Positions 1-64,000 of a stretch of DNA of 64,000 bases are shown one piece after another (within the stretch, counting starts at the first letter, position 1; every line of letters begins with the position of its first letter). Made by a program: the position numbers and the translations under genes. Where the stretch lies: the IMG/VR virus record IMGVR_UViG_3300010373_000042, positions 1 to 64,000 of that record. One strand, written 5' to 3'. Under the pieces are notes generated by a model, which saw only the letters and a program-made list of their open reading frames with translations, did no database searches and was not told the origin of the DNA. Origin of the DNA: a virus.

Positions 1-98
1 ATCTGATGCGCCGGGAAATGGCTGATGATCCACGGCGCGAGTTTCCACTTACCGCCGTGCCATCGCAATACAGGTCGCGTGGGTGTCACCGCATTCAT
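1..98 (-). CDS. D12-class DNA adenine methyltransferase, N-terminal fragment
   Basis: Only the first 32 codons are in the window; the gene runs off the left edge. The ATG at 98 overlaps the stop of the upstream gene as ATGA. The fragment reads PVLRWHGGKWKLAPWI followed by FPAH, which matches the SAM-binding start of Dam/D12-type N6-adenine methyltransferases (consensus W-x-GGK plus a following I/F-P segment). It is the last visible gene of the early minus-strand operon and would be the third methyltransferase of the element. The catalytic DPPY motif lies outside the window. Confidence 0.72.
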   Translation of the reverse strand, partial: MNAVTPTRPVLRWHGGKWKLAPWIISHFPAHQ

Positions 99-331
99 GG
101 CTTCGGCGATCCTCCCACAGGATCGGTGGCGTGCTCGACCGGAGCGTAGTTGAGTTCGGTTGGGTGGCAGGGCACCGAGAAGCCTCGGCCATCAAACATC
201 ACTTGGACGTAATTTCCAGCGCTCTGCTTTTCGCGCGCGATCTTACCGAATTTCTTTGTCACGGTATGCTGAACGCGAGAGCCAACCCTCGGATCAACGC
301 TATAGGTCTTTTTGATGTAGTCGTAAGCCAT
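95..331 (-). CDS. hypothetical protein, 78 aa
   Basis: The start follows a GGGGGA Shine-Dalgarno sequence, and the ATG directly follows the TAG of the upstream methyltransferase. The middle part (VGSRVQHT, GKIARE, VQVMFDG, HPTEL) has the glycine, valine and proline spacing of a short SH3/KOW-like barrel, but I do not recognise a named family. It sits between two DNA methyltransferase genes and is probably co-translated with them. Its function is unknown. Confidence 0.75.
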   Translation of the reverse strand: MAYDYIKKTYSVDPRVGSRVQHTVTKKFGKIAREKQSAGNYVQVMFDGRGFSVPCHPTELNYAPVEHATDPVGGSPKP

Positions 332-940
332 CTATTCCCCCGTCGCTTTCGTTGAGGACACATCAACGCTGGGGTCTTTTTCATATCCGACCGCTTCCAT
401 ACCGCAGTCAGCGGCGGCTTTAACGAGTGCGCCCGACCCGGCAAAGGGATCCATCATCAAGCCGCCGGGCACCGCAAATGGCTTGACCATCCATTCTGCA
501 ACTCGAGCTGGAAGCTCGGCCCGGCGTCCGTTGATGACCGGCGGCTCAGTGATGTGGTCGAGGTCGAGGGCGGTACAATCGTCGATTGCCTTACCCTTCC
601 GGAAGGCGATTACGTTGACGCTGGCCCATTTCCAGCCCGTGGTCTCGACCTTGGTCCGGGCGGCCGGCTTGCACCAGGTAGCGATCCTGACGGGCTCCAC
701 GATGCCTCGGACAGCCTCGACCATGTAAGAGGTCGAGCGCCAGCTAGACGCGCACATGACGAGCATCCAGCGACCGCGTTCCAACCGTTGGGCGGCTTCA
801 CGGAGCACGATGGCGACCGTGGCCGATAGCGCGTGTTCCGCACCGGAGCCGCCGAAGGCATATGGCGGATCGGTCGCAATCAACGCCGGGCGCCTTTCCT
901 CGAGTATTATCAGGTCGAGAGCGTCACCATGGCGGATCAT
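332..940 (-). CDS. beta-class N4/N6 DNA methyltransferase
   Basis: The 202-aa protein has the catalytic motif DPPY at residues 24-27 and the SAM-binding motif DPFAGSG at residues 164-170. Motif IV before motif I is the beta-class order, as in CcrM-type and many N4-cytosine/N6-adenine enzymes. A longer reading from 1030 is open, but the start at 940 has an AGGAG seven bases upstream and overlaps the stop of the preceding zinc-ribbon gene as ATGA, so I place it there. The predicted role is methylation of phage (and possibly host) DNA, for example against restriction. No target-recognition domain is obvious, so the site cannot be predicted. Confidence 0.88.
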   Translation of the reverse strand: MIRHGDALDLIILEERRPALIATDPPYAFGGSGAEHALSATVAIVLREAAQRLERGRWMLVMCASSWRSTSYMVEAVRGIVEPVRIATWCKPAARTKVETTGWKWASVNVIAFRKGKAIDDCTALDLDHITEPPVINGRRAELPARVAEWMVKPFAVPGGLMMDPFAGSGALVKAAADCGMEAVGYEKDPSVDVSSTKATGE

Positions 941-1104
941 TGCGTGCGCTCCTGTGGAGTGTCGCCCGACGCGATATGCCATCCGCACATCGCGCAATAA
1001 TTCCACCATTGTTCGGTGACGGCATCGCAATCCTTGCAGCGACAGGATTTCTTGTTACGGCTTGCCAATTCAGCGGCGATCATTTCAGCGACGCTTTCAC
1101 TCAC
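937..1104 (-). CDS. small zinc-ribbon protein, 55 aa
   Basis: It starts with GTG at 1104, eight bases after an AGGAG, overlapping the upstream stop; its own stop overlaps the methyltransferase ATG. The cysteine pattern CRCKDC followed by CAMCG is a typical zinc ribbon (C-x2-C pairs about ten residues apart). Tight coupling on both sides argues that it is real despite its size. It could be a nucleic-acid-binding accessory to the methyltransferase, but that is only inference from position. Confidence 0.7.
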   Translation of the reverse strand: MSESVAEMIAAELASRNKKSCRCKDCDAVTEQWWNYCAMCGWHIASGDTPQERTQ

Positions 1105-1327
1105 TGGCGTTCTCCTGCGGGGAACGAGGCATAGCGGCGATCAATTTCTCCGCGGCTTCAAACTCCATGCGCCGATACTCGATTGGTCCAGGCGTCAGCC
1201 GCTGCATGCCGGCCTGTTCGATCCTCGCAGCCTCGCCACTGAAAACCCTCCGCACGCGGTTGACCGGTGTGTCTTCCTTCATTGCATCGAGAACTTCGCG
1301 GTCGCTAAGTTTTTTCCAATCGGTCAT
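1097..1327 (-). CDS. hypothetical protein, 76 aa
   Basis: The start follows AGGAGAAATAG and overlaps the end of the C5 methyltransferase gene. The protein begins MTDWKKLSDREVLDAM and is helical and charged, with no cysteines and no membrane segment. It lies in the methyltransferase operon. I do not recognise the family. Confidence 0.7.
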   Translation of the reverse strand: MTDWKKLSDREVLDAMKEDTPVNRVRRVFSGEAARIEQAGMQRLTPGPIEYRRMEFEAAEKLIAAMPRSPQENASE

Positions 1328-2122
1328 CTATTTCTCCTGTGCCGCAGGGTTTTGTTGATGCGAAGAGACGGAAAGTGCGCTCATGGCCGCACCGATGAAT
1401 TCGGCCGCGACTTGCGGGACGATCGCGTTGCCGTAGGCGCGGCATCTTCCCAACAAATTGGATACCCCATCAGGTGATTTCGGAATTCGCTCGACCTCAC
1501 CAGGTCGCGCCGGCCAAGATCTACCAATTGGTCGCACAGGTTCGCGACATGAGGCTTGCCGGGCCTGCCACGCTTCGTCCGATTCCCCTTCCCAGATTCG
1601 CCCTTCCCATCGCGCGTTGTCGGAGTCTGCCACGAACCAAGTCCGGTGCCGTCGTTGCGGGGCGCCGATGCTCGCAGCAGGAAGTATTCCCGCCCCGAAG
1701 GCGTAACCTGCTGCTTCCAAGTCAGTGTGAACAAGGTCAAGCCACAACCTGGAAGCCGGGCCTTCAACCTGTTCTCCAAAAATGATTGGAGGCCGACGCT
1801 CGCAGATGATCTTAAACCAGTGTGGCCAGAGGTGGCGCGGGTCATCGAATCCGAGCATTTTCCCCGGCCCCGAAAACGGCTGACAGGGGCAACTACCTGT
1901 CCAAACAGGTCGGTCTTCGGGCCATCCCGCGAGTCTGAGGGCGAGGGACCATCCTCCAATTCCCGCGAAAAAGTGGCACTGATTATATCGAATGAGATCG
2001 TCTGCTCTAACATCGCATATTGATCGCTCGTCAACGTCACCTCTTGCGATGTGTCCTCTGTCGATAAGGTTTCGGAGCCAGGCTGCTGCATAGGGGTCAA
2101 TCTCGTTGTAATAAGCTGTCAT
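1328..2122 (-). CDS. C5-cytosine DNA methyltransferase
   Basis: The 264-aa protein has all the main C5 methyltransferase motifs: FAGIGG (52-57, SAM binding), PCQPFS (79-84, catalytic cysteine), EQVEG (117-121, where ENV is usual), QRRHR (156-160) and GNAIVPQVA (231-239). An N-terminal extension of about 50 residues precedes motif I, as in many phage Dcm-like proteins. The variable target-recognition segment between motifs VIII and X is short, about 70 residues. The start overlaps the upstream stop (ATGA). Almost the whole gene is also open in a second frame (see the entry at 1381-2100). Confidence 0.93.
   Translation of the reverse strand: MTAYYNEIDPYAAAWLRNLIDRGHIARGDVDERSICDVRADDLIRYNQCHFFAGIGGWSLALRLAGWPEDRPVWTGSCPCQPFSGPGKMLGFDDPRHLWPHWFKIICERRPPIIFGEQVEGPASRLWLDLVHTDLEAAGYAFGAGILPAASIGAPQRRHRTWFVADSDNARWEGRIWEGESDEAWQARQASCREPVRPIGRSWPARPGEVERIPKSPDGVSNLLGRCRAYGNAIVPQVAAEFIGAAMSALSVSSHQQNPAAQEK
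1381..2100 (-). CDS. overprinted protein in alternative frame of the C5 methyltransferase gene, 239 aa
   Basis: This ORF is on the same strand as the C5 methyltransferase, in another frame, and lies wholly within it. It is not a random shadow: it carries VVAPVSRFR, LTLFTLTWK, TPSGREYFLLRAS, WQTPTTRDG and LMGYPICW, segments I recognise from a widespread family of phage hypothetical proteins. The PVSRFR segment is encoded by the same bases as the catalytic PCQPFS of the methyltransferase, and the LMGYP end overlaps GNAIVPQVA. Whether it is translated here is unknown; no strong ribosome-binding site was identified before its first ATG. Confidence 0.5.
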   Translation of the reverse strand: MTPMQQPGSETLSTEDTSQEVTLTSDQYAMLEQTISFDIISATFSRELEDGPSPSDSRDGPKTDLFGQVVAPVSRFRGRGKCSDSMTRATSGHTGLRSSASVGLQSFLENRLKARLPGCGLTLFTLTWKQQVTPSGREYFLLRASAPRNDGTGLGSWQTPTTRDGKGESGKGNRTKRGRPGKPHVANLCDQLVDLGRRDLVRSSEFRNHLMGYPICWEDAAPTATRSSRKSRPNSSVRP

Positions 2123-2772
2123 TTCGCCACAGGGTTTCGATCAGGCCGCGAGACGGAGGATCCCGCCCCGTCAGTTGCGGGCACCTGGGAAAGGGCGGTG
2201 GCAATGTTCTGGAATTGGTTGGCAACGACTAGATAATGTCCGGAGCGGCTTTCGTTCTTTTCAGCTTGAACAAACCAAAAATCGGCGCGCTCCTGAGCTT
2301 TCCGCCGGGTCGCCTCAATCACCGCCCCGCGTCCGTCCGGCGATGGATTGAGAACAGCGCGCACCCGTTCGGCTGCATCGTGGATGCCATCGCAAGCCGC
2401 CGTACCGCGCTCCAATGCTTTTCTGAGCGATGCAGCTTGCAAATCTCCGCGTTCGTTCGTCGCGAGAATTGCGGCGCTATCGTAATCCTCCCGCACCGCC
2501 TCTTGCTTCGGCTCCGGTGATGGGGTGGAGCGGCCAGCGTTCCATCCACCTTCTCGATCAATGCGCGACCGCACCGCATCTGGCGTCTGGGGCACGGCGC
2601 GGAGGGCGGCGACAATCATGCGCCGTTCACGGGCGATTAAGGTAAGCGGCTGTCGGCTATCCGGAGACCAATTGTCGATCTTATCCGCCAACTCTGTTGC
2701 GTCCTGTGCAGGGGTCATGGAAGTTTCTCCGGGCGTCGGTTGGCACTTTCCCGCTTCATCGCGCAAGCTCAT
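2119..2772 (-). CDS. hypothetical early phage protein, 217 aa
   Basis: It is coupled on both sides by ATGA overlaps. A second in-frame ATG at codon 19 has a good GGAG upstream, so the true start may be there (about 2718). The protein has a proline-rich middle and a C-terminal helical part rich in alanine and arginine (RRKAQERADFWFVQAEKNES), probably a coiled coil. No enzymatic motif was seen. Its role in the methyltransferase/recombination operon is unknown. Confidence 0.75.
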   Translation of the reverse strand: MSLRDEAGKCQPTPGETSMTPAQDATELADKIDNWSPDSRQPLTLIARERRMIVAALRAVPQTPDAVRSRIDREGGWNAGRSTPSPEPKQEAVREDYDSAAILATNERGDLQAASLRKALERGTAACDGIHDAAERVRAVLNPSPDGRGAVIEATRRKAQERADFWFVQAEKNESRSGHYLVVANQFQNIATALSQVPATDGAGSSVSRPDRNPVAK

Positions 2773-3338
2773 GCCGCACCTGATTTGTCAGGGGAGGGGA
2801 GCGCCGTATAGTCGGGCCAGCCAGCGTCACGCTCGGCTTTTGCGTCCAACCAAGCCTGGGGAGGACGGTCGTGTGTCGATGGGACTGAGGGAGCCGGCAG
2901 CGGCATCCAGTGGGAAGGAAGAACGTCGCGATCATGCGTGCCGTAGATTTCGTCAGGCACGTTATCGTTACGCGGTCGCCTGAGGAACGAGGCTTTTACA
3001 ACCCACGAACCGCTCCTTTTAAAAAAGGGTTGGGGTGGATCATAATAGCCGATGTACGGCTTGTTATTGACCAAAAGCCAAATTGCGGTTTGATCCTTCG
3101 GCGCCGTCTCGATCGGCTGCCACGCGCCGCAGTCACCCGAGCCTTGGGCGCCCGCATAAAGCGGCTGCATATCCAGCCCCTCGGTTCGCAGGCTTTCCAT
3201 CCGCTTGCGATCGGCTGTCCATGCCCGGATACGCATTTCGGCGCCGGCCGGTGCCTGACCGGGAACCAAGCAAACCCACATGATGGGGTCCGGCGAGCCT
3301 TGGGCAGGAGCGCCACAGTGCGCGCACGGATCGCTCAT
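2769..3338 (-). CDS. DUF551-like phage protein
   Basis: The N-terminus has an HCGAPAQG element with a C-x2-C pair. The middle WQPIETAPKD and the later PSHWMPLP are the hallmarks of the DUF551 type of short phage proteins, which have no assigned function. The protein is 189 aa, larger than the usual isolated domain because of the N-terminal extension. It overlaps both neighbours by a few bases. Confidence 0.72.
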   Translation of the reverse strand: MSDPCAHCGAPAQGSPDPIMWVCLVPGQAPAGAEMRIRAWTADRKRMESLRTEGLDMQPLYAGAQGSGDCGAWQPIETAPKDQTAIWLLVNNKPYIGYYDPPQPFFKRSGSWVVKASFLRRPRNDNVPDEIYGTHDRDVLPSHWMPLPAPSVPSTHDRPPQAWLDAKAERDAGWPDYTALPSPDKSGAA

Positions 3339-3874
3339 GCGACTGCTCCCGTAACGACCGTGGCAGTTCGCGGCTTCTCCAGCGGGCGAGGATCGGTAGT
3401 TTCCTCGAAATATTTACAAGCCTTCGCATAGTGCGGGACGCGGCCACCTTCCTGCCCGTGCATCAGCGACCGATATTTGGTGCAGAGGGAGTCGCGTAGA
3501 AGGCCGGATCCAGCCATATAACCGTCAGCCGCCCAGAAACGGCAACCGCGACAAGTCTTGTCAGCGGGCCCCGTAGAGGCCCAGAAGGCCATGCCAGGGA
3601 AGGTGTCCTTGCGTTTCTTTGCGAAGTCCATGTCGGGCTCAGTGAGGTGCTGAGAAATGCCGTCGTTTTCCATCTCGCCATTTTCCTTCCAGAAGTAGCG
3701 CTTGAGTGCAGAGAAACGCTTCTGCGTGAGGAACTGTTCGTAACCCTTGTCGATCAGCTTTTTGCTGCGCCGGGCCACCACCCATTTTGAGGTGCCGAGA
3801 TGAAGCGCGAGCCAATCAGCAAATTCGGCTGGGACCTCGGCCGTCTCAGGATAAGAACGCGCATCCCCACTCAT
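3335..3874 (-). CDS. phage protein with cysteine cluster, 179 aa
   Basis: The N-terminal half looks helix-turn-helix-like (ADWLALHLGTSKWVVARRSKKL). The C-terminal half contains CRGCRFW, LCTKY and HYAKACKYFEE, a four-cysteine pattern that could bind zinc. It is translationally coupled to recT. I do not recognise a named family; a role in recombination or replication is possible from context only. Confidence 0.72.
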   Translation of the reverse strand: MSGDARSYPETAEVPAEFADWLALHLGTSKWVVARRSKKLIDKGYEQFLTQKRFSALKRYFWKENGEMENDGISQHLTEPDMDFAKKRKDTFPGMAFWASTGPADKTCRGCRFWAADGYMAGSGLLRDSLCTKYRSLMHGQEGGRVPHYAKACKYFEETTDPRPLEKPRTATVVTGAVA

Positions 3875-4908
3875 GCCGACACCTCATCCGCTTGGGCGGC
3901 TACGGGCTGGTGACGTCGACGCAATGCCTGCTCGCATTCTTTCTTTGCGTCTTTCGGCATCGTCGACCAAACCGCTTTGAGGGCTTCGCTGCCTAGCTTC
4001 GCAGCTTCGGCCAGCCGCAAATCCCATTCGGCTGCGGTGGTGTAATCGTCGGCCGCTCCGGCGGGGGCGTCATGGGGCGAATGTGCCGGAGCGGCCGGTC
4101 TCACCGCGCTGGGTGATCGTGAAAGCAATTCGTCTGCACTGCGCTGGTCGTGATGGATCGGTGGAGCGTCGGAGAATTCGCCCTCTATCTGCAGGCCGCG
4201 CTGGGGATCGATCCATGCGCTCTTGCCGCGCTCCTCGACCGTCTCCTCCATCGCTGCGGCAAGATGGAAGCGCGGATCGGCGTTCAGCGGCATCGCTCGC
4301 GACAGGCGACGCTTCGCCGATTTAGCCGCCATAGCCGGGAAACCGATCATCATATCCATCCACGGACTATCGGACCGACTGCCGCCGGGCGACTTCTGTT
4401 TGATCGCCATGATGTCGTCGATGCCCAGCACCGAAACCAGCGCGGGCCGATGCAGGGATGAAGCGGTGGCCCAGGCAGCGAGGATCGGCCCACGATTGCC
4501 GAGCTTGGGCTTATGACGAACAAAGCCCTTGTCGCCGAGCTCGTAGTCGAACGCATCGCCCTCGCGCACGACTTCACCCTGAATGCTGAACCCCGATCGG
4601 GCGCCCAAGGTGTTCATTCCTTTGTAGCCGATCACGAGCTGCGCCTTACCCTTAAAGGGTATGAAATAGGCCTGGCCGGTCACGCCGTCGACTTCCAGCG
4701 CTAGGCATGCGGCCGACATCGACGCATTGAGGAGGCTTTGCCGATCAGCCTTGACGAGCAAATCGGGATTGCGTTCGACCGAGACCATGATCGACCGCAT
4801 CAGTCGCTCGACCGGGATGGCGCCAGCCAGTGCTTGCTCAAATCGCGGCGCGAGCGGCTTCAGCGTGTTTTCGAAAATAACAAGATCAGATGCCACCGAA
4901 CGCTCCAT
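3871..4908 (-). CDS. recT: RecT-family single-strand annealing protein
   Basis: The 345-aa protein has the RecT core: PVERLMRSIMVSVERNP near the N-terminus, then YFIPFKGKAQLVIGYKGM and DDIMAIKQKSPG. RecT binds single-stranded DNA and promotes annealing and strand invasion in phage recombination. It overlaps the YqaJ-type exonuclease gene upstream by 23 bases, the usual partner arrangement. The C-terminal third (after about residue 240) is low-complexity and alanine/proline rich, probably a flexible tail. Confidence 0.92.
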   Translation of the reverse strand: MERSVASDLVIFENTLKPLAPRFEQALAGAIPVERLMRSIMVSVERNPDLLVKADRQSLLNASMSAACLALEVDGVTGQAYFIPFKGKAQLVIGYKGMNTLGARSGFSIQGEVVREGDAFDYELGDKGFVRHKPKLGNRGPILAAWATASSLHRPALVSVLGIDDIMAIKQKSPGGSRSDSPWMDMMIGFPAMAAKSAKRRLSRAMPLNADPRFHLAAAMEETVEERGKSAWIDPQRGLQIEGEFSDAPPIHHDQRSADELLSRSPSAVRPAAPAHSPHDAPAGAADDYTTAAEWDLRLAEAAKLGSEALKAVWSTMPKDAKKECEQALRRRHQPVAAQADEVSA

Positions 4909-5827
4909 CGATTTGCTGCGGGATGTGCGACTTGATCGAGACCGTCGTGATCTCGCGCGCGGGACTGGCCTTGTAACGGCTGATGCCGACCTTGCGCGTC
5001 ACTCGGATGCCCTGCGGCAATTCGATGGAATCGGCATCTTTGAGAAGGCCGAGGAGTTTTGCCTTCGTACCCTCCTCGATCTTCTCGGCCGCAAGCCGCT
5101 GTACGCGCTGATACTCGGCATCAACAACCTGCTGGGCCAGCCTGGTGGCCTCGACCTCGCCGAACTTCTCGACCGCGTTGATGATCTCGCCGGTCGGCTT
5201 GGCGAAGATTTGCTTGAGCAGCGGCACTTCGACGGGCGAGCCAAACGGTTCCGGCTCGCGGCCGGCGAGGATGTCATCGAAAAACTGCTGCACCTCGGCC
5301 TCGAACGTCGCCCACAGATCGGGCATCGGCTTGCGCTGGAAATAGGTCATGTCGCCGCCGCACCACAGTGCGATCACACCCCACTCGAACGGCTTGACGC
5401 CGTTGCCGACGTACATCTGCTGCTGAAGCTGGATCTCGTGCTGGCGGGGAGGCGTTTTGCCGCCGTCCCATTCCTGCATGAGGATTTTGTAGTCAAAGCA
5501 GCATTTGGTTTCGAGCGCGCCAGGGCCGCGCTGAGGATCGTAAATGTCGGCGTCGCGGGAACAGCCAAGCAGTCCGCGGCGCATATACGCCTGTGATCCG
5601 TCAGGCTTGCGGTTGGTGGTAACCTCAAGATGAAGATCGGCCGCCGCCTGCTCCAATAGCAGCGGCTCCATTTTTGTGCCCCAGTCCAGACGGTTGTGAT
5701 CCGGGCCGGGCGCCTCGATGCCCTTGGCAAATCGCTGGAACAGCATCCACTTCGTCACGTAAGGCGAAACGCCGAGCAGGCCGGACATTTCGGTGGCGCT
5801 GATGGTCTGGCGCTTTGGGTCAGGCAT
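4886..5827 (-). CDS. YqaJ-type viral recombinase exonuclease
   Basis: It would supply single strands for RecT by degrading one strand of double-stranded ends. The PD-(D/E)XK core is visible: DWGTKMEPLLLEQ, SRDADIYDP, LETKCCFDYK and HEIQLQQQMYV. The open frame begins at a TTG at 5842, but the ATG at 5827 is preceded by AGAGGAAG and starts the natural MPDPKRQT N-terminus, giving 313 aa. The exonuclease and RecT pair is a complete Red-like recombination system. Confidence 0.88.
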   Translation of the reverse strand: MPDPKRQTISATEMSGLLGVSPYVTKWMLFQRFAKGIEAPGPDHNRLDWGTKMEPLLLEQAAADLHLEVTTNRKPDGSQAYMRRGLLGCSRDADIYDPQRGPGALETKCCFDYKILMQEWDGGKTPPRQHEIQLQQQMYVGNGVKPFEWGVIALWCGGDMTYFQRKPMPDLWATFEAEVQQFFDDILAGREPEPFGSPVEVPLLKQIFAKPTGEIINAVEKFGEVEATRLAQQVVDAEYQRVQRLAAEKIEEGTKAKLLGLLKDADSIELPQGIRVTRKVGISRYKASPAREITTVSIKSHIPQQIDGAFGGI

Positions 5828-6029
5828 GGACTTCCTCTGCAATTACGCGCGCATGCAGCCGATTGCGCCGCGCTAGTTCGTTGAAAAACACGTTGGCGGA
5901 CTGCCGCTCGATCTCGGCGCACGGATCGCAATACATCCGGCGCTTGGTCCGCTGGAAATACGCGAACAGCCGGTCGCACAGCTTGCAGACGGACTGCGCG
6001 GGGCGGGGAGGGTCAAAGCCGCGCTTCAT
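5820..6029 (-). CDS. small zinc-finger protein, 69 aa
   Basis: The pattern CKLCDRLFAYFQ followed by RRMYCDPCAEIE gives two C-x2-C knuckles about 18 residues apart. The rest is basic and helical. It overlaps the exonuclease start and the upstream micro-ORF. It is probably a nucleic-acid-binding accessory of the recombination operon; the function is inferred from context only. Confidence 0.7.
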   Translation of the reverse strand: MKRGFDPPRPAQSVCKLCDRLFAYFQRTKRRMYCDPCAEIERQSANVFFNELARRNRLHARVIAEEVHA

Positions 6030-6097
6030 GCGATTGCCCTCACAATGAGGTACACGCCGAGCCAGCCCCAGAAATTGATGACCATGGCGAACCTCAT
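6026..6097 (-). CDS. membrane micro-protein, 23 aa
   Basis: The ORF starts and ends in ATGA overlaps with its neighbours, so translational coupling is likely. The peptide is almost entirely one hydrophobic segment (INFWGWLGVYLIV) between two arginines. At 23 residues coding status cannot be proved, but the perfect fit between two coupled genes supports it. Confidence 0.45.
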   Translation of the reverse strand: MRFAMVINFWGWLGVYLIVRAIA

Positions 6098-6228
6098 ACC
6101 GGCACCGCCGGGGTTGCCATGATGATGACGATGGCCATCGCGCAGCCGATCATCAGCGTGACGCATACGGCCTCGATCAGCACGGGGATGGCGATTTCCG
6201 CAATTTCAACCGGCTCAGGCTTGCGCAT
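6094..6228 (-). CDS. single-pass membrane micro-protein, 44 aa
   Basis: A longer reading from 6294 exists, but the ATG at 6228 has a perfect AAGGAGG seven bases upstream and lies just inside the end of the preceding gene. The protein has a short acidic N-terminus (MRKPEPVEIAE) and then a long hydrophobic stretch of about 30 residues (VCVTLMIGCAMAIVIIM). It probably resides in the inner membrane. Function unknown. Confidence 0.65.
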   Translation of the reverse strand: MRKPEPVEIAEIAIPVLIEAVCVTLMIGCAMAIVIIMATPAVPV

Positions 6229-6487
6229 CTGCGGCCTCCTTCGCTTCGATCGCGGCGAGGCGGCGCTTCGCATCATCGTGCAGCGCGCAGGCAACCTTCA
6301 TGTCGGCGTATTGGTCGATCAGCTTCGCGGCGTTGGCGAAGTTCGGCGTCAGCTTGACCAGCGCTGCGATGTCCTCGGCCGTGCTGAGCGGCCGCTCGAT
6401 CCGGTCGATGGGCGGGAAGTCGTGTTTGGCGTGATCGCGATAATGATCGGCGCGGAAGTCTTCGTCGGGGCGGGACCAACCCATCAC
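6215..6487 (-). CDS. hypothetical protein, 90 aa
   Basis: It overlaps the upstream gene by four bases and the micro-protein gene downstream. The N-terminus is rich in histidine and aspartate (DEDFRADHYRDHAKHDFPP), then helical, ending in an alanine/glutamate-rich tail. It begins MM, so the second ATG may be used. No family recognised. Confidence 0.7.
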   Translation of the reverse strand: MMGWSRPDEDFRADHYRDHAKHDFPPIDRIERPLSTAEDIAALVKLTPNFANAAKLIDQYADMKVACALHDDAKRRLAAIEAKEAADAQA

Positions 6488-6696
6488 GCGGCCCTCCGCA
6501 CTTTTACGGTGCGGACCGTTGCGGCGAACTCGATCGACGTGCCGTCATCACGGCCTACGCCGCTGGCGCCTTCGATTGTCGCCTTGATCCAGACGTCGAC
6601 CTTGCCGCCGGCCGCGATCTTGCGGGCCAGCGCTCGCCGGCCGCGCTTGACGTCCAGCAGCATGAAATCGGATTTGAAGGGTGCAGGGGTTGGCAT
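6484..6696 (-). CDS. first gene of the early leftward operon, hypothetical, 70 aa
   Basis: An open frame begins at 6723, but that lies in the promoter -10 element; the ATG at 6696 has GGAG six bases upstream and fits a transcription start near 6713. The protein is basic and beta-rich (FMLLDVKRGRRALARKI, VDVWIKATIEG). It is the first product made when the repressor leaves the operator at 6726. Function unknown. Confidence 0.72.
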   Translation of the reverse strand: MPTPAPFKSDFMLLDVKRGRRALARKIAAGGKVDVWIKATIEGASGVGRDDGTSIEFAATVRTVKVRRAA

Positions 6697-6719
6697 GTCG
6701 GTCTCCATTGCTGGAGCCA

Positions 6720-6748
6720 ACATAAAGTAGGAACATTCCTACTGTCAA
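6720..6748 (-). promoter_or_regulatory. sigma70-type promoter of the early leftward operon
   Basis: Read on the minus strand: TTGACA (-35, perfect), a 17-base spacer, then TTATGT (-10). The spacer is exactly filled by the palindromic operator at 6726-6743, so a bound repressor would exclude RNA polymerase. The predicted start is about 15 bases before the ATG at 6696. Confidence 0.75.
6726..6743. promoter_or_regulatory. operator OL1 (perfect palindrome)
   Basis: AGTAGGAACATTCCTACT: 8-bp perfect arms around CA. It is the best of five copies of the consensus AGTWGGAnnnnTCCWACT in the window. It sits inside the early leftward promoter. Confidence 0.8.
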
Positions 6749-6754
6749 CAGGAA

Positions 6755-6772
6755 AGTAGGAGAAATCCAACT
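6755..6772. promoter_or_regulatory. operator OL2
   Basis: AGTAGGAGAAATCCAACT, one mismatch between the arms. It lies 29 bp from OL1 start to start, upstream of the -35, suggesting cooperative binding of repressor dimers. Confidence 0.72.
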
Positions 6773-6815
6773 GTAGTAAGATTATACCTATTTGGCGGGT
6801 GGCTCGCCGAATTTC

Positions 6816-6932
6816 TCAATCCAGGCAATTCGCCCGAACTGTGTCAACGTGGCTGCCGATTCTGTGAAGCTGATATGCGATCACCAACAAGCACCCGAAG
6901 ATAGCGATCAGGATTATGTCGGTCCCGGACAC
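6816..6932 (-). CDS. single-pass membrane micro-protein downstream of the repressor, 38 aa
   Basis: It starts with GTG at 6932 just after the repressor stop, with GAGGG eight bases upstream. The N-terminal half is a membrane segment (DIILIAIFGCLLVIAY), followed by a short polar tail (RIGSHVDTVRANCLD). It is probably co-transcribed with the repressor and so may be made in the lysogen. A lysogenic-conversion or exclusion role is only a guess from position. Confidence 0.55.
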   Translation of the reverse strand: MSGTDIILIAIFGCLLVIAYQLHRIGSHVDTVRANCLD

Positions 6933-6933
6933 G

Positions 6934-7446
6934 TCATGCCCTCTTACGCTTTGCAGCCGGCTTAGGCTTCTCAGCTTGGACCGGTGGTCGCGTTAACTCT
7001 TCCGGGCTGTCAAGTCCCAGCGCGTGTGCAAACCCCATTGCATGCCAATCTGAGAGGGTTGGCAGGCCGAGCCAGGCTCGGACGGCCTCTACCGTCATCC
7101 CATCCATGCGCGCTGCCATTGCCTGTTCATCTAGTCCCCGGGCTTCCATATGCTCGGCAACGTAATAGTGGGGTTTGGCGCCTTTGTGGATAACTTCGAC
7201 CGGCCGGTTTTTGGGAATTCGAAGCGTTTCGGGATCCAGTCCCATGAATTGGCAGAAATCGTCTCTGAAATCCTCGTGCAAGGAGCTTTTGGCGCCCTTC
7301 ATGAAATCGACGAGGTACGTTCTGTCATAGGACGGAAATCCGGCCTTCCGCATTGCGGTAATCACGGACACCTTGCCCAGCGGCTTGGGCCGGTGGCTGG
7401 CTAAGGCGTGCTCGATCGTTCGTCTAACCTCGGCGGGCGTAGGCAT
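6934..7446 (-). CDS. phage repressor with two helix-turn-helix domains
   Basis: Starting at the ATG at 7446 the protein has 170 aa. Residues 25-75 (KVSVITAMRKAGF to DFCQFMGLD) and 100-145 (RGLDEQAMAARMDGMTVEAVRAWLG) both look like XRE-type helix-turn-helix folds; a lysine-rich tail ends it. There is no LexA/CI-type peptidase domain, so SOS self-cleavage is not expected. Three operators lie between it and the divergent gene at 7544, one of them touching its own start codon, which implies autoregulation. No Shine-Dalgarno sequence is visible, so the mRNA may be leaderless. Longer upstream readings cross the operators and are rejected. Confidence 0.82.
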   Translation of the reverse strand: MPTPAEVRRTIEHALASHRPKPLGKVSVITAMRKAGFPSYDRTYLVDFMKGAKSSLHEDFRDDFCQFMGLDPETLRIPKNRPVEVIHKGAKPHYYVAEHMEARGLDEQAMAARMDGMTVEAVRAWLGLPTLSDWHAMGFAHALGLDSPEELTRPPVQAEKPKPAAKRKRA

Positions 7447-7463
7447 GTTGGATTTATCCAACT
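7446..7463. promoter_or_regulatory. operator O3, overlapping the repressor start
   Basis: TGTTGGATTTATCCAACT, near-perfect match to the consensus AGTWGGAnnnnTCCWACT. The left end includes the repressor start codon, so binding here would shut off repressor expression. Confidence 0.72.
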
Positions 7464-7480
7464 TTCCATGCCTGTGAGCC

Positions 7481-7498
7481 AGTTGGACCTTTCCTACC
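7481..7498. promoter_or_regulatory. operator O2
   Basis: AGTTGGACCTTTCCTACC, consensus match with one end mismatch. It is 35 bp from O3 and 32 bp from O1 (start to start), about three helical turns each. Confidence 0.7.
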
Positions 7499-7506
7499 GA
7501 TTTTGC

Positions 7507-7535
7507 TTGAAAAGTAGGAAAACTCCCACTATGCT
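7507..7535 (+). promoter_or_regulatory. rightward sigma70-type promoter with operator O1 in its spacer
   Basis: TTGAAA at 7507-7512, a 17-base spacer, and TATGCT at 7530-7535. It would transcribe the Cro-like gene at 7544, whose ATG follows within ten bases, so this mRNA may be leaderless. The design is the same as the leftward promoter at 6720-6748. Confidence 0.7.
7513..7530. promoter_or_regulatory. operator O1
   Basis: AGTAGGAAAACTCCCACT, one mismatch between the arms; occupies the spacer of the rightward promoter. Confidence 0.7.
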
Positions 7536-7543
7536 TCGGCTCC

Positions 7544-7795
7544 ATGGAAACCGAACTGCGCTCCAACCTCATCGCTTGCGCCTCAGCATTTGCCGCCGCC
7601 CGCTCGCTGTCTCTTTCGACGGTAGGGCGCTTGGTAGCTAAGGACGGCCGCTTCTTCGACCGTCTTGACGACGGCTCGACCTTTACCGCGCGCAAATACG
7701 ATGAGGTGATCCGCTGGTTTTCCGATAGCTGGCCAGATGATGCCGTTTGGCCTCCGGAAGTTGTTCGCCCCGTAGCCGAAGAGGCGCGCGCGTGA
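7544..7795 (+). CDS. Cro-like small regulator, 83 aa
   Basis: It is divergent from the repressor and directly under the rightward promoter, the classic cro position. The N-terminal part (LIACASAFAAARSLSLSTVGRLVAKDGRFFDRL) looks like a helix-turn-helix, followed by TFTARKYDEVIRWFSDSWP. I know similar short proteins from Rhizobiales genomes, where they are unassigned. The Cro function is inferred from position and fold impression only. Confidence 0.72.
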   Translation: METELRSNLIACASAFAAARSLSLSTVGRLVAKDGRFFDRLDDGSTFTARKYDEVIRWFSDSWPDDAVWPPEVVRPVAEEARA

Positions 7796-7959
7796 TCCCA
7801 AGGCCCGACAACGATGTCCGCCATTCCCAACCCCTCGATTTAAGAGCGAGGGTTGATGCTGGCACAACTGAACAGAATTGCACACAAAATAATCTTTATA
7901 CACGAAACTTTCTATTCCGCGCCGCGACAATCCAGCAAATCTACGGAGCGCGGGAGTTT

Positions 7960-8046
7960 TCACCGCTCCACGCCGAGGCACGTCACCAAGCCCCAGATCA
8001 GAGCCATCACCGCGATACCGATGAGCGCCTGCACGGCGCGGCTCAT
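7960..8046 (-). CDS. membrane micro-protein, 28 aa
   Basis: It overlaps the preceding micro-ORF by ATGA. The sequence is a single membrane helix (ALIGIAVMALIWGLVTCLG) with a basic N-terminus. It and its partner form a tiny leftward operon starting at 8108. The downstream stretch 7796-7959 holds no gene that I can support. Confidence 0.5.
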   Translation of the reverse strand: MSRAVQALIGIAVMALIWGLVTCLGVER

Positions 8047-8108
8047 GTGCGCGGCCTCGACAGCAGCCACATCACGTTTCGCAAAAGCGTTTCCAGTTCA
8101 ATTGACAT
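8043..8108 (-). CDS. micro-protein, 21 aa
   Basis: The ATG at 8108 is preceded by GGGGGAAGCG, a good ribosome-binding site. The peptide begins MSIELETLLRNVMWLLSR, amphipathic. It is coupled to the following membrane micro-ORF and may serve mainly as a leader. Confidence 0.45.
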   Translation of the reverse strand: MSIELETLLRNVMWLLSRPRT

Positions 8109-8147
8109 CGCTTCCCCCGTTTCAACGCCGCGGTCTTGCGGTCTTTT

Positions 8148-8167
8148 TTTTGGGAACGCTCCCAAAA
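8148..8167. promoter_or_regulatory. perfect palindrome in a divergent intergenic region
   Basis: TTTTGGGAACGCTCCCAAAA: 8-bp arms around ACGC, between the leftward micro-operon (start 8108) and the rightward gene at 8187. No T-run follows the arms in a terminator position on either strand, so an operator for a second regulator is more likely. A TTGGGAGG direct half-site follows at 8171. Confidence 0.55.
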
Positions 8168-8186
8168 TCCTTGGGAGGGTTGGCGC

Positions 8187-8519
8187 GTGACGCCCGAAGA
8201 GGGACTGAAAGAACTCGCCGAACCGCGTCCCGGCGGCGAACTCGTCAAGACTGCAATCAACCGTGCTGCTCGCCTTTGTCGTCTCCCGTACTGGCGATGT
8301 TTCGACCTTTGGTATGGCAAGGCCCGTCGGGTTGAGCCCGCCGAAATCACCGCCATCGCCGATGCGCTTGAAAGAAAGCGCGAACTGGAGGCCAGCAATG
8401 AGCTCGCGGAACTTCGGCGTCGCCTCGCGCGCCTCGAAGCACGTCTGCTTTCGACGGATGAGGACTTCTATCGCCCTCATATTGATTTCCTGGGGCGGCG
8501 CGCTTGCCAATCTGGCTGA
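8187..8519 (+). CDS. small regulator-like protein, 110 aa
   Basis: The GTG at 8187 has GGGAGG eight bases upstream; earlier ATG readings cross the palindrome. The N-terminal part (LVKTAINRAARLCRLPYWRCFDLWYGKARRVEPAEITAIADAL) has a helix-turn-helix-like pattern and the C-terminal part is a coiled coil (ASNELAELRRRLARLEARL). Similar proteins occur in Rhizobiales prophages without assigned function. DNA binding is inferred. Confidence 0.7.
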   Translation: MTPEEGLKELAEPRPGGELVKTAINRAARLCRLPYWRCFDLWYGKARRVEPAEITAIADALERKRELEASNELAELRRRLARLEARLLSTDEDFYRPHIDFLGRRACQSG

Positions 8520-8603
8520 GCGCATAGCCCCTTGGTTGAAGGATTAACAGTGTCCCGCGTGGGGCGCCGGCTCCCTTAAGTCCGGCAACTATTGAGCATC
8601 ACA

Positions 8604-8900
8604 ATGACCGCTCTACCGAACCCCTGGCTTTCCGCTTCTGCAGCGGTGGTGATGCCCGTTGCAGATCAGGCCGCCGCGTCTTCGTCCCAGCCCCCTGGTA
8701 ACGCGGCGGCCAACCATTTCGAATCCCCCATGACGATGGAGGACATCAAGGCGCGACCGGCGGTGCCCCAAACCTCCGTCGGCGCGACCGAATTCCCGCG
8801 CGGCTTTGATCCTGAGCGATTTTTCGAGGCGATCGAGCCGATGCCGTTGTTCCTGCAGGCGCCCCGCGAAGCGCTCGAGATTCTGGCGAGGTGGGCGTGA
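8604..8900 (+). CDS. hypothetical protein, 98 aa
   Basis: A TTG reading begins at 8592, but I choose the ATG at 8604. The first half is low-complexity (alanine, serine, proline); the second half contains FDPERFFEAIEPMPLFLQAPREALEILARWA. The stop overlaps the next start (TGATG). No family recognised. Confidence 0.65.
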   Translation: MTALPNPWLSASAAVVMPVADQAAASSSQPPGNAAANHFESPMTMEDIKARPAVPQTSVGATEFPRGFDPERFFEAIEPMPLFLQAPREALEILARWA

Positions 8901-9436
8901 TGCCAGCACCTCCCGGAAACAACATGCGAAATGCCAATGCCACCGTCGGCCAGCAATGGACGCCAGAGCTTGACGAGGCGCTGAAGAAATACCTGGCCGC
9001 TAATCTGTCATTCGCCGATGTGGCGGGGGAGATCAACCGCGAATTTGGGACTTCCTATAGCCGGTGTGCGGCAACCGGACGCGCGCATCGCTTGGGATTG
9101 CGGTCGAGCGTGCCGAAGTCGGAGGGATCGAAGCGGCAGGCCCGATATCATGGGGGAGAGCGGCGAAAGCCCTCAAAGCCAAAGCCACCCGCGCCGCCGG
9201 TCGTTTTCAAATGCGAGCCTTCGACCGGTCTGCGTGTCGCCGACGTCGTGCCGCGAAATATCTCGCTGCTCGATCTGGAGCCCGGCGAGTGCCGATGGCC
9301 CTACGGCGATTCCAATTTCACATTTTGCGGCAACCCTACCTTGGACGGCTGCAGCTATTGCCACCAGCATTTTGCGCTGTCCGTCGGTGGTGGGACGGAA
9401 TCGGAGCGGCGGGCACATCAGGGAGTGGCGGCATGA
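8900..9436 (+). CDS. GcrA-family cell-cycle regulator-like protein
   Basis: GcrA is an alphaproteobacterial transcription factor that binds sigma70 and methylated promoters. Here the N-terminus ([27 protein letters not shown] to RAHRLGL) matches the GcrA helix-turn-helix, and the C-terminus ([23 protein letters not shown]) matches the conserved tryptophan and cysteine/histidine region. A proline/lysine-rich linker joins them. The ATG at 8900 overlaps the upstream stop and has GAGGTG before it. A phage copy could redirect host transcription; it may also respond to the phage-encoded adenine methylation, which is inference. Confidence 0.85.
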
Positions 9437-9750
9437 GCAAGATCGGTCACAATAGCGACGCGGCACCGGCGACGAAGTTTGCCAAGGACCAGCTCAAGGC
9501 CATCATCGAGCGCATCGAGCGGCTGGAAGAAGAAAAGAAAACCATCAGCGACGATATCCGCGACGTCTACGCCGAGGCCAAGGGCAATGGTTTCGACGTC
9601 AAGGCGCTGCGCACCATCATTCGGATGCGCAAGCAGGACGAAAACGAGCGCGCCGAGCAGGAGACGATCCTGGAGACCTACATGCACGCCCTCGGCATGT
9701 TGGCTGATACGCCTCTGGGGCAGGCGGCGGTCGCGAGGGCGGTCGCGTGA
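9433..9750 (+). CDS. GapR/DUF2312 nucleoid-associated protein
   Basis: The 105-aa protein matches Gap[50 protein letters not shown] and YMHALGM. GapR clamps overtwisted AT-rich DNA ahead of replication and transcription in alphaproteobacteria. The start at 9433 overlaps the gcrA-like stop, so the two are co-translated. It may assist phage DNA replication; that is inferred from the family. Confidence 0.9.
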
Positions 9751-10256
9751 TGCGTTGGTCGGAGGATCAACTGACAAAGCATCTGGCGCGTCGCGGTGTA
9801 TCGCATGACGCGATGGCTGCTGAGCCGGATCCCCCGATGTCTGATGCTCCATTCCATTGCCCCGCCGATATCGTATTGGACCTACCGCCGCCGATTTCGG
9901 TCAATCGCATCTGGCGCAAAACCAAGACAGGCGTGATCAAGAGCGACGCCTATCATCGCTGGGTCAAACGCGCCGACGCCATGCTGATCGAGCTCGGCCA
10001 ACTGAAGGGCGTGCGCCAGATCACTGGTAAGTTCACCGCCCTGATAGTCGTCAGGCGCTCAAATCTCGACCTCGACAATAACGCGAAGGTCGCGCTGGAC
10101 TTCCTGCAAAGCAGAAATTTCATCGTCAACGACAAGTTCTGCGAAGAGCTGACCTTGCGCTGGGGTGATGCGCCGACGGGTTGCCGGGTTACGGTCAAGC
10201 CTTTCGCGATCACCAGCATGGCCCAGGTGCTGCAGCGAGCGAAGGAGAGTGTATGA
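9750..10256 (+). CDS. RusA-like Holliday junction resolvase
   Basis: The core LPPPISVNRIWRKT, then FTALIVVRRSNLDLDNNAKVALDFL and NDKFCEELTLRWG follow RusA: the conserved aspartates of the DLDNxxK segment coordinate the catalytic metal. The 168-aa length is longer than RusA because of a 35-residue N-terminal extension. It would resolve recombination or replication intermediates before packaging. Confidence 0.82.
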   Translation: MRWSEDQLTKHLARRGVSHDAMAAEPDPPMSDAPFHCPADIVLDLPPPISVNRIWRKTKTGVIKSDAYHRWVKRADAMLIELGQLKGVRQITGKFTALIVVRRSNLDLDNNAKVALDFLQSRNFIVNDKFCEELTLRWGDAPTGCRVTVKPFAITSMAQVLQRAKESV

Positions 10257-10768
10257 AAATTGATGCGAGCGAATTAACTTACCAGTTAGTCGAAAGTGTT
10301 AGTAGCACCGGATTTTTGGACGGCTGGTTCTTCCACCTCATCAATAAGCTGTCGGAGCTGTGCGAGAGCCCGATCGAAGCGCGGTTGGGCGCTGCGATGT
10401 TGTTCTACGACAAGTTCAACGGAATGCCCGGGTTCCCGCTGATCTTGGCCGGGCAGGATGAGTCTTGGCCGAGCGGTTGCCGGCTTCTGACGCCTCAATA
10501 TCAGTTTCAGCAATATCGGATCGATTGGGTCATCCGTGAAGATGAGCGTTTGACGTTTATCGAGTGTGACGGGCACGATTTCCACGAGCGCACCAAGGCC
10601 CAAGCTGGCCGAGACAAGCTGAAGGATCGGACCATTCAGGGCGCTGGACATCCGATCCTTCGCTTCACCGGGTCTGAGATATTCGAGGATGCGCTGTACT
10701 GCGCCGCGCAAATTTCCGAGTTCGTCGATAACCGAAACGTGCCATCCGGCACGCTGGAGCCTGCGTGA
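10253..10768 (+). CDS. PD-(D/E)XK nuclease, DUF559/Vsr-like
   Basis: A strong AAGGAG precedes the ATG at 10253. Catalytic-type residues are in SPIEARLG, RIDWVI and FIECDGHDFHERTKAQAGRDKLKDR, the layout of small restriction-like nucleases related to Vsr and DUF559. The C-terminal GHPILRFTGSEIFEDALYCA is also typical of that group. The substrate cannot be predicted. It is coupled to the replication gene downstream. Confidence 0.75.
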   Translation: MKIDASELTYQLVESVSSTGFLDGWFFHLINKLSELCESPIEARLGAAMLFYDKFNGMPGFPLILAGQDESWPSGCRLLTPQYQFQQYRIDWVIREDERLTFIECDGHDFHERTKAQAGRDKLKDRTIQGAGHPILRFTGSEIFEDALYCAAQISEFVDNRNVPSGTLEPA

Positions 10769-11433
10769 GAGATGTATCCGACATCACAAAGGATCTGATC
10801 GCAACCGGACTTTCGGGGGCGCAAACTGCGCTGGTTATGGAGCTGGTACTGAGCATGTCCACCGGGCTGTCCACCGGACAGGGTGGTGAAAATCGGACGC
10901 TTGAGAAGCGGCGAGCATGGGATCGGGACCGCAAAGCCAAGCAAAGGGAAGCTTTGAGGCTGTCCACTTTGTCCACCGGACTTCCACCGGATTCCACCGG
11001 AAATCAGGTGGAAAAAGCGGATGTTCGCCCTGATGAAGAAGTCAAGGATAGAAGCCTTCAAGGGAAGGTGAAGAAAGAAAACAAGAAGGGATCTCGTTTA
11101 CTGAGCGGTGCGCGCGTGAGTGAGGAGAACCGAGCAATCGCGATCCAGTGCGGATGTCCACCCGACAGAGTGGACGCGCTGTGGACCGAATTCGTCGACT
11201 ACTGGTCGGACATTCCGGGCCAGAAGGGATGCAAGCTTTCGTGGACCGGCACGTGGCGGAACCGGGTGAAATTCATTTATGAGCGAACAGGGAAACCACT
11301 GAATGGGCGACGAACCGTACACGACGCGGCAGACGACCTCCTCGCCAAGATTCGCGCGCTCGACGAGCCCGCACCAAGCGGCATATGCGACGGAACGGGC
11401 CAAGGTTCTATTCGGCTCATATCGCAGGGGTGA
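10765..11433 (+). CDS. phage replication protein with internal iteron-like repeats
   Basis: The 222-aa protein starts at a GTG overlapping the nuclease stop. The middle is charged and low-complexity; the C-terminal part (RVDALWTEFVDYWSDIPG, LSWTGTWRNRVKFI) resembles the WF-rich tail of DnaT/primosome-type phage replication proteins. The gene carries five TCCACCGG repeats that encode repeated STG peptides (see 10858-11000). I infer a replication-initiation or helicase-loading role; the helicase gene itself was not found. Confidence 0.65.
   Translation: MRDVSDITKDLIATGLSGAQTALVMELVLSMSTGLSTGQGGENRTLEKRRAWDRDRKAKQREALRLSTLSTGLPPDSTGNQVEKADVRPDEEVKDRSLQGKVKKENKKGSRLLSGARVSEENRAIAIQCGCPPDRVDALWTEFVDYWSDIPGQKGCKLSWTGTWRNRVKFIYERTGKPLNGRRTVHDAADDLLAKIRALDEPAPSGICDGTGQGSIRLISQG
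10858..11000. repeat. iteron-like direct repeats inside the replication gene
   Basis: TCCACCGG occurs exactly at 10858, 10870, 10972, 10983 and 10993, plus a degenerate copy at 10962. The last three are spaced 11 and 10 bp, one helical turn, so they face the same side of the helix. Repeats inside the initiator gene are known from lambda O-type origins. Confidence 0.6.
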
Positions 11434-11983
11434 CGCCAACGACCCGGACGCCTATGTGGCTGCGGTCACCGCCGTGCTGTCGCTGTACGAACCGGATTTA
11501 ATCCGCGAAGTGACCGATCCTCGCACCGGGATCTGCACCACCGAGAAACATGCCAGTTTTCTGCCAAATGCCGGCGAAATAAAACTGTATTGCGAGGGCA
11601 TCGCGGCCCGTCGGGAACGCGTAGCGCGCCTTAGCAAATTGCCCGCGCCAGATCCTGGCCGCCACTTGCTCAGCGCTCCAGACCCGCGGCCCGGCGACAA
11701 GGCCACGGTCTTCGTGCCGATCGGACATGCGCGTTACGGCAAACTGGTGGCGTGGTCGCAGGAGGCCGACACCGATCAGCGCAAATGGCGCTACGGCAAA
11801 TCGAGCGACAACCGCGAAGGCATATGGATCTCGTGGGACGTCTGGGACCAGCAGGCGCCGGCACCAATGCGGACGATGCGCACGCCGGATTTGAGCCTGA
11901 GCGAGGCAACCCTGCGGGCGATGAGAGAGGTTGATGCCGAGCCTTTCAGTGAATTGCCGGTAGACCATCGGGCCGCCGAATGA
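11303..11983 (+). CDS. hypothetical phage protein, 226 aa
   Basis: It overlaps the replication gene by 131 bases in another frame; no later start codon suits the conserved part, which begins near ATERAKVLFGSYRRGDANDPDAYVAAVTAVLSLYE. I know that segment from Rhizobiales prophages, always unassigned and next to replication genes. The C-terminus is polar. A helicase-loader-like role is possible from position only. Confidence 0.7.
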   Translation: MGDEPYTTRQTTSSPRFARSTSPHQAAYATERAKVLFGSYRRGDANDPDAYVAAVTAVLSLYEPDLIREVTDPRTGICTTEKHASFLPNAGEIKLYCEGIAARRERVARLSKLPAPDPGRHLLSAPDPRPGDKATVFVPIGHARYGKLVAWSQEADTDQRKWRYGKSSDNREGIWISWDVWDQQAPAPMRTMRTPDLSLSEATLRAMREVDAEPFSELPVDHRAAE

Positions 11984-12168
11984 TGGAATTGCGCTGCTCC
12001 CGCGATCTGGCTTTGCGTCTTGGCGCGGTTGTGCCCGAGACGACCGCGCATCACCGACAGTTGCGCGACGCCGGCCACATGCTGGTGCGGGATGGCAAGA
12101 CGGGCTGGGCGATGTTCTGGCCGTGGGAATTGAGCCGCGAGGATTTGGTCGCGGCGAGGTCGAGCTAG
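11980..12168 (+). CDS. hypothetical protein, 62 aa
   Basis: It starts at an ATGATG overlapping the upstream stop, so either ATG may be used. The sequence (MELRCSRDLALRLGAVVPETTAHHRQLRDAGHML) is helical with no known motif. It is the last gene of this rightward early block and converges on a small minus-strand ORF. Confidence 0.6.
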   Translation: MMELRCSRDLALRLGAVVPETTAHHRQLRDAGHMLVRDGKTGWAMFWPWELSREDLVAARSS

Positions 12169-12251
12169 ATCCCGCGACGGCGCTCAATCGCATAGATCAC
12201 CCCAATGAGCAGGGCGGCGATGACCACCAGCATGACGTCGGAAAATGACAT
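12165..12251 (-). CDS. membrane micro-protein, 28 aa
   Basis: It has one hydrophobic helix (VMLVVIAALLIGVIYAI) ending in ERRRGI, as expected for a small inner-membrane protein with a cytoplasmic basic end. The stop converges on the stop of the rightward gene with a 4-base overlap. The ribosome-binding site is weak. Confidence 0.45.
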   Translation of the reverse strand: MSFSDVMLVVIAALLIGVIYAIERRRGI

Positions 12252-12284
12252 GCCCACGACGCTATCAGAAAACTGCATTTCCTA

Positions 12285-12818
12285 CTAGGCTACCGCAACG
12301 GCCTTTTTGCTAACTGGCACGCCCAAGGCTTTACAGAGGACGCTGGTGAGGTTTGGTTCAACCCTTGGTCCGATACCGGCCGCCTCGTAAATCGCGCCAA
12401 ACGTGGCCGCAGCCAAGATGGAGGGCGATTCAGCCGGATCGGTTGCCTTGATAAAGCGAACCAGCTCCCGTTTCATGCCCTCGCGATAGACCGGCTCGCG
12501 GCCAAGACTGCCCATCAAACGGTAATCTAGTGCGAAACGCCGACACAACCAAGAAATTGCATTGGCGGTATTTGATTGCTCCCGAATTGCCACAATATCC
12601 CGTTCCAGCACCAGCGCCACAACGGCTGCGACCAATTCGGTGCGGTCGGCGAAATAGCGATAGATCAGGCCTTTCGCGATCTCGGCGCGATCGGCGACCA
12701 TGTCCGTGGTGAGGCTGTCCATTCCAACCTTGGCAATGACGTCGATCGCGGCCGCAATGATAACCGCGCGCTTGGCCTCGAGCTTGGCCAACACCTTTTC
12801 CGTCTTGCGATATGCCAT
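12285..12818 (-). CDS. TetR/AcrR-family transcriptional regulator
   Basis: The N-terminal 60 residues are a clear TetR DNA-binding domain: RAVIIAAAIDVIAKVGMDSLTTDMVADRAEIAKGLIYRYFADRTELVAAV. The C-terminal ligand domain is short and diverged; the whole protein is 177 aa, slightly under the usual size. GAGAGG lies eight bases before the start. TetR proteins are uncommon in phages; it may control the lysogen or a host gene. No target operator was identified. Confidence 0.88.
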   Translation of the reverse strand: MAYRKTEKVLAKLEAKRAVIIAAAIDVIAKVGMDSLTTDMVADRAEIAKGLIYRYFADRTELVAAVVALVLERDIVAIREQSNTANAISWLCRRFALDYRLMGSLGREPVYREGMKRELVRFIKATDPAESPSILAAATFGAIYEAAGIGPRVEPNLTSVLCKALGVPVSKKAVAVA

Positions 12819-12864
12819 GTTTTGAACCTCTCCAGCCTATTTCAGCGCTTGAACGCGCGCGGGG

Positions 12865-13071
12865 TCAATTGCGATTTCCGCATTTGGAGCATTTGAACCG
12901 GGGTGATTTGGTCCGGTGCGGAATGCGAGCTCGGCCGGAGTGGCCGCAATACGCGCAATTCAGCGTTCGGAACGAGGGCAGATAGCGCACGCGCACGCCA
13001 TCCAGCGTCTCGGCCTCGTTAATGAGGATCGCTGCTTCCTGTCTCAGAAACTCTTTTCTGCTTAAGCGCAC
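12865..13071 (-). CDS. zinc-ribbon protein, 68 aa
   Basis: The GTG at 13071 follows AAGGA. The pair CAYCG and FKCSKCG, separated by a basic stretch (RARIPHRTKSPR), forms a zinc ribbon of transcription-factor type. It overlaps the HTH gene upstream by about 50 bases in another frame and is probably co-translated. DNA binding is likely; the partner is unknown. Confidence 0.65.
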   Translation of the reverse strand: MRLSRKEFLRQEAAILINEAETLDGVRVRYLPSFRTLNCAYCGHSGRARIPHRTKSPRFKCSKCGNRN

Positions 13072-13354
13072 GATTCCAATCCTTTAACGCCTTCTCCGCA
13101 ACCCTCCGCAGGTATTTCTTCGACGGTCGTTTGGCCGGCGGCTTTCCCTCAAGATAGCGCTGCGCCCTCAATTGATTGCGCGCGAGATATTGGCGACGCG
13201 TCGCCTGGATATCAATTTCAGCCTCGCGCAGCCAGCGGGCTATGGTTTGCCGTGGCACAGATGCAATTGCCGCGCCTTCGCTCGCCGACGTCAACTCACC
13301 GCGCACGAACATGGTTTCAACCCATCTTCGGAGTGGATGATGCGAGCGCGGCAT
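13019..13354 (-). CDS. helix-turn-helix protein, 111 aa
   Basis: After a good AGAGGA site the protein has RWVETMFVRGELTSASEGAAIASVPRQTIARWLREAEID, a transposase/Mor-like helix-turn-helix, followed by a strongly basic tail (KPPAKRPSKKYLRR). With the zinc-ribbon gene it forms a two-gene leftward regulator operon. Its upstream region has a palindrome at 13414-13427. Confidence 0.7.
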   Translation of the reverse strand: MPRSHHPLRRWVETMFVRGELTSASEGAAIASVPRQTIARWLREAEIDIQATRRQYLARNQLRAQRYLEGKPPAKRPSKKYLRRVAEKALKDWNRALKQKRVSETGSSDPH

Positions 13355-13413
13355 ACGTTCCTCTGGCGGAACTTATCGTTTTGGACTTGCACGGTCAAAC
13401 AAATCGAATAATC

Positions 13414-13427
13414 GACAGTGTACTGTC
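13414..13427. promoter_or_regulatory. palindromic site upstream of the HTH gene
   Basis: GACAGT-GT-ACTGTC, perfect 6-bp arms. On the minus strand it starts with TTGACA, a possible -35 for the HTH operon, but no convincing -10 follows. The 13355-13564 stretch is otherwise non-coding. Confidence 0.4.
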
Positions 13428-13564
13428 AATATAGTGAACCAAAGTTCAAATCTTTCAAACGCTTGGCAAACCGATTTGACAGCGCATCGCGACCGCGCCA
13501 TTCTTCGCCGCGCGTCCACACGCACGCGTTCTTTCCACAGCGAGCTTGCGAGCGAGGACCATGA

Positions 13565-13771
13565 GTGAGCGAAAGCGCGAACGACATGCCCTCCGCAATC
13601 ACACCTGAAATGATCGAGGCCGCAGCGATCGCAATCCGCAATGAGGTTGCGGACAAAGCCGGACGAGGCAGAGTGTGGAACGCGCTTCCCCCCAAACTGC
13701 GGGATCAATACCGCGCCGAGGCATCGGTCGCGCTGCACGCCGCACTCGCGGTTCATCCGACGGCACACTGA
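13565..13771 (+). CDS. hypothetical protein, 68 aa
   Basis: A GTG start with GAGGA upstream; an ATG at codon 8 is the alternative. The sequence ITPEMIEAAAIAIRNEVADKAGRGRVWNALPPKLRDQYRAEASVALHAAL resembles short phage proteins found just before small-terminase genes, without assigned role. Confidence 0.65.
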   Translation: MSESANDMPSAITPEMIEAAAIAIRNEVADKAGRGRVWNALPPKLRDQYRAEASVALHAALAVHPTAH

Positions 13772-13864
13772 GCCTCCCGCTCATCCCTTGCCAGACCATT
13801 GAACGCCCGCCCAAACCATGGCAGTTTCGGCCTGACAACAGCCCGCACAACACGGACAACAGAC

Positions 13865-14404
13865 ATGCCTCTCAGCAACCCAAAGCACGAGTTGTTCGCG
13901 CAAGAGTTGGCAAATGGTGTGAGCGCATGCCAAGCATATGAAAAGGCTGGATTTAAACCAGATGGCGGCAACGCTTCGCGGTTACAGAACGATGACCGGA
14001 TAAAACAGCGAGTTGCAGCGCTTCTCTCCGAACGTGCCAGAAAGCATGACAAAGCGACAGAAAAGGCCGTCAAAGAGCTTGGCATCACCAAGCAGTGGGT
14101 GCTGGCCAAGCTCGTGACCAACGCTGAGCGGGCTTTAGAACGCGATGACGGCAGCACAGCCAACCGCGCGCTCGAGCTGATCGGCAAAGAGCAAGGCATG
14201 TTCATCGACCGGAAAGAGTCCGGCGCACCAGGCGACTTCGCTGGCTTGCAAAGCGCTGAGGAAGTCATGGATCTTGTGCGCAAAGAGCTGGGCGACGAGA
14301 CCGCGGCGCTGCTGGCTGCGGCGCTGGGCAAGCGCGAGGCTGAGACGGCAGCAGATCCAGCCGGGCTCGAGGCTGAGCGAGAAGATGGCGCGACGTTGAA
14401 CTAA
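13865..14404 (+). CDS. terminase small subunit
   Basis: The 179-aa protein has the Terminase_2/Nu1-like opening: MPLSNPKHELFAQELANGVSACQAYEKAGF, a helix-turn-helix for recognising the packaging site, then helical oligomerisation segments (ITKQWVLAKLVTNAERAL, ANRALELIGKEQGMF). The alanine-rich tail may contact the large subunit. The large subunit is far away at 49753, which is unusual since the two normally lie side by side. Confidence 0.88.
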   Translation: MPLSNPKHELFAQELANGVSACQAYEKAGFKPDGGNASRLQNDDRIKQRVAALLSERARKHDKATEKAVKELGITKQWVLAKLVTNAERALERDDGSTANRALELIGKEQGMFIDRKESGAPGDFAGLQSAEEVMDLVRKELGDETAALLAAALGKREAETAADPAGLEAEREDGATLN

Positions 14405-14756
14405 GCCGCGCTGTATCGTTCTCTCAAGAGAGAGATACGAGTGCGGTGCGCTACGACGCTTTCGCCCGCGCGATCAACAGCATAAGGGATGACACCCTCC
14501 ATTTCCCAGGGGAGCCGTCTACCCGGGCAGGGACCTTCCACCGGGCCGCCGTGAATTTTTATTCTCCCGCGCCCGTCTCCGATCCACCCGTTTTTAGAGG
14601 GACCCGCTCTCAGATATTTGGGTCCCATTTTCGGAAAGGGTGTCGTCCCGTGTGGCAAGGGAACCCGATTTTTCCACAGAGGGACCCATGATTTGGGGGT
14701 GCGTTCACTGCATTTGTAGTGTATTGTAATCGGTGATTTTGCAGCGGAGAGTTTTT
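14405..14756. other. non-coding stretch between small terminase and recombinase
   Basis: No gene is supported here. It holds an imperfect stem at 14413-14438 (GTATC ... GATAC with CTCTC/GAGAG inside), which may end terminase transcription though no T-run follows, and three copies of a GGGACCC element: direct at 14596 and 14678 (AGAGGGACCC) and inverted at 14620 (GGGTCCC). The position before a serine recombinase makes it a candidate for a crossover or packaging-related site. Confidence 0.4.
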
Positions 14757-15416
14757 ATGATCAAGGCAGTCGCCTATATGCGGACGTCGAGCGCGACGAA
14801 TGTCGGCGCGGACAAGGACAGCGAGAAGCGACAACGGGCGGCGATCGCGGGCTATGCCGATCAGGCCGGCTATTCGATTTCTGTGGATGATTGGTTTTAC
14901 GATGCGGCGGTGAAGGGCGCGGACCCGGTTACGTCGCGGCCCGGGTTCAAGGCGATGCTGGATCGGATTGCGGGAAACGGGGTTCGCACGATCATCGTCG
15001 AAAGTCCGGACCGGTTTGCGCGCGATCTCACGGTTCAACTGGCCGGCCACGACTATCTCAAGCGGCTGGGCGTCGATCTAATCCCAGCGACGGCACCAGA
15101 TTTTTTTCTGGAGGACACACCGACGGCTGTTTTGGTGAGACAGGTACTTGGGGCGATAGCCCAGTTCGAAAAGGCCAGCCTCGTAGCGAAGTTGCGGGCC
15201 GCGCGCGACCGCAAGGAGCAACTGACCGGAAAGTGCTCTGGTCGCAAGTCCTATGCTGAGCGGGACCCGGCAATGGTGACAAAGGCGCGGTCGTTGCAGG
15301 AAGGGCGATCGTTGCGGAAGATCGCCGCCGAACTCGCGGCCGCCGGCTATGTGACGCCTACGGGGCGGCCGTATGCGGCGATGGCGGTCAGGTCGATGCT
15401 AGGGACAAAGCAATGA
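14757..15416 (+). CDS. serine recombinase (resolvase/invertase type)
   Basis: Starting at the ATG at 14757 (GGAG upstream) the protein has 219 aa. The catalytic N-terminus KAVAYMRTSSATNVG holds the nucleophilic serine (10 or 11); SRPGFKAMLDRI and ESPDRFARDL contain the conserved arginines. A small C-terminal helix-turn-helix (LRKIAAELAAAGYVTPTGRPYAAMAVRSML) follows. It lacks the large C-terminal domains of phage integrases such as phiC31, so it could be an integrase of the small type, an invertase or a resolvase. Confidence 0.88.
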   Translation: MIKAVAYMRTSSATNVGADKDSEKRQRAAIAGYADQAGYSISVDDWFYDAAVKGADPVTSRPGFKAMLDRIAGNGVRTIIVESPDRFARDLTVQLAGHDYLKRLGVDLIPATAPDFFLEDTPTAVLVRQVLGAIAQFEKASLVAKLRAARDRKEQLTGKCSGRKSYAERDPAMVTKARSLQEGRSLRKIAAELAAAGYVTPTGRPYAAMAVRSMLGTKQ

Positions 15417-15955
15417 GCCGCGGTGCGGCCCGAAAGATGCCGACTGCGGCCGCTATCCTGCAGCACTGGGAACCGAGGCTCTTGCGTTCTATTAAATTTC
15501 GCAATGATGTTGGCTTAAAAGGGGTCTGTTTTGGCTGTGGGTGGGAATCGGCTGAACTTGAACGAGCCCACATCGTCCCAAGGTGCGATGGCGGCAGCGA
15601 CGACGTAACCAACCTCCATTTGCTGTGCCACACATGCCATTGGTGCAGCGAAACGCTCACCGGCCGGGCCTATTGGAATTGGTTCGCTCGGTGGGGAATG
15701 GTGCAGAGCATATTTCTTCTTCGGCCCGTTTATGAGGCGTCCCGACTGAGCCGGAGTCCCATTTGGCGCGTGCTACCGCAGCGCCAGGTGGCCTCCGCCG
15801 ATGAGCGGCAGTACGGTCTCGAGCAGGTAGATCAGCACGACGAGGCCGACGATCAGCTTGGCGATGAGAGGGATGGGCGGCGGGAGCGGCAAAAGGTCGA
15901 TGATATAGAGCACCACGACCACGATGATCGCGAGTATGAGCAGGCTGATGAGTAG
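15413..15955 (+). CDS. HNH endonuclease, C-terminus doubtful
   Basis: Residues 37-95 form an HNH domain: CFGCGW, then LERAHIVPRCDGGSDDVTNLHLLCHTCHW. It is coupled to the recombinase gene by an ATGA overlap. The last 60 residues (QHDEADDQLGDERDGRRER and so on) are the antisense of a membrane-protein gene at 15773-15961 and look like artefact, so the true protein probably ended earlier and the gene may be truncated by that insertion. Confidence 0.75.
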   Translation: MSRGAARKMPTAAAILQHWEPRLLRSIKFRNDVGLKGVCFGCGWESAELERAHIVPRCDGGSDDVTNLHLLCHTCHWCSETLTGRAYWNWFARWGMVQSIFLLRPVYEASRLSRSPIWRVLPQRQVASADERQYGLEQVDQHDEADDQLGDERDGRRERQKVDDIEHHDHDDREYEQADE

Positions 15956-15961
15956 CGACAC
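15773..15961 (-). CDS. small two-helix membrane protein, 62 aa
   Basis: A GTG start at 15961 with GGAGG six bases upstream is better than the ATG at 15988. Two membrane helices are visible (LLISLLILAIIVVVVLYII and LIAKLIVGLVVLIYLLETV) around a PLPPPIP turn. It resembles the Thivi_2564-type small membrane proteins common in proteobacteria. It lies antisense to the end of the HNH ORF. From 15962 to 16095 there is no gene. Confidence 0.65.
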   Translation of the reverse strand: MSLLISLLILAIIVVVVLYIIDLLPLPPPIPLIAKLIVGLVVLIYLLETVLPLIGGGHLALR

Positions 15962-16095
15962 GGTCGTCCTCCGGGGTCGCCGTGACAACGGCCTACATGG
16001 TCTGGGGTTCCGTTCAATCTATGCGGTTCCGGCGGTATTGGATAATCGTCGTCGACATGTTATGACTTCGCGCTCATTTCTTTCAGGGGCGCGAT

Positions 16096-16479
16096 TTGGC
16101 TGTCGATTACAATGTCCCAACGCTGACCGCGCGGCTGCAGCAGGTCATCAATGCGATCGATGCCGGGCCGAGTAGCGGCTTCATGCGGCTATTGGATGGC
16201 GGTGGGAATATCCTTTCCTCGTTTCAGCTTTCCAACCCGATGGGCATCGCCAATAACGGTGTCCTGACTTTCAACGGCCTGTCCCTGATCGACCCTTCCG
16301 CGGCGGGGAACGGGCAGGCCGCCGCCGGGCGCTGTGAGACCTCGGCCGGGATCGTAATCATTTCCGGCCTGACCGTGGGCGGCCCCGGCAGCACCAGCGA
16401 CATCGTGCTTTCACCCAATACGACCATCACCGCAGGCCAGACGGTAGCCGTCACGGCCGCATCCATTACAGGAAACTGA
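16096..16479 (+). CDS. virion-associated beta-rich protein, 127 aa
   Basis: The start is a TTG six bases after AGGGG. After the N-terminal helix (LTARLQQVINAIDAG) the protein is beta-rich with GISIISGLTVGG-like and TITAGQTVAVTAASITGN segments, typical of decoration or fibre proteins in this kind of phage. It opens the late block and overlaps the next start. No specific family named. Confidence 0.6.
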   Translation: MAVDYNVPTLTARLQQVINAIDAGPSSGFMRLLDGGGNILSSFQLSNPMGIANNGVLTFNGLSLIDPSAAGNGQAAAGRCETSAGIVIISGLTVGGPGSTSDIVLSPNTTITAGQTVAVTAASITGN

Positions 16480-17561
16480 TGACAATTTTGACGCCGAACT
16501 ATGCCGACCAGCACAAATCCAACGGCGCCGCCGGTCCCGTGCACGTCGTGGCGGCACACGAGCCGACGCGCGAGGGCGAGATGCATGTGCAGCAAATGCT
16601 GGCTGACAATCTCGCCCTTCAATCCAAGCCCGTGGTGGCAGTACAGCAGCCGCTTAAGGTCGCCCTGATCGGGACCGCGCCGTCCTCGCGCATGCTGGCG
16701 CCGTTCAACGATCCCACCTGGAAAATCTGGGCCTGCTCGCCCGGCAACATGAACACGCTGCCGCGGGTCGACCTCTGGTTCGAGCTGCATTCCAATTTGC
16801 TCTGGCCCGAACACGAGAGTTACGGCCGCCCCTACATCGAATGGCTCAAGCAGCAGGCCTTTCCGGTCTACATGCAGGACCAGACCCAGGTGCCGCGCGC
16901 CACCGTGTTTCCGAAGGATGAAATGGTTGCGGAATACGGCGACGATTTTTTCACCTCGAGCTTTGCCTGGATGATGGCGCTGGCGATCAAGCAGGGTGCC
17001 ACCGAGATCGCACTATACGGCATCGATATGGCGAGCCGCGACGAGTACATCCGCCAGCGACCGGGCTTTTTCTTCTTCCGGCACATAGCCCGGCAACGCG
17101 GCATCAAGGTTTCCGCGCCGCATGAATCCGACATCATGCAGTCGCCGGCGCTGTACGCCTATGTCGATTCCACGCCGTTCGGCCGCAAGATCATGGCGCG
17201 CCGACAGGAAGTGCAGGGCCGCATCAACGGCATGAGCGGCGAGCGCGATCGGCTCAACAACTCGATCACCTATCTGCAAGGCGCCATGGAGGATCTGGAC
17301 TATGTGGAGAGCATATGGTCCGGCGTTTCCAATGATGTCGGCCGATTGCAGTACGAAAACACCCAGCTCCGCGCCGAGGTCGAAAGATTGAAGTCGCTCC
17401 CGCCCCGCATCGAGTTTGCGCCCATGGCCTATCAGCATCCGGCGACAATTCAGCAGCCGGTTGTGATCGAACGATCCTCCCCCGAGCAGATCAAGGAATT
17501 CGTCGCAGAAGTCGCGGCGATGCCAACGAGCAAGAAATCCCGCAACCGAAAACCCGCCTGA
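16479..17561 (+). CDS. phage protein with Rossmann-like nucleotide-sugar-transferase look, function unknown
   Basis: The 360-aa protein begins its core at KVALIGTAPSSRMLAPFNDPTWKIWACSPGN, then DLWFELHSN, FTSSFAWMMALAIKQGATEIALYGIDM and DEYIRQRPG. I know this family from late regions of alphaproteobacterial phages, unassigned. The fold impression (GTAPSS loop, DxxFxxH) recalls DUF115/Maf-type sugar transferases, which move nonulosonic acids onto flagellin; that link is weak and is inference. The C-terminal third is a coiled coil (ENTQLRAEVERLKSL). Confidence 0.65.
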   Translation: MTILTPNYADQHKSNGAAGPVHVVAAHEPTREGEMHVQQMLADNLALQSKPVVAVQQPLKVALIGTAPSSRMLAPFNDPTWKIWACSPGNMNTLPRVDLWFELHSNLLWPEHESYGRPYIEWLKQQAFPVYMQDQTQVPRATVFPKDEMVAEYGDDFFTSSFAWMMALAIKQGATEIALYGIDMASRDEYIRQRPGFFFFRHIARQRGIKVSAPHESDIMQSPALYAYVDSTPFGRKIMARRQEVQGRINGMSGERDRLNNSITYLQGAMEDLDYVESIWSGVSNDVGRLQYENTQLRAEVERLKSLPPRIEFAPMAYQHPATIQQPVVIERSSPEQIKEFVAEVAAMPTSKKSRNRKPA

Positions 17562-17573
17562 CGGAGAGCCACG

Positions 17574-18119
17574 ATGGCCAATTTCACCCTGACCAACTCG
17601 ACCGGAATCGGCGGGGGCAACACCCAGCAGGCGATGAGCACGACGTACAAATCGCTGATCGTGGCGGGTAATTCGTCTGCGACCACGGCGTCATTCGGCG
17701 CCGGTGGCTATCGCCGCGGCAAGCTCGGCGATATCCTCATCGGAACCAATGGCGTTCCGGCCGACAACTACATGCAGTTCGACGTCGTATCGGTGACGCT
17801 CGGCACCACGCCGGCCGGCATCTCGGGCACCCTGGTCTCCAACCTGTCCTCGAATTTCACCAACGATCCGGCCGACACCACCGTGGTCGCTGCCCTGCAG
17901 ATCAATTCCACCGGGGAGGCCGGAATCACCGCGCTCACGGAAAAATGGCTGATCGGCCTGAACCAGCGGGCCAGTTATCGCTGGGTCGCCGCGCCCGGTC
18001 AGGAATTGCTGTACCCCGCCAACTCGTCGGCGACCGGAAATAACGGCCTGGATCTCCGCTGCCTGTCCGGCGGCTACACCGGCACCGCGACGGCAACGGT
18101 CATCATCCAGGAGCAGTGA
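17574..18119 (+). CDS. virion surface/decoration-like protein, 181 aa
   Basis: It is beta-rich and low in charge: MANFTLTNSTGIGGGNTQQAMS, GYRRGKLGDILIGTNGVPADNYMQFDVV, GYTGTATATVIIQEQ. GGAGA precedes the ATG. Similar composition is seen in head-decoration proteins. No enzymatic motif. It is part of the rightward late operon. Confidence 0.6.
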   Translation: MANFTLTNSTGIGGGNTQQAMSTTYKSLIVAGNSSATTASFGAGGYRRGKLGDILIGTNGVPADNYMQFDVVSVTLGTTPAGISGTLVSNLSSNFTNDPADTTVVAALQINSTGEAGITALTEKWLIGLNQRASYRWVAAPGQELLYPANSSATGNNGLDLRCLSGGYTGTATATVIIQEQ

Positions 18120-18122
18120 AAA

Positions 18123-18419
18123 TTGCGAAATCCCGGCGGATACGCGACCATTTTTTCTCCCGTCGCTACCCGGGTCAATTTTGACGGGCTTCGCGTCGAG
18201 CAGATCGGAGTCGGGACGCTTGAGATCGATTCCTTCACCTGCTGTCATTGCAATCGCGTCGTCCACGTGCAGGCCAAGTCGCGGGGTGACGAGTATTTCT
18301 GCCGCAACTGCATGGCGCGCATCTGTCCACCCTGCGCCGATCATCCCTGCATTCCCTTCATGAAGAAGGTGGAGGCGCAGGAGGAAAAAGACCGCCGGCT
18401 GCGCTGCTATGCGGTCTGA
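18123..18419 (+). CDS. cysteine-rich zinc-binding phage protein, 98 aa
   Basis: The start is a TTG at 18123. Cysteines occur as CCHC, YFCRNC, CPPC and HPC, enough for two zinc sites. Short proteins of this pattern accompany fibre genes in alphaproteobacterial phages. Function unknown; structural or assembly role inferred from position. Confidence 0.65.
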   Translation: MRNPGGYATIFSPVATRVNFDGLRVEQIGVGTLEIDSFTCCHCNRVVHVQAKSRGDEYFCRNCMARICPPCADHPCIPFMKKVEAQEEKDRRLRCYAV

Positions 18420-18435
18420 GCCGTAGGGCAATCCC

Positions 18436-19854
18436 ATGCCCAGAACTGTCATATTCCTGACGGCGACAGGAGCGGGATCGTGGACCGTTCCTTCGGACTG
18501 GAACAGCGCCAACAATTTCATCGACACGATCGGCGGCGGAGCGAGCGGCGGCGCGCAAAACGTGGCGGCCGGCTCGGCGACGGGCGGCGGCGGTGGCGCA
18601 TGGTCACGCAAGAACAATCTTGCATTAGCTCCGGGAGCCTCGATCAATTTCAGTATCGGCACCGGCGGCGCGCCGGCGTCCGGAATCAGTACGAACAACG
18701 GCAGTCCGGGCGGGGATACATGGTTCAACGGACTGACGTTCGGAGCCGCGTCGGTCGGAGCCAGGGGTGGCTCCGCTGGCGCCGCCGGGACCGGTTCGGG
18801 GGCGATAGCCGGCGGTGCCGGCGGTGCGGCCGCATCCGGCATCGGAGACTCCACGAACAGCGGCGGTGCCGGCGGTACTATCACGACTGGCGAAGGGTCC
18901 GCCACGGGAGGTGGCGGCGCCGCCGGCCTGAACGGCAACGGAAATACCGGAGCCACCGTTTCCGCAGGCAATTCTTCCGGTAATGGCGGCAGCGGCGATG
19001 CCGGATTCGGCGGAGCCGCCAATGGCGGCAACGGAACCGAGTATAATTCGAGCCATGGATCGGGCGGCGGAGGAAGCGGAAGTTCAAACGGTGGCTCCGC
19101 AGGGGCGGGGCAGGCCGGCGGGTCTTACGGCGCTGGCGGCGGCGCCGGCGTCGGAAACGCGACCAATACCAGCGGCGCGGGATTTCAGGGCCTCATCGTC
19201 ATCAGCTACGACGCTCTCACCGCTGCATCGTGGTTCATGCCGTTCTCGGAGCCGGTTCGGCAAAAAAGAGGACTTGGCACGCATCTGCAGGACGCCTTCG
19301 CGGCGCCGGCGCCAAATCCGATTGTCCCGTTTGCGTGGTATGCGCCGTTTTCCGATCCTGTCCGGCAGCGGCCCGGAACGCACGCAGCGCGGCAACAGTT
19401 CTTTGCCGGCGACAAGCAGGTAATTCCGAAATCCCTGATGGTCTCGTGGTTCGAGGCTCTGAGCGAACCTGTGCGCCACAAGCCGGCATTGCCATCGGCC
19501 CTCCAGCCGTTCCTGTCCTACCAGCCCAACCCGACCACAGTGACGCCCTTCGCCTGGTTCGCCGGTCTTTCGGAGCCGGTACGGTTGAAGCAGGGCCTGA
19601 AAGCCATGCTGCAGCAATTCCTCGCCGCGCCATCGCAATTGCGCCCGAACCCGACCACGACGGGGGTACTCAATGCCGTCGAGATCAAGGATACCTTCCT
19701 CGCCGGTGTGAGCATCTGGAATCAGGTCGAGACCGCCGAAATTGGCACGATAGAATCCAAATCTCTGACCGCAGAGATCGGTGCGGGAATAACGACCGTC
19801 GCCAGCGCCCGGATTTCCATCTACGTCATAATTGACGGGCAGTTCACTTCTTGA
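18436..19854 (+). CDS. tail tip/fibre protein with glycine-rich domain and four SEPVR repeats
   Basis: Residues 1-250 are a glycine-rich domain of the type found on phage tail tips (opening FLTATGAGSWTVPSDWN, then long GGGGA/GNGNTG runs). Residues 263-410 hold four repeats of about 36 residues with the core W[FY]-x2-[FL]-S-[ED]-PVR at W266, W301, W338 and W374. The last 55 residues are beta-rich. It probably contacts the host surface; the repeats may stack into a fibre stalk, which is inference. Confidence 0.72.
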   Translation: MPRTVIFLTATGAGSWTVPSDWNSANNFIDTIGGGASGGAQNVAAGSATGGGGGAWSRKNNLALAPGASINFSIGTGGAPASGISTNNGSPGGDTWFNGLTFGAASVGARGGSAGAAGTGSGAIAGGAGGAAASGIGDSTNSGGAGGTITTGEGSATGGGGAAGLNGNGNTGATVSAGNSSGNGGSGDAGFGGAANGGNGTEYNSSHGSGGGGSGSSNGGSAGAGQAGGSYGAGGGAGVGNATNTSGAGFQGLIVISYDALTAASWFMPFSEPVRQKRGLGTHLQDAFAAPAPNPIVPFAWYAPFSDPVRQRPGTHAARQQFFAGDKQVIPKSLMVSWFEALSEPVRHKPALPSALQPFLSYQPNPTTVTPFAWFAGLSEPVRLKQGLKAMLQQFLAAPSQLRPNPTTTGVLNAVEIKDTFLAGVSIWNQVETAEIGTIESKSLTAEIGAGITTVASARISIYVIIDGQFTS

Positions 19855-19878
19855 CGAAAACGGGCTATACCGCTCGGC

Positions 19879-20163
19879 ATGCCCATTAACGCGACCCTTG
19901 GCAGCACGATTGGCTTCTCGGTGGTGTTCTTCGACACCACCGGCGCTGTCACCGTGCCGAGTTCGGCGACGTTGACCGTCACCTATCCGCCGTCTTCCAA
20001 CAGTCTCACCACGCTGTCCTGCGCGATCGGGATGTCGCCGTCCGGCAGCTTCTTCACCGCGACGTGGGGATCCGGCGTCGCCGCGCTCGGCATTTCCACC
20101 GTTTCCGTCAATGCGCCGGGGCAGGCAAGCCCGACCACGGGAACGCTGAGGCTGGTGTCATGA
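19879..20163 (+). CDS. Ig-like virion protein, 94 aa
   Basis: The protein is a single beta-sandwich-like domain: TIGFSVVFFDTTGAVTVPSSATLTVTYPP, GTLRLVS. It follows the fibre gene and is coupled to the split homing endonuclease downstream. No named family. Confidence 0.6.
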   Translation: MPINATLGSTIGFSVVFFDTTGAVTVPSSATLTVTYPPSSNSLTTLSCAIGMSPSGSFFTATWGSGVAALGISTVSVNAPGQASPTTGTLRLVS

Positions 20164-20483
20164 GTGGCGACTGGACAAAAAAATGTATCGTTTATCAGGC
20201 GCTCAATATCAAGAACGGTAAGCGCTACATCGGTGCCACGATCAAAGGACTGCATGCGCGAAAGATGCGTCACTTTAACTGCGCCCGACTCGGGCATCCA
20301 GGAAAATTCTACACTGCTATTCGGTCTCACGGACCAGATGCGTTCGTCTTTACCGAGATGATGGAATGCCGCGATTTTTTCCACGCGCTCGAAGAAGAGG
20401 AGAGGCTGATCGCCGAGCTCAAGCCGGAATACAACGTCACCGCTGGCGGTGGTGGCGTGAAGGGACACTCACCGTCGCCGGAG
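20160..20483 (+). pseudogene. GIY-YIG homing endonuclease, 5' part, interrupted by an IS
   Basis: The ATG at 20160 overlaps the preceding stop. Residues 8-95 are a GIY-YIG nuclease domain: IVYQALNIKNGKRYIGAT, FYTAIRSHG, EEEERLIAELKPEYNVTAGG. The frame runs into the IS at codon 108, at the glutamate of HSPSPE. The remainder lies at 22497-22838 in the same frame. Reading on into the IS gives a chimeric ORF to 21233 that is antisense to the passenger gene and has no homology feel. Confidence 0.88.
20476..20483. repeat. target-site duplication, left copy
   Basis: CGCCGGAG, identical to 22489-22496. Eight-base duplications are typical of the IS1595 family. Confidence 0.95.
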
Positions 20484-20522
20484 GGCGATTATCCGGGACT
20501 TGACTTTCGAGGAATTGGATAC

Positions 20523-21437
20523 TCAGTACGACGTGACGCGCAGGTAATTTTCAGAAAGTATCGCCAAGAGCCTGCGCTTTTCCATTTCTTTGGGCCAATC
20601 AATGGCGGCCAGGTCGATCCATCCCTCCCCCATGAAGCCCTCCTTCTTCCCCGTCAGCGTGAAGGGGAAATGCACCTTCCTATCGCAGGTAAGGGCATCG
20701 TCAGCGAAAACATTACGCGCCTTAAGAAGAGCCCGGCCACCGCCCGACAGACCATAAACTGGTTCAAAAACGGATATCGGCGGCGGCGGCGGATCGGGCG
20801 GCATCTTGATCGCACCAGCATCTATCCACTGGTCAGAGCCCCGGTCCCACTGTGCCACGGTAGAAGCGAATGGCCATCTAAGGCCAAATGTATTGGTGCG
20901 ACCTCCAACCCATACGCATATTTTCAAAACGGTCAGCGGCGGCCGAAATGGGGTTGGCGGGGGAGCCATCACAAACATTTCAAATCGAATGGTTCCCATC
21001 TCTTTGTCATACGTGACGAGTCGCGATGTATCGCAGCTAAAGGGCAGCGGCGACTTTCGTGCCTCGATCAAATATCTTTCGTCGCTAGTGAATGCAAAAT
21101 CCCTGAAGAGAATCTTTTTCCGGTCCGCATCTTCCATGTAAAGCAGATCAACACCGCAGACCAATTCGGTATCTTTCATATCGAAAAGGCTCTTATTTTT
21201 GATCGTAAACCCTGTGGCGAGGGACAACGATGAAAAAGAAGAGTCGCGGTGTTGTATTTCGGGCGCTACTGGCCAAGGGACGCCAAAGAGATCGGCAACC
21301 GCCGTTATTATCCCAAGAAATAGGCCAACAACTCCAACCACCGCCCAAAAAGCAACCGTCCATGGGTGATGTCGCATCACTTGGAGCCATGACTGGGATA
21401 ATTGCGGGCCTGATTCTAGTGCTGATTTATCTGACAC
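20523..21437 (-). CDS. IS passenger: single-pass membrane protein, 304 aa
   Basis: One membrane helix near the N-terminus (VAFWAVVGVVGLFLGIITAV, residues 29-48) is followed by a large domain that is probably extracytoplasmic, with SLATGFTIKNKSLFDMKDTELVCGVDLLY and a proline run (DPPPPPISVF). It lies inside the IS ends on the same strand as the transposase. No transposition-related motif is visible, so it is cargo; its function is unknown. Confidence 0.75.
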   Translation of the reverse strand: MSDKSALESGPQLSQSWLQVMRHHPWTVAFWAVVGVVGLFLGIITAVADLFGVPWPVAPEIQHRDSSFSSLSLATGFTIKNKSLFDMKDTELVCGVDLLYMEDADRKKILFRDFAFTSDERYLIEARKSPLPFSCDTSRLVTYDKEMGTIRFEMFVMAPPPTPFRPPLTVLKICVWVGGRTNTFGLRWPFASTVAQWDRGSDQWIDAGAIKMPPDPPPPPISVFEPVYGLSGGGRALLKARNVFADDALTCDRKVHFPFTLTGKKEGFMGEGWIDLAAIDWPKEMEKRRLLAILSENYLRVTSY

Positions 21438-21525
21438 TGGGTTTCTACTTATGAACCGCCCTATATTTCTTCCGCGACTGTCCTTGGCTGAGAACGCCTC
21501 CGTTTTCTGCGGTTTTTTTGGCGCC

Positions 21526-22419
21526 TCAGCACCGCGCTATCGCGGCATCGAAGATGTCAGCGTTGGTCCGGTTATTATAACGGAACTGAAATTCCGCGAC
21601 GTACAGCGGCAGATACTTGCGGCTGACCTTGTGGAAGCTGCCCATGATGCCGCGCTTCAACAGCGACCAGAAGCTATCAATCGTTTGGGTGTGAACGACA
21701 CCATCCACGTATTGTTTCTTGGAATGGCTTACGAAGCGGTGCGGGAAATCCGTTTTCAGATGCCGATAGCCGGAGTGTTCGTCGGTGACCAGCAATCCAA
21801 CATCATGCGCGACGGCTTGGCGAACGAAACCATCCAAGGTCGCGGTATCGGTATTGTTGATGACGCGGGCGATCACGTTGCCCTTGCGCTTGACTGCGCC
21901 GACCACGATGAACTTTCCAGCAACGCCAGTGCCGGGCTGCTTCTTGTCCCAATGGCGGTTGCGGTTGCTGCCGCCGACATAAGTTTTATCGACTTCGACG
22001 ATGCCACCCAGCTTGACTTCTGGCTCGACCAGTGCGGCGCGGATTTTGTGGCACATAGAATGGGCGGTGCCGTAGCTGCCGAAGCCCATCATGCGCTGAA
22101 TTTGCAGCGCGCTGATGCCTTTCTTGCTGGTCAGCATCAGGTGGACGACCTTGAACCACTCCCGGAGTGGCTTGTTCGTGTTCTCGAAGATAGTCCCGGC
22201 AATATGCGAGAAGCGATAGGAGGTCGCGGGAGCGCATTTGTAGCACTGCCAATGGAACGGCTTGCCGGTCAGCGCGGACGCATCAGCGCCGCAGCGTGGG
22301 CATTTGACGCCATCGGGCCAGCGGCGCGCGACCAAGTAAGCCTTGCAAGCTTCCTCATCTGGGAAGGTCGCTTCGAACTGTGCGACGGTCATTTGCTGGA
22401 CGGGTTTCGGGCGGCGCAT
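21526..22419 (-). CDS. IS1595-family (ISXO2-like) transposase
   Basis: The 297-aa protein has an N-terminal zinc ribbon (CPRCGADA, CYKC) and the ISXO2-like DDE core: IVEVDKTYVGG, LLVTDEHSGY and HTQTIDSFWSLLKRGI. Many family members have N where this one has Q in HTQT; both occur, so activity is plausible. A basic C-terminus ends with YVAEFQFRYNNR. It catalyses movement of the 20484-22488 element. Confidence 0.95.
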   Translation of the reverse strand: MRRPKPVQQMTVAQFEATFPDEEACKAYLVARRWPDGVKCPRCGADASALTGKPFHWQCYKCAPATSYRFSHIAGTIFENTNKPLREWFKVVHLMLTSKKGISALQIQRMMGFGSYGTAHSMCHKIRAALVEPEVKLGGIVEVDKTYVGGSNRNRHWDKKQPGTGVAGKFIVVGAVKRKGNVIARVINNTDTATLDGFVRQAVAHDVGLLVTDEHSGYRHLKTDFPHRFVSHSKKQYVDGVVHTQTIDSFWSLLKRGIMGSFHKVSRKYLPLYVAEFQFRYNNRTNADIFDAAIARC

Positions 22420-22488
22420 GGCTATTCCCCTCAGTGTGAAAGGAATATAGCGTGACCCAAACTAAAAGTCAAGTCCCGGATAATCGCC

Positions 22489-22496
22489 CGCCGGAG
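22489..22496. repeat. target-site duplication, right copy
   Basis: CGCCGGAG, identical to 20476-20483. Confidence 0.95.
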
Positions 22497-22838
22497 ACGC
22501 GCGCCAAGATGTCAGCTTCGGCAAAGAAACGCTGGGGCGTCTTACGAACCGCTGAGGAGGAAGAGGCGATACGCCAGTACAAATTCAGCCGCCTGCAGCG
22601 AAAAGGAAAGAAAATAACCGATCCAGATTTGCTGGAAATGCGTCGCTCAATCATTCGATCCGCTCTCGATAAGGTCAAAAGGCCTGTCAGATGCATTAGC
22701 GATGATCAAGCGTTCGAATCCGCCGCGGCCGCAGCCCGACACTATGGCGTTTCGACCGCAAGCATCGTGCTCTACTGCCAGAAGAAGGCAAACTCCAAGC
22801 GCGGTCTGATTTTTGAATACGAGGCGAGGGCCGCATGA
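22497..22838 (+). pseudogene. GIY-YIG homing endonuclease, 3' part
   Basis: Joined to 20483 the frame continues HSPSPE-TRAKMSASAKKRW, a NUMOD3-like DNA-binding motif, then a basic linker and a C-terminal helix-turn-helix (QAFESAAAAARHYGVSTASIVLYCQ). The rebuilt protein has 221 aa with nuclease and recognition domains in the usual order. An ORF starting at 22452 inside the IS end could still make this DNA-binding half alone. Confidence 0.85.
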
Positions 22839-23548
22839 GTATCTTCAATCCCGTTGTCCAGACTAGCGGCACATTCAACTTCTCACCTTCCGGAGGAGAC
22901 TTCATCCTGAATGCCTTTGACCGAATACAGATTCGGCCGACTGAGATTCAGCAGACTCAAATGCAGCGGGCGGTGATGGAATTGAATCTTGCTTTAGCAA
23001 GGTTTAACACGATGCCCGGACAGAACCAATTTACTATCCAGCAGGCGTCGATCCCGCTCGTGCAAGGCGTCGCCACCTATTCGCTGCCGGCCGAAACGCG
23101 GATGATCTTCTCGTGTTTCATCCGCTATTCGACGAATCCGGTGCTGGACCGCTATATGTTTCCGATCAGCCGCGACGAATTTGCGGCGATCTCGACCAAG
23201 ACGACGCAGGGTTTTCCGTCACAGTATTTTCTCGACCGGCAGATCGCGCCGACCATCACATTCTATCTGACGCCTGATGGCGCGTATCCCTATGATTTCT
23301 ATTACTACGCCGCGAACCAGATTCAGGATGCGAACGTAACCAACGGGCAAAGCCTGCAACTGCCGGTCCGCTTCTTCGACCCCATTACCGCCGACCTCTC
23401 GCACCGCCTCGCCCGCATCTACAAGCCCGAACTAGAGCAGATCAGGAGAATGGACCGCGACGAGGCGTGGGCCATCGCAGCGAGCGACGATACCGAATGG
23501 GTTCCGCTCTATGTGACTCCCTCATTGTCGGGGTACTGGCGCCGATGA
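22835..23548 (+). CDS. tail adaptor / head-completion protein, 237 aa
   Basis: MSIFNPVVQTSGTFNFSPSGGDFILNAFDRIQIRPTEI, then LNLALARFN, VATYSLPAETRMI and a long mixed domain with PTITFYLTPDGAYPYDFYYYA. This pattern matches phage head-tail adaptor proteins (P22 gp4-like group) that sit below the portal in short-tailed phages. It is followed by two further adaptor/structural genes. Confidence 0.7.
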   Translation: MSIFNPVVQTSGTFNFSPSGGDFILNAFDRIQIRPTEIQQTQMQRAVMELNLALARFNTMPGQNQFTIQQASIPLVQGVATYSLPAETRMIFSCFIRYSTNPVLDRYMFPISRDEFAAISTKTTQGFPSQYFLDRQIAPTITFYLTPDGAYPYDFYYYAANQIQDANVTNGQSLQLPVRFFDPITADLSHRLARIYKPELEQIRRMDRDEAWAIAASDDTEWVPLYVTPSLSGYWRR

Positions 23549-24354
23549 GACCGCATGGACGAGCCAGAATCAGCGCGCGCTCACCCGAAGCGCTAGGCGT
23601 ATGCCAGCGTTGCGGCTTCATGTACAATTTGGTCGACCTGCAATGGCAATGGGATTGGCAGCAAGGTCCGCGACTGTTCAACCTTCGCATTCAGGTGTGC
23701 AGGCCGTGCCTCGATGAGCCGCAGGAAAGCGGCCGCACCATCGTACTGCCGCCCGATCCGGTTCCAAAGCAGTACCCGCTACCGGAAAATTACGTCAACG
23801 CTGACAATCCGCTGTCAGCGCTCGGCTACAATCCGGCCAACAACTTTTTGCCACAGCCGCCGCAATCGCTTGGCGGCAATATCGGCAACATGACGTTGAA
23901 CGGCGGAATAGATGCGGCGTTCGACGGCACGGCCAACAAGCGGCGCGAGATGTGCGCAGCACTGGTGGTGTCCAATTCGAGCTACCAGAACACGGTCGGC
24001 AAGAACTGGAATGCCGATCCGTCCGGCACGTCGCTGACTCTTCCGTCGACGACGGCGCCCGAGACCCATGTCGTGTCTTCGTTCACGATCACCGCGCCGA
24101 ACGATGCGCCTTTCCTCAATGCGCCGATGCCCGCGACCGGTTTCTTTCTCAACGGCAGCAACAACGGCGCGACATGGACCACGTTGTTCTCCGGCACCAC
24201 GGCGGGCACCGTCGGCGAGAGCATCACCGCGAACACGACGTCCGGCGCTTTCTTCCAGTTTCACCAGATCGCGATTCAGGGTGACGGGGTATCGCAGGTC
24301 GCGATCGCGCAAGCCGTGTTCAACGTCTCCGACGCCGCAGCGAATGATATCTGA
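23545..24354 (+). CDS. virion protein with zinc knuckle and beta-rich domain, 269 aa
   Basis: The ATG at 23545 overlaps the adaptor stop. The N-terminus carries VCQRCGFMYN and VCRPCLDEP, a two-C-x2-C zinc site, then a proline-rich link and a C-terminal beta-sandwich (SSFTITAPNDAPFLNAPMPATGFFL to QAVFNVSDAAANDI) typical of carbohydrate-contacting virion domains. It fits a tail accessory protein. Confidence 0.65.
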   Translation: MRPHGRARISARSPEALGVCQRCGFMYNLVDLQWQWDWQQGPRLFNLRIQVCRPCLDEPQESGRTIVLPPDPVPKQYPLPENYVNADNPLSALGYNPANNFLPQPPQSLGGNIGNMTLNGGIDAAFDGTANKRREMCAALVVSNSSYQNTVGKNWNADPSGTSLTLPSTTAPETHVVSSFTITAPNDAPFLNAPMPATGFFLNGSNNGATWTTLFSGTTAGTVGESITANTTSGAFFQFHQIAIQGDGVSQVAIAQAVFNVSDAAANDI

Positions 24355-24356
24355 CC

Positions 24357-25091
24357 ATGAGCATCACCTATTCCAGCTTCGTTTCCGAAATCGCCACCAT
24401 CACCGCGATCACGTCGTCGGTATTGGTCAACGGCGACAACAATTTTCAGGGACCGATGCCGTTCATCATCGATCAGGCCGAGGGCATGCTTTACCGAGAC
24501 CTCGACCTGCCTGCGGTGCGCGTTACCGATACGTCGGTGACCTGTTCGTCGGGTGTGCGATCGATCGCATTGTCGACGACGCAGGGCACACTGCTGGTCG
24601 TGCAGACGATCAACCTGTTTTCGTCGGCCGGAACGACCTCGTCGAACGGAACGCGGGTACAACTGATTCCGGCCGCGCAAGCCGTGGTGGATGCGATCTA
24701 TCCGTCGGCCGCTTCATCTAACTGCGGATTGCCGGAAGTATTCGCCCGCATCACCGATACCGAGATCATCTTTGGACCGACGCCGGATCAGCCCTATGGC
24801 ACGGAGGTCGTCGCAACCATCCGGCCAAACCCACTATCCGCCAGTAATTCCTCGACGTGGCTGACGCAGAACCTGCCCGAATTGATGGTCGCCGCCGGAA
24901 TGGTGGCGGCTGCGGGCTACATGCGCGACTACGGCAGCCGGTCCGACGACCCGCAACTGGCGGTGAGTTGGAAGTCGCAATACGACGCGCTGCTGAAATC
25001 GGCCAACATCGACAGCCTGCGCATGAAATTCCAGAGCCAGCAGTGGACCAGCGAAATCCCTTCTCCGATCGCAACGCCGCCGAGGGCATGA
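24357..25091 (+). CDS. phage adaptor / tail protein, 244 aa
   Basis: MSITYSSFVSEIATITAIT, FIIDQAEGMLYRDLDLPAVRVTDT and LPELMVAAGMVAAAGYMRDYG follow the pattern of adaptor proteins in podovirus-like phages that join portal and nozzle. The N-terminal helices and central beta part are usual for it. It lies directly upstream of the nozzle gene. Confidence 0.7.
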   Translation: MSITYSSFVSEIATITAITSSVLVNGDNNFQGPMPFIIDQAEGMLYRDLDLPAVRVTDTSVTCSSGVRSIALSTTQGTLLVVQTINLFSSAGTTSSNGTRVQLIPAAQAVVDAIYPSAASSNCGLPEVFARITDTEIIFGPTPDQPYGTEVVATIRPNPLSASNSSTWLTQNLPELMVAAGMVAAAGYMRDYGSRSDDPQLAVSWKSQYDALLKSANIDSLRMKFQSQQWTSEIPSPIATPPRA

Positions 25092-25094
25092 GCC

Positions 25095-27134
25095 ATGACG
25101 TGGGGCGCGGTGCAGTTGATTCCAGGCGTCGATACGCAAAAGACCATGTCGGCGAACATGGCCGGCGTATCGCAGTCGCAACTGATCCGTTACAAGGAAA
25201 GCTTGATCCAGACCTATGGCGGGTGGGTCAACTATTTCGGGGCGACCATCAATTCCACCGTGCGCGATCTGCATCCGTGGCAGGACGCCAATGGTGTGCA
25301 GCATCTTGGTGTCGCGGCGACCGCCAGCCTCAACGTCATCACGGCTGGATCGCTACAGAACATCACGCCTCAAACCACCATCACCAATCCGGCCCCGAAT
25401 ATCTCGCTGTCGTCCGGATCGACGATTGCCACGATCATCGATGCGAATGCCAACGCCAGCCTGTTCAACACCATCTACCTGAACACTCCTGTTTCGGTCG
25501 GTGGGTTTATCCTGAATGGCGCGTATCAGATCACCTCGGTCGGCGGTTCGACGATCTACACCATTTCGCTGTCATCGGCCTCGTCGGTCACGGTGACTGC
25601 GAGCAACAATTTCCTGCCGGTATTCTCGACCAGTAGCGGATCGGCGACAATCACGGTCGTGCTTCCCAGCAACGGCTATCAGGCGATACCGGGCCTTTTC
25701 CAGCAATTCATTGCGCCGACAACAGTTGGCTCAAGCCTGCCGCTGATCGTGCAGGGTAAGTACCAGATTGCATCCGTGATCGATTCCACCAGTTTCACCA
25801 TCAATGCGGTGACGCAGGCTTCGACCACCGCCAGCGCCACCATGAACAGCAGCCTGCTGCAGATCGTGTACTACGTCACGCTGGGACCGACGACCGTTGG
25901 ATCTGGATTTGGTGCAGGCGGCTTTGGATCTGGCGGGTTCGGAACCGGAACGGCCTCGGCTGGCGTTCCCGGTACGCCGATCACCACAAGCGACTGGACC
26001 ACGGATAACTGGGGTGAGATTTACGTCTCGTGTCCGAAAAACGGGCCGATCTATATTTGGTCGCCCGATTTCGGATTTCAGAACGCTCAGGTTATCCCGA
26101 CCGCGCCATTTTTCAACATTGCCATCTTTATCTCGATGCCGCAGCAGATTCTGGTGGCGCTCGGCAGCGTGCAATCGACCGGCGTGCAGAACAGCTTGCT
26201 GGTGCGCTGGTCCAATGCGGCGGACTACACCAACTGGGCGGTGACCAACCAGACCGTGGCGGGCTCATTCCAGATTCCGTCCGGATCGACGCTGGTCGGC
26301 GGCATCCAGTGTCCCCAGTTTGCCCTTGTTTCGACTGATATCGATGCCTGGGCCATGACCTATGTCGGTGGCACCGTCACCTTCAACTTCACCAAGATCG
26401 GCGTCGGCTGCGGCTGGATTTCGTCGCATGCCTGCGGCGTGCTTGGCGGCGCGCCGTTCTGGATGAGCGCCAGCAACTTTTTCACGCTCGGCGCCAACGG
26501 GGTGGTGCCGTTGCCTTGCACCGTGTGGGATCAGGTTTTTCAGAACCTGTCGACCGCGAACCAGAGCAAGGTGCGTTGCGGCGTCAATTCGGCCTTCAAC
26601 GAGATCGCGTGGTTTTACCCGTCGGCCAATTCGACCGGTGAAAACGACAGCTATGTGAAAGTCCATATCGAGGGCAACGAATACGAGTGGGACTACGGCT
26701 CGCTGACCCGAACCGCATGGACCGATGTTTCGATCCTCGGCATGCCGCTCGGCGTCGACACGTCAGGGCAAATCTACCAGCACGAGACCGGAACGGCGAT
26801 TACCGGCACCGGCCTACCAAGCTTCCAGACGGGATATTGGACCATCGGCGAAGGCCAGGACATCCCGATCATCGATTTCATCATCCCGGATTTCATCTAT
26901 GGCATCCGATCCGGCTCGCCGAATGCCTCGATCACCATCACGTTCTTTGGCGCCAACTACCCCGGCGACACGCCGACGGTCTACGGACCCTACACGATCA
27001 CGCAAGCGACCGAGTTCATCAACTGCCGCATCCGCAACCGGCTGCTGTCCGCCTTGATCCAGAGCAACGCATCGAGCGAGTTCTGGCGCATTGGCCGCAT
27101 CCGTTTTCGTTTTGCGCAATCGGGGAAGAGATAA
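25095..27134 (+). CDS. tail nozzle / DNA stabilisation protein, P22 gp10-like
   Basis: The 679-aa protein has the opening WGAVQLIPGVDTQKTMSAN and later LLVRWSNAADYTNWAV, FTLGANGVVPLPCTVWDQVFQNL and NEYEWDYGSLTRTAWTD. Such proteins form the beta-propeller nozzle that plugs packaged DNA in P22-like tails. A 200-residue low-complexity serine/threonine insertion (about residues 85-280) is unusual and may be a host-binding decoration. Confidence 0.78.
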   Translation: MTWGAVQLIPGVDTQKTMSANMAGVSQSQLIRYKESLIQTYGGWVNYFGATINSTVRDLHPWQDANGVQHLGVAATASLNVITAGSLQNITPQTTITNPAPNISLSSGSTIATIIDANANASLFNTIYLNTPVSVGGFILNGAYQITSVGGSTIYTISLSSASSVTVTASNNFLPVFSTSSGSATITVVLPSNGYQAIPGLFQQFIAPTTVGSSLPLIVQGKYQIASVIDSTSFTINAVTQASTTASATMNSSLLQIVYYVTLGPTTVGSGFGAGGFGSGGFGTGTASAGVPGTPITTSDWTTDNWGEIYVSCPKNGPIYIWSPDFGFQNAQVIPTAPFFNIAIFISMPQQILVALGSVQSTGVQNSLLVRWSNAADYTNWAVTNQTVAGSFQIPSGSTLVGGIQCPQFALVSTDIDAWAMTYVGGTVTFNFTKIGVGCGWISSHACGVLGGAPFWMSASNFFTLGANGVVPLPCTVWDQVFQNLSTANQSKVRCGVNSAFNEIAWFYPSANSTGENDSYVKVHIEGNEYEWDYGSLTRTAWTDVSILGMPLGVDTSGQIYQHETGTAITGTGLPSFQTGYWTIGEGQDIPIIDFIIPDFIYGIRSGSPNASITITFFGANYPGDTPTVYGPYTITQATEFINCRIRNRLLSALIQSNASSEFWRIGRIRFRFAQSGKR

Positions 27135-27136
27135 AC

Positions 27137-27364
27137 ATGGCCTCCGGAATCGGCGACCTCCTGCAGTCGATCAACAACGGCGTCACAGCCCTCAATAACC
27201 TGAGGACCACGATCAGCACGATCTTTCCACAGGTGACGGGAAGTTCGACGAAGGCTCCTTCGACCACAGGGACCATCACGTTCACGTCGTCCGAGGCGCT
27301 GATGTTCCAGCTCGTCACTACCAGCTCCGGCTTTACCGGAAAAATTCCGATCTATCCGCAATAG
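27137..27364 (+). CDS. small virion protein, 75 aa
   Basis: It starts at the ATG at 27137, right after the nozzle stop. MASGIGDLLQSINNGVTALNNLRTTISTIFPQ is an amphipathic helix, followed by a serine/threonine beta part. Function unknown; position between nozzle and fibre suggests a tail component. Confidence 0.65.
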   Translation: MASGIGDLLQSINNGVTALNNLRTTISTIFPQVTGSSTKAPSTTGTITFTSSEALMFQLVTTSSGFTGKIPIYPQ

Positions 27365-27371
27365 GTGCATC

Positions 27372-28286
27372 ATGGCCTCTACCTTCACGCCGAACATTCA
27401 ACTCAACGAGCCAGCCCGCGGCGACGATGTCGGCACATGGGACACGCCAGTTAACAGCAATTCGACGCTACTTGATCTGGTGGTCGGCGGCATCGCGACC
27501 GTGTCCCTCAACAACTCGCCAGTCGTGCTAAACGCTGCGCAGTTTCAGGCCAGACAGATCACATTCAACTCGACCCTGACCGGCAGCGTGGCAATCACGT
27601 TCCCGACTTCGTTCACCAAGAGTTACACCATTCGCCACCTATGCACAGGCTCCAGTGCATTCGTCATCACGCTGGAGACCACGGCGGCCGGCGGGCAAGT
27701 GATATGTTGCCCGCCCGGCGAGGCGGTCGACGTGGTCAACGATGGCACAAACCTCTACTTCAGCAATTTGGGACGTATCGGTGGTTATTGGGACTACGCC
27801 GGCTCATCCGTCCCGGCTTGGGTGTCGGGTTGTACGGTCGCGCCATACCTCAATTGCGACGGCACCACGTTTTCCTCGGCGACGTATCCCGTGCTGGCCG
27901 CGATCTTCGGCGGTACAACGCTGCCTGACTCGCGCGGTCGATCTCGGTTCGCGCTGAATCAGGGCCAGAGCCGCATCACCTCGACGGCGGCGGGAGGATC
28001 TGGTGTCGACGGTACGACGCTGTTTGCCGCGGGCGGCGACCAGTTGGCGCAGGCGCACAGTCATACCATCACCGATCCCGGACATCTTCATACATCAGAT
28101 TTTCAAGCCTTGAATCTGTTTGATGCCGGTTCAGGCGGAAATACTGGAACGGGGGGATCAAAATTTGAGATTGTTAATACACTCCCTGCCGTGACCGGCA
28201 TCACCGTGAATAGCGCGCTATCCGGTGCTGGTCAGAACATGCCGCCGGCGTATGTCGGTGGGTTAACCCTAGTCCGGGCCGGGTGA
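27372..28286 (+). CDS. tail fibre with phage tail-collar domain
   Basis: The N-terminus MASTFTPNIQLNEPARGDDVGTWD is a common fibre anchor. The C-terminal 160 residues form a tail-collar domain: AAIFGGTTLPDSRGRSRFALNQG, then GDQLAQAHSHTI with metal-coordinating histidines, DPGHLH, and NMPPAYVGGLTLVRAG. It probably binds the host surface. Confidence 0.85.
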   Translation: MASTFTPNIQLNEPARGDDVGTWDTPVNSNSTLLDLVVGGIATVSLNNSPVVLNAAQFQARQITFNSTLTGSVAITFPTSFTKSYTIRHLCTGSSAFVITLETTAAGGQVICCPPGEAVDVVNDGTNLYFSNLGRIGGYWDYAGSSVPAWVSGCTVAPYLNCDGTTFSSATYPVLAAIFGGTTLPDSRGRSRFALNQGQSRITSTAAGGSGVDGTTLFAAGGDQLAQAHSHTITDPGHLHTSDFQALNLFDAGSGGNTGTGGSKFEIVNTLPAVTGITVNSALSGAGQNMPPAYVGGLTLVRAG

Positions 28287-28321
28287 TTGCCGGAACGAAG
28301 AAATGGGGATAAGTTCAATCC

Positions 28322-28981
28322 ATGCCGCTGATCAAATCAGGTAGCCGCGCTGCGGTCTCGGAGAATATTCGGGAAATGGTCCGGGCCGGCCATCCGCAGG
28401 ATCAGGCTGTGGCAGCGGCGATGCGCAATGCCCGCAAATACGGGTCGCACATGGCCGCGGGCGGCTTCACTCCGCCATTCGAGGAGCGAACCGCCGCGCG
28501 CAACCTGATGCATCAGGGTTTCCTGCATTCGGCCGTGCCGGGCCGCACGGACAAGCTGCCGATCTCGGTGCAGGGCGGCAGTTACATCCTACCGGCCGAC
28601 CATGTCGCTGCGTTGGGACAGGGCAACAGCATTGCTGGTGCGAATATCGTCAACAAGATTTTTCGGATGGGGCCGTATGGCGCGAACGCATCGCCATCGC
28701 TTCATGCGGCCAAGGCCACGATGCCGCATCTCAATCTGCGCGCTCCGACACCGGCCCAGCCGAAGGCTCCAAAATTTGCAACCGGTGGAGAGGATGCCGG
28801 ACAGGGCAGGCCGACCGACATTATCGCTGCCGGCGGCGAAATCGTCATTCCGCCGGACCGGATCGTCGAGCGTTTTGGCGACATCGAACACGGTCACAAG
28901 GCGCTCGACAAGTGGGTAGTCGACACCCGCAAGAAGCACATCAAGACGTTGCGCGGCTTGAAGCCGCCAAAGAAAAATTAG
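28322..28981 (+). CDS. hypothetical virion/assembly protein, 219 aa
   Basis: The N-terminus [34 protein letters not shown] is a motif I know from many phage structural clusters without assigned function. The rest is glycine/lysine-rich with [15 protein letters not shown] and [16 protein letters not shown], two similar beta-hairpin units. It precedes the GNAT gene, a common order in short-tailed phages. Confidence 0.7.
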
Positions 28982-28990
28982 GAACAGCAG

Positions 28991-29503
28991 ATGCCGTGCC
29001 CCTCGATCGTGCGCGTTGCTAAGCCGGGAGACCATACCGAAATCTGGCGCCTATTTCTCCAGGGCCACCGGGAAAACGGCCAGTTCAACCTCGCGCCGGA
29101 AAAGGTCGAGTTTTTTCTATCGCGCGCTCTGTTTCCCCAGTCGATACCCGAATGGGACACCGGGCCGCGCGGCGCGATCGGCGTGATTGGCGATGTCGGA
29201 AGGCTTGAGGCCTTGGTGTTCGTGACGATCGGCTCCTATTGGTACTCGCACGACCGGCACCTCGAGGAATTTCTGGTGTTCGTCGATCCGGAGTGCCGCC
29301 GCTCCGGCCATGCCCGCGCTCTGGTCGACTGGATGAAACTGCAGAGCGACCGCACCGGCCTGCCGCTGGTCACCGGCATCATCAGCAATACCCGGACGGA
29401 GGCCAAGGTGGCGCTCTATAGCCGCATGCTGCCGAAGGTCGGCGCCTTCTTCCTCTACGGCGGCAAGGGCAGCGTTCACTCATCCAGCGCCGCTTACGCA
29501 TAG
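28991..29503 (+). CDS. GNAT-family acetyltransferase
   Basis: The 170-aa protein shows a GNAT fold: RVAKPGDHTEIWRLF, EEFLVFVDPECRRSGHARALVDWM (acetyl-CoA loop, here RRSGHA for the usual R-x2-G-x-G/A) and TEAKVALYSRMLPKVGAFFLYGG. GNATs are common between structural genes of short-tailed phages; the substrate is unknown. Confidence 0.82.
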   Translation: MPCPSIVRVAKPGDHTEIWRLFLQGHRENGQFNLAPEKVEFFLSRALFPQSIPEWDTGPRGAIGVIGDVGRLEALVFVTIGSYWYSHDRHLEEFLVFVDPECRRSGHARALVDWMKLQSDRTGLPLVTGIISNTRTEAKVALYSRMLPKVGAFFLYGGKGSVHSSSAAYA

Positions 29504-29512
29504 GCCGGAACG

Positions 29513-32347
29513 ATGGGCAGCAAGGGCAGCAACACCACCACAACCACCCAGAATCAAACCTATGCCCCGACAGGGCAGGCGGCGATTCAGGCTGCGCTGA
29601 CCCAAGGCCAGAATGCGGCCCAGCTTCCCTTCAACATCCCACAGGCCCCGGTCGCCGGCTTCTCGCCCGACCAACTTACCGCGTTCCAGACCGTCAACAA
29701 CGCGCAGGGCGTCGCAAATCCTTATTTCCAGCAGGCCGCGCAGGACTTCACGCCGGCGGGCACGCAAGCGTTTCTCAATCCCTACGCCTCGAACGTGATG
29801 GCGGGGCTTCAGAACACATTCGGCGAGCAGCAGGCCCAGACCACCGGACAATTGACGCAGGCCGCCGGCGGCGTCGGCGCGGACCGCATCGCGGTCGGGC
29901 AATCGGACCTTGCGAATCAGCAGGCCCTCGCCGCGGGGCAGACACTGTCGGGCCTCTATACCGGCGCGGCGCAGCAGGCGCAGGCGGCCGGCTACGGTTC
30001 TGCCGCGACGGGCTCCGGCCTCGAAAATTCCATGCTCACGGGCGCGCAGGCGCAGCTCGGCACCGGTGGCCTGCAGCAGCAATTGAGCCAGGCCCAACTC
30101 AATTCGCCATACCAGCTCGCGTTGGCGCAGGCGGCTTTCCCTTACCAGCAGGCGCAGTTCAATGCCGGCATCACCGGCGCGCTGGCCCCTGCGCTCGGCG
30201 GCACCACCTACGGCACCGGCACCACGACGACGCCGCAGCCGAGCCTGCTGTCGCAAATTCTCGGTCTAGGCACTGCTGCCGTAGGTGTGGCCGGACAGTC
30301 CGGAAGTTTCAGCCCGACGTCGGCCACCAATCCCAAGGGATCCAGCCCGAGTTACGGCGGCGGCAACATCTTCTCCGGCGACGCTTATGGCGGCAGCGCT
30401 TCGAATCCGTTGGCCGGCCTATCGGCGGCCGATTACGGCGCGCGCGGAGGATCGTTCGGCAGCCCCTATGCCCGTGGGGGGAAAGCGTTTGCCAGCGGCG
30501 GCACGCCGGCGGCGACCACGGTCTACGGCCTTCCGAGCGGCTTCAACGACAATCCGATCAACGTCGACGCCGATGCGATCATCCCGCAAAGCCAGTTGCC
30601 GCAGGCGCAGACGCATCAGCCATCGCTGAACCTCAATGCCCCGGCGCCGGCCAGCAATAACGGCGCGGCGCAGGCGGTCGGCGATGCGGTCAAGATCGCT
30701 ACCATGTTCATGAAGAAGGGCGGAAAGGTCAAAAATCCCTACGCCTTTGCCGACGGCGGCACGCCAGACGATACCGTGTGGAATCCCGATGAGCCTTTCC
30801 GCATGCCGGACCCGGCGGCTGTCGATCAGTGGCGTCGTGATGCCGACACGGCGATGGCGTTTGCGCCTACCGGTTCGGGGGCATCGTCCCCGCAGCCCGC
30901 GCCTGTCGCCAGTGCTGCACCCGCGGCTTCTGCACTCCCGGTGGCACCCGCGCCGACCAACGCTTACGCACCCGCACCTTCGGCCGGGGCTTCTACCAGC
31001 GATCCGGATGATACCGAAAGCTTTGGCAAGAGTCCGTGGCTGGCGCTGACCGCAGCCGGCCTAGGCATTGCGGGCGGCACGTCGCCGTTCGCGCTGACCA
31101 ACATCGCGCAGGGCGCAATGGCCGGCGTGAAGACCCTCGAGCAGCAGCGCGAGGCAGGCCAGAAGGACAAGACGGTGGAACAGGCGGCGCAGCGGCTGGC
31201 GCAGGAAGCCAAATTCCACCAGGACCAGTACACCAAGATGACGCCGTACCAGCAGGGCGAGCTCGACGCCCGCGCTCGCGCGGAAGGGCTGGCTGAACAG
31301 AAGCCGGTCACGCTCGGGCAGGACGCATTGGGGCACCCGATTCTCGGCATCAAGGACCCCGACAAGCCGGGTCATTACCTCGACCCGATCACCCATCAGC
31401 CGGTGCAGTCCGGCGAGATATCGCCTGCGCCGCAGTACAATGTTCCGGGCGCGCCGAACACTCCGCCGGTCGCGCCGGGATCGGCTGATGATGCCGCGAT
31501 ACCGCCCAATGCCAGGTTTGCCCAACTCAAGCCCGGCATCGACACGCCCGAAGGCACCCATCCCGAGGTGCTGGCGGCGCTACCGCCATCGCTTGCCGCA
31601 ACCGTCCGGGCAATTGACGAGGGGCGTCAAAGCCTCGGTTCGGTCGGCTACAAGGACCGCACCGCGATCGCAAAATTGGTCAATCAGTACGACGATAATT
31701 TCGACCAGACCACGTATGCGCTCCGAAACCGGACCAATTCGGATCTGTCCTCGAATGGCAATGCCGGCAAGATGATCCTTGCCGTCAACCAGTTGCTGCC
31801 GCATTTGAAGACCGCGAGCGACAAGGCCGCCGAGCTCGACAACAGCAGCTATCCGGCTGCGAACTCGGTTGCCAACTGGTGGGCCACGGCGACCGGAGAT
31901 CCAAGGGTCAAGACGTTCGAGGAAGTGCGCGAGGTGGCGGCAATGGACGCAGCGCGACTACTGCGCGGCTCGGGCGCGATGGCGGAAAAGGATATCGAGT
32001 TCTGGCGTAATAATCTGTCCTCGGCCGGATCGCCGAGGCAGCTTCAGTCGCAACTCAATCTACTGGCCGATGACCTGATGGGGGCCCGGATCGGTTCGAT
32101 CAAGCAGTCCTACGAGATGAACATGCGCAAGAAGGCGCCGGATTTCGTCTCGCCCGAAGCCAAGGAAGCACTGAATGCGATCAAGGGGCGGTTGCCGGGT
32201 CAGAACGCCGCTCCGGCCGCCACTCCGGCCGCGTCGCCCGCAGGCGACCCCTTGGCGCAGGCCCGCGCGGCAATTGCCGCCGGCGCGCCGCGCGCTGCGG
32301 TGATCGAACGGTTGCAGAAGAACGGCATCGACCCGGCAGGGCTGTGA
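29513..32347 (+). CDS. large ejection / internal virion protein, 944 aa
   Basis: The N-terminal 250 residues are glutamine/alanine-rich (AIQAALTQGQNAAQLPFN, GEQQAQTTGQLTQAAGG), followed by proline-rich disorder with lysine-rich GGKVKNPYAFADGG, a hydrophobic segment (WLALTAAGLGIAGG), then a helical C-terminal half (NADLSS-type and FEEVREVAAMDAARLLRGSGAMAEKDI). Composition and position match proteins ejected with DNA in podoviruses. No lytic transglycosylase motif was recognised. Confidence 0.7.
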   Translation: MGSKGSNTTTTTQNQTYAPTGQAAIQAALTQGQNAAQLPFNIPQAPVAGFSPDQLTAFQTVNNAQGVANPYFQQAAQDFTPAGTQAFLNPYASNVMAGLQNTFGEQQAQTTGQLTQAAGGVGADRIAVGQSDLANQQALAAGQTLSGLYTGAAQQAQAAGYGSAATGSGLENSMLTGAQAQLGTGGLQQQLSQAQLNSPYQLALAQAAFPYQQAQFNAGITGALAPALGGTTYGTGTTTTPQPSLLSQILGLGTAAVGVAGQSGSFSPTSATNPKGSSPSYGGGNIFSGDAYGGSASNPLAGLSAADYGARGGSFGSPYARGGKAFASGGTPAATTVYGLPSGFNDNPINVDADAIIPQSQLPQAQTHQPSLNLNAPAPASNNGAAQAVGDAVKIATMFMKKGGKVKNPYAFADGGTPDDTVWNPDEPFRMPDPAAVDQWRRDADTAMAFAPTGSGASSPQPAPVASAAPAASALPVAPAPTNAYAPAPSAGASTSDPDDTESFGKSPWLALTAAGLGIAGGTSPFALTNIAQGAMAGVKTLEQQREAGQKDKTVEQAAQRLAQEAKFHQDQYTKMTPYQQGELDARARAEGLAEQKPVTLGQDALGHPILGIKDPDKPGHYLDPITHQPVQSGEISPAPQYNVPGAPNTPPVAPGSADDAAIPPNARFAQLKPGIDTPEGTHPEVLAALPPSLAATVRAIDEGRQSLGSVGYKDRTAIAKLVNQYDDNFDQTTYALRNRTNSDLSSNGNAGKMILAVNQLLPHLKTASDKAAELDNSSYPAANSVANWWATATGDPRVKTFEEVREVAAMDAARLLRGSGAMAEKDIEFWRNNLSSAGSPRQLQSQLNLLADDLMGARIGSIKQSYEMNMRKKAPDFVSPEAKEALNAIKGRLPGQNAAPAATPAASPAGDPLAQARAAIAAGAPRAAVIERLQKNGIDPAGL

Positions 32348-32348
32348 G

Positions 32349-34571
32349 ATGGCGGACATCAATCGGCTGATCCGGAACCACATCGACCGTGCCGCCGCGA
32401 AGGCGCAGCGCCAGCCATCGGATGGCCAGAAGGAAGCCGGCAACTATCGGAAGGGGAAAATCCGGTTTCACGGGTTGGACATCTCGATTGAGAATCCTCG
32501 CGGGTCCAACCGTTCTGGCGTCGGAAAGGATGGCAAGCCGTGGCGCGTCGCGCTTCCGGATCATTACGGCTATATCCGCCGGACCGAGGGCAGCGATGGT
32601 GATCACGTCGATTGCTACATCGGCCGCCATCCACTGAGTTCGCGGGTGTTCGTGATCGACCAAGTCGACGCAGACAGTAAGGAGCACGACGAGCACAAGT
32701 GCATGCTGGGCTACACCAGTGAGGAGCAGGCGCTGAGCGCCTATCGTCGTGCGTTTTCCGATGGTCGCGGCGATCACCGGATCGGATCGGTCAAGGAGAT
32801 GGACATCGCGCAGTTCAAAAACTGGCTGGAGCGCGTCGGCGGCTTGCCAAAATACGCGACTGGCGGGGCCGTCCACATGGCCGCCGGCGGCGTCCCCGGC
32901 ATGTTCGACGATCTCGTGCCCGCCGCACCGGCAGCAGATGCTCCTGCCGCCGCCGCGCCTGACCACGGCATGTTCGGCGATCTGGTGCCGACCAAGAAGC
33001 CCGGCCTGCCAGACGTCGGCGCGCCGCTGATCGGAAATGGCGGCCAGTTTTCGGGCGGCACCGATATTGGGAATGATTTCGCCGATTCCGCCGCCAAGAC
33101 CGCCAATGCCGCCATTCGCAATGCCCCTGCGAGCGCGGTCAATTTTGCCCATGACGTGGTCACCCCGTTCATCCATCCGGTTGACACCATGGAAAACATG
33201 AAGAACCTCGGGCTTGGCGTGCTGGAAAAGGCCGGGGTCACCTCGGGCGATTCGCATGAGAAATACGCCAACGCGGTGGGGAGGTTCTTCGCCGACCGCT
33301 ACGGCGGGTTCGACAAGGCCCGGCACACGCTTGAGACCGACCCGGTTGGCATGGCCGGCGACCTGTCGGCGATCCTGACCGGCGGCGAGACATTGCTGGC
33401 GCGCGCGCCGGGCGTCGCCGGCAAGGTCGGCGAAGTGGCTGGCGATATCGGCCGAACCGTGGATCCGATGCGCGCCGCGGCGCCGGTGGCGGAGACGGCA
33501 GGCAATGTGGCCGGCAATGTTGCGTCCCAGGTATTGGGCGTCACGACTGGCGTCGGAGCCGATCCGCTCAAGGTCGCGACCCGCGCCGGCTATGAGGGTG
33601 GTCCAGCGGCGCAAGCCTTCCGCGAGAACATCACCGGGGCAGCTCCGCTCTCGGACGCGGTCGACGAGGCGCGCGCCGCGGTGGCGCAACTACGGCAGGA
33701 GCGCGGCAACGCCTACCGGACCCAGATGGGGCCGATCAAGGCGGACAGCACCATCCTCGACTTCAACGACATCGATCAGGCGGTTGCCAACGCTCAAGGC
33801 ATCAAGACCTATTCCGGCCGCAGCGGCACCGGGCCGACGCAGAGTCTGTCGCCGAAAACCGAAGGCATCCGCAAGGAAATGACGGATGCGATCGACAATT
33901 GGAAAGGCCTCGATCCGGCCGAATTCCATACCCCCGAGGGCATCGACGCGCTGAAACAGCAACTCGGCGATATCCGCGACGGGACCGAGCCCAATACGCC
34001 GTCGCGCGTCGCCGCCGACCGCATCTACAATGCCGTGCGTCAGACCATCATCGATCAGGTGCCGGAATACGCCAAGGTCATGAAGGGCTACGAGGACGCC
34101 AGCAAACAGATCAAGGAAATCGAGACCACGCTGTCGCTGAAGCCGAACGTCAATGTCGACACCGCGCTGCGCAAGCTGCAATCGACCCTGCGCGACAACG
34201 TCAATACCTCGTTCGGGCGCCGGGCTGAACTGGCGAATTTCCTGGTCAGCGCCGGCGCGCCGAATCTCATGGAGAAGCTGGCCGGTCAGGCGCTGCATTC
34301 GTGGGTTCCGCGCGGGCTGGCGCGGCTGGCAACAATGGAGACCGTACCTGCGGTAGCGGGCGCGGTCGGAGCGGGCGCGACAGGTGCCGGACTGGCCGCC
34401 GCGGCAACGCTGCCGCTGATGTCGCCGCGGCTGGTAGGCAATGCCGCCTATGGCGCTGGTGTCGCCGGCCGATATGCCAATCCGGTGCTGTCCCGGCTGG
34501 CCCGCCCCGCGCGCCAGATCGGCCGTGTCACGGAACCGTTCCAGCCCGGGTTCAACCCCTACGCGCAGTAG
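32349..34571 (+). CDS. ejection protein with N-terminal inorganic-pyrophosphatase-like domain, 740 aa
   Basis: Residues 35-165 form the phage inorganic-pyrophosphatase-like domain of polyvalent proteins: GKIRFHGLDISIENPRGSNRSG, HYGYIRRTEGSDGDHVDCYIG, VFVIDQVD, MLGYTSEEQALSAY, VKEMDIAQFKNWL. The remainder is a long helical, alanine-rich virion part with a hydrophobic C-terminal stretch (AGAVGAGATGAGLAAAATLP). Polyvalent domains are thought to enter the cell with phage DNA and act against host defence. Confidence 0.78.
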   Translation: MADINRLIRNHIDRAAAKAQRQPSDGQKEAGNYRKGKIRFHGLDISIENPRGSNRSGVGKDGKPWRVALPDHYGYIRRTEGSDGDHVDCYIGRHPLSSRVFVIDQVDADSKEHDEHKCMLGYTSEEQALSAYRRAFSDGRGDHRIGSVKEMDIAQFKNWLERVGGLPKYATGGAVHMAAGGVPGMFDDLVPAAPAADAPAAAAPDHGMFGDLVPTKKPGLPDVGAPLIGNGGQFSGGTDIGNDFADSAAKTANAAIRNAPASAVNFAHDVVTPFIHPVDTMENMKNLGLGVLEKAGVTSGDSHEKYANAVGRFFADRYGGFDKARHTLETDPVGMAGDLSAILTGGETLLARAPGVAGKVGEVAGDIGRTVDPMRAAAPVAETAGNVAGNVASQVLGVTTGVGADPLKVATRAGYEGGPAAQAFRENITGAAPLSDAVDEARAAVAQLRQERGNAYRTQMGPIKADSTILDFNDIDQAVANAQGIKTYSGRSGTGPTQSLSPKTEGIRKEMTDAIDNWKGLDPAEFHTPEGIDALKQQLGDIRDGTEPNTPSRVAADRIYNAVRQTIIDQVPEYAKVMKGYEDASKQIKEIETTLSLKPNVNVDTALRKLQSTLRDNVNTSFGRRAELANFLVSAGAPNLMEKLAGQALHSWVPRGLARLATMETVPAVAGAVGAGATGAGLAAAATLPLMSPRLVGNAAYGAGVAGRYANPVLSRLARPARQIGRVTEPFQPGFNPYAQ

Positions 34572-34630
34572 TGACTTTCCTAATGATTTGAACTACAACC
34601 CACTTCTTGAGGAAGAGGTGGATTTCGCGG

Positions 34631-35176
34631 ATGACCGACATCGTCCCTCGCGTGCTGGAGCGCCTAACGCACCCCTACAAGGAGCGTGGGTTGACGCATG
34701 ATCGGCTCAAAGGACTTTTGCGGTACGATCCGATCACGGGGCTGTTTGTCTGGCTCGTCTCGAAAACTCCCAATGGTGTACCGGGCGAGGTGGCTGGATC
34801 AAAAAACAAGGCCAACGGATATATCTACATCGGGATCGACGGCAAAATCTATCTCGCTCATTACCTCGCGTGGTTTTACCAGATGGGCGAATGGCCCAGT
34901 CACGAGGTTGATCACCGTGATCTGCGGCATGACAACAACAAGTGGGTAAATCTTAGGCCAGCGACGCCGGTACAAAACTGCATGAATCGTCCCAAGCGGG
35001 CAGATTCCAAAAATCCCTATAAGGGGATCAGGAAGAAAGGCAATCGCTGGCAGGCCTGCATTTCGATTAACAAGAAAAGGAAATTACTCGGCACATTTGC
35101 GACCGCCGAAGATGCTCATCAGGCGTATGCTGCTGCAGCGAGAGCACACTACGGTGAATTTGCGAGGGCTGCTTGA
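34631..35176 (+). CDS. HNH homing endonuclease with AP2 domain
   Basis: Starting at the ATG at 34631 it has 181 aa. YLAWFYQMGEWPSHEVDHRDLRHDNNKWVNLRP is an HNH core; NPYKGIRKKGNRWQACISIN to ATAEDAHQAYAAAARAHYGEFA is an AP2 DNA-binding domain. This pairing is typical of mobile endonucleases inserted between phage genes. A TTG at 34607 is the alternative start. Confidence 0.88.
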   Translation: MTDIVPRVLERLTHPYKERGLTHDRLKGLLRYDPITGLFVWLVSKTPNGVPGEVAGSKNKANGYIYIGIDGKIYLAHYLAWFYQMGEWPSHEVDHRDLRHDNNKWVNLRPATPVQNCMNRPKRADSKNPYKGIRKKGNRWQACISINKKRKLLGTFATAEDAHQAYAAAARAHYGEFARAA

Positions 35177-35814
35177 TGTCCTTGCTGAGCTCTCAGGACG
35201 CAATCAACCTTATCGTCACCTCTGAAGTCTCATCAGAGGCGGCTTACACAAAGCTGTATTCGCATCCGACATGGCCCGGCGGACAATCCGGCGTCACCGT
35301 CGCCATCGGTTATGATTGCGGATATTCGACCATCGATCAAATCGATGAAGACTGGGCCGACAAGCTCCCCCTCGAAATGGTGGAAGCCCTTCAGGAAGTC
35401 GCGGGCATTACAGGATCGGCGGCGAGTTCGCACGCTCATGCCCTGATCGGCCGAGTGACGGTTGATTGGGACGCCGCCATGGCGGTGTTTCAGGATCGCG
35501 ATATGCCGAAATGGGAGGGCATCGTCCAAAGATCGCTGCCGAACACCGACAAGCTGTCGGCGGACAGTTTCGGTGCGCTCGTCAGCCTGACCTACAATCG
35601 AGGCGCGACTTTTTCGACACCGGGCGCGCGATACATGGAAATGCGGGCGATCCACCAGCACATGGCTGGAAATAGTTTCAACCTGATCCCGGACGATATC
35701 CGCGCCATGGCGAGGCTTTGGCCGAATGCACTCGGGCTGAGGTTGCGGCGCGATCATGAGGCCGCGCTGTTTGCGAAGGGCTTAATCCAAAACTCGAAAC
35801 CATTGGAGAAGTAA
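35176..35814 (+). CDS. endolysin, pesticin/T4-lysozyme-like muramidase
   Basis: The 212-aa protein begins with INLIVTSEVSSEAAYTKLYSHPTWPGGQSGVTVAIGYDCGYS, the catalytic region of pesticin-like muramidases (Glu in SEVSS, then the GYD segment), and ends with FGALVSLTYNRGATFSTPGARYMEMRAIHQHM. It cleaves peptidoglycan glycan strands at lysis. No signal peptide, so it depends on the holin that follows immediately. Confidence 0.85.
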   Translation: MSLLSSQDAINLIVTSEVSSEAAYTKLYSHPTWPGGQSGVTVAIGYDCGYSTIDQIDEDWADKLPLEMVEALQEVAGITGSAASSHAHALIGRVTVDWDAAMAVFQDRDMPKWEGIVQRSLPNTDKLSADSFGALVSLTYNRGATFSTPGARYMEMRAIHQHMAGNSFNLIPDDIRAMARLWPNALGLRLRRDHEAALFAKGLIQNSKPLEK

Positions 35815-35815
35815 C

Positions 35816-36166
35816 ATGTGGTTACCCACAAGGGCGCAAGTCGATTCGGCCAGCAGACACGCCATCTCGATTGCCGGCACTGCTATCGCGATATTCGGTT
35901 TGCAGGCCAAGGGTGTCTCGCTGGATCAGGTCAAGGAAGTCATCGCCGCGCTGGGAAGCACGGTGAATGATATCGTGGTGTTGATCGCCGCACTCGCGCC
36001 GCTCTACGCCATGCTCAAGGCCAGCCACACGGCGAGCCCGGTGGAGCAGGCCAAAGCTGTTGAAGCAAACGGCGCGGTCGTCGTGGCTTCGCCGGCCATC
36101 GCTGCTGCAACCCCGAACAGTCCCAACATTGTTTCCAACGCTGATATGAAGGTGGTGTCCAAATGA
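35816..36166 (+). CDS. putative holin, 116 aa
   Basis: Two hydrophobic helices (HAISIAGTAIAIFGLQAKG and VNDIVVLIAALAPLYAMLKAS) are separated by a short loop; the C-terminus is an alanine-rich soluble tail. It resembles Pam3 gp28-type holins. It lies one base after the endolysin stop and overlaps the lipoprotein gene. Confidence 0.78.
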   Translation: MWLPTRAQVDSASRHAISIAGTAIAIFGLQAKGVSLDQVKEVIAALGSTVNDIVVLIAALAPLYAMLKASHTASPVEQAKAVEANGAVVVASPAIAAATPNSPNIVSNADMKVVSK

Positions 36167-36564
36167 AGAAGCTTTTTGCTATCGCAATTCTCGGGTTAAC
36201 GCTCGCCGGCTGCGCTCAGTTTCAAACCGCTATCGACGATATCAAGGGCGCGTATACGATGGTCACCACGGCGACCGTCACGGCGGGGCAGGCTGGTATC
36301 GTGGCGAATGCCTACGATGCCCTAAAGGTAACGGCCACCAACTACGGCAACTACTGCATCACGCAGAAATTTCCCCAACCGCTGTGCTCGGCTGCCAACC
36401 GCCGCGCCGTGATCCGCGGCGTCAATGCCGGAACTGCGGCTCGTGCCGCCGTCGAAGCTGCGGTTGCCACCAACCAGCCCGTGACGGGCGCCATCTACAA
36501 CGCCCTCGTGTCGGCGGTTCAAGCGCTGCGAGCAACCCCCATCAATACCGTGAAAGGCTCCTGA
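36163..36564 (+). CDS. phage lipoprotein in the lysis block
   Basis: The signal peptide MKKLFAIAILGLTLAGCAQ carries a lipobox (LAGC), so it is probably anchored in the outer membrane. The mature part is alanine/threonine-rich with two cysteines (NYCITQ, PLCSAANRRAVIRGV). An outer spanin role is possible from position, but a paired inner spanin was not identified. Confidence 0.7.
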   Translation: MKKLFAIAILGLTLAGCAQFQTAIDDIKGAYTMVTTATVTAGQAGIVANAYDALKVTATNYGNYCITQKFPQPLCSAANRRAVIRGVNAGTAARAAVEAAVATNQPVTGAIYNALVSAVQALRATPINTVKGS

Positions 36565-36565
36565 C

Positions 36566-36913
36566 ATGAATCCCCAAGTAATCCTTGCCATCCTCGCCGT
36601 GATTGAGCCCCTGATCGGCACTTCTGCCGCAACGGCCTCGATGATCACCAATATCATCAACGCGCTCAGCGCGCTGTTGCCCTACATCATCAACGAGATT
36701 TCGACGGTATACACGGCGGTCAAGAACATCATTTCTCTGCTGCAGAACAGCAGCGGCTCGATGACCGCGGACCAAGTTACGGCGCTCCAGACGCTGGACG
36801 CGCAAGTCGACGCCGGATGGGCCGCAGTGCAGGCTCAGATCGATCCCGACAATCCGGCCAACGCTGGCACTCCGGCTGGCGATCCGACTGTCACGTCCAC
36901 TGCTGGCGATTGA
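36566..36913 (+). CDS. hydrophobic small protein in the lysis block, 115 aa
   Basis: The N-terminal 55 residues are hydrophobic (VILAILAVIEPLIGTSAATASMITNIINALSALL), followed by a polar tail rich in D, N and A. It could be a second holin or a membrane accessory. It ends just before a strong hairpin. Confidence 0.6.
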   Translation: MNPQVILAILAVIEPLIGTSAATASMITNIINALSALLPYIINEISTVYTAVKNIISLLQNSSGSMTADQVTALQTLDAQVDAGWAAVQAQIDPDNPANAGTPAGDPTVTSTAGD

Positions 36914-36925
36914 TCATGACGAAGC

Positions 36926-36960
36926 GAGCCGATCCGACCGCGGTAACGGCGGATCGGCTC
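36926..36960 (+). other. strong hairpin in a 121-bp gap
   Basis: GAGCCGATCCG and CGGATCGGCTC, perfect 11-bp arms around a 13-base loop. No T-run follows, so it is not a canonical terminator; it may protect the mRNA or separate expression of the lysis genes from those downstream. Two open frames of 14 codons in the gap are too short to call. Confidence 0.55.
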
Positions 36961-37034
36961 TAACCACTCCAAACCCTCGCGAAAGGGAATGAAATGGCTG
37001 CCAACGATCACACCATGAAAACGGTTAACGACCG

Positions 37035-37283
37035 ATGAGTGGAGGCGCGGACGATTTGCTTGAACTGATCAAGATCGCCGGCGGCCCCGCTGCGGTGGCG
37101 GGACTCGGATGGTGGCTACGCGGAAAATTCAGCGACATCGTCGACTCCGGAAAGGAACAGCTCATGACGCACGAAAGAGACGATGAGCGCCGGCACCGGC
37201 AGAACCTCGTACGGTTTGCCAAGATCAATATGAAACTCGGCATCGAAGATTTCGACGAGGTTAACGGTCAGCACGGGGGATAA
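37035..37283 (+). CDS. hypothetical lysis-region protein, 82 aa
   Basis: MSGGADDLLELIKIAGGPAAVAGLGWWLRGKFSDIV has a weak hydrophobic stretch (residues 17-28), then a charged helical tail (MTHERDDERRHRQNLVRF). The pattern resembles i-spanin-like or small phage membrane proteins next to lysis genes. Function uncertain. Confidence 0.6.
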   Translation: MSGGADDLLELIKIAGGPAAVAGLGWWLRGKFSDIVDSGKEQLMTHERDDERRHRQNLVRFAKINMKLGIEDFDEVNGQHGG

Positions 37284-37284
37284 C

Positions 37285-37800
37285 ATGTTCAAACTGCTGG
37301 CCGTCGTTGCGCTCATTTGTGTTGTCTGTGGCAATGCCGAGGCACGTCAGCGCCATTATTCCGCAGCTAGCTGCATCGAAACCGGATCGGTCACGCATCC
37401 ATATTGCATGGGGCAGAACAATCCCTTCGCGGGCATCAGGTCAATTCGTGTGACGATGCACCGGGTTAAAGCGCGGCAATCGAATTCCTATGGTGCCGGC
37501 GATATCATTCCTCATCCCGCCGGCTGTCCCTCGCGCGCCTTCTGCGGCTGCGGAGCGGCGGTGCGCATCTTCGGCCATTCGATCCGCGATCTCTGGCTCG
37601 CATCCAACTGGTTCCGGTTTCCGCGCGCAGCACCGGCGCCGGGCATGGCCGCAGTGCGGCGCCATCACGTCATGGTGCTTGAGGCTGATCTCGGCGGGGG
37701 TGTCTGGGAAGTATTCGACGCCAATAGCGGACATCATCTCACGCGAGTTCATGCCCGATCAATCGCGGGCTATGTGATCGTCAATCCGAGGGCCGGATGA
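37285..37800 (+). CDS. secreted cysteine-rich protein, 171 aa
   Basis: A signal peptide (MFKLLAVVALICVVCGNAEA) is followed by SYGAGDIIPHPAGCPSRAFCGCGAAVRIFGH and MAAVRRHHVMVLEADL, WEVFDANSGHHLTRVH. I know this family from Rhizobiales genomes; the cysteine followed by HHV and D-N-S spacing recalls NlpC/P60-like hydrolases, but the assignment is tentative. It probably acts in the periplasm. Confidence 0.68.
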   Translation: MFKLLAVVALICVVCGNAEARQRHYSAASCIETGSVTHPYCMGQNNPFAGIRSIRVTMHRVKARQSNSYGAGDIIPHPAGCPSRAFCGCGAAVRIFGHSIRDLWLASNWFRFPRAAPAPGMAAVRRHHVMVLEADLGGGVWEVFDANSGHHLTRVHARSIAGYVIVNPRAG

Positions 37801-38207
37801 TCGGGGCAAGAGGCTGCTTCGTCGTCGCAGCTTGGATCGTTGCCTGCCTGCTGTTCGCATCTCACGCCCGCGCCCGCGATCTCGGGCAATGGGAGGCGCA
37901 GGATCCCGCCGTCGCCGAATGGTATCGCTCGCTGATGCGCCCCGACGTCCCGACCATGTCCTGCTGCGGCGTGGCCGACGCCTACTGGTGCGATGACATA
38001 CATGTCAAAGGCGACAAGACGTTCTGCCGGATCACCGATGACCGCCCGGACGCACCGCGAGGCCGGCCGCATATCGACGTCGGAACCGAATACGAGATAC
38101 CGCCCGAGAAGCTGAAATGGGACCGCTCGAATCCGACCGGCCACTTCATCATCTTCCTGAGCCGCGCCGGATATGTCTGGTGCTTCGTACAGGGCAGCGG
38201 AATTTAG
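37797..38207 (+). CDS. secreted hypothetical protein, 136 aa
   Basis: Signal peptide (CFVVAAWIVACLLFASHARA), then WYRSLMRPDVPTMSCCGVADAYWCDD and IPPEKLKWDRSNPTGHFIIFLSRAGYVWCFV. This is another secreted type familiar from Rhizobiales genomes, with paired cysteines. Overlaps the upstream gene. Last rightward gene before the minus-strand cargo operon. Confidence 0.68.
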   Translation: MIGARGCFVVAAWIVACLLFASHARARDLGQWEAQDPAVAEWYRSLMRPDVPTMSCCGVADAYWCDDIHVKGDKTFCRITDDRPDAPRGRPHIDVGTEYEIPPEKLKWDRSNPTGHFIIFLSRAGYVWCFVQGSGI

Positions 38208-38210
38208 TCG

Positions 38211-38660
38211 CTATTTTACCGGATCGCCGGTCCTGTAGTTGATCGGCATATGGACTAGAGGCTCCGGTACAGCCAACCCGGTCACGGTAGGTGCGCCGCC
38301 AGTTGTTGGGCCCGGTGCATCAGCCTGAAACGTGCTGTCCAGCGCCGGCCCTCCGTTGCCGATCGCGTCCATGGCGGCCATCTGCTTTTCGTACTCGGCG
38401 ATCTTGGCCATGTTTTCGTCGTTGACGCCGAGGCGTGCCTCGAATGCATCCATGATGGCTGCGTGCTTCGGCGCGGTAGTGGCTGCTCGCTCAGTGAGGG
38501 CTTTGGCGCGCTTCATGCCCTCGACCAGTTTCTGTATGTCTGCTGCTGATGCCATGGGCTCACCTTTGTAGGCTGCGAGGATGTCGGCGAGGAACGGCAA
38601 CATTCGATAGCGCAGCAGCGCCTCGAACAAATCGCCATCCCAATAGTAACGGAAGGCCAT
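38211..38660 (-). CDS. hypothetical protein at the end of the cargo operon, 149 aa
   Basis: Begins MAFRYYWDGDLFEALLRYRMLPFLADILAAYKG and continues with a coiled-coil part (KLVEGMKRAKALTERAATTAPKHAAIMDAFEARL). The start overlaps the NeuB-like stop region. No family recognised. It is the last gene of the minus-strand cargo operon and converges on the secreted-protein gene. Confidence 0.65.
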   Translation of the reverse strand: MAFRYYWDGDLFEALLRYRMLPFLADILAAYKGEPMASAADIQKLVEGMKRAKALTERAATTAPKHAAIMDAFEARLGVNDENMAKIAEYEKQMAAMDAIGNGGPALDSTFQADAPGPTTGGAPTVTGLAVPEPLVHMPINYRTGDPVK

Positions 38661-39302
38661 TCATTCCGCCACCGACGTCACTCTGATTTGCTCAATCTTC
38701 TGTTTCATCTCGTCCGGTGTCAGCGAAAAATCGCTGTCGGGCGTATCGACGCCGGGTAACTTCAGGTGCCACTCGATCATCGGTACCGCAGTCGGGATGA
38801 TGTCGCAGCCGTGGTCCGAGACACCGAGCGGAACCACCGAGCCGTCGTAATTGGTGGCGTGAAGAACCATGACGTCAGCCGTCGGTCGGACCGACATCAC
38901 GATCGGCTTTCCGGTTTCCTTGACAGCCTTGATCAGTTCCCAGTCTAACATCTCGAAGGCCGAGATTTTGTACCGCGGACAGGCCAGCGTCTCGAGATAG
39001 GCGACGTCGAGCGGATCAAACACCGACGAGAACCACGCAATGTCCAGCGTAGCGCAATGTGCGATCAGCGTCGGAAACCATCCCCATGGCGTCCAGACTT
39101 GCCGGTATAGGTCGATCAGCGGCACCCCGCCGGCCAGCGCCAGCACTTCCGGCCGGTTGCGTTTGATCGCCTGGCGATCTGGGGAGAAGCACTGGAATTT
39201 CACGGCATCGGCGCCGGCCGCCTTCGCGGCATTGATCAGCTTCAGCGCATTGACGAGCGAGCCAGCATGGTTCCCGCTCAGCTCCGCTATCACTTCGGTC
39301 AT
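38661..39302 (-). CDS. NeuB/PseI-like nonulosonic acid synthase, short form
   Basis: NeuB-type enzymes condense a hexosamine with phosphoenolpyruvate. Motifs match: VIAELSGNHAGSLVNALKLINAAKAAGADAVKFQ, AWFSSVFDPLDVAYLETL, CPRYKISAFEMLDWELI, GKPIVMSVRPT and GVSDHG. The start at 39302 overlaps the upstream stop (TGATG), giving 213 aa. Typical PseI/NeuB proteins are near 340 aa; this one ends soon after the barrel and lacks the C-terminal SAF/antifreeze-like domain. It may be a minimal variant or need a partner. Confidence 0.85.
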   Translation of the reverse strand: MTEVIAELSGNHAGSLVNALKLINAAKAAGADAVKFQCFSPDRQAIKRNRPEVLALAGGVPLIDLYRQVWTPWGWFPTLIAHCATLDIAWFSSVFDPLDVAYLETLACPRYKISAFEMLDWELIKAVKETGKPIVMSVRPTADVMVLHATNYDGSVVPLGVSDHGCDIIPTAVPMIEWHLKLPGVDTPDSDFSLTPDEMKQKIEQIRVTSVAE

Positions 39303-39727
39303 CAGTAATCCCCGTCCACAACCTGGGCGCAGGGGATCCCTGCGGCGCGCCACGCCTTCACGACCCGTGTCCGGTCGTCGAACGCCATGATCGGCTCAAA
39401 GCCGTCGCGCCGAAGCTCTGCCAGTAACTCGACCTTCAGAATATCGTCCGGCTTGTGATCGCCGGCGCACCGCATGTAGAGACGTCCGGGAGGTAGACTG
39501 TGCTTCTTCAGCCATTCAACCGTAGCGTCTCGCACCCGATCAGACCGGCCGGAAACGTAGACGATGTCATTGTCATTATGAAGCGCGCGCGCCACCCGAA
39601 TCATATGGTCGATCGGTGCGTCCTTGTCGCATGCGTCGAAAAACGCGTTCCAATCCGGTAGCAGATGAAGGCGATGCTCAAGATTGGCGATCGTTCCATC
39701 GATGTCGAAGACGTATACCGGTTTCAT
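39302..39727 (-). CDS. HAD phosphatase, polynucleotide 3'-phosphatase-like
   Basis: The 141-aa protein shows VFDIDGTIANLEHRLHLL (DxDGT nucleophile), YVSGRSDRVRDATVEWL, LYMRCAGDHKPDDILK and FDDRTRVVKAWRAAGIP, the layout of the phosphatase domain of T4-type polynucleotide kinase. The kinase half is absent. In this cassette it could instead act on a sugar phosphate, but sequence resembles the nucleic-acid enzyme. Coupled on both sides. Confidence 0.82.
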   Translation of the reverse strand: MKPVYVFDIDGTIANLEHRLHLLPDWNAFFDACDKDAPIDHMIRVARALHNDNDIVYVSGRSDRVRDATVEWLKKHSLPPGRLYMRCAGDHKPDDILKVELLAELRRDGFEPIMAFDDRTRVVKAWRAAGIPCAQVVDGDY

Positions 39728-39897
39728 TCGTCATCATCCTTCTCGGAAAAATCATGATGGAAGCCGACAGCGTGGATGTCGCTTGGCTTGGTGCGCAGCC
39801 GAGGCGTCAACGGGCCATCCTCCGGAATCCGAGGAGGGTTGATGCGCCGCAGATAGTCGCGCCGAATCGGACGCGGGCTCACTGGTCTATCACCCAT
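39724..39897 (-). CDS. hypothetical protein, 57 aa
   Basis: It starts inside the end of the DegT gene (overlap of 19 bases) and ends overlapping the HAD start. The sequence is basic then acidic (RRDYLRRINPPRIPEDG, FSEKDDDE). No motif. It fits between its coupled neighbours, which supports translation. Confidence 0.55.
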   Translation of the reverse strand: MGDRPVSPRPIRRDYLRRINPPRIPEDGPLTPRLRTKPSDIHAVGFHHDFSEKDDDE

Positions 39898-40997
39898 TTT
39901 TCCGCCGCCCGTTTGAACGCATCGCCAATCTGCTTGATCTGCTCGCCAGTCGGCGACCTCGCGCAGTTTTCGAAATACAGCAGCCTCCGGTCCTGCAAAT
40001 CCTCCGCCACCGGGCACGGCCGCGCGAATCGCGAAAATGCCGACATGCGATACAACGGATCGACGTAGCCTTCCTCGATCGGCACGCCGTCCTCGCGCAA
40101 CGCCGCGCATAACTCGGCCCGGTTCTTCTCCACCAGGAACGGGATGCAATAGTACGAATGCGTGCAGCCCTCCCGCACCACCGGCGGCCGCAATCCCGGA
40201 ATATCGCCGATCGCCGCAATGATCGCCTCGGCTTGCTCGACACGCTCGGCCACGATCTGCTTGCCGCGCCGCAGTTGCGTCAGCGCAATCGCCGCGCAGA
40301 CTTCCGGCATTCGGAGATTGAGGCCTATCGGTCCTCCGGTGTTTTCCCCGTGATTGATGAACGCGCGCATCTTCGCGGCTAGATCATCGTCGTCCGTCGT
40401 GCAGATGCCGCCTTCGCCGCACTGGATCGGCTTGTGGATGTTGAGCGACCAGACGCCGATATGTCCGATCGTTCCGGCGTATTTGCCATGCTCCATCGCG
40501 AACGGAGATTGCGCGTTGTCCTCAATCAATATACCGCGCAGAACCTCAGCGGTTCTCCTCGCTTCTTTGAGAGTTGCCGGGTGCCCGAACAGGTTAGTGA
40601 TGATCGAAGCTTTGACGTTCCCGTGATGCGGCGGACATTCCTGCAAGGAGAAATTCTGGTCCTCGATATCGCCGAAGATGACCTTGGCACCCAGAAACGC
40701 GGGGGCAGCGGCGGTCGCGCTCATGGTGAAAGGTGTCGTAATGACCTTATCGGTTGGATCATCTCCTATACCCGCAGCCGCACACGCCGCCAGCAGGCCC
40801 GACGTCGCACTATTGCACGCCACCGCATGCTTCACCCCGAATGTCTCGCACCACGCATCCTCCAGCGCGCAGACATTCCTGCCGCCGCGCTCCTTGCCGG
40901 CCAGATACCCGGACAGCGGGCCGTTTACCATGGCAGTGATCGCGGCCATGGTCTCGACCTTGCCGATGGTGTTGAATGGCTTGATCGTCCCGATCAT
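39879..40997 (-). CDS. DegT/DnrJ/EryC1-family aminotransferase
   Basis: From the ATG at 40997 (GGGAG eight bases upstream) it has 372 aa. The PLP lysine is K189 in WSLNIHKPIQCGEGG; ACNSATSGL, TPFTMSATAAAPAFLGA and IEDNAQS are family motifs. Enzymes of this family (PseC, LegC, SpsC) transfer an amino group to a 4-keto-6-deoxy sugar. It pairs with the dehydratase at 43114 and the GNAT next to it in a nonulosonic acid route. A much longer upstream reading (to 41477) crosses the GNAT gene in another frame and is rejected. Confidence 0.92.
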   Translation of the reverse strand: MIGTIKPFNTIGKVETMAAITAMVNGPLSGYLAGKERGGRNVCALEDAWCETFGVKHAVACNSATSGLLAACAAAGIGDDPTDKVITTPFTMSATAAAPAFLGAKVIFGDIEDQNFSLQECPPHHGNVKASIITNLFGHPATLKEARRTAEVLRGILIEDNAQSPFAMEHGKYAGTIGHIGVWSLNIHKPIQCGEGGICTTDDDDLAAKMRAFINHGENTGGPIGLNLRMPEVCAAIALTQLRRGKQIVAERVEQAEAIIAAIGDIPGLRPPVVREGCTHSYYCIPFLVEKNRAELCAALREDGVPIEEGYVDPLYRMSAFSRFARPCPVAEDLQDRRLLYFENCARSPTGEQIKQIGDAFKRAAEKWVIDQ

Positions 40998-41449
40998 ATC
41001 TGCGGCTCCCGTCGGTATTGCACGAAACCATCCTTCTGCCCGACCAGATCGAAACCGCACTGGGCGAAGATATTGCGCGAGCGATAATTGTCGCGTCTGA
41101 TGTCTGCGTTGATGGTGTACTCGGTCATGTAGCAGCACGCCTGCGCGAGTACCGTTCCGGCCAGCCCCTTGCCGCGGTGCGCCGGTGCCATTGTGATCGA
41201 CGCCTCGAATGTCATGGTGTCGTTCTTCTCGGCATCGAAGCGAACCACGCCGAGTTTTCCTTCGTAATTCTCGGCGATCAGGACGATATGCTCCGGGTAT
41301 CCGTGCATGACGTTGAACCGCATCCATTGGTCGTGATCCTCGCGCGGCACGGCGGCGGTCGAGCGGAAACACGCCAGCGTCACTGGATCGTTGCGCCACG
41401 CGAACAGGTCGTCGGCATCCTTGGGCATGGCGGGGCGAAGGGATATCAT
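40994..41449 (-). CDS. GNAT acetyltransferase, PseH/SpsD-like context
   Basis: The ATG at 41449 overlaps the upstream stop (ATGA), giving 151 aa. ISLRPAMPKDADDLFAWRNDPVTL, LGVVRFDAEKNDTMTFEASITMAPAHRGKGLAGTVL (acetyl-CoA loop RGKGLA) and SRNIFAQCGFDLVG are typical of GNATs acting on sugar amines. Directly upstream of the DegT gene, it probably acetylates the amine that DegT installs. Confidence 0.85.
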   Translation of the reverse strand: MISLRPAMPKDADDLFAWRNDPVTLACFRSTAAVPREDHDQWMRFNVMHGYPEHIVLIAENYEGKLGVVRFDAEKNDTMTFEASITMAPAHRGKGLAGTVLAQACCYMTEYTINADIRRDNYRSRNIFAQCGFDLVGQKDGFVQYRREPQI

Positions 41450-41640
41450 GGCAACCGTTTGCATGCTGGCGGCACATGATAATACGTGCTCAACGGCATT
41501 CCGGCCGGCCATATAGCGACCGAGACGATAAGTTCCGAGGGTGCAGCATCATCGTCGGCAGGACATCTAGCGTGGTGCATTCCCGCGCCAGTACCGACAA
41601 TCAGGCAACCAATTATCCAATAGCCCATCAGGTATTTCAT
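41446..41640 (-). CDS. small secreted or membrane protein, 64 aa
   Basis: A strong GAGGAG precedes the ATG at 41640. MKYLMGYWIIGCLIVGTGAGM is a signal or membrane segment; the rest has a few cysteines (ARCPADD, PPACKRLP). Coupled to the deacetylase upstream and GNAT downstream. Function unknown. Confidence 0.62.
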   Translation of the reverse strand: MKYLMGYWIIGCLIVGTGAGMHHARCPADDDAAPSELIVSVAIWPAGMPLSTYYHVPPACKRLP

Positions 41641-42287
41641 ATTACGCTCCTCAGCGTCATGAAGGCTTCCGCATAGTGCACACCGCACGCGGCCCCTCGC
41701 AAAATCGCCAGCGCCTCGACCGCTTCAAACGAACGAGCATGGGGCGCATTTCGCATTTCATCGCCGTATCGGTGAAGCGCGGCAACCTTCCGGTCCAGTT
41801 CGCTCATCAGAATGACAAAATGATCGGGTGCAAACCCGCTTCCCCACTCGGTCGACGACAGCACCTCGAACGCATAGATCGCGCGAACGGTCGAGCCGGG
41901 CAGTGGCCGCAACGCTGTCATGGCCGCCTGATGCACGATGCGATGGTCGTTGTTCAAGTCTCCGGCGTGGTGTGTGTAGACGATGGTCGGTTTGATCTCG
42001 GCGATGTTCTTCTCGATGGCCTGCGTGATTTCTAGCAGAGGCAACGTATCGAGCTTCTGGTCCGCGTAGTCGAGGAAGATCGGAGGCTGCGTGCCGAGAA
42101 CCTTGCTGGCCTCGAAAGCCGCGATGTTGCGGTTCGGCTTGGCTGCCATCACGCGCGCCGTCTCGCCGTCGGCCACGAACAGCACATGCACGGTATCGCC
42201 ATCGGCCACATGCCGCGCAATCGTGCCGCCGCAACCGAGCGCTTCGTCGTCGGGGTGGGCTGCGATGACGAGGACGCGGTCGGTCAA
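41637..42287 (-). CDS. PIG-L-type sugar N-deacetylase
   Basis: The 216-aa protein has the zinc-binding AHPDDE motif at residues 10-15 and HHAGDLNNDHRIVHQ later, the LmbE/PIG-L signature. Such enzymes remove N-acetyl groups from GlcNAc-type sugars. In the cassette it may free an amine for another acyl group (see ATP-grasp). Overlaps both neighbours by four bases. Confidence 0.92.
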   Translation of the reverse strand: MTDRVLVIAAHPDDEALGCGGTIARHVADGDTVHVLFVADGETARVMAAKPNRNIAAFEASKVLGTQPPIFLDYADQKLDTLPLLEITQAIEKNIAEIKPTIVYTHHAGDLNNDHRIVHQAAMTALRPLPGSTVRAIYAFEVLSSTEWGSGFAPDHFVILMSELDRKVAALHRYGDEMRNAPHARSFEAVEALAILRGAACGVHYAEAFMTLRSVI

Positions 42288-43123
42288 AGCCTCTCCTCCA
42301 CATAATTCCGCCGGATCACCAGTCCGTCCTCGATCTTGTCAGGCGCCACGAATGGTTTGCCTTCCCAAAGCTTGATTGTCGCGTCGAGAATGTCGAAGCC
42401 GGCCATCACAGTGAAAATGCACGAACCGGACAGTCGCGGATTCAACTCGATGATGTAGAGCTTGCCGGTCGCGCGCTCGCGGATGATCTGGATGTTGATC
42501 GGACCGCGGAATGTGAATTTGCTGACCACGAGTAGCGCGAGGTTGATGATCTCGGCATCCATTACGATCTTGCCGATGATCGAAACGCCGTTCGCCTGAA
42601 TGCGAAGGCGAGGGACCGCGAACAGGAATGCGCCATCCATGCCGGTCAGGACGTCGACGGTGTATTCGTCGCCTTCTATTCTCTGTTGCGCCAAATATCC
42701 ATCAGGTAACGGGAAGATGCCCCGGCCGCCACGACCGCGCTCGGGCTTGAGAACGGGATTCGGTACGCCGGGAGCGACAGGAATTCCGGCCAGTTCCATC
42801 GCACGTTGTTGGGCAATCTTGCTGGTGAAGATTTCCACGGTTTCACTCGGCGAACAAAGCACAGGCCTTGTGAAGCCGGAAATTAGCGTGATCTCCTCGT
42901 CCAAAAACGGAAGGTATAGGTCAACCGAATTATCGATGATGAATTCTCCAAATCGCATCAGATAAAGGCTGCCAACATGCGGCGACTGCAGAAACTTGTC
43001 ACAGCCGCTCGAAGCGCCATACGCCGAGCAATCATGCCCGATGACGTAATGCCCGAGCGATTGCAAATGCCGGATGATCGACGGCGCAACGGCTGATCCG
43101 GCTGCCGACATCATCACGCGCAT
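42284..43123 (-). CDS. ATP-grasp carboxylate-amine ligase
   Basis: The 279-aa protein looks like carbamoyl-phosphate-synthase-type ATP-grasp enzymes: N-terminal Rossmann part (RVMMSAAGSAVAPSIIRHLQSLGHYVIGHD), lysine/glycine loop (LKPERGRGGRGI), LAQQRIEGDEYTVDVLTG and the metal site IIELNPRLSGS. It could attach an amino acid or other carboxylate to a sugar amine. GGGAGG precedes the start. Substrate unknown. Confidence 0.88.
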   Translation of the reverse strand: MRVMMSAAGSAVAPSIIRHLQSLGHYVIGHDCSAYGASSGCDKFLQSPHVGSLYLMRFGEFIIDNSVDLYLPFLDEEITLISGFTRPVLCSPSETVEIFTSKIAQQRAMELAGIPVAPGVPNPVLKPERGRGGRGIFPLPDGYLAQQRIEGDEYTVDVLTGMDGAFLFAVPRLRIQANGVSIIGKIVMDAEIINLALLVVSKFTFRGPINIQIIRERATGKLYIIELNPRLSGSCIFTVMAGFDILDATIKLWEGKPFVAPDKIEDGLVIRRNYVEERL

Positions 43124-43971
43124 GACAATGCCTCCCGCAATTCGTCGACCGACATGCGGCGGGCGTGTTCGCTGGAATTTCCTTCCGCCATGCTCTCGTG
43201 ACGCTTCTCGAATGCCGGCAGCCCGCGCACGTCCATCTTGGCGCCCATGGCCTCGGCCAGATCGCCGAGCCGGTAGGCGGGGAGGGTGGGGATAGCGATC
43301 TCGCCGCCCTTCATGGTATCGGCGGTGCGCAATACCAGATCGACAGCTTCATCCATCGTCATGAAGAACCGTGTGCAGTCAGGATCAGTGACGGGCACCA
43401 CATCGGAGGTTTCGAGTATTCTGCGCCAAGTTGGGACGACCGAGCCGGTGGAGCACCAAACGTTGCCGTACCGGACAGCAGCGAAACGCGGACCGTTATT
43501 TCCTCGCGTGTTGTTGGCGGCAAGGAAAAGCGATTCCGCAAATGCCTTGCTGGTCCCGTAGGGGCTAACCGGCTCGAAAGCCTTGTCAGACGACAGGGCA
43601 ACCACCCGGTCAACACCAGCATCGGTCGCGGCCTCGATCACGTTCGCCGCGCCGTCGATGTTGGTCTTTTTCACTTCAAGCGGATTGTATGCGCCGACCT
43701 CTATTCGCTTCAGTGCGGCGGCATGGATCACGACCTCGATATCTTCCATCGCCCGGCGTAACCTGTCGCGGTCCCGGACATCTCCGATGAAGTAGCGCAT
43801 GCGCCAGTCTGCGGCGGGTAGCACAGCCAGATCGCGCGCCAGTTCGGCCTGCCGATGTTCATTGCGGGAATAGACCACAATGCGCAACGGCCCTTCGTTC
43901 ATCCCCAGCAGACGCCGCACGAACGCCGTGCCGAAAAATCCCGAACCGCCGGTGATGAGGACCGATTTCAA
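43114..43971 (-). CDS. CapD/PseB-like UDP-sugar 4,6-dehydratase
   Basis: The start is a TTG overlapping the upstream stop, with GAGGG before it. GGSGFFG (8-14) binds NAD; GDVRDRDRLRRAM, HAAALKRIEVGAYNPLEVKKTNIDGAANVI and the YGTSK catalytic pair (Y138, K142) follow the PseB/CapD pattern. It would start the pathway from UDP-GlcNAc. At 285 aa it is shorter than PseB (about 330). Confidence 0.88.
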   Translation of the reverse strand: MKSVLITGGSGFFGTAFVRRLLGMNEGPLRIVVYSRNEHRQAELARDLAVLPAADWRMRYFIGDVRDRDRLRRAMEDIEVVIHAAALKRIEVGAYNPLEVKKTNIDGAANVIEAATDAGVDRVVALSSDKAFEPVSPYGTSKAFAESLFLAANNTRGNNGPRFAAVRYGNVWCSTGSVVPTWRRILETSDVVPVTDPDCTRFFMTMDEAVDLVLRTADTMKGGEIAIPTLPAYRLGDLAEAMGAKMDVRGLPAFEKRHESMAEGNSSEHARRMSVDELREALSCA

Positions 43972-45986
43972 GATGCCCTCACCATCGGTCCGACGCTCGC
44001 GCCGTTCAATCGATCGGCAATGTCACCCTTGTCCATCGCTGCCCGCAAAACGCCGAGCGCGTGATCGTAGGACTTCAGTATACGTTTGATCTCCGACGGA
44101 CCATGCGCAGCGCAAAGATTGTGACTCGCCGTGATCAGCGTTCCCGATGCCACCATTTCCTTGCGGAATAGCGCGGCAATCTGGTCGTCACGGAATTTCA
44201 GCCGCTTGAACGGTGCCGCGCCGAACAGCCGGATTGCATCGCCGGTGCCATGCTTGAACATCAGCGCCTCGGCCTGCATCGCGAGATCATCGCCCACCTG
44301 CCAGAGCTTCGGTATCACCTCCTCTCGCTCCAGCTTCTTGATGGTGGCGATGCCAGCGGCAAGCGACAGCGTTTCGCCGAACATGGTGCCGCTGTAGAAA
44401 ATGTTATCCGGTGGCTCGAACCGCTTCATGATGTCGCGGCGGCCGACGATGGCCGACAGCGGCATACCGTTCGCCATCGCCTTGCCGAACGTCGCAAGGT
44501 CTGGTGTGACACCCCACAGCTTCTGCGCCCCGCCGAGCGAGAAACGAAAGCCAGTGATGACTTCGTCGAAGATCAGGAGGGTTCCGGTTTCATCACAGAC
44601 ATTCCGCAGAAGTTGGAGATATTCCGGATCAGCCTCGGGCTCGACGATAGCCGCGGCGAACTGGTAGTTTTTGGCGCGCTTCGGGATGCTGGCGATATGT
44701 TCCGCGCTACCGTAGGAAACCCGCGTGGTCAGATGCCGAACATCCTCCGGCACACCCAGGTTGCGTTCGACCGACCAATCCTGCCAGCCATGATAGCCGC
44801 CGCACATCAGGATTCGATCACGGCCCGTATGCGCGCGCGCAAGTCGGATCGCTGCCGACGTAACGTCGGTGCCGGTCTTGCCGAACCGAACCATTTCGGC
44901 GCAGGGAATCAGTCGGCAGAGCGTTTCCGCGAGCTCCGATTCAAGTTCTGTGGCGAGAGAGAATGAAACCCCAGAACAAAGCTGTCGTCGGACGGCCGCG
45001 TCAACGTCAGGGTCGCGGTAGCCGAGAATGTTTGGGAGCAGTGCGGACACGAGATCGACGTATTCTTGACCGTCAACGTCGTAAGCGATGCCGCCTTGTC
45101 CATGCGAAATGAACAGAGGGCTTGGTTGCGGATACTGGAGATGACTTTTGCTGAACGTTTGCGCGGCGAGCGGGATGACTTCGCGCGCTTTTTCGAACTG
45201 CGCTTGAGACCTTTGATAGCTACGCGCATAGATCGGCTCCTCGGCCAGCGCTTCGACGTAGCGCTCGTTACAGGGATGATGCGAATTGAGTTGCCGCAGC
45301 GTCGGGTGTTCGTCCAACAGCCCGAGCATATCGAGTTGGGACGGAGGGCCCTTGTCCCACGGCCACAGCGACGCAATGGCTTTGCAGAAATCATAATCGT
45401 CGGCGGTGTCGAGTACCCAGCGCTCGTCCTGCAAGCCGGGAATCGGATTGATGACCGTCTCGGCCGGAAAGCGTGACCGATTGCGCTCGATCCAGGTGCA
45501 GACACCGTCGCGGTCGAGCGGGCGTGTGGCTTCCGCATCGGCTGCCGCAAGCGCCTCGTAGGTGAACGCCTGCACGTCGAGACCGTCGGGATAGGTGCGG
45601 GGCGATACGTTGGTGACAAACGCCGCACCGGTCTGCTTCTGCAAACGAACAACGGCGCCGATGACCTGAGGGTCCAGAAAGGGGCAATCTCCGGTCAACC
45701 TCAAAAGTACATCGGCGCCGCTAGCGTTGGCGCATCCGACGAAGCGCGACAGCACATCCGTTTCGGACCCTCGCCAACAAAAAAAGCCGTGGTCATCGCA
45801 GAAATCCGCGATCACGTCGTCCGCCAGCAGCGTGGACGTGGCGATCCACACCTCATCAACGCCCGGCGCGGCCGCGCAGGCTCGGTGGCACCACTCCAAC
45901 ACAGGGTGGTGACCGAGCGGCATCAGGACCTTGCCGGGCAAGCGCGTTGATCCGATACGGGCCTGGATGACGGAGACGACTTTCAT
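43968..45986 (-). CDS. fusion of SpsF-type cytidylyltransferase and class III (HemL-like) aminotransferase
   Basis: From the ATG at 45986 it has 672 aa. Residues 1-245 are a nucleotidyltransferase (VVSVIQARIGSTRLPGKVLMPLG, LLRLTGDCPFLDP), as in SpsF/NeuA/PseF enzymes that make CMP-sugars. Residues 265-672 are a glutamate-1-semialdehyde-aminomutase-like PLP enzyme (PLFISHGQGGIAYDVDGQEY, CGGYHGWQDW, LLIFDEVITGFR, FGKAMANGMP with lysine near 502). The fusion puts sugar activation and an amino transfer in one chain. Start overlaps the oxidoreductase stop. Confidence 0.9.
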   Translation of the reverse strand: MKVVSVIQARIGSTRLPGKVLMPLGHHPVLEWCHRACAAAPGVDEVWIATSTLLADDVIADFCDDHGFFCWRGSETDVLSRFVGCANASGADVLLRLTGDCPFLDPQVIGAVVRLQKQTGAAFVTNVSPRTYPDGLDVQAFTYEALAAADAEATRPLDRDGVCTWIERNRSRFPAETVINPIPGLQDERWVLDTADDYDFCKAIASLWPWDKGPPSQLDMLGLLDEHPTLRQLNSHHPCNERYVEALAEEPIYARSYQRSQAQFEKAREVIPLAAQTFSKSHLQYPQPSPLFISHGQGGIAYDVDGQEYVDLVSALLPNILGYRDPDVDAAVRRQLCSGVSFSLATELESELAETLCRLIPCAEMVRFGKTGTDVTSAAIRLARAHTGRDRILMCGGYHGWQDWSVERNLGVPEDVRHLTTRVSYGSAEHIASIPKRAKNYQFAAAIVEPEADPEYLQLLRNVCDETGTLLIFDEVITGFRFSLGGAQKLWGVTPDLATFGKAMANGMPLSAIVGRRDIMKRFEPPDNIFYSGTMFGETLSLAAGIATIKKLEREEVIPKLWQVGDDLAMQAEALMFKHGTGDAIRLFGAAPFKRLKFRDDQIAALFRKEMVASGTLITASHNLCAAHGPSEIKRILKSYDHALGVLRAAMDKGDIADRLNGASVGPMVRAS

Positions 45987-46900
45987 TGACCACCCCACCC
46001 CTTAATCTCGCGATGCTCGTAAGTCTGATCCAGACCGGCCATCTTCCGTACGTCCAGCAACACCCGCAGCGTTGCCAATCCGTCACGCGCGCTCGCTCCC
46101 GGCGTGATCTTGCCGTCGATCCGGTCGATGAACGCTTCCATCTCCGCGCGGTAATCCTTGTCGTAATCACCCGGCATGTGATTGGAGGTCGTTCCGAGCG
46201 ACAGCAGACGCTTCGGCAAATCGACGCCAATATTTCGTTCCTCCCCAGCGATCCAGAACTCGCGAATTTCATTCGGGGTGATGAAGTCGAGATGAAATCG
46301 CGACCGTGCGCCGCTGTCATGCTCCAGCACGAAGTCGGCGATTATGTCGGTCATTTCACCGAGGTTCATGCAGACGTTCGCACTGATGGCCTTCGCGGGC
46401 CCGAGCAAGTGCAGCGCTAGATCCACCTCATGCGAGCCGGTATTCAGGATCACACCGTCGCTGACGTACGGCGGTTTTGCCGTCCGGGTCGCACAGATAA
46501 ACGACGCCCACAGCGGGTTCCCAATATGCCCTGCGACGATCCATTCCTTTGCCTGCTGCACGCACGGATGCAGGCGCAGATTGTTTCCCATCATAACGAT
46601 CAGGTTTTTGTTGGCGGCCGATTCCAGAATCGCCGGCAGCGCTCCGACCGCGATGGAAATCGGCTTCTCGACCATCACATGCTTTCCGCGCTCGACCGCA
46701 GCGCGGACGCCGCTTTCATGGAACGGCGACGGCGTGGCAATCACCGCGGCATCGCACCAGTCGTAAAGTTGGTGCTCAAACCTGAAGTCTGGCTTTCCGA
46801 TAATGATGGGATCGTAGACCTTTACGTCATGACCGAGCTCCCGCGCATTGGCTGCATGCCGCTGCCCAATCGAGCCATGGCCGACGATGCCGATCTTCAT
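45983..46900 (-). CDS. Gfo/Idh/MocA-family oxidoreductase
   Basis: The ATG at 46900 overlaps the methyltransferase stop and gives 305 aa. MKIGIVGHGSIGQRHAANA is the NAD(P)-binding site; VIATPSPFHESGVRAAVERGKHVMVEKPIS contains the catalytic EKP. The C-terminal domain (GVILNTGSHEVDLALHLLG) is normal. It may oxidise or reduce a sugar ring position in the cassette pathway, like PtmA-type proteins; substrate unknown. Confidence 0.9.
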   Translation of the reverse strand: MKIGIVGHGSIGQRHAANARELGHDVKVYDPIIIGKPDFRFEHQLYDWCDAAVIATPSPFHESGVRAAVERGKHVMVEKPISIAVGALPAILESAANKNLIVMMGNNLRLHPCVQQAKEWIVAGHIGNPLWASFICATRTAKPPYVSDGVILNTGSHEVDLALHLLGPAKAISANVCMNLGEMTDIIADFVLEHDSGARSRFHLDFITPNEIREFWIAGEERNIGVDLPKRLLSLGTTSNHMPGDYDKDYRAEMEAFIDRIDGKITPGASARDGLATLRVLLDVRKMAGLDQTYEHREIKGWGGQ

Positions 46901-47493
46901 GGCCGTACCTCGATCGCATCGGCAGGCCGTTTCTTCAGCACCGTTATCATCTCCTCGTCGCTCGGATATTGGCGTGCGACAATCACGTAGAGAGGGCTGC
47001 TCAGCCACATCTGTGCAAAATCGAAATGGTAGGCCAGTACATCGTCGCGGTGCTTATACCTGCGAGCAAAGGTGAATGGCGGCGCGAAGTCGTGAACGAC
47101 AAGATGTCCGCCGGTCATCAGTACGCGATCGGTTTCCGCCGCGATCTTCAGCCAGTCGGCGGGGTCGCATAGATACAATTCGAAGCCGTGGATCACCAGA
47201 TCGAATAATCCGTCCCGCACAGGCAGTGCGTCCGCCGTCGCCTGATACGTCGGGACGCGCGCTTTCTGGCAGGCATTCATGCTCGGCTCGATGCCGATCA
47301 CGTCGCAGCCGTATCGTGTTTGCAGCTTCTCCAGCCGCCATCCGTTCGCGCTGCCGATCTCCAAAACGGACGTTGGCAGCAGGCTGCAGGAATTTATCGC
47401 CTCCGAAACCGGATCGCTCTGTCCCAGGTTGTCGCGGTTGCGGCCGAACCACGCGTCGGCTTCCGACTGCATCATGATCTCGGACTGCTTCAT
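46897..47493 (-). CDS. class I SAM-dependent methyltransferase
   Basis: From the ATG at 47493 it has 198 aa. VLEIGSANGWRLEKLQ (43-58) binds SAM, followed by GIEPSMNACQKA and LFDLVIHGFELYLC. It resembles small-molecule O- or N-methyltransferases of glycan clusters. Overlaps both neighbours. Could methylate the finished sugar. Confidence 0.88.
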   Translation of the reverse strand: MKQSEIMMQSEADAWFGRNRDNLGQSDPVSEAINSCSLLPTSVLEIGSANGWRLEKLQTRYGCDVIGIEPSMNACQKARVPTYQATADALPVRDGLFDLVIHGFELYLCDPADWLKIAAETDRVLMTGGHLVVHDFAPPFTFARRYKHRDDVLAYHFDFAQMWLSSPLYVIVARQYPSDEEMITVLKKRPADAIEVRP

Positions 47494-47678
47494 TTCGCCA
47501 ACTCCCCGAGCAAATCCGAAACCGCGCGGTCGTTCGCGTTGATTTCGCGCAGTACGGCGCGCGTTTCGTCCGGCGCATGCTTCAGCGCGATTTCCATCAG
47601 GCGCTTCCACGGCACGTTGTTCTTGACGCGGATGGCGAAGATTTCGTCGATGGTCTGCTGTTCGGTCACCATGGCCAT
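47490..47678 (-). CDS. hypothetical protein, 62 aa
   Basis: The likely start is the ATG at 47678 (or 47672), overlapping the upstream gene's end. The sequence TIDEIFAIRVKNNVPWKRLMEIALKHAPDETRAVLREINANDRAVSDLLGEL is helical; I have the impression of similar short proteins beside glycan methyltransferases but cannot name a family. Possibly an acyl-carrier-like or accessory protein. Confidence 0.6.
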   Translation of the reverse strand: MAMVTEQQTIDEIFAIRVKNNVPWKRLMEIALKHAPDETRAVLREINANDRAVSDLLGELAK

Positions 47679-48121
47679 TCGAATCCAAGTATTGTTTTGA
47701 GTTTCTGACGTCCGCGCTCCTGCCAACCGGCTACCTTCACCCGCTCGACCGCGCGCTGAAAGTTTCGCTCACGCTGCGTCATGATCTTGACCGACATGGA
47801 CCATGATCGTTTGCAGGCGATGTCCGGGTCGAGGCTTTGCACATATCGGGCATTGTCCCGAAAATTGGCCTCTACGGATTTTGGCAGGCCGAATGCCTTG
47901 ATGTAGTCAGCCGCTCCAATCAGCCGGCGCTCGTATGGAATTTCAGGTCCTTGCAAGGCTTGAGGTGCGCCATAGTAGCCGCCCGGCAAGCCCATGGCAG
48001 CGTTTCCCAGCCCACTAAGGTCAACGCCAATACCCTTCGCAATCTCGGCATCAACCGTCGCCTTGGCGGCAAGCGGCGTCACACCCATAAACGCAAAGAA
48101 TGATCGGCGTGATGCCTTCAC
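47666..48121 (-). CDS. hypothetical protein with Tat-like N-terminus, 151 aa
   Basis: It starts at a GTG overlapping the GNAT stop. KASRRSFFAFMGVTPLAAKATV resembles a short twin-arginine signal, though the hydrophobic core is brief. Then IPYERRLIGAADYIKAFGLPKSVEANFRDNARYVQSLDPDIA and a basic C-terminus. No known domain. Longer upstream readings are antisense or shadow of the GNAT gene. Confidence 0.6.
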   Translation of the reverse strand: MKASRRSFFAFMGVTPLAAKATVDAEIAKGIGVDLSGLGNAAMGLPGGYYGAPQALQGPEIPYERRLIGAADYIKAFGLPKSVEANFRDNARYVQSLDPDIACKRSWSMSVKIMTQRERNFQRAVERVKVAGWQERGRQKLKTILGFEWPW

Positions 48122-48633
48122 CGCATCCTCCCGAACAGCACCGCTGATGTCGGCGAGCCGCCGAACAAGTGGTGGTTCAAAAGCTCGCCCTCTTGCTTGA
48201 ACCCGCTGCCCCGGATGATCTTCAGCATCGCTTCGTTGCTCCGAGCGCATCCCGCCTCGAGCTTGCGAACAGCGCCGCAATCCTTGTCGAGCAGCCAGTC
48301 GCATGCATGTTTCCATGCCTCGCTGGCGAATCCCTGGCCCCAGTATTTGGTCTCGCCGATCATGATGCCGACGTCCGACACGTTGTTCGGTTCGTCGTGT
48401 CGCGCGCTGAGATTGCCGATGTGCTCGCCGGTTTCCGCCAGCACGATCGCCCAAAGATGCGAATTGCCGGTGAACGAGCCGACATACCGAAGCTGCGACG
48501 ATAGCGTGTGTTCGCGATGCCGCTGCTGCGACCACTTCACGACGTCCGGATCACGCAGCCATCCGAGATTTCGCTGCGTGGCTTTGACGAGCGGGCGGAG
48601 GGTGAGGCGGGAGGTTGAAAGTGATGGCGTCAT
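48118..48633 (-). CDS. GNAT acetyltransferase, RimJ/RimL-like
   Basis: The 171-aa protein begins LSTSRLTLRPLVKATQRNLGWLRDPDVVKWSQQRH and has YWGQGFASEAWKHACDWLL (acetyl-CoA loop) and KLEAGCARSNEAMLKIIRGSGFKQEGELLNH, typical of the RimJ/RimL group and of sugar N-acetyltransferases in glycan clusters. It is the second GNAT of the cassette. Coupled to its neighbours. Confidence 0.85.
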   Translation of the reverse strand: MTPSLSTSRLTLRPLVKATQRNLGWLRDPDVVKWSQQRHREHTLSSQLRYVGSFTGNSHLWAIVLAETGEHIGNLSARHDEPNNVSDVGIMIGETKYWGQGFASEAWKHACDWLLDKDCGAVRKLEAGCARSNEAMLKIIRGSGFKQEGELLNHHLFGGSPTSAVLFGRMR

Positions 48634-48797
48634 GCGTCGTGAATCTTGTGCGCCAGCGTCTGGACGCGATCCCAGCGCCAGCGGATAAAAATGCGCAGCG
48701 CCTGCGGGTCAATCGTGACGCCGAGGTCCTTCTTGAAGGCCTCGGCGAGGATGATCTCGGGCGCGCGGGTGTCATCGGACGAGTCGGGGACATTCAT
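48630..48797 (-). CDS. hypothetical protein, 55 aa
   Basis: GAGGG lies seven bases before the ATG at 48797, and the stop overlaps the GNAT start (ATGA). The sequence is PDSSDDTRAPEIILAEAF, then DPQALRIFIRWRWDRVQTLAHKIHDA, acidic then helical. Not recognised. Confidence 0.6.
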   Translation of the reverse strand: MNVPDSSDDTRAPEIILAEAFKKDLGVTIDPQALRIFIRWRWDRVQTLAHKIHDA

Positions 48798-48798
48798 G

Positions 48799-48960
48799 TC
48801 AGGCCCTCATGCGTTCAAGCAGGTGATCGATCAGCTTGACCTGCACCTCGGCCGTCTCGCGGATGTCGGACGCGCCGGCACCCCAGTCGCCGACCTTGCG
48901 CAGGCGTTCGAGGCGTTCGACGGCGGTTTTGCGGAGGTCCAGCATTTCCTTCCTATCCAT
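48799..48960 (-). CDS. hypothetical helical protein, 53 aa
   Basis: The ATG at 48960 is preceded by GGAGG eight bases upstream; a longer reading to 49035 crosses the HNH gene. MDRKEMLDLRKTAVERLERLRKVGDWGAGASDIRETAEVQVKLIDHLLERM is amphipathic helix throughout. Function unknown. Confidence 0.6.
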   Translation of the reverse strand: MDRKEMLDLRKTAVERLERLRKVGDWGAGASDIRETAEVQVKLIDHLLERMRA

Positions 48961-49496
48961 TAAATGTGCCTCCAAGTTTTGCCATTGATCGCGCGCCAGA
49001 CGGCGCCTGTGGTGCAACCGAAGTTGTTGGCCCATTCCTTGATTTGCCCGCGCCGGTGAACGTACTCACGACGCATTCGTATGACGTCTTGTTCGGTAAG
49101 GATCGCGGAATACTGCCTCGATCCGCGACAGTCTGTGCCATGCAAAATCCGGTGCGACTGGTTTTCCGTCGGGGACGCCCATTTCAGGTTTTCAGCGCGG
49201 CAATCGGCCCGGTCACCGTTCAAATGGGCGCATTCAAAGCCATCGGGTTTTGGGCCATTGAAAGTCTCGCAAACGATGCAGTGCACCCTGAAAGTAATTT
49301 CAGTTTTGCGCTTCCTATCGGGCCCAGGAAGGTCGATAACGGGATATCCGTCGTGAAGTCGCATTGCCCTGATAAGAGGTGTAGCCCGTTCACGATCATA
49401 CCGGCCTGCGCGTAGGCGCAGGCTACGGATTCTTCCGATATTTGAGACCTCGTACAATCCCTCGTAGCCGGCGATCGGTCGCCACTCCTCGGTCAT
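48960..49496 (-). CDS. NUMOD4-HNH homing endonuclease
   Basis: From the ATG at 49496 (GAGGAG upstream) it has 178 aa. EEWRPIAGYEGLYEVSNIGRIRSL is a NUMOD4 motif; VHCIVCETFNGPKPDGFECAHLNGDRADCRAENLKW is the HNH core; the C-terminus (IKEWANNFGCTTGAVWRAINGKTWRHI) is a helix-turn-helix. It is a selfish endonuclease that may have helped bring in the cassette. Confidence 0.9.
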   Translation of the reverse strand: MTEEWRPIAGYEGLYEVSNIGRIRSLRLRAGRYDRERATPLIRAMRLHDGYPVIDLPGPDRKRKTEITFRVHCIVCETFNGPKPDGFECAHLNGDRADCRAENLKWASPTENQSHRILHGTDCRGSRQYSAILTEQDVIRMRREYVHRRGQIKEWANNFGCTTGAVWRAINGKTWRHI

Positions 49497-49660
49497 GTCG
49501 TACTCCTCGCGGTGACGAAGTCCTGAAGCGCGTTGCCGAGGAAGACGGCCAGCGACCGCCGTTCCTGCGAGGCCAGCGCGCACAGACGGTCCTTCAACTC
49601 AGCGGTCATGCGAATTTTCGCGGTCCAATGATATTCGCCGGGGGAAAGTCGGTCGCTCAT
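49493..49660 (-). CDS. Arc-like ribbon-helix-helix protein, first gene of the cargo operon
   Basis: From the ATG at 49660 it has 55 aa. YHWTAKIRMTAELKDRLCALASQERRSLAVFLGNALQDFV matches the beta-strand and two helices of Arc/MetJ-type regulators. No Shine-Dalgarno sequence precedes it. As first gene it may control its own promoter and the whole cargo operon. Confidence 0.75.
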   Translation of the reverse strand: MSDRLSPGEYHWTAKIRMTAELKDRLCALASQERRSLAVFLGNALQDFVTARSTT

Positions 49661-49752
49661 GGCGACGTGATGTAACAAAGCGTACCTGCGTTGGCAACGA
49701 AGAAATGGGGAAGAGTTCACAAATACGTGGATAACGCCTATGTTGCGCGCCG
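49661..49752. promoter_or_regulatory. divergent promoter region between cargo operon and large terminase
   Basis: On the minus strand TTGCCA, a 16-base spacer and TTACAT precede the RHH start by a few bases, a plausible weak promoter. A DnaA-box-like TTATCCACG (minus strand) lies at about 49725-49733. No clear plus-strand promoter for the terminase was seen. Confidence 0.4.
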
Positions 49753-51414
49753 ATGACCCTTTCCCGCACCGCGCTCGTCACGCTCGCCGGCGCTGCCCGA
49801 CGCCTCAAGGAAATCGAGGAGGCAAAACGGCTGGAGGACTCGTTTTACGAGTTCGTCAAAGCCGCATGGCCACATTTCGACCCGTCGGACTTCGTCGGGA
49901 ACTGGCATCTCCAGCAGATGTGCGACCATCTGGAGGCGGTGGCGCGCGGCTATATTAGCCGGCTCCTGATCAACGTGCCGCCGCGCACCGGCAAGACCAA
50001 CATCGCCTCAATCTGCTTCGTGCCGTGGGTGTGGGCCCAGCGCGAAAAAGGCCCGCTAATGGGGCCGCAAGCCTCGTTTTTCTATGCGTCTTATGCCGAA
50101 CAACTGGCCTTGGAGCATTCGCTGAAGGCCCGTCGGCTGATCGAATCGCCGTGGTATCAGCGGATGTGGGGAGGGCGCTACAAGCTGGTGTCCGACCGCA
50201 ACAAGGTCTCGCATTTCGAGAACAACAAGGGCGGCTACCGGCTGGCGTCGTCGGTGGACGCCCGAAGCACGGGCTGGGGCGCGTCCGCGATCTTCGCCGA
50301 CGACCCTCATCTGGTGAAAGAGGCCGAATCGGACGTCGTCCGCGAGGGCGTCGTGCGGTGGTGGATGGAAAGCATGCCGTCCCGCCTCAACGATCGCCGG
50401 ACCGGTGCCATGGTCATCATCATGCAGCGCGTGCACGAGGGCGACGTCGCCGGCCACGTGCTGGCCAGCGATCTCGGCTACGTCCATTTCTGCGTGCCGA
50501 TGTGCTACGTGCCATGCCAGCACGTCAATGCGTGGGTTGGCGAGCAAATTCAAACGTTTATCGGGGAGGATATCGACGATATCGAGGAGGACGACATCTT
50601 CTGGGTCGATCCCCGGACCGAGGAGGGCGACCTGCTTTGGCCAGAGCGCTATCCGGCCACCGAAGTCGTCAAGCTGGAAAAGGAACTCGGGCCCTACGGA
50701 TTCGCCGGCCAATACCAGCAGGACCCGGCGCCGCGCGGCGGCGGCATCATCCGGCGCGAGTGGTGGCAGCCGTGGGACAAGGAAACCGCCGAGAAGAATG
50801 GCTGCGTCCCGGAAAAATACCCCGGTTTCGAATACATCCTCGCCGCGCTGGACGGCGCGCTGACCGAAAAAGAGGAAAATGACCCGTCGGCGCTGTCGAT
50901 CTGGGGCATTTTCCGCGATCCGAACGGCAACCCGAACATCTTCCTGATGTATTGCTGGGCCGAGAAGTACCAGATCCACGATCTCGCCAAGCGCGTCGGC
51001 GAAGATTGCCGGCAATTCAAGGTCGACCGGCTGCTGATCGAAAACAAGGCGTCCGGCCACTCGGTGAGCCAGGAACTGGCCCGGCTGTTCGGCTCATACG
51101 AATTCGGCATCGAACTGATCGATCCCCGGACCGGCTTTATCAAATCGCCCGACAAGGTGGCCCGGCTACAAAGCATCGTGCACTTATTCAGCGAAGGCAT
51201 GGTCTACGCGCCTGACAAGACGTGGGCCGACGATATGATCAAGCAATGCGCAACGGTGCCGAGAGCGATCCATGACGACCTCGCCGACACCTGCAGCATG
51301 GCGCTTTTGTACCTCCGCCGCGCCAACCTGATTGTGCGTCGCGAGGAGCGCGAGGTCGAACTGGAGGATGAGACCCGCTACCGACCCCGGACCGGCGCAT
51401 TGTATCCGGCCTGA
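49753..51414 (+). CDS. terminase large subunit
   Basis: The 553-aa protein has a packaging ATPase: Walker A-like VPPRTGKT (75-82), Walker B near AIFADDPH, and a coupling segment MVIIMQRVHEGDVAGHVL. The C-terminal nuclease domain starts at ILAALDGALTEKEENDPSALSIWG with further acidic residues (DRLLIENKASGHSV). It packages DNA with the small subunit encoded 36 kb away. The first gene of the head block. Confidence 0.95.
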   Translation: MTLSRTALVTLAGAARRLKEIEEAKRLEDSFYEFVKAAWPHFDPSDFVGNWHLQQMCDHLEAVARGYISRLLINVPPRTGKTNIASICFVPWVWAQREKGPLMGPQASFFYASYAEQLALEHSLKARRLIESPWYQRMWGGRYKLVSDRNKVSHFENNKGGYRLASSVDARSTGWGASAIFADDPHLVKEAESDVVREGVVRWWMESMPSRLNDRRTGAMVIIMQRVHEGDVAGHVLASDLGYVHFCVPMCYVPCQHVNAWVGEQIQTFIGEDIDDIEEDDIFWVDPRTEEGDLLWPERYPATEVVKLEKELGPYGFAGQYQQDPAPRGGGIIRREWWQPWDKETAEKNGCVPEKYPGFEYILAALDGALTEKEENDPSALSIWGIFRDPNGNPNIFLMYCWAEKYQIHDLAKRVGEDCRQFKVDRLLIENKASGHSVSQELARLFGSYEFGIELIDPRTGFIKSPDKVARLQSIVHLFSEGMVYAPDKTWADDMIKQCATVPRAIHDDLADTCSMALLYLRRANLIVRREEREVELEDETRYRPRTGALYPA

Positions 51415-51458
51415 TTAGATGATAATTGTGACCGCAAGTTCATTTTTTAAGGGCCACT

Positions 51459-54005
51459 ATGGCCGCACCCACGACCCTTCGCCTGGTTGATCCGGAACAG
51501 CCGCAGGAGCAACTTGCCCCGGCGACGTTCGACCTTGGCGAGGGCGATACCGGTGTCACCATCGACGAAAACGGCATCGCCCGGATCGAACATCCCGATG
51601 GTTCGGTGACGTTTGACGAACATCCGGCCCGCGACAAGCCGGAAAGCGACGACAAGAACTTCTACCGCAACCTCGCCGACGATATAAACGCCGACGATCT
51701 CGGCATGATCGCGTCCGATTTGCTCACTGGGATCGATCTCGACGACCAGTCGCGCAAGGACTGGCTACAGGCGCGCGCCGCGTTCATTCGGCTATTGGGA
51801 CTCAAGCTGGAAGAGCCGCGCGGCGACACCGGTTCGGCCTCGGCCCCGCTGGAAGGGATGTCGTCGATCCGGCATCCGCTGATGCTCGAGGCCACGATCC
51901 ATTTTCAGGCCAACGCGCTCGGCGAACTGTTGCCGGCGGCCGGTCCCGTCAAGGTTCGCAACGACCTTCCGATGCGGCCCGATGCGCCAGCGCTGCCGGC
52001 ACCCGCCGCACAACCGCCCACCGCCCCGCCTAATATCGCAGGGGCTGCTGCCCCGCCGATGCCCGGGCCACCCCCGGGCATGCCGCCAGCGGCCGCCGCG
52101 CCGGGTATCGGCCACAACGGGCCGCCCGAAGGGCAGGCGATGGACGATTTGGGCTCCGCGCTCGAAAAGGACATGAATCATTACCTGACGGTGACGGCGA
52201 CGGAATATTATCCCGACACCGACCGCATGATGTTTTACGTCGGTTTCGGCGGCGATGGCTTCAAGAAGGTCTACAATTGCCCGCTTCGCCGCCGCCCGGT
52301 CTCGGAATCGGTCGACGCCGAGGACATCATCGTCTCGGATTCGGCGACCGACATCCGCAACTGCGGCCGCGTCACCCACCGGATCAAGATGCGCCCGTCG
52401 GTGCTGAAACGGATGCAGATCGTCGGCGCCTACCGCGACGTGCCGGTGGGCCAGCCCAATATCGCACAGACGTTGACCGCGCCGGAACAGGAGAAGGCCG
52501 AGATCGGTGGCTACCGTCCGCAGCCGATGCAGCCGAAAGACGGCAAGTTCGAGGTCTACGAGTGCTACTGCGAACTCGACCTCGACCAGTTCGCGCCGGA
52601 GCAGTTCAAGGGCAAAGGCCTGCCGCTGCCCTACGTCGTCACGCTGGAAAAGGACAGCCGCCAGGTTCTCGCCGTCACCCGCAACTGGGATGAGGAAGAC
52701 GAGCAGGCGCTGGCCAAGCAGTTCTTCGTCCAGTTCCCGTTCATCCGCGGTCTTGGCTTCTACGGTCTCGGGCTAGGCCACATCCTCGGCAATGTCACGA
52801 TGGCGCTGACCGCGATCTGGCGCATCATGATCGACAACGGGATGTTCTCCAATTTCCCGGGCTTCCTGATTTCCAAGGGAGCGACGCGGCAGAACACCAA
52901 CAACATGAGGGTGCCGGCTGGGTCGGGCTATCCGATCGACCTGCCGCCGGGCATGAAGATGGGCGATGCGGTGATGCCGCTGCCTTATAAGGAAACCGGG
53001 GCTTCGTTCACCGCGCTTGGCGTGCACATCGAGGAAGTCGGTCAGCGCCTCGGCCAGACCGCCGAATTGAATATCGGCGAGGGCAAGCAGGACGTTCCGG
53101 TCGGCACCACCATGGCCCTGATCGAGCAGGCCACCAAGATCATGGACTCCGTGCACAAGCGGCTGCACGCCGCGCAAGCGCAGGAATTCCAGTTGCTGAA
53201 AGAGCGCTTTCGCGAGGACCCGGAGGCATTCTGGCGCCACAACAAGCGGCCGGCGCGGGAATGGACCATCGAGCAATTCAAACAGGCGCTGGAGCAGCGC
53301 GAGCTCGTGCCGGTCGCCGATCCGAACAATCCGACCAGCCTGCACCGCATCGCGAAGGCCACGATCATCGACACGCTAGTCACCAAATATCCGCAGGACA
53401 TGGACAAGCGCGCCGCGCTGAAGCGGATCATGCGGATCGCCGACATCGACAGCGAAGGCCTGATGCTGGGCCAGACCGCGCCGCCACCGCCCGACCCGCG
53501 CATGTTCGCGATCCAGTCCAAGGCGCAGGCGGAAGCGATGAGCGCGCAGATCGACAAGGCCAAACTTTTGCTACAGCAGCAGAACCAGCAGGCCAGTTTC
53601 GCCGACAAGGCCGCCGAGCGCGCCTTCAAGGAGCGCATGCAGCAGTTCGAAATGTACCTCGAACAGTTGCGGGTGCAGGCCGAGGCGATCATTCACGCCC
53701 ACGACATCCAGCGCGACAACATGAAGGCGCAGTCGGAGGTGGCAACCAATCACGTCCAAGCCCTGCACGGCATGGCGATGGACGAGGCCAGCGGGCAGGC
53801 GGAACTGGCGCGCGGCGGTCAGGTGCATACTCACGAAATCATCAAGCAGCACGAGCGGAATCAGCAGGAACTCGCCGCGCAACGCGAGCGCCACGAGCAG
53901 CAACTGCGGCAGAACGACGAGACGCACGAGCAGAAGCTGGAACAGATCAGACAGCAGGCGGCGGCAAAGCCGAAGATCAAGTCGAAACCGAGCGGAGAAA
54001 AATAG
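51459..54005 (+). CDS. portal protein, 848 aa
   Basis: After an acidic N-terminus (DPEQPQEQLAPATFDLGEG) the core includes TASAPLEGMSSIRHPLMLEATIHFQANALGELLP, DMNHYLTVTATEYYPDTDRMMFYVGFGG, RNCGRVTHRIKMRPSVLKRMQ and KFEVYECYCELDL, the pattern of large podovirus-type portals. A proline-rich insert (about 175-215) and a long glutamine-rich C-terminal coiled coil (about 680-840) are notable. It follows the large terminase, as expected. Confidence 0.85.
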   Translation: MAAPTTLRLVDPEQPQEQLAPATFDLGEGDTGVTIDENGIARIEHPDGSVTFDEHPARDKPESDDKNFYRNLADDINADDLGMIASDLLTGIDLDDQSRKDWLQARAAFIRLLGLKLEEPRGDTGSASAPLEGMSSIRHPLMLEATIHFQANALGELLPAAGPVKVRNDLPMRPDAPALPAPAAQPPTAPPNIAGAAAPPMPGPPPGMPPAAAAPGIGHNGPPEGQAMDDLGSALEKDMNHYLTVTATEYYPDTDRMMFYVGFGGDGFKKVYNCPLRRRPVSESVDAEDIIVSDSATDIRNCGRVTHRIKMRPSVLKRMQIVGAYRDVPVGQPNIAQTLTAPEQEKAEIGGYRPQPMQPKDGKFEVYECYCELDLDQFAPEQFKGKGLPLPYVVTLEKDSRQVLAVTRNWDEEDEQALAKQFFVQFPFIRGLGFYGLGLGHILGNVTMALTAIWRIMIDNGMFSNFPGFLISKGATRQNTNNMRVPAGSGYPIDLPPGMKMGDAVMPLPYKETGASFTALGVHIEEVGQRLGQTAELNIGEGKQDVPVGTTMALIEQATKIMDSVHKRLHAAQAQEFQLLKERFREDPEAFWRHNKRPAREWTIEQFKQALEQRELVPVADPNNPTSLHRIAKATIIDTLVTKYPQDMDKRAALKRIMRIADIDSEGLMLGQTAPPPPDPRMFAIQSKAQAEAMSAQIDKAKLLLQQQNQQASFADKAAERAFKERMQQFEMYLEQLRVQAEAIIHAHDIQRDNMKAQSEVATNHVQALHGMAMDEASGQAELARGGQVHTHEIIKQHERNQQELAAQRERHEQQLRQNDETHEQKLEQIRQQAAAKPKIKSKPSGEK

Positions 54006-54224
54006 ATGGCGCACCCACACAGCGACGATATCCGCCGCAGTCACGGCGACAAGCTCGACGATATGACCGGCGCGCGCGGCGAGCACCCGATGGACCGGGC
54101 GTCACGCATCGCCGGCGTCAAGCCGGGTCAGCCGGCGCAAGGCGATGCGGCGCAGGGTCCGGAAGAACAGTGGACCGCCGCGCCGGCGCGACAGATTTCG
54201 AACCTCGGCAACATCAGGAAATAG
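54006..54224 (+). CDS. hypothetical small protein, 72 aa
   Basis: It starts one base after the portal stop. Histidine and acidic residues at the N-terminus (HPHSDDIRRSHGDKLDDM), then polar. No family. Lies in the head operon. Confidence 0.6.
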   Translation: MAHPHSDDIRRSHGDKLDDMTGARGEHPMDRASRIAGVKPGQPAQGDAAQGPEEQWTAAPARQISNLGNIRK

Positions 54225-54226
54225 CC

Positions 54227-54793
54227 ATGGCACACAGTCATCACATGCACCGCGAGCATCAGGTTTCCCATCGCCGGGTTGATCATATCCTGAAGGACGA
54301 GCCGGAAGGTGCGAAGAAGCACTCGAAAAGCCACGCCTTCAGCAAGGTCACCAGCAAGACGGCTGCCGAGCATCACGACGCCAAGGTCGCGGGCAAGAAG
54401 GGGCCGAAACGCTACGCCCGTGGCGGCAAGGTCAAGCACGGTCATCAGACCAACATCGCGATCGTCGTTCCGCATCGCCCGGGCGCTGCATCCTCACCCA
54501 TGGGCACTCCCCCCATGGCCGGGCCAACTGCCGGACCGCCTGTTCCCATGGGCGGTCCGGCTCCTTCTCCGATGGGTGCCCCGCCTCCCGGCATGCCGAC
54601 GGGAATGCCGATGCGCAAACACGGCGGACGGATCGCGAAGAAAAGCGGGGGATCGATCGACGGCGAGTCCACCATCGCCGAAGACAAGAAGTGGAGCAAG
54701 CGCGCCGAGAAGAACAGCTATTTCCGTGGCGGCGCGGCCTCGGGTGTCGGCCGTGAGGAAAAGGCCGAGCACATGAAGCGCAAGGGAAAATGA
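54227..54793 (+). CDS. histidine/lysine-rich head-operon protein, 188 aa
   Basis: MAHSHHMHREHQVSHRRVDHIL, a lysine-rich middle (KVAGKKGPKRYARGGKVKHGH), a proline/methionine/glycine run and a C-terminus (NSYFRGGAASGVGREEKAEHMKRKGK). It resembles the small basic protein at 59855 in composition. Possibly a DNA- or scaffold-binding head protein; unknown. Confidence 0.62.
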   Translation: MAHSHHMHREHQVSHRRVDHILKDEPEGAKKHSKSHAFSKVTSKTAAEHHDAKVAGKKGPKRYARGGKVKHGHQTNIAIVVPHRPGAASSPMGTPPMAGPTAGPPVPMGGPAPSPMGAPPPGMPTGMPMRKHGGRIAKKSGGSIDGESTIAEDKKWSKRAEKNSYFRGGAASGVGREEKAEHMKRKGK

Positions 54794-55005
54794 CGGCGAT
54801 CAAAAGCCAGCATTCGCGAACGTTCGAGCAGCTTGCCGGCGAACACCGAAAGGCGCTGATCGAATCACTGTCGGCCGGCGTCCCAGAGGACTATCCGGCC
54901 TACCGACAATTGGTTGGACGAATCCAGGGCATCGACGATGCGCTGAAAATGTCCGGCGAAGCAGATTTCAAACTCAGTGGAGACGAACCTAATGAGCGTG
55001 CATAG
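54790..55005 (+). CDS. hypothetical small protein, 71 aa
   Basis: Overlaps its neighbours. The sequence (FEQLAGEHRKALIESLSAGVPEDYPAYRQLVGRIQGIDDALKM) is helical and resembles small phage head proteins next to GroES-like genes. Function unknown. Confidence 0.62.
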   Translation: MTAIKSQHSRTFEQLAGEHRKALIESLSAGVPEDYPAYRQLVGRIQGIDDALKMSGEADFKLSGDEPNERA

Positions 55006-55402
55006 CGCACCGAAGATCGAACAAATCAGCCGGGCTGTGGATCCCAAGCAGGGGATCATCAAGGCCGTCGGCGATCTAAGCGGCATCGGCGTTTTCAGCG
55101 ATCTCGTATTGCTGGGGACCTTCATCCGCAACGAAAAGACCGCCGGCAACATCATTCTGCCGAAGGAATATCTGCAGGAAGACGAGCATCAGGGAAAAGT
55201 CGGGTTAGTCCTGAAGTCCGGACCGCTCGCCTACGCGGATTGGGAGGAAGGCGACGAGGTCGGCAAGAATGCGCAGCCGCATACCTGGGTCGTCTATGCG
55301 ATCAAGGATAGCTGGCCCGTGCAGATCAACGGCGTCGCTTGCCGCTTCATTCCCTATGACAAGCTGCGGGCCCGCGTAACCGATCCCAAGATGGTGTTCT
55401 GA
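54992..55402 (+). CDS. GroES-like phage protein
   Basis: The ATG at 54992 follows GGAG and gives 136 aa. GVFSDLVLLGTFIRNEKTAGNIILPKEYLQEDEHQGKVGLVLKSGP and WVVYAIKDSWPVQINGVACRFIPYDKLRARV follow the GroES/Cpn10 beta-barrel with a mobile-loop-like segment. Phage GroES homologues help fold the major capsid protein. The genes around it fit that role. Confidence 0.75.
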   Translation: MSVHSAPKIEQISRAVDPKQGIIKAVGDLSGIGVFSDLVLLGTFIRNEKTAGNIILPKEYLQEDEHQGKVGLVLKSGPLAYADWEEGDEVGKNAQPHTWVVYAIKDSWPVQINGVACRFIPYDKLRARVTDPKMVF

Positions 55403-56445
55403 TGCCCAGGATCAAACCCCCGCGCTCCCAGGAACAGCCGGCCGCCGACCTGATCGAAGACAACGCGCCGCCGACCGAAGATATCGAGATCGTACTCGCG
55501 CCGGATGACGAGCCGGTCGAGATTGAGCTTGCGCCAGCGCCTGTCGAACCGCAGCCGAGGTCGACCCCGGCCCCTACGGATGATGACGCGCTGGTCCGTG
55601 CAGCGGAAGCGACACGCCGTGCCGAGGACTTGCAGCGGCGCAATGCCGAGTTGGAGCGACAAAACCGGGATCGCGACGAGGAACTGGCCCGCGAGCGCGG
55701 CCGCGGCGACGAGGCCGAATACAACTCGGTCCTGACCGCGATCGCGGCGGAGCAGGGCGCGCTGAGCAAGGCCAAGTCCGATTATACCACCGCGGCCGCT
55801 GCAAGCGACTGGGCCGCCGCCGGCGAGGCGCAGGAGGCGATCGCGGCCGCGCGCGGCCGGCTCGACCGCCTCGAGGACGGTAAACAGGCATTCGAATCCC
55901 GTCGAGAAACCCGGGGCACCGAGCCGCGCCCCGCCGCGCCCCAAACGCTGGATTTCGAGCAGAAAATCACGGCGCTGCCGGACACCGCCAAGCAATGGCT
56001 GCGCAAGCATCCGGAGTTCATCAACGACGAAGCGCTGAACCGCAAGATTGGCGCCACCCACAATTATCTGGTGGATAACAAGGGCGTCGCCGCCTTCACC
56101 CCGGCCTATTTCGACGCGCTTGATGCCGAATTTGGCTTCAAGGGCGCCAGCGATCCTGATCCCCAACCGCAGCCTCAGGCCCAACCTCAGGCCCAACTAC
56201 AACGAAGGAGCATTCCCATGTCGGCCCCGGTTTCCCGTGACGTCCCGACGGCTTCCGGCCAGCGGCAGTCGGACAACAAGATGACCCTGACCCCGAAGGA
56301 GCGAGAAATCGCGCGGCTGTCGATTCCGGACACGCCCGGGCTGCCGAAGCTGTCGAATGCGGAGAAGGAACTGATGTACGCCAAGAACAAGGCGCGACTC
56401 AACACCATGAAGGCCAACGGCACCTATTCGGAGCGCAGGGAATGA
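55402..56445 (+). CDS. scaffold-like protein with internal start, 347 aa
   Basis: The N-terminal half is acidic and then coiled coil (RRAEDLQRRNAELERQNRDRDEELARERGRG), followed by a helical middle (DFEQKITALPDTAKQWLRKHPEFINDEALNRKIGATHNYL) and a basic C-terminus. Composition and position before the capsid gene fit a scaffolding protein. An in-frame ATG at 56218 has AAGGAG seven bases upstream and would make a 75-aa C-terminal form. Confidence 0.75.
   Translation: MPRIKPPRSQEQPAADLIEDNAPPTEDIEIVLAPDDEPVEIELAPAPVEPQPRSTPAPTDDDALVRAAEATRRAEDLQRRNAELERQNRDRDEELARERGRGDEAEYNSVLTAIAAEQGALSKAKSDYTTAAAASDWAAAGEAQEAIAAARGRLDRLEDGKQAFESRRETRGTEPRPAAPQTLDFEQKITALPDTAKQWLRKHPEFINDEALNRKIGATHNYLVDNKGVAAFTPAYFDALDAEFGFKGASDPDPQPQPQAQPQAQLQRRSIPMSAPVSRDVPTASGQRQSDNKMTLTPKEREIARLSIPDTPGLPKLSNAEKELMYAKNKARLNTMKANGTYSERRE
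56218..56445 (+). CDS. internal in-frame start: C-terminal scaffold fragment, 75 aa
   Basis: GAAGGAG lies just before the ATG at 56218, in frame with the scaffold gene. The product MSAPVSRDVPTASGQ... to the shared C-terminus TLTPKEREIARLSIPDTPGLPKLSNAEKELMYAKNKARL is basic and helical. A nested start in the scaffold gene recalls lambda Nu3 within C. Translation is inferred. Confidence 0.5.
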   Translation: MSAPVSRDVPTASGQRQSDNKMTLTPKEREIARLSIPDTPGLPKLSNAEKELMYAKNKARLNTMKANGTYSERRE

Positions 56446-57068
56446 GCGAAGCAGCGAAGACCGAGACGACCAAGCGCAAGGGCGGATGGCCCGCCGGCAA
56501 GCCGCGCACCAAGCGCGAGGCGCCGAGCCCCGTTGCGGTGATTGCCGCTGCTGACCGCGCCGTGAAGCCACCGGCGAAGAATCCTATGCTTGCCAAGATG
56601 AAGGCGCGGCCAAACTGGGACAGCGACGATTTCGTGGGCGTTGGCCTCGAAGGATCCGACCGGCTGCACATCCCGAAGGAACTGGTGGATTCGTTGTGGC
56701 GCGACGGCATTGCGCTGCAATGGGCGACCAAGTCTGTCCGCGGCATGGAAACGCCGCAGGAAATGGCCAAGATGACCCGCGGCGGCTGGACCCCGGTCCA
56801 CCAGTCCGACTTCGACGGCTTGCTCGACGGCATGTTCATGTCGAAGGGCATCGACGAGCCGATCGTGGTCGACGACTGCATTCTGGTCGCGCGCCCGGCA
56901 GAAATTCAGAAGAAGGCGAAGCGGGCGATGGATCGGGACGCCACCATGCCGCTGCAGATCACCGAGGAACAGATCGGCCACGGCATTCCCGGCGTCACCG
57001 GCAGCGGCCACAAGAGCGTCAAGAACACCATCAACCGGACCCTGGAGCGGGTGGAGATTCCGGATTGA
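56442..57068 (+). CDS. hypothetical head-operon protein, 208 aa
   Basis: A lysine-rich N-terminus (KTETTKRKGGWPAGKPRTKREAPSP) is followed by WDSDDFVGVGLEGSDRLHIPKELVDSL and VHQSDFDGLLDGMFMSKGIDEPIVVDDCILVARPAEI. Similar proteins stand before capsid genes in related phages, unassigned. Overlaps the scaffold stop. Confidence 0.68.
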   Translation: MSEAAKTETTKRKGGWPAGKPRTKREAPSPVAVIAAADRAVKPPAKNPMLAKMKARPNWDSDDFVGVGLEGSDRLHIPKELVDSLWRDGIALQWATKSVRGMETPQEMAKMTRGGWTPVHQSDFDGLLDGMFMSKGIDEPIVVDDCILVARPAEIQKKAKRAMDRDATMPLQITEEQIGHGIPGVTGSGHKSVKNTINRTLERVEIPD

Positions 57069-57225
57069 TCGGCTGGGAGGGTATTGCAATCGACCAAGAA
57101 ATGAACTAAGGGTCACAAGAACAGGACCGCGCCGGTCCTAAGCATACCCTCCGCGCGCCGTGGAGGCTCAGGTGATGACCAATCGCGAATAGTCGCGTGC
57201 GGTTGCCATTTCAGGAGCCTTCACC
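57069..57225 (+). promoter_or_regulatory. structured leader before the capsid genes
   Basis: Three inverted repeats lie in 157 bases: GGAGGGTAT (57076-57084) with ATACCCTCC (57144-57152); nested AGGACC/GGTCCT (57123-57139, 5-base loop); and CGCGA/TCGCG (57184-57197, 4-base loop). No T-run follows. It could be an mRNA leader, processing site or protein-binding element for high capsid expression. Confidence 0.5.
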
Positions 57226-57915
57226 GTGTCAAACACCCTCGCATCTCCCACCATGGGCTTCCAGTCCTTCGGCCGTGCCGAAGGTGGATCGCCGACCGCC
57301 GGCCTGACCGGCGTATGGATCGCATCAACCGATGCCGGCCTGCTGTTCCGTGGCGACCCCTGCGTCACGTCGAGCAACGGCGGCACCAACAACTCCGGCG
57401 CCTACATCACGTCGCTGAACACCAACTCGTTCACCGGCGGCGGCGTTCTGGTCCGCGGCATCTTCCAGGGCTGCTACCAGTACCAGCCCAGCGTCCAGCG
57501 CGTGGTCTGGAGCAATTTCTACAACGGATCGGTCACCGGTTCGACGCAGGACATCAAGGCCTACGTCATCGACGATCCCGACCAGCAGTTCATCGTGCAG
57601 GCCTCGACCAAGGCGACGATCACCTCGTCCTATGTCGGCCTGAACATCTCGGTCACCGCCAACACCACGACCGGCAATACCTTGACCGGATACTCGAACG
57701 TGACGGTGGAATCGACGTCGACCACCAACGCCTCGTCCTATCCCTTCCGCATCGTCGACTTCTACTCGGCTGATGCACCTCCGGGCGGCCTGCAGGGCCC
57801 CGCGATCGGCACCAACGCTTTCGTCAACGGCACGGACAACACCAGCGTGGCGAACATCCTCATCGTCCGTCTCAACAACTGCGACCGTCTGAATTTGACG
57901 GCGCGTAGCTCGTAA
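57226..57915 (+). CDS. capsid accessory / decoration-like protein, 229 aa
   Basis: The GTG start has AGGAG eight bases upstream. Beta-rich serine/threonine protein: GLTGVWIASTDAGLLFRG, YQYQPSVQRVVWSNFYNGS, FRIVDFYSADAPPGG and VANILIVRLNNCDRL. It directly precedes the major capsid gene, so a head role is likely; family not named. Confidence 0.65.
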   Translation: MSNTLASPTMGFQSFGRAEGGSPTAGLTGVWIASTDAGLLFRGDPCVTSSNGGTNNSGAYITSLNTNSFTGGGVLVRGIFQGCYQYQPSVQRVVWSNFYNGSVTGSTQDIKAYVIDDPDQQFIVQASTKATITSSYVGLNISVTANTTTGNTLTGYSNVTVESTSTTNASSYPFRIVDFYSADAPPGGLQGPAIGTNAFVNGTDNTSVANILIVRLNNCDRLNLTARSS

Positions 57916-57928
57916 GGGGGACACGTAG

Positions 57929-58843
57929 ATGCCCGTTTCACTCGCACAAGAAAAAGACCTCCTTCTCCCCGGACTCTGGGGTATCGACGGCCGCTATCCG
58001 ATGATCGAGCGGCAGTGGCCGCAGATCTTCAAGCAGGTCGATTCCCAGATGGCGCTGGAGCGCCGCGCCTCCATGCGGTTCTTGGGCTATGCCCAGCTCA
58101 AGAACGAAGGCGGCGTATCGGCAACCGACAACAACGCCGGCCAGCGCTACATCTACAACGCCCAGCACTTCGAAATCGCGCTGATGTACGCGATCACGCG
58201 GCCGGCGATCGACGACAATCTGTACAAGGCGGAGTTCGGCCCGAACAACGACGGCCTGATGGAAGCGTTCAAGGAGACCGAGGAGGTCTACGCCGCCAAC
58301 ATCATCAACAACGCCACCGTGTTCAACACCTCGGTGCAGGGCGATGGCGTGTCGCTGATCAACACCGCGCATCCGATCGACGGCAATACCATCGCCAACC
58401 AGCCGTCGCCGGACGTCTCGCTGAACGAAACCTCGCTGCTCAATGCCGCGATCACCATCCGCTCGACCTGGAAGAACAACGCTGGCCTGAAGATCCATGC
58501 CCGCGGCCAGAAGCTGATCGTGCCCGCCAACCTCGAGCCGATCGCCGCCCGGCTGTTCCGCAGCGAATTGCGGGTCGGCACCGGCAACAACGACATCAAT
58601 GCGGTCCGGGAAATGGAGCAGTCCTTCAAGGACGGCTACATGGTCTACGACTACCTGACGTCGTCATTCGCGTGGTTCGTTCTGACCAATCATCCCGGCC
58701 TGGTGTTCTTCAACCGCAAGCCGTTCGAGACCGATATGAGCGTCGAGTTCTCGACCGACAACCTCTTGGTGAAGGGCTACCAGCGCTATGTGCCCAGCTA
58801 CTACGACTGGCGCCATATCTGGGGCACGTTCCCGACCTCGTGA
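57929..58843 (+). CDS. major capsid protein
   Basis: The 304-aa protein shows a HK97-like capsid pattern: DSQMALERRASMRFLGYAQLKNEGG, YAITRPAIDDNLYKAEF, LNAAITIRSTWKNNAGLKIHARGQKLIVPANLEPIAARLFRSELRVG, and MSVEFSTDNLLVKGYQRYVPSYYDWRHIWG near the end. The size and position after the scaffold gene support it. Type within the HK97 fold not assigned. Confidence 0.85.
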   Translation: MPVSLAQEKDLLLPGLWGIDGRYPMIERQWPQIFKQVDSQMALERRASMRFLGYAQLKNEGGVSATDNNAGQRYIYNAQHFEIALMYAITRPAIDDNLYKAEFGPNNDGLMEAFKETEEVYAANIINNATVFNTSVQGDGVSLINTAHPIDGNTIANQPSPDVSLNETSLLNAAITIRSTWKNNAGLKIHARGQKLIVPANLEPIAARLFRSELRVGTGNNDINAVREMEQSFKDGYMVYDYLTSSFAWFVLTNHPGLVFFNRKPFETDMSVEFSTDNLLVKGYQRYVPSYYDWRHIWGTFPTS

Positions 58844-58861
58844 TGGCGGAGAAATAGACAC

Positions 58862-59842
58862 ATGACCATCACCGCACTTTCCGGTCCGGTTGTCCAGTTT
58901 GGCATCACCACCACCTCAAGCGGTGGTGGCCTGACCGGGCTCGACACGGAGCACAACAGCCAGCGGGCACCGATGGTGGCCGACCTCGGCGATTCCATGA
59001 TGGATCCCCGAGTATCGTACAATTATGACCCCGGCTCCGGCGTTACCGCCAAGACCTTTGCGTTCTACAACAACGTCGGCGTGGTCGATTATGTCCCGAC
59101 CACGCTGAATGCGAGCGCCTTCGTCTCGGCGACGGTCGTGGCCACCGGCGTGACCGGCGCCTTTCCGCTGAATGCGGCATCGTCCGCTGGCGGCACCTAT
59201 TCCACCACCATTATCGCCCCGGAAACCTATACGGCCACCGGAACGCTGCTCGCGATCGATTCCACGGCCGCCTACCTGCCGATGGGCAGTGACGGAACGG
59301 TCGCCTTGTGGAATCCGGGCGCCGGCACCGGCCGCAACATCACGATCAAACTGTCCACTACCGGTGACGCCGGGACCTATTCGGTAGCCGGCCGCGATAT
59401 GTACGGCTTCAAGATGACCGAGACCATCACGGCCGGCGGCGCGACCACCCTGGCGGGTAAGAAGGCCTTCAAATACATCTCGTCGATCACCAATTGCACT
59501 ACGCCGGTTTCGACCGGCATCAGCATCGGGTTTGGCGACGTCTACGGCCTGCCGTTTTACTCGCCCTATGCGGGCCTGAATACGCTGATTGCCCTGTCTT
59601 CGGCGGCCAGCGTTTCCGCGACCATCGTGCCCTCGACCGCGAACTTCAATGCGGCATTGGCTTCTACCGCCACCGCGACCTCGACCACCGCCGATGTCCG
59701 CGGCACGTTCGCATCCACCACCGCGAGCAACGGAACCACCCGTCTGCAGATCGTCGTGACGCCCGCAGCTTCCGCAATCGCCGCGATTACCTCGACCAAT
59801 GTGGCTCCCTTGTTCGGCGCCACGCAATTTTCCTCGGTCTAA
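58862..59842 (+). CDS. capsid-associated beta-rich protein, 326 aa
   Basis: SGPVVQFGITTTSSGGGLTGL, KTFAFYNNVGVVDYVPTTL, VAGRDMYGFKMTETITAGGATTLAGKKAFKYISSIT and IGFGDVYGLPFYSPYAGLN form a low-charge beta protein, similar in type to decoration proteins. It follows the capsid gene. Function not assigned. Confidence 0.65.
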   Translation: MTITALSGPVVQFGITTTSSGGGLTGLDTEHNSQRAPMVADLGDSMMDPRVSYNYDPGSGVTAKTFAFYNNVGVVDYVPTTLNASAFVSATVVATGVTGAFPLNAASSAGGTYSTTIIAPETYTATGTLLAIDSTAAYLPMGSDGTVALWNPGAGTGRNITIKLSTTGDAGTYSVAGRDMYGFKMTETITAGGATTLAGKKAFKYISSITNCTTPVSTGISIGFGDVYGLPFYSPYAGLNTLIALSSAASVSATIVPSTANFNAALASTATATSTTADVRGTFASTTASNGTTRLQIVVTPAASAIAAITSTNVAPLFGATQFSSV

Positions 59843-59854
59843 AGGAGCCGAACC

Positions 59855-60091
59855 ATGAGCCATCACAAGCACCACATGAAGCACAAGAAGGCCCGCGGCG
59901 GCTCGATGTCCGGGCGCGATGACTATGCGGGCAGCGGCGAGCCGGACGTCATCAAGGATGCCGAGAAGAAGAAGCACGGCGGCGGCGTCCACGTCGGCAA
60001 GGTGCACGGCCACAAGGGCAAGCATCGGGTCAAGAAAGCTCGCGGGGGTAGCTGCGATGCAAACCCTTTCTCGAGCGCTCACCGGGGCTAG
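59855..60091 (+). CDS. small basic head protein, 78 aa; probable -1 frame fusion with the next ORF
   Basis: SHHKHHMKHKKARGGSMSG, VIKDAEKKKHGGGVHVGKVHGHKGKHRVKKARGGS. The frame ends at 60091, but a CCCTTTC slippery heptamer at 60064-60070 lies in phase for a -1 shift. Shifting there joins 72 codons to the downstream frame, giving a 144-aa fusion. Without the shift the product is 78 aa. Confidence 0.7.
   Translation: MSHHKHHMKHKKARGGSMSGRDDYAGSGEPDVIKDAEKKKHGGGVHVGKVHGHKGKHRVKKARGGSCDANPFSSAHRG
60064..60070 (+). other. candidate -1 frameshift site
   Basis: CCCTTTC fits X-XXY-YYZ with the zero-frame codons CCT and TTC. After a -1 shift the frame is open to 60288. A GAGCGCTC palindrome at 60073 and a weak stem (CGCCT/AGGCG) about 25-40 bases downstream might stimulate it. 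Confidence 0.4.
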
Positions 60092-60288
60092 AACGCGCCT
60101 CTGGTGGTAAGGCGGGCCACTGGATTTCCGGAGCGATCAAGCATCCCGGTGCGCTGCATCGGGCTTTGCACGTTCCTGAGGGCGAGAAGATCCCCGCGGC
60201 CAAAATGGCCAAGGCGTCGCATTCCGATAATCCGCGCGTCCGACGCATGGCCGGTCTCGCGAAGACGCTGAAGGGGATGCATCGCTAA
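60070..60288 (+). CDS. downstream ORF without start codon, reached by -1 frameshift
   Basis: In the -1 frame 60070-60288 encodes GGKAGHWISGAIKHPGALHRALHVPEGEKIPAAKMAKASHSDNPRVRRMAGLAKTL, a pattern I know from small phage proteins in this genomic position. No ATG, GTG or TTG lies upstream in frame. Either the gene is decoded by frameshift from 59855 or it was broken by a recent mutation or sequence error. The stop overlaps the next start (TAATG). Confidence 0.5.
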   Translation, partial: LERSPGLERASGGKAGHWISGAIKHPGALHRALHVPEGEKIPAAKMAKASHSDNPRVRRMAGLAKTLKGMHR

Positions 60289-60644
60289 TGCCCAACCCGC
60301 AATACGTCACACTGACATCGACCGGCACCTCGGCAACGATTGCCCTCGACTACCGTCAGAAGGGACCGTTCAACGCGTCCGTTGCGGTCACGGGATCGAC
60401 GTCCGGAACCTTCACGTACACTGTCCAGTACACGCTTGATGACAAGCAGTTCCTGGCCAATCTTGGTCCGCAGCTCGGATCATCCCTGAGCAGCCGGACG
60501 CCAGTGTTCTTCTCCGACGCCAACCTTGCTGCTGTGAGCTCCAACGGCACCTCCAATTACATGTTTCCGGTAGCTGGAGTGAATTTGCTGTTGTCGGCGG
60601 TCTCCTCTGCCGCAGTGACGATGTGTGTCATCCAGGGAGGCTAA
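60288..60644 (+). CDS. beta-rich virion protein, 118 aa
   Basis: YVTLTSTGTSATIALDYRQKGPFNASVAVTGSTSGTFTYTVQYTLDD is a single Ig-like or head-tail-type beta domain, ending SAAVTMCVIQGG. Start coupled to the preceding stop. Function not assigned. Confidence 0.65.
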   Translation: MPNPQYVTLTSTGTSATIALDYRQKGPFNASVAVTGSTSGTFTYTVQYTLDDKQFLANLGPQLGSSLSSRTPVFFSDANLAAVSSNGTSNYMFPVAGVNLLLSAVSSAAVTMCVIQGG

Positions 60645-60647
60645 TCT

Positions 60648-61112
60648 GTGGCCCCCGTTCAACTCGTAGGCATCGGCGTCACGATCCCATCTGTTGGCGT
60701 TTCACTCACTCCCACGACGTCCCAGTTGCCGTGGGGAGGGGAGAGTCTGCGTGGTATCGGCGTTTCGCTTGGTTCAGCGGCACTGACGCTCTCAAATGCA
60801 ACGGTGAACTCCGGATCTAGCATCGGGACAGTTATAGGGGACTTCTCCGTCGTAAATGGTTCTACGAGACCATACACGTTCTCGCTTACTGCAGGAACCA
60901 GTCTATTCACGATCAGCGGATCGACGTTGGAAGTGAATGCTGCCCTGAGCGTCGGATCAGTCGCGATCACGGCGCAGGCGAGTGATACCGGCACGTCGAT
61001 CATTTCAGGTCCTTTCCTGATCACCATCACGTCCTCTTCGTCATCAGGCACCAACGGGCCGATGGACTTCAGCGTTCCCGGAAATATTGGAATCACCGCA
61101 GCTCTCCCATGA
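60648..61112 (+). CDS. cadherin/Ig-like repeat protein, 154 aa
   Basis: GTG start. ALTLSNATVNSGSSIGTVIGDFSVVNGSTRPYTFSLTAGTSLFTISGSTLEVNAALSVG is a cadherin-like beta domain as found in adhesive virion proteins. C-terminus GPMDFSVPGNIGITAALP. Likely exposed on the particle or on the host surface. Confidence 0.62.
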   Translation: MAPVQLVGIGVTIPSVGVSLTPTTSQLPWGGESLRGIGVSLGSAALTLSNATVNSGSSIGTVIGDFSVVNGSTRPYTFSLTAGTSLFTISGSTLEVNAALSVGSVAITAQASDTGTSIISGPFLITITSSSSSGTNGPMDFSVPGNIGITAALP

Positions 61113-61120
61113 GGACAATC

Positions 61121-61807
61121 ATGCGCAAATATCTGCTAATCGCCCTTTCGCTGCTGCTGACCACTCCCGCGATGGCGGACTGGACGGGCAAGGATGCCTC
61201 CGGGGCGACGATCACATTCAAGAACGCAAATACATGCTCGAGCGTCGTCTGCGTGCCGGTCGCGGAACCAGTAGACAGCACAGGTGCGGCGTTCGGTGTC
61301 AGCGGCAACCCCTTCTTCATCAGTGTTGCATCATTACCGCTACCCAGCGGCGCGGCGACCGCAGCCAATCAGTCTACGGAAATTACGTCTCTGGCGACGA
61401 TCGCCACCAATACCGGCGCGGCAATACCGGCTGGTACAGCCACCATCGGCAATACCGGGACAGACCCGTCCTCTGGCAAGGCAACGCCCACCTTCGCCTT
61501 CCTGGCGCTCCCGCAGACCACCACGACCCAGATGATCGCGTTGAGCGGAACCAAGGTCACCTACGTCACATCGCTGCATTTCATGGCGAGCGGCGCGGTG
61601 AACGTGACGCTGAAATACGGCACCGGCACCAATTGTGGGACGGGCACGACCACGCTTGACGGTCCTTTCCCGCTTGCAGCACAGGCCGGCATGGCGATCG
61701 GCTCTGGAACCGGGGCCATCTTGATTGTCCCGGCCGGACAAGAACTCTGTGTCACCACGGACGCGAATATGTCCGGCACCGTTGGCGCAACCTATCAGCA
61801 GTTCTGA
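61121..61807 (+). CDS. secreted beta-rich protein with Sec signal, 228 aa
   Basis: The ATG at 61121 follows GAGGA and starts MRKYLLIALSLLLTTPAMADW, a clear Sec signal peptide. The mature part is beta-rich (GKDASGATITFKNANTC, MIALSGTKVTYVTSLHFMASGAVNVTLKYG). Signal peptides are rare on virion proteins, so this may act on the host envelope in infected cells or lysogens. Confidence 0.65.
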   Translation: MRKYLLIALSLLLTTPAMADWTGKDASGATITFKNANTCSSVVCVPVAEPVDSTGAAFGVSGNPFFISVASLPLPSGAATAANQSTEITSLATIATNTGAAIPAGTATIGNTGTDPSSGKATPTFAFLALPQTTTTQMIALSGTKVTYVTSLHFMASGAVNVTLKYGTGTNCGTGTTTLDGPFPLAAQAGMAIGSGTGAILIVPAGQELCVTTDANMSGTVGATYQQF

Positions 61808-61817
61808 GGGCTGTCCG

Positions 61818-62567
61818 ATGCTTAGGATTTTCCTAGCGCTGTGGCTGGCGATCACACCCGTGTTCGCATGGGCTGGATCCATGACGATGATGGGGGTTGG
61901 TGCGCCGCCTACCTCGGGCCCCGCGTTCTCGCTAACCTTTCAAAGCTCCAATGGTCTGAATAGCACTGCGTCCAGCGTTACGTACAACGCCGGCTCTCCG
62001 ATGACGTATGGGGCCGGAAACACAAGAGTTGTGATCGGAGTAAGTTGGGCAAACGATAACGTCCACAACATCACGATTTCCAGCATTACAGTTGGCTCAA
62101 CGTCGTTCACGCAAGTCCCCGGTGCGTATGTCAGTGCTTCGGTAAATACCGGCGGTTCTGACATCTGGATATCGAACTCTCCGATCGCCGGTTCGTCTGG
62201 AGTCGTCACTGTCAATTTCTCGAATGCCCTCGGAAATGCGACCTCGGTTGCACTATACAATTTACAGACCGCGACTCCGGCTGCTTTCGCAGGCAGCAAT
62301 TTCACAGTGTTTAATGCTACTTCCGGAAGCGGTTCGATCTCAGTTCCGCCCGGAGGGGCTGGCATAGCTATTACTTCGGATCAGGGTTTCTCGGGCTTGG
62401 GTGGATCATTCACGGCCGGCATCACGCAAGATTTTAATATAGCTTACGGAGCCTTCAGCACCCCGTTCTTTGGAGGACATACTACATCAACCGGCAGCGT
62501 TACCGTTACGGCGACTTTCTCGGGGGCAGCGGGCGCTCCCGTTTCAATGGCGTCGTGGGGGCCATGA
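61818..62567 (+). CDS. secreted beta-rich protein with Sec signal, 249 aa
   Basis: MLRIFLALWLAITPVFAWAGS is a signal peptide. The mature protein (LTFQSSNGLNSTASSV, TRVVIGVSWANDNVHNITISSITVGS, IAGSSGVVTVNFSNALGNAT) looks like a single beta-sandwich. It is the second of three consecutive signal-bearing genes. Coupled to the last gene. Confidence 0.65.
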   Translation: MLRIFLALWLAITPVFAWAGSMTMMGVGAPPTSGPAFSLTFQSSNGLNSTASSVTYNAGSPMTYGAGNTRVVIGVSWANDNVHNITISSITVGSTSFTQVPGAYVSASVNTGGSDIWISNSPIAGSSGVVTVNFSNALGNATSVALYNLQTATPAAFAGSNFTVFNATSGSGSISVPPGGAGIAITSDQGFSGLGGSFTAGITQDFNIAYGAFSTPFFGGHTTSTGSVTVTATFSGAAGAPVSMASWGP

Positions 62568-64000
62568 CGTTGCGGGGATTTTGTTGCGCATTGCTGGCTA
62601 TTTTAGCATTAATTGCTCCCGCTGCTGCTTTCTGGCACGGCAACGCTGGGGCGACCGGCGGTTCCCAGGTCAACATCGCAGACCTTCTTCAGGCTTCTGA
62701 CCTGATCGACGTGTTCAACGTCGCGACGGTAACGCCCACGGTTTCGTCCGATGCCGGACTGATGGATGCAGACGGTTATTTCAACGGCACGCTCGCCGGC
62801 AACGTCGGCATCTCGTTTCCAAATAATGGGTTCTGGACCAACACTCAATATGAGTTGTTTTTCCCAGCGGGCTTTCAGGGGCCTGTGCATTTCAACGCCA
62901 ACGCGACGAGTTGCACCGCCAATGTCAATGTCACGGTCAGCGGGTGCACGGGATCAGGTCCGACCGATTTCTCGCCGACCACCAACGCGGGTGGCTCGGT
63001 CCAGTTCACGACAAATTCAACCCAATTGAGCGCGTTCTTTCTGGGTGGCAATACTTACGCCCATACTCTCGGCAGCAAGCTTTCTCTCTATCGCGTGAGC
63101 GACAAGACGGCATATCAAGCCGGCGCGATCTGGACGCCAGAGTTGATTGCGCGAAAGATTGATTTCCACGCCAAGACCAACCGCGAAATGCAGATCATGC
63201 AGTTCGGGGCGAGCGGCTTCAACGGCGAGACGAACTGGAAATATCGCACGTCGCCGACGAGTTTTGCGTGGGAAAGCAACCGCTACCCGCCTGGCCTGTG
63301 GTCTGGCGGCGCTGGCACCAGCGGCGCGATCACCGGGACCAATCAGTACACCGCAGCCGCAGCAGCCGACACGCCGCTTTCCGGCTGGGTAAACGGTGAG
63401 CAGATCATCGGGGCGGTGGCGAATGCCAGCGCGGGGACAATCGCCGTTAGCGGGGCAGCTAATAATGGATCGGGCCTGTGCCGCATCACAGCGAACACAA
63501 CAAACATTACGACCGGCCAGTCGGTCAACGTCATTAACCTGTTTAATTCCGATGGGACCGTGAAGACGGGGTGTAACGGCGTCTTCAATGCGACAGTCAT
63601 CAATTCGACTACGCTCGATCTTCAGGCATCAACATTCAATGGGACCGGATATCTTGCCAATTCCGGTTTCGTGGGCATCCAGACGCTGACGATCACGGGT
63701 AAGTCCGGCGGTGCCAAGTTCATCGTCGATATCACAGGGCTTCCGCGTAACGCGCTCAATCAAAGCGTCGTCGTGTCGACCGGCCTAGGAACTTTCACCT
63801 ATGACGACGTGCTTGATGTCGTAAAGTACAATCAGAACGGGATCGGTTCGTCGGCGGCTCCGATCGAGGCGGTAATAAATCTATCAAACTCGACCAACGC
63901 GAACCTCTGGGCGAACGTGCCGCCATGGGCGACCGATGATTACGTCAACAATTGGGGTGGCGCGATCTGCTCCAGCCTGAGTTCGTCCTTATTTTTCTAT
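62564..64000 (+). CDS. large secreted protein, glycoside-hydrolase-like, cut by the window end
   Basis: It starts in an ATGA overlap with a signal peptide (LRGFCCALLAILALIAPAAAF). The frame is open for 479 codons to the window edge. A cluster WTPELIARKIDFHAKTNREMQIMQFGASG and later NANLWANVPPWATDDYVNNWGGAI recalls bacterial proteins with a TIM-barrel hydrolase segment (WVN-x-P ... DDY followed by an E-Y-S-N-E site), whose catalytic part would lie just beyond the edge. Enzymatic role is inference. Confidence 0.6.
   Translation, partial: MTLRGFCCALLAILALIAPAAAFWHGNAGATGGSQVNIADLLQASDLIDVFNVATVTPTVSSDAGLMDADGYFNGTLAGNVGISFPNNGFWTNTQYELFFPAGFQGPVHFNANATSCTANVNVTVSGCTGSGPTDFSPTTNAGGSVQFTTNSTQLSAFFLGGNTYAHTLGSKLSLYRVSDKTAYQAGAIWTPELIARKIDFHAKTNREMQIMQFGASGFNGETNWKYRTSPTSFAWESNRYPPGLWSGGAGTSGAITGTNQYTAAAAADTPLSGWVNGEQIIGAVANASAGTIAVSGAANNGSGLCRITANTTNITTGQSVNVINLFNSDGTVKTGCNGVFNATVINSTTLDLQASTFNGTGYLANSGFVGIQTLTITGKSGGAKFIVDITGLPRNALNQSVVVSTGLGTFTYDDVLDVVKYNQNGIGSSAAPIEAVINLSNSTNANLWANVPPWATDDYVNNWGGAICSSLSSSLFFY

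Follow-up and report, generated by a model that had tools for sequence, protein, structure and literature searches.

A probable lambda-plan lysis-lysogeny switch in a temperate phage of alphaproteobacteria, with a repressor lacking an S24 peptidase domain

An immunity region found in an IMG/VR virus record (IMGVR_UViG_3300010373_000042, 71,572 bases), of which the first 64 kb (positions 1-64,000) are referred to as the window, is very probably a lysis-lysogeny switch on the lambda plan, belonging to a temperate phage of alphaproteobacteria, with a layout that points to repressor binding and autoregulation. The elements follow the order OL/PL, repressor gene, OR/PR and Cro-position gene, with both promoters pointing outward as in a lambda-type immunity region, and the switch is common to about 100 sequenced relatives. 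A preliminary description had regarded the region as a compact lambda-like switch, and this is well supported by the recurrence of the gene order, promoters and operators in many independent phages. Such a switch is already known in kind; what is notable here is its wide spread, together with the variable C-terminal half of the repressor. The features of the region are as follows.

3871..4908, minus strand: RecT annealing protein, PL operon (Pfam and PHROG)
4886..5842, minus strand: YqaJ/RecE-like exonuclease, PL operon (Pfam and PHROG)
6484..6696, minus strand: first PL gene, about 70 aa, start probably the ATG at 6696; no Pfam or PHROG match
6703..6716, minus strand: hairpin CTCCA-GCAA-TGGAG at the 5' end of the predicted PL mRNA, its 3' arm being the Shine-Dalgarno GGAG of the first gene
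6720..6748, minus strand: promoter PL, TTGACA (6748-6743), 17-bp spacer, TTATGT (6725-6720)
6726..6743, no strand: operator OL1, palindrome in the PL spacer
6755..6772, no strand: operator OL2, 29 bp from OL1
6934..7446, minus strand: repressor gene, 170 aa, ATG at 7446; N-terminal HTH domain (residues 1-80), flexible linker (82-90), predicted second HTH-like domain (94-151) and basic tail
7446..7463, no strand: operator OR3, overlapping the repressor start codon and the predicted PRM -10
7453..7481, minus strand: predicted weak promoter PRM, TGGCTC (7481-7476), 17 bp, GATAAA (7458-7453), start near the A of the ATG at 7446
7481..7498, no strand: operator OR2, centered at -43.5 of the predicted PRM
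7507..7535, plus strand: promoter PR, TTGAAA (7507-7512), 17-bp spacer, TATGCT (7530-7535)
7513..7530, no strand: operator OR1, palindrome in the PR spacer
7544..7795, plus strand: Cro-position gene, 83 aa, of phrog_7669; opens the PR operon here and in relatives
8127..8150, plus strand: terminator-like site downstream of the Cro-position gene, a consensus match only (3 found against 3.2 expected in shuffles)

All five of the 18-bp palindromes AGTWGGAnnnnTCCWACT that had been described were recovered at their positions, two as exact matches to the consensus (6726 and 6755) and three with one mismatch each (7446, 7481 and 7513). Sites with 0-1 mismatches, of which the window holds five, never appeared in 300 dinucleotide shuffles of the window. 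When the full record (71,572 bases) was searched for further copies, only the same five were returned at up to 2 mismatches, all of them in the immunity region, rather than many unrelated copies elsewhere in the genome. One further operator-like site at 6775-6792, with 3 mismatches, was weak and within chance for the window. Both promoters do carry an operator as their spacer, as had been claimed, in that the 18-bp operator fills the 17-bp spacer and overlaps one hexamer base. This arrangement is classical rather than unusual, since OR1 and OL1 of lambda sit in the PR and PL spacers. Between the end of the PR -10 and the ATG at 7544 there are 8 nt, and the PR mRNA is likely leaderless or near-leaderless; with the predicted PRM, whose -35 is weak, both regulators are probably read from near-leaderless mRNAs.

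The repressor gave no significant match to Pfam, PHROG or PDB sequences, and direct searches of INPHARED phages, IMG/VR and GTDB genomes found no relatives of it; a Pfam LigA match (E 0.007) fell below the cut-off and was taken as chance. That the protein has no autoprotease domain was borne out, as neither Pfam nor an iterated S24 profile detected S24 in it, and no S24 peptidase was found anywhere in the record. The AlphaFold2 model (mean pLDDT 78.9) consists of two separate five-helix units joined by a disordered linker, so that the two HTH domains of the preliminary description stand as a structure prediction and not as a sequence-family match. The view that the repressor type cannot be matched holds for the C-terminal domain, whose half of the protein has no relative among all collected repressors, but not for the N-terminal one: a profile of the CI N-terminal domains of relatives had the window repressor as its sole match among 941 window ORFs (E 7.8e-6, full sequence). 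The homology is distant, with 22-29% identity to the nearest forms and a longer HTH turn, and the N-terminal HTH is a divergent relative of the CI of Agrobacterium phage Rivra; the window repressor thus belongs to a recognizable group. The best structural match of the modeled N domain was the TP901-1 CI NTD (Z 8.2), followed by 434 Cro and P22 c2 (Z about 6), while the second HTH-like domain (pLDDT 72-84 in the model) was hardly probed by the structure comparison. We also considered a longer repressor starting inside the Cro-position gene. In the window and the nearest relatives no stop interrupts this frame across OR, but it is closed in L153, L078 and L010 and is therefore probably a by-product of high-GC antisense.

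The Cro-position protein matched the phrog_7669 profile (E 3.4e-22 over residues 3-82), a family whose function is not annotated and for which an HTH is predicted. Its predicted four-helix HTH fold (mean pLDDT 83.7) resembled XRE-type structures with a middling score (Z up to 5.9). From the layout we infer the following mechanism. In the lysogen, the 170-aa repressor would bind the palindromes, probably in dimeric form so that each half site receives one N-terminal HTH, and at OL1 and OR1 it would cover the -35/-10 spacer and so block RNA polymerase at PL and PR. OR2 adjoins the -35 of the weak leftward PRM, which would read the repressor from its start codon, and repressor on OR2 could therefore sustain its own synthesis; OR3 lies over the -10 and start of PRM, which could thus be shut off by repressor in excess or, once infection has occurred, by the Cro-position protein. 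In the lytic state, PL would deliver the recombination genes, and PR the Cro-position gene followed by those for GcrA, GapR and replication.

Relatives were gathered via the phrog_7669 gene and comprised five close viral contigs, Agrobacterium phage Rivra with six more phages, the best 80 of 196 viral relatives, and 56 genome loci; prophage-like copies were present in named genomes, among them Ancylobacter oerskovii and Chelatococcus species. Recognizable promoters stood just upstream of the phrog_7669 start in 96 of 109 loci, most often with 6-8 nt from the -10 to the ATG, implying a leaderless or near-leaderless mRNA. The best palindrome was usually centered 18-25 nt before this ATG and was better than in shuffled or control stretches. 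The half site differs between phages (AGTAGGA, AGTCGGA, AGTGGGA, TGCGGTA and others), with its position kept. In 56 of 84 loci, OR held extra operator copies set at constant distances, and OL held a pair of them in 40 of 84; the corresponding figure for a control stretch was 5 of 84. The 29-bp OL spacing of the window recurs in relatives. Further, OL1 had a TTG in register upstream in 30 of 33 loci; operator similarity had been the sole criterion for choosing the OL sites. In 96 loci, the stretch preceding the repressor ATG showed a conserved -10-like element in OR3 and a weak -35-like element beside OR2 and carried no information in between, as would fit a promoter whose transcript begins at the repressor start codon. 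Ten phage records scanned whole contained 2-5 operator sites each, and none for a control pattern.

Scanning IMG/VR with the promoter-operator pattern alone yielded 56 loci, with a phrog_7669-type gene directly downstream in 28. About a dozen of the 28 others are explained by a repeated unrelated sequence: an identical TTGTCCGGTTGGATCAGTCCAACTAT was found in about a dozen viral contigs without phrog_7669 (L022, L027, L035, L041, L045, L051, L054, L058, L061, L069 and L070), and is another promoter-operator-like element, unrelated to the phrog_7669 family.

In each close relative the divergent gene is the repressor. The iterated S24 profile matched 86 of 109 non-redundant repressors; among the 23 without a match, about 16 shorter proteins, those of the window and L092 included, lack S24, their C-terminal half being absent or different, and the remainder are diverged long proteins or doubtful gene calls. 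The 195-aa repressor of L092 (1829-2413, minus strand), which lacks S24 and has a clear second HTH_3 domain, is a second two-HTH case in this switch. The Cro-position proteins nearest to that of the window (68-73%) are those of the contigs L005-L009 and L079, which also share its five-site layout, with the operator AGTCGGAnnnnTCCGACT; these contigs differ from the window in that their repressors, where the locus covers the gene, are single HTH domains of 76-79 aa. Rivra shares a homologous Cro-position protein (55%), as do its phrog_7669 relatives, and the repressor N domain, and carries operators AGTGGGAnnnnTCCCACT in OL and OR, whereas its CI is an HTH joined to an S24 peptidase and a CII-like gene is present.

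The single-domain repressors of L005-L009 and L079 bear on how the window repressor might engage its sites. It might sit on a palindrome as a monomer, one of its two HTH domains per half site, the second replacing dimerization in the manner of Cluster A mycobacteriophages; the two HTH-like units on a flexible linker in our model would suit this, and such a repressor, with two DNA-binding domains and no autoprotease, exists in TipsytheTRex (PMC9283540). However, that protein binds as a monomer to asymmetric 13-mers spread over more than 20 places in the genome (PMC9283540), whereas the window has five near-perfect palindromes in one region. The two domains of the window repressor are also not detectably similar, and the relatives with one HTH domain keep the same palindromes, so that two HTHs per chain are not needed. 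We regard monomeric binding as improbable and prefer a dimer bound through its N-terminal HTH domains.

Distances between operators correlated with those between Cro-position proteins and with those between repressor N domains, exceeding all 500 permutations in both cases; this supports binding but does not prove it, because neighboring parts may share descent. The partial correlation with the operator reached 0.54 for the Cro-position protein and was lower, at 0.17, for the repressor. This closer tracking by the Cro-position protein would be expected if it alone used the sites and the divergent 170-aa gene encoded another regulator acting elsewhere. Such an assignment seems very improbable to us, as the 170-aa gene occupies the CI place of relatives with clear S24 repressors, the N domain of its product is homologous to their CI N domains, and three operators bracket its start. 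We therefore retain the 170-aa protein as the putative repressor acting at these operators.

Lambda, P22 and 434 share a plan of PL-OL-repressor-OR-PR with three OR sites and recombination genes on PL. The window resembles lambda in this order, in its three OR sites, in the placement of OL1 and OR1 in promoter spacers, in a weak repressor promoter with OR2 just upstream, in an HTH protein encoded first on PR and in recombination genes on PL. It differs from lambda in that the repressor lacks the S24 autoprotease, two clear OL sites are present instead of three, the Cro-position gene is probably near-leaderless, and the operator and proteins are unrelated in sequence. By analogy, the best precedent for an S24-less repressor appears to be lactococcal TP901-1, to which the system is parallel. 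TP901-1 has a peptidase-free CI with the antirepressor MOR, and its sister phages combine the same N domain and operators with a RecA-cleavable C-terminal domain instead (PMC7250872). Besides the missing peptidase domain, the two repressors have the similar N-domain fold noted above, but TP901-1 has its own OR, OL, OD and OM sites in another layout, and the C-terminus of its CI is a multimerization domain, whereas that of the window repressor is a predicted second HTH-like domain.

Since S24 is absent from both the repressor and the record, induction by RecA-stimulated self-cleavage is unlikely, and it may reasonably be supposed, as the preliminary description did, that induction follows some route other than CI cleavage. 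With a confidence close to even, we consider that the S24-less repressor would most likely be removed by an antirepressor or other partner, possibly via the second HTH-like domain. No antirepressor was recognized: ANT and Bro-N domains were absent in the ten records, and alphaproteobacterial LexA-type boxes were not clearly above chance. These negative results, together with the lack of S24, would also agree with a phage that is poorly or not inducible by DNA damage and loses its repressor only through chance fluctuation. We hold that outcome to be unlikely, though not markedly so, as small antirepressors such as Tum, Coi and Mor, which to our knowledge share no signature, would escape a domain search, and the record may be incomplete.

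Taken together, these data incline us slightly toward the view that phages of alphaproteobacteria carry a widespread, undescribed immunity module. Its fixed parts would be the operator layout, the phrog_7669 Cro-position protein and near-leaderless divergent transcripts, while the C-terminal half of the repressor would be exchanged between an S24 peptidase, nothing and a second HTH domain, so that related phages would differ in DNA-damage inducibility; a hairpin hiding the Shine-Dalgarno sequence at the PL mRNA start would be a further shared control. Because this half is exchanged in nature, related phages offer a way to test how repressor domain and inducibility are linked. The so far unannotated phrog_7669, a family found beside phage repressors in many alphaproteobacteria, gains a likely function. 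Moreover, a simple rule, TTGAC-operator-TAT before a phrog_7669 gene, gives the operator of each phage and thereby predicted immunity groups. Its use lies in the fact that operators of prophages of this sort have gone unnoticed: a search of phiLM21-like prophages for lambda or 16-3 operator sequences gave none (PMC12429752), phiLM21 itself being a possible member of the phrog_7669 family.

The PL-leader hairpin of the window had a folding energy of -10.1 kcal/mol (z -2.6). Among 38 loci, with leaders chosen by a Shine-Dalgarno filter, the energy was -9.95 kcal/mol against -5.09 kcal/mol in shuffles, and the mean shuffle rank of Shine-Dalgarno pairing was 0.24 against 0.5 expected (standard error 0.047). 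As the leaders were filtered in this way and compensatory changes left uncounted, we treat the hairpin as a lead only; it might hold back translation, shield the mRNA or affect RNA polymerase.

The neighboring genes provided several further observations. Besides the exonuclease and RecT, the leftward PL operon carries DNA methylases, and a tyrosine integrase lies on the same strand at 68.7-69.2 kb of the record; a small serine recombinase (PF00239) is encoded in addition at 14733-15416 (plus strand). In the PR operon, the 83-aa gene is followed by genes for a GcrA-family protein, a GapR-like protein, a RusA-like resolvase and a replication initiator. The GcrA-family cell-cycle regulator homologue (8891-9436, plus strand; PF07750, E 1.1e-23), also found in L005, L006 and L020, may act together with the phage DNA methylases on methylated promoters. 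The frame of the GapR-like DNA-binding protein (9064-9750, plus strand; PF10073, E 2.2e-35) probably has its true start well inside. At 12285-12818 (minus strand) we found a TetR-type regulator (PF00440, E 2.7e-14), which is unusual for a phage early region. Finally, a leftward cluster among the structural genes (39879-47008, minus strand) encodes two aminotransferase-like proteins and a nucleotide-sugar epimerase-like protein, and perhaps serves sugar modification.

Follow-up and report, generated by a model that had tools for sequence, protein, structure and literature searches.

A small gene in the head operon of a soil-type phage very probably yields two proteins through a -1 ribosomal slip. 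The window that we analyzed comprises 64,000 nucleotides (positions 1 to 64,000 of virus record IMGVR_UViG_3300010373_000042, which is 71,572 bases long), and in it a C_CCU_UUC heptamer would direct -1 frameshifting to give a minor 144-aa extended head-operon protein besides a 78-aa form; judging from the sequence, we assign this reading a probability of about 0.88. An initial annotation of this DNA had proposed a -1 programmed frameshift between two head-operon ORFs, and that central proposal is strengthened by an invariant in-phase heptamer, a downstream frame that lacks a start, the absence of the heptamer where the downstream domain is absent, and the existence of relatives in which the two parts are fused in frame.

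The assignment of the pair to a head operon, also made at the outset, is supported. The major head protein gene, the marker of the operon, lies directly upstream (57929..58843 (+); PHROG 371, E=5e-8; Pfam Mu-like_gpT, 20.6 bits against a cut-off of 20.1), the head module also contains terminase (49753-51414) and portal (51459-54005) genes further upstream, both recognized in a PHROG scan, and a GroES-like gene (54977-55402; PHROG and Pfam scans), and this gene order is shared with relatives. The pair itself begins with the second gene past that of the major head protein; in between is a 326-aa ORF of unknown function (58862..59842 (+)), which had no match in PHROG and Pfam scans and has counterparts in the same place in most members of the class. 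The upstream member of the pair, ORF1, is preceded by a Shine-Dalgarno-like AAGGAG (59842..59847 (+)) located 7 nt 5' of its ATG. Neither frame of the pair matched a tail chaperone in PHROG or Pfam, and the downstream ORFs at 60288-60644 and 61109-61807 had no match in the PHROG scan. The first of these is the next gene (118 aa, 60288..60644 (+)), which relatives have too; its ATG overlaps the stop of the -1 frame in the sequence TAATG (60286-60290), an arrangement that suggests translational coupling. We also note, elsewhere in the window, two minus-strand ORFs (39879-41477 and 43968-45998) matching PHROG aminotransferase families, an unusual cargo at such a phage size, and an ORF at 32349-34571 whose residues 1-160 match a segment that occurs in several phage proteins of very large size (phrog_37402, phrog_30335 and phrog_10089).

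ORF1 (59855..60091 (+)) opens with ATG and encodes a 78-aa protein rich in Lys, Arg, His and Gly with the C-terminal end ARGGSCDANPFSSAHRG; homologues with the same ending are present in relatives. It reads the heptamer at 60064..60070 (+) as C_CCT_TTC, so the phase assigned in the initial annotation is correct, and its zero-frame stop TAG (60089..60091 (+)) lies 18 nt 3' of the heptamer. The -1 frame extends from stop to stop over 60052..60288 (+), overlaps ORF1, and codes for a conserved GAIKHPGAL domain whose conserved segment reads GHWISGAIKHPGALHRALHVPEGEKIPA... Following a -1 slip, the next codon would be CTC (60070-60072), translation of this frame would begin at 60070, and the computed product is a fusion of 144 aa, in agreement with the length given earlier. 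The claim that the downstream frame has no start codon also stands, as there is no ATG, GTG or TTG ahead of the conserved domain. The earliest such codon in the -1 frame is TTG 60166, within the domain, so there is no usual start before GAIKHPGAL; for the same reason, that codon was rejected as a start of the domain. Across the 17 ORFs of the window, in-phase XXXYYYZ heptamers occur at 11 of 6499 codon junctions, with no CCCTTTC among them, and CCT accounts for 31 of 421 Pro codons (the third base is C in 43%). Given how rare in-phase heptamers are in these ORFs, CCCTTTC at 60064 is more than would be expected by chance. A second, nested heptamer, A_AAC_CCT (60061..60067 (+)), overlaps it and is found only in the window among the listed CCCTTTC loci.

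Relatives were collected by means of the downstream domain, from the best 80 of 484 matches to the -1 frame in viral contigs, at least 120 stretches from a domain-pattern search, the best 80 of 556 matches to a second query, and 11 from a scan of bacterial genomes. Collapsing identical cores left 173 distinct cores among the matches listed, and 18 of these have CCCTTTC 40-120 nt 5' of the domain, with 17 of the 18 in the -1 phase. In all 17 in-phase loci listed, Pro is CCT, Phe is TTC and the preceding third base is C, the last despite a preceding codon that may be CAC, AAC, TCC or CGC (His, Asn, Ser or Arg). As a control, CCT fills 8 of the 51 cells in the three Pro columns of the domain in the same loci, every one of the domain's first 27 codon columns shows variation, and the initial 90 nt of the domain have a median nucleotide identity of 74% (lowest 64%). 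When CCCTTTC, a gap of 40-70 and WIxGAIKHPG were used as a scan, the lengths of all 11 matches were of one phase. The heptamer itself played a part in the selection of both the domain-picked and the pattern-picked CCCTTTC sets, but not in that of the capsid-picked sample described below. On this sequence comparison, the CCCTTTC heptamer is under selection and conserved beyond what the amino acids require.

The arrangement of the two frames varies considerably among relatives. A crude configuration rule filed the 173 cores among the matches listed as 44 fused in frame (for example, L046), 53 standalone and self-started, 35 start-less '-1', 6 '-1' with a start, 7 '+1' without and 11 with a start, 8 of other kinds, and 9 lying too close to the end of a contig; it misfiled L050 and L224 (freshwater type) as fused and L230 as '+1', and filed L253, which has CCCTTTC and a TTG start, as 'start near'. 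The 35 start-less '-1' cores among the matches listed comprise 16 with CCCTTTC, 13 with GGGGGAG...TAA, and 6 of smaller types: C_CCT_TAG (two, one of which, L272, carries GGGGGGC as well), G_GCT_TTY (three) and G_GGG_GA (one). No ATG, GTG or TTG lies between heptamer and domain in any of the 16 start-less CCCTTTC loci listed; in L014 and L015 a start-type codon is located 30 codons 5' of the domain, upstream of the heptamer. Comparison with homologues, which the initial annotation had suggested as a check, revealed both single ORFs and self-started copies, yet these sit in other lineages without the heptamer and so support frameshifting rather than refute it.

A separate sample of 38 loci was picked by the major head protein alone, making its selection independent of the heptamer. 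The downstream domain is present in 17 of these, 13 with CCCTTTC (including L318, which has a TTG start too) and 4 with GGCTTTY. Another 14 loci (12 distinct) have an ORF1 with a PFSSA-type ending and no domain after it, and the remaining 7 end too early to tell about the domain. CCCTTTC was found in none of the 14 domain-less loci, where Pro is encoded by CCG, CCA or CCC and never by CCT, and the last 60 nt of the 12 distinct domain-less ORF1s contain no canonical in-phase heptamer of any kind. Counting distinct start-less rows, CCCTTTC is present in 12 of 15 with the domain versus 0 of 12 without it (Fisher p=3.7e-5, kinship ignored). On the head-protein tree, the states with and without the domain are interleaved, and L297, the sister of the window (81/88 support), has the same NPFSSAHRG end with a CCG codon and no domain. 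In a test that respects kinship, there were four supported independent pairs; on average, 3.8 of the 4 show the heptamer tracking the domain (p=0.125) and none shows the reverse, four pairs being too few to reach 0.05. We also observed the VP2-like domain as a free-standing ATG gene in one phage, G007 (the record of L327; 37757-37930, minus strand; L335). In G007 this gene is far from the head operon and the ORF1 of the phage is without the extension; no free-standing domain was found in 8 other domain-less records, which may be fragments.

Some start-less members lack CCCTTTC, so another route to the domain may exist, and the domain might likewise be produced separately in the window, without any fusion, by ribosomes that terminate and then reinitiate at an unconventional start close to the stop codon of ORF1. 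Many relatives do have a self-started domain (53 standalone and others, among the matches listed), it is once free-standing and far from ORF1, and among the other start-less classes are members in which ACG or GCG replaces the GTG of relatives and members with a Shine-Dalgarno-like GGGGGAG at the stop. Reinitiation leaves unexplained, however, both the invariance of the heptamer and its absence from domain-less relatives, and it must also contend with the 16 start-less CCCTTTC loci among the matches listed, in which the stretch from heptamer to domain is devoid of ATG, GTG and TTG; we consider it unlikely. Less likely still is that the shift is real but serves coupling, with ribosomes in the -1 frame ending at TAATG and feeding the next gene, and the fusion itself mattering little. 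The overlap of the -1 stop with the next start in the window is what such coupling would use, but the domain is strongly conserved as a protein, with synonymous variation, and persists fused or separate elsewhere, which indicates a function of its own.

The remaining two explanations we regard as highly improbable. Since in-frame fused relatives exist, one could imagine that a base was lost through sequencing error or gene decay and that one ORF was thereby split; the identical split and heptamer nevertheless recur in 16 other distinct loci on other contigs (among the matches listed), and the same error would be needed in every locus, which refutes a sequencing error as far as sequence can. 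Transcriptional rather than ribosomal slippage would result in the same fusion. It usually needs homopolymers far longer than three C or three T, and the runs at this site are only CCC and TTT, the conserved unit being exactly the heptamer in codon phase.

Ribosomal frameshifting at the heptamer may be assisted by a downstream structure. Folding predicts a 5-nt spacer (60071..60075 (+)) followed by a 3' stem-loop (60076..60114 (+); arms 60076-60088 and 60097-60114), a possible stimulator, and across loci the co-varying stem begins about 4-6 nt 3' of the heptamer. When arms were exchanged among 17 loci, own arms gave -16.9 compared with -14.2 kcal/mol for swapped arms, and 3 of 20,000 permutations were as good; by arm pairing the window ranks 4th, L015 16th and L014 17th, and there is little stem in L014, L015 and L247. 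Local folding z-scores for the window only were 0.24 (50 nt) and -1.98 (80 nt). Sliding-window z-scores across loci did not single out the slip site, as the values 3' of the heptamer average only about -0.3 to -0.9 and are equaled in some other places. A conserved Shine-Dalgarno-like stimulator 5' of the heptamer was not seen by eye in the alignment of loci. On the evidence of the pairing arms, the 3' stem is a likely frameshift stimulator. The initial annotation had noted the palindrome GAGCGCTC, which is indeed present and exact at 60073-60080 but is not conserved in an alignment of 15 loci, and for this reason was rejected as the stimulator; having no loop, it cannot form a hairpin by itself.

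In the mechanism that we propose, ORF1 encodes a small basic head-operon protein, and most ribosomes translating it would end at TAG 60089 to yield the 78-aa form. Some of those on C_CCU_UUC would slip, both tRNAs moving back one base (Pro from CCU to CCC and Phe from UUC to UUU), aided by the stem beginning some 5 nt further on, and would then continue in the -1 frame to produce the 144-aa form with its C-terminal VP2-like basic helical domain. In published E. coli assays, C_CC.U_UU.C is among the high-level frameshifting heptamers, H_HH.U_UU.Y is among the most efficient, and the shift-prone tetramers include U_UU.Y and C_CC.Y (PMC4066793). These rankings fit C_CCU_UUC, C_CCU_UAG and also G_GCU_UUY, which keeps the U_UUY tetramer; the G_GGG of the freshwater group does not fit the E. 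coli shift-prone motifs. That the slip would take place in the real host, and at what rate, we infer.

Freshwater relatives join the two frames differently, at GGG GAG TCN followed by TAA or TGA, where the upstream ORF ends (L050, L064, L074, L079, L118, most of L217-L227, L243 and L248), and they are mostly start-less and have no known efficient slip site. Among the 132 other upstream Gly codons of 18 distinct sequences of this type, which were chosen for the very motif counted in them, just 3 are GGG; at the junction, GGG is present in 13 of the 13 start-less members among the matches listed. The GGG_GAG_UCN stop element is conserved, and its G_GGG is not among the motifs known to shift efficiently. 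In some members of the '+1' group, the domain begins GTG ACT GAC (compare L175 and L245), and at the place of this GTG, L115 and L205 (Rhizobium lusitanum prophage) have ACG or GCG, a lost or unusual start. In L239 and L029, the upstream ORF and the domain are in one frame with a single TAG between them and no start after it. Tentatively, and at slightly worse than even odds, we suggest that one head-protein module has been attached in many ways (in frame, with its own start, as a free-standing gene, and through C_CCU_UUC, G_GCU_UUY, C_CCU_UAG or GGG_GAG_UCN), forming a natural series of site birth, change and loss that includes at least one undescribed recoding or restart signal. If this is true, one can follow in this family how such frameshift sites emerge, are altered and disappear with the gain and loss of a domain.

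Both products would be basic, with 18 Lys+Arg and 11 His in the 78 aa of ORF1 and 31 Lys+Arg and 16 His in the 144 aa of the fusion. The domain bears a weak resemblance to VP2 of fuselloviruses: 17 of the 18 family members that were compared with Pfam PF25632 match it at E<=0.05, and relative L064 scores 27.3 bits (cut-off 27), whereas the domain of the window matches the start of PF25632, over the first ~20 positions, with 17.3 and 18.5 bits, below that curated cut-off. Fuselloviruses are archaeal viruses unrelated to the window phage, and their VP2 is described as a virion DNA-binding protein (PMC9608457). An AlphaFold2 model of the domain has three helices (mean pLDDT 70.5) and no match among PDB folds at E<=0.001, and a sequence search of the PDB returned nothing better than E=0.37. 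Among phage records we found no close annotated copy; there was one partial match to the window frame, in Tunturiibacter phage Tunturi_3, and 8 distant phage records carry a stand-alone relative of the domain. MW202675.1, the nearest annotated capsid relative, has no gene annotated as VP2-like. Position in the operon and the sub-threshold Pfam match suggest that both forms are most likely minor virion proteins, with the extension binding or organizing packaged DNA.

The initial annotation described frameshifting here as a new use, which is overstated, since head genes read in this way are known from the T7-like 10A/10B pair (PMC4283147) and from coat genes of T3, A2 and the Listeria phages A118, A500 and PSA (sources including PMC5009743). 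Our searches, which covered open papers, turned up no account of either this gene pair or its switching among fused, frameshifted, self-started and free-standing forms. The frameshift trick itself is therefore known, and what seems not to have been described previously is frameshifting in this gene family, which would join the few phage head genes known to rely on it. The system has a natural control built in, namely close relatives with the same gene but with neither the extension nor the slip site, and it offers a testable clue as to how virions may receive a VP2-like domain at a fixed, minor ratio. In the start-less phages, the domain will escape gene callers.

Like the lambda G/GT tail assembly chaperone, the pair would use a -1 slip to join two ORFs that overlap within a structural operon; unlike G/GT, it lies beside the capsid gene, and its frames have no PHROG or Pfam match to a tail chaperone. 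Ig-like extensions of phage structural proteins, as in A2 and T3, are joined in frame by some phages, whereas others attach them by frameshifting, and together with A118, A500 and PSA they share with the present family a C-terminal module that is attached in either way (PMC5009743). The module here, however, is non-Ig-like by all tests made, and also occurs as a self-started neighbor or a free-standing gene. Another parallel is with 10A/10B of T7 and T3, where -1 slippage shortly before a head gene ends gives part of its product a C-terminal extension (PMC4283147, PMC5009743). In T7 the X_XX is G_GU, which the GGCTTTY members resemble. In contrast to 10A/10B, the protein extended here would be a small Lys/Gly-rich one whose gene comes second after that of the major head protein; its extension is VP2-like, and the site is C_CCU_UUC.
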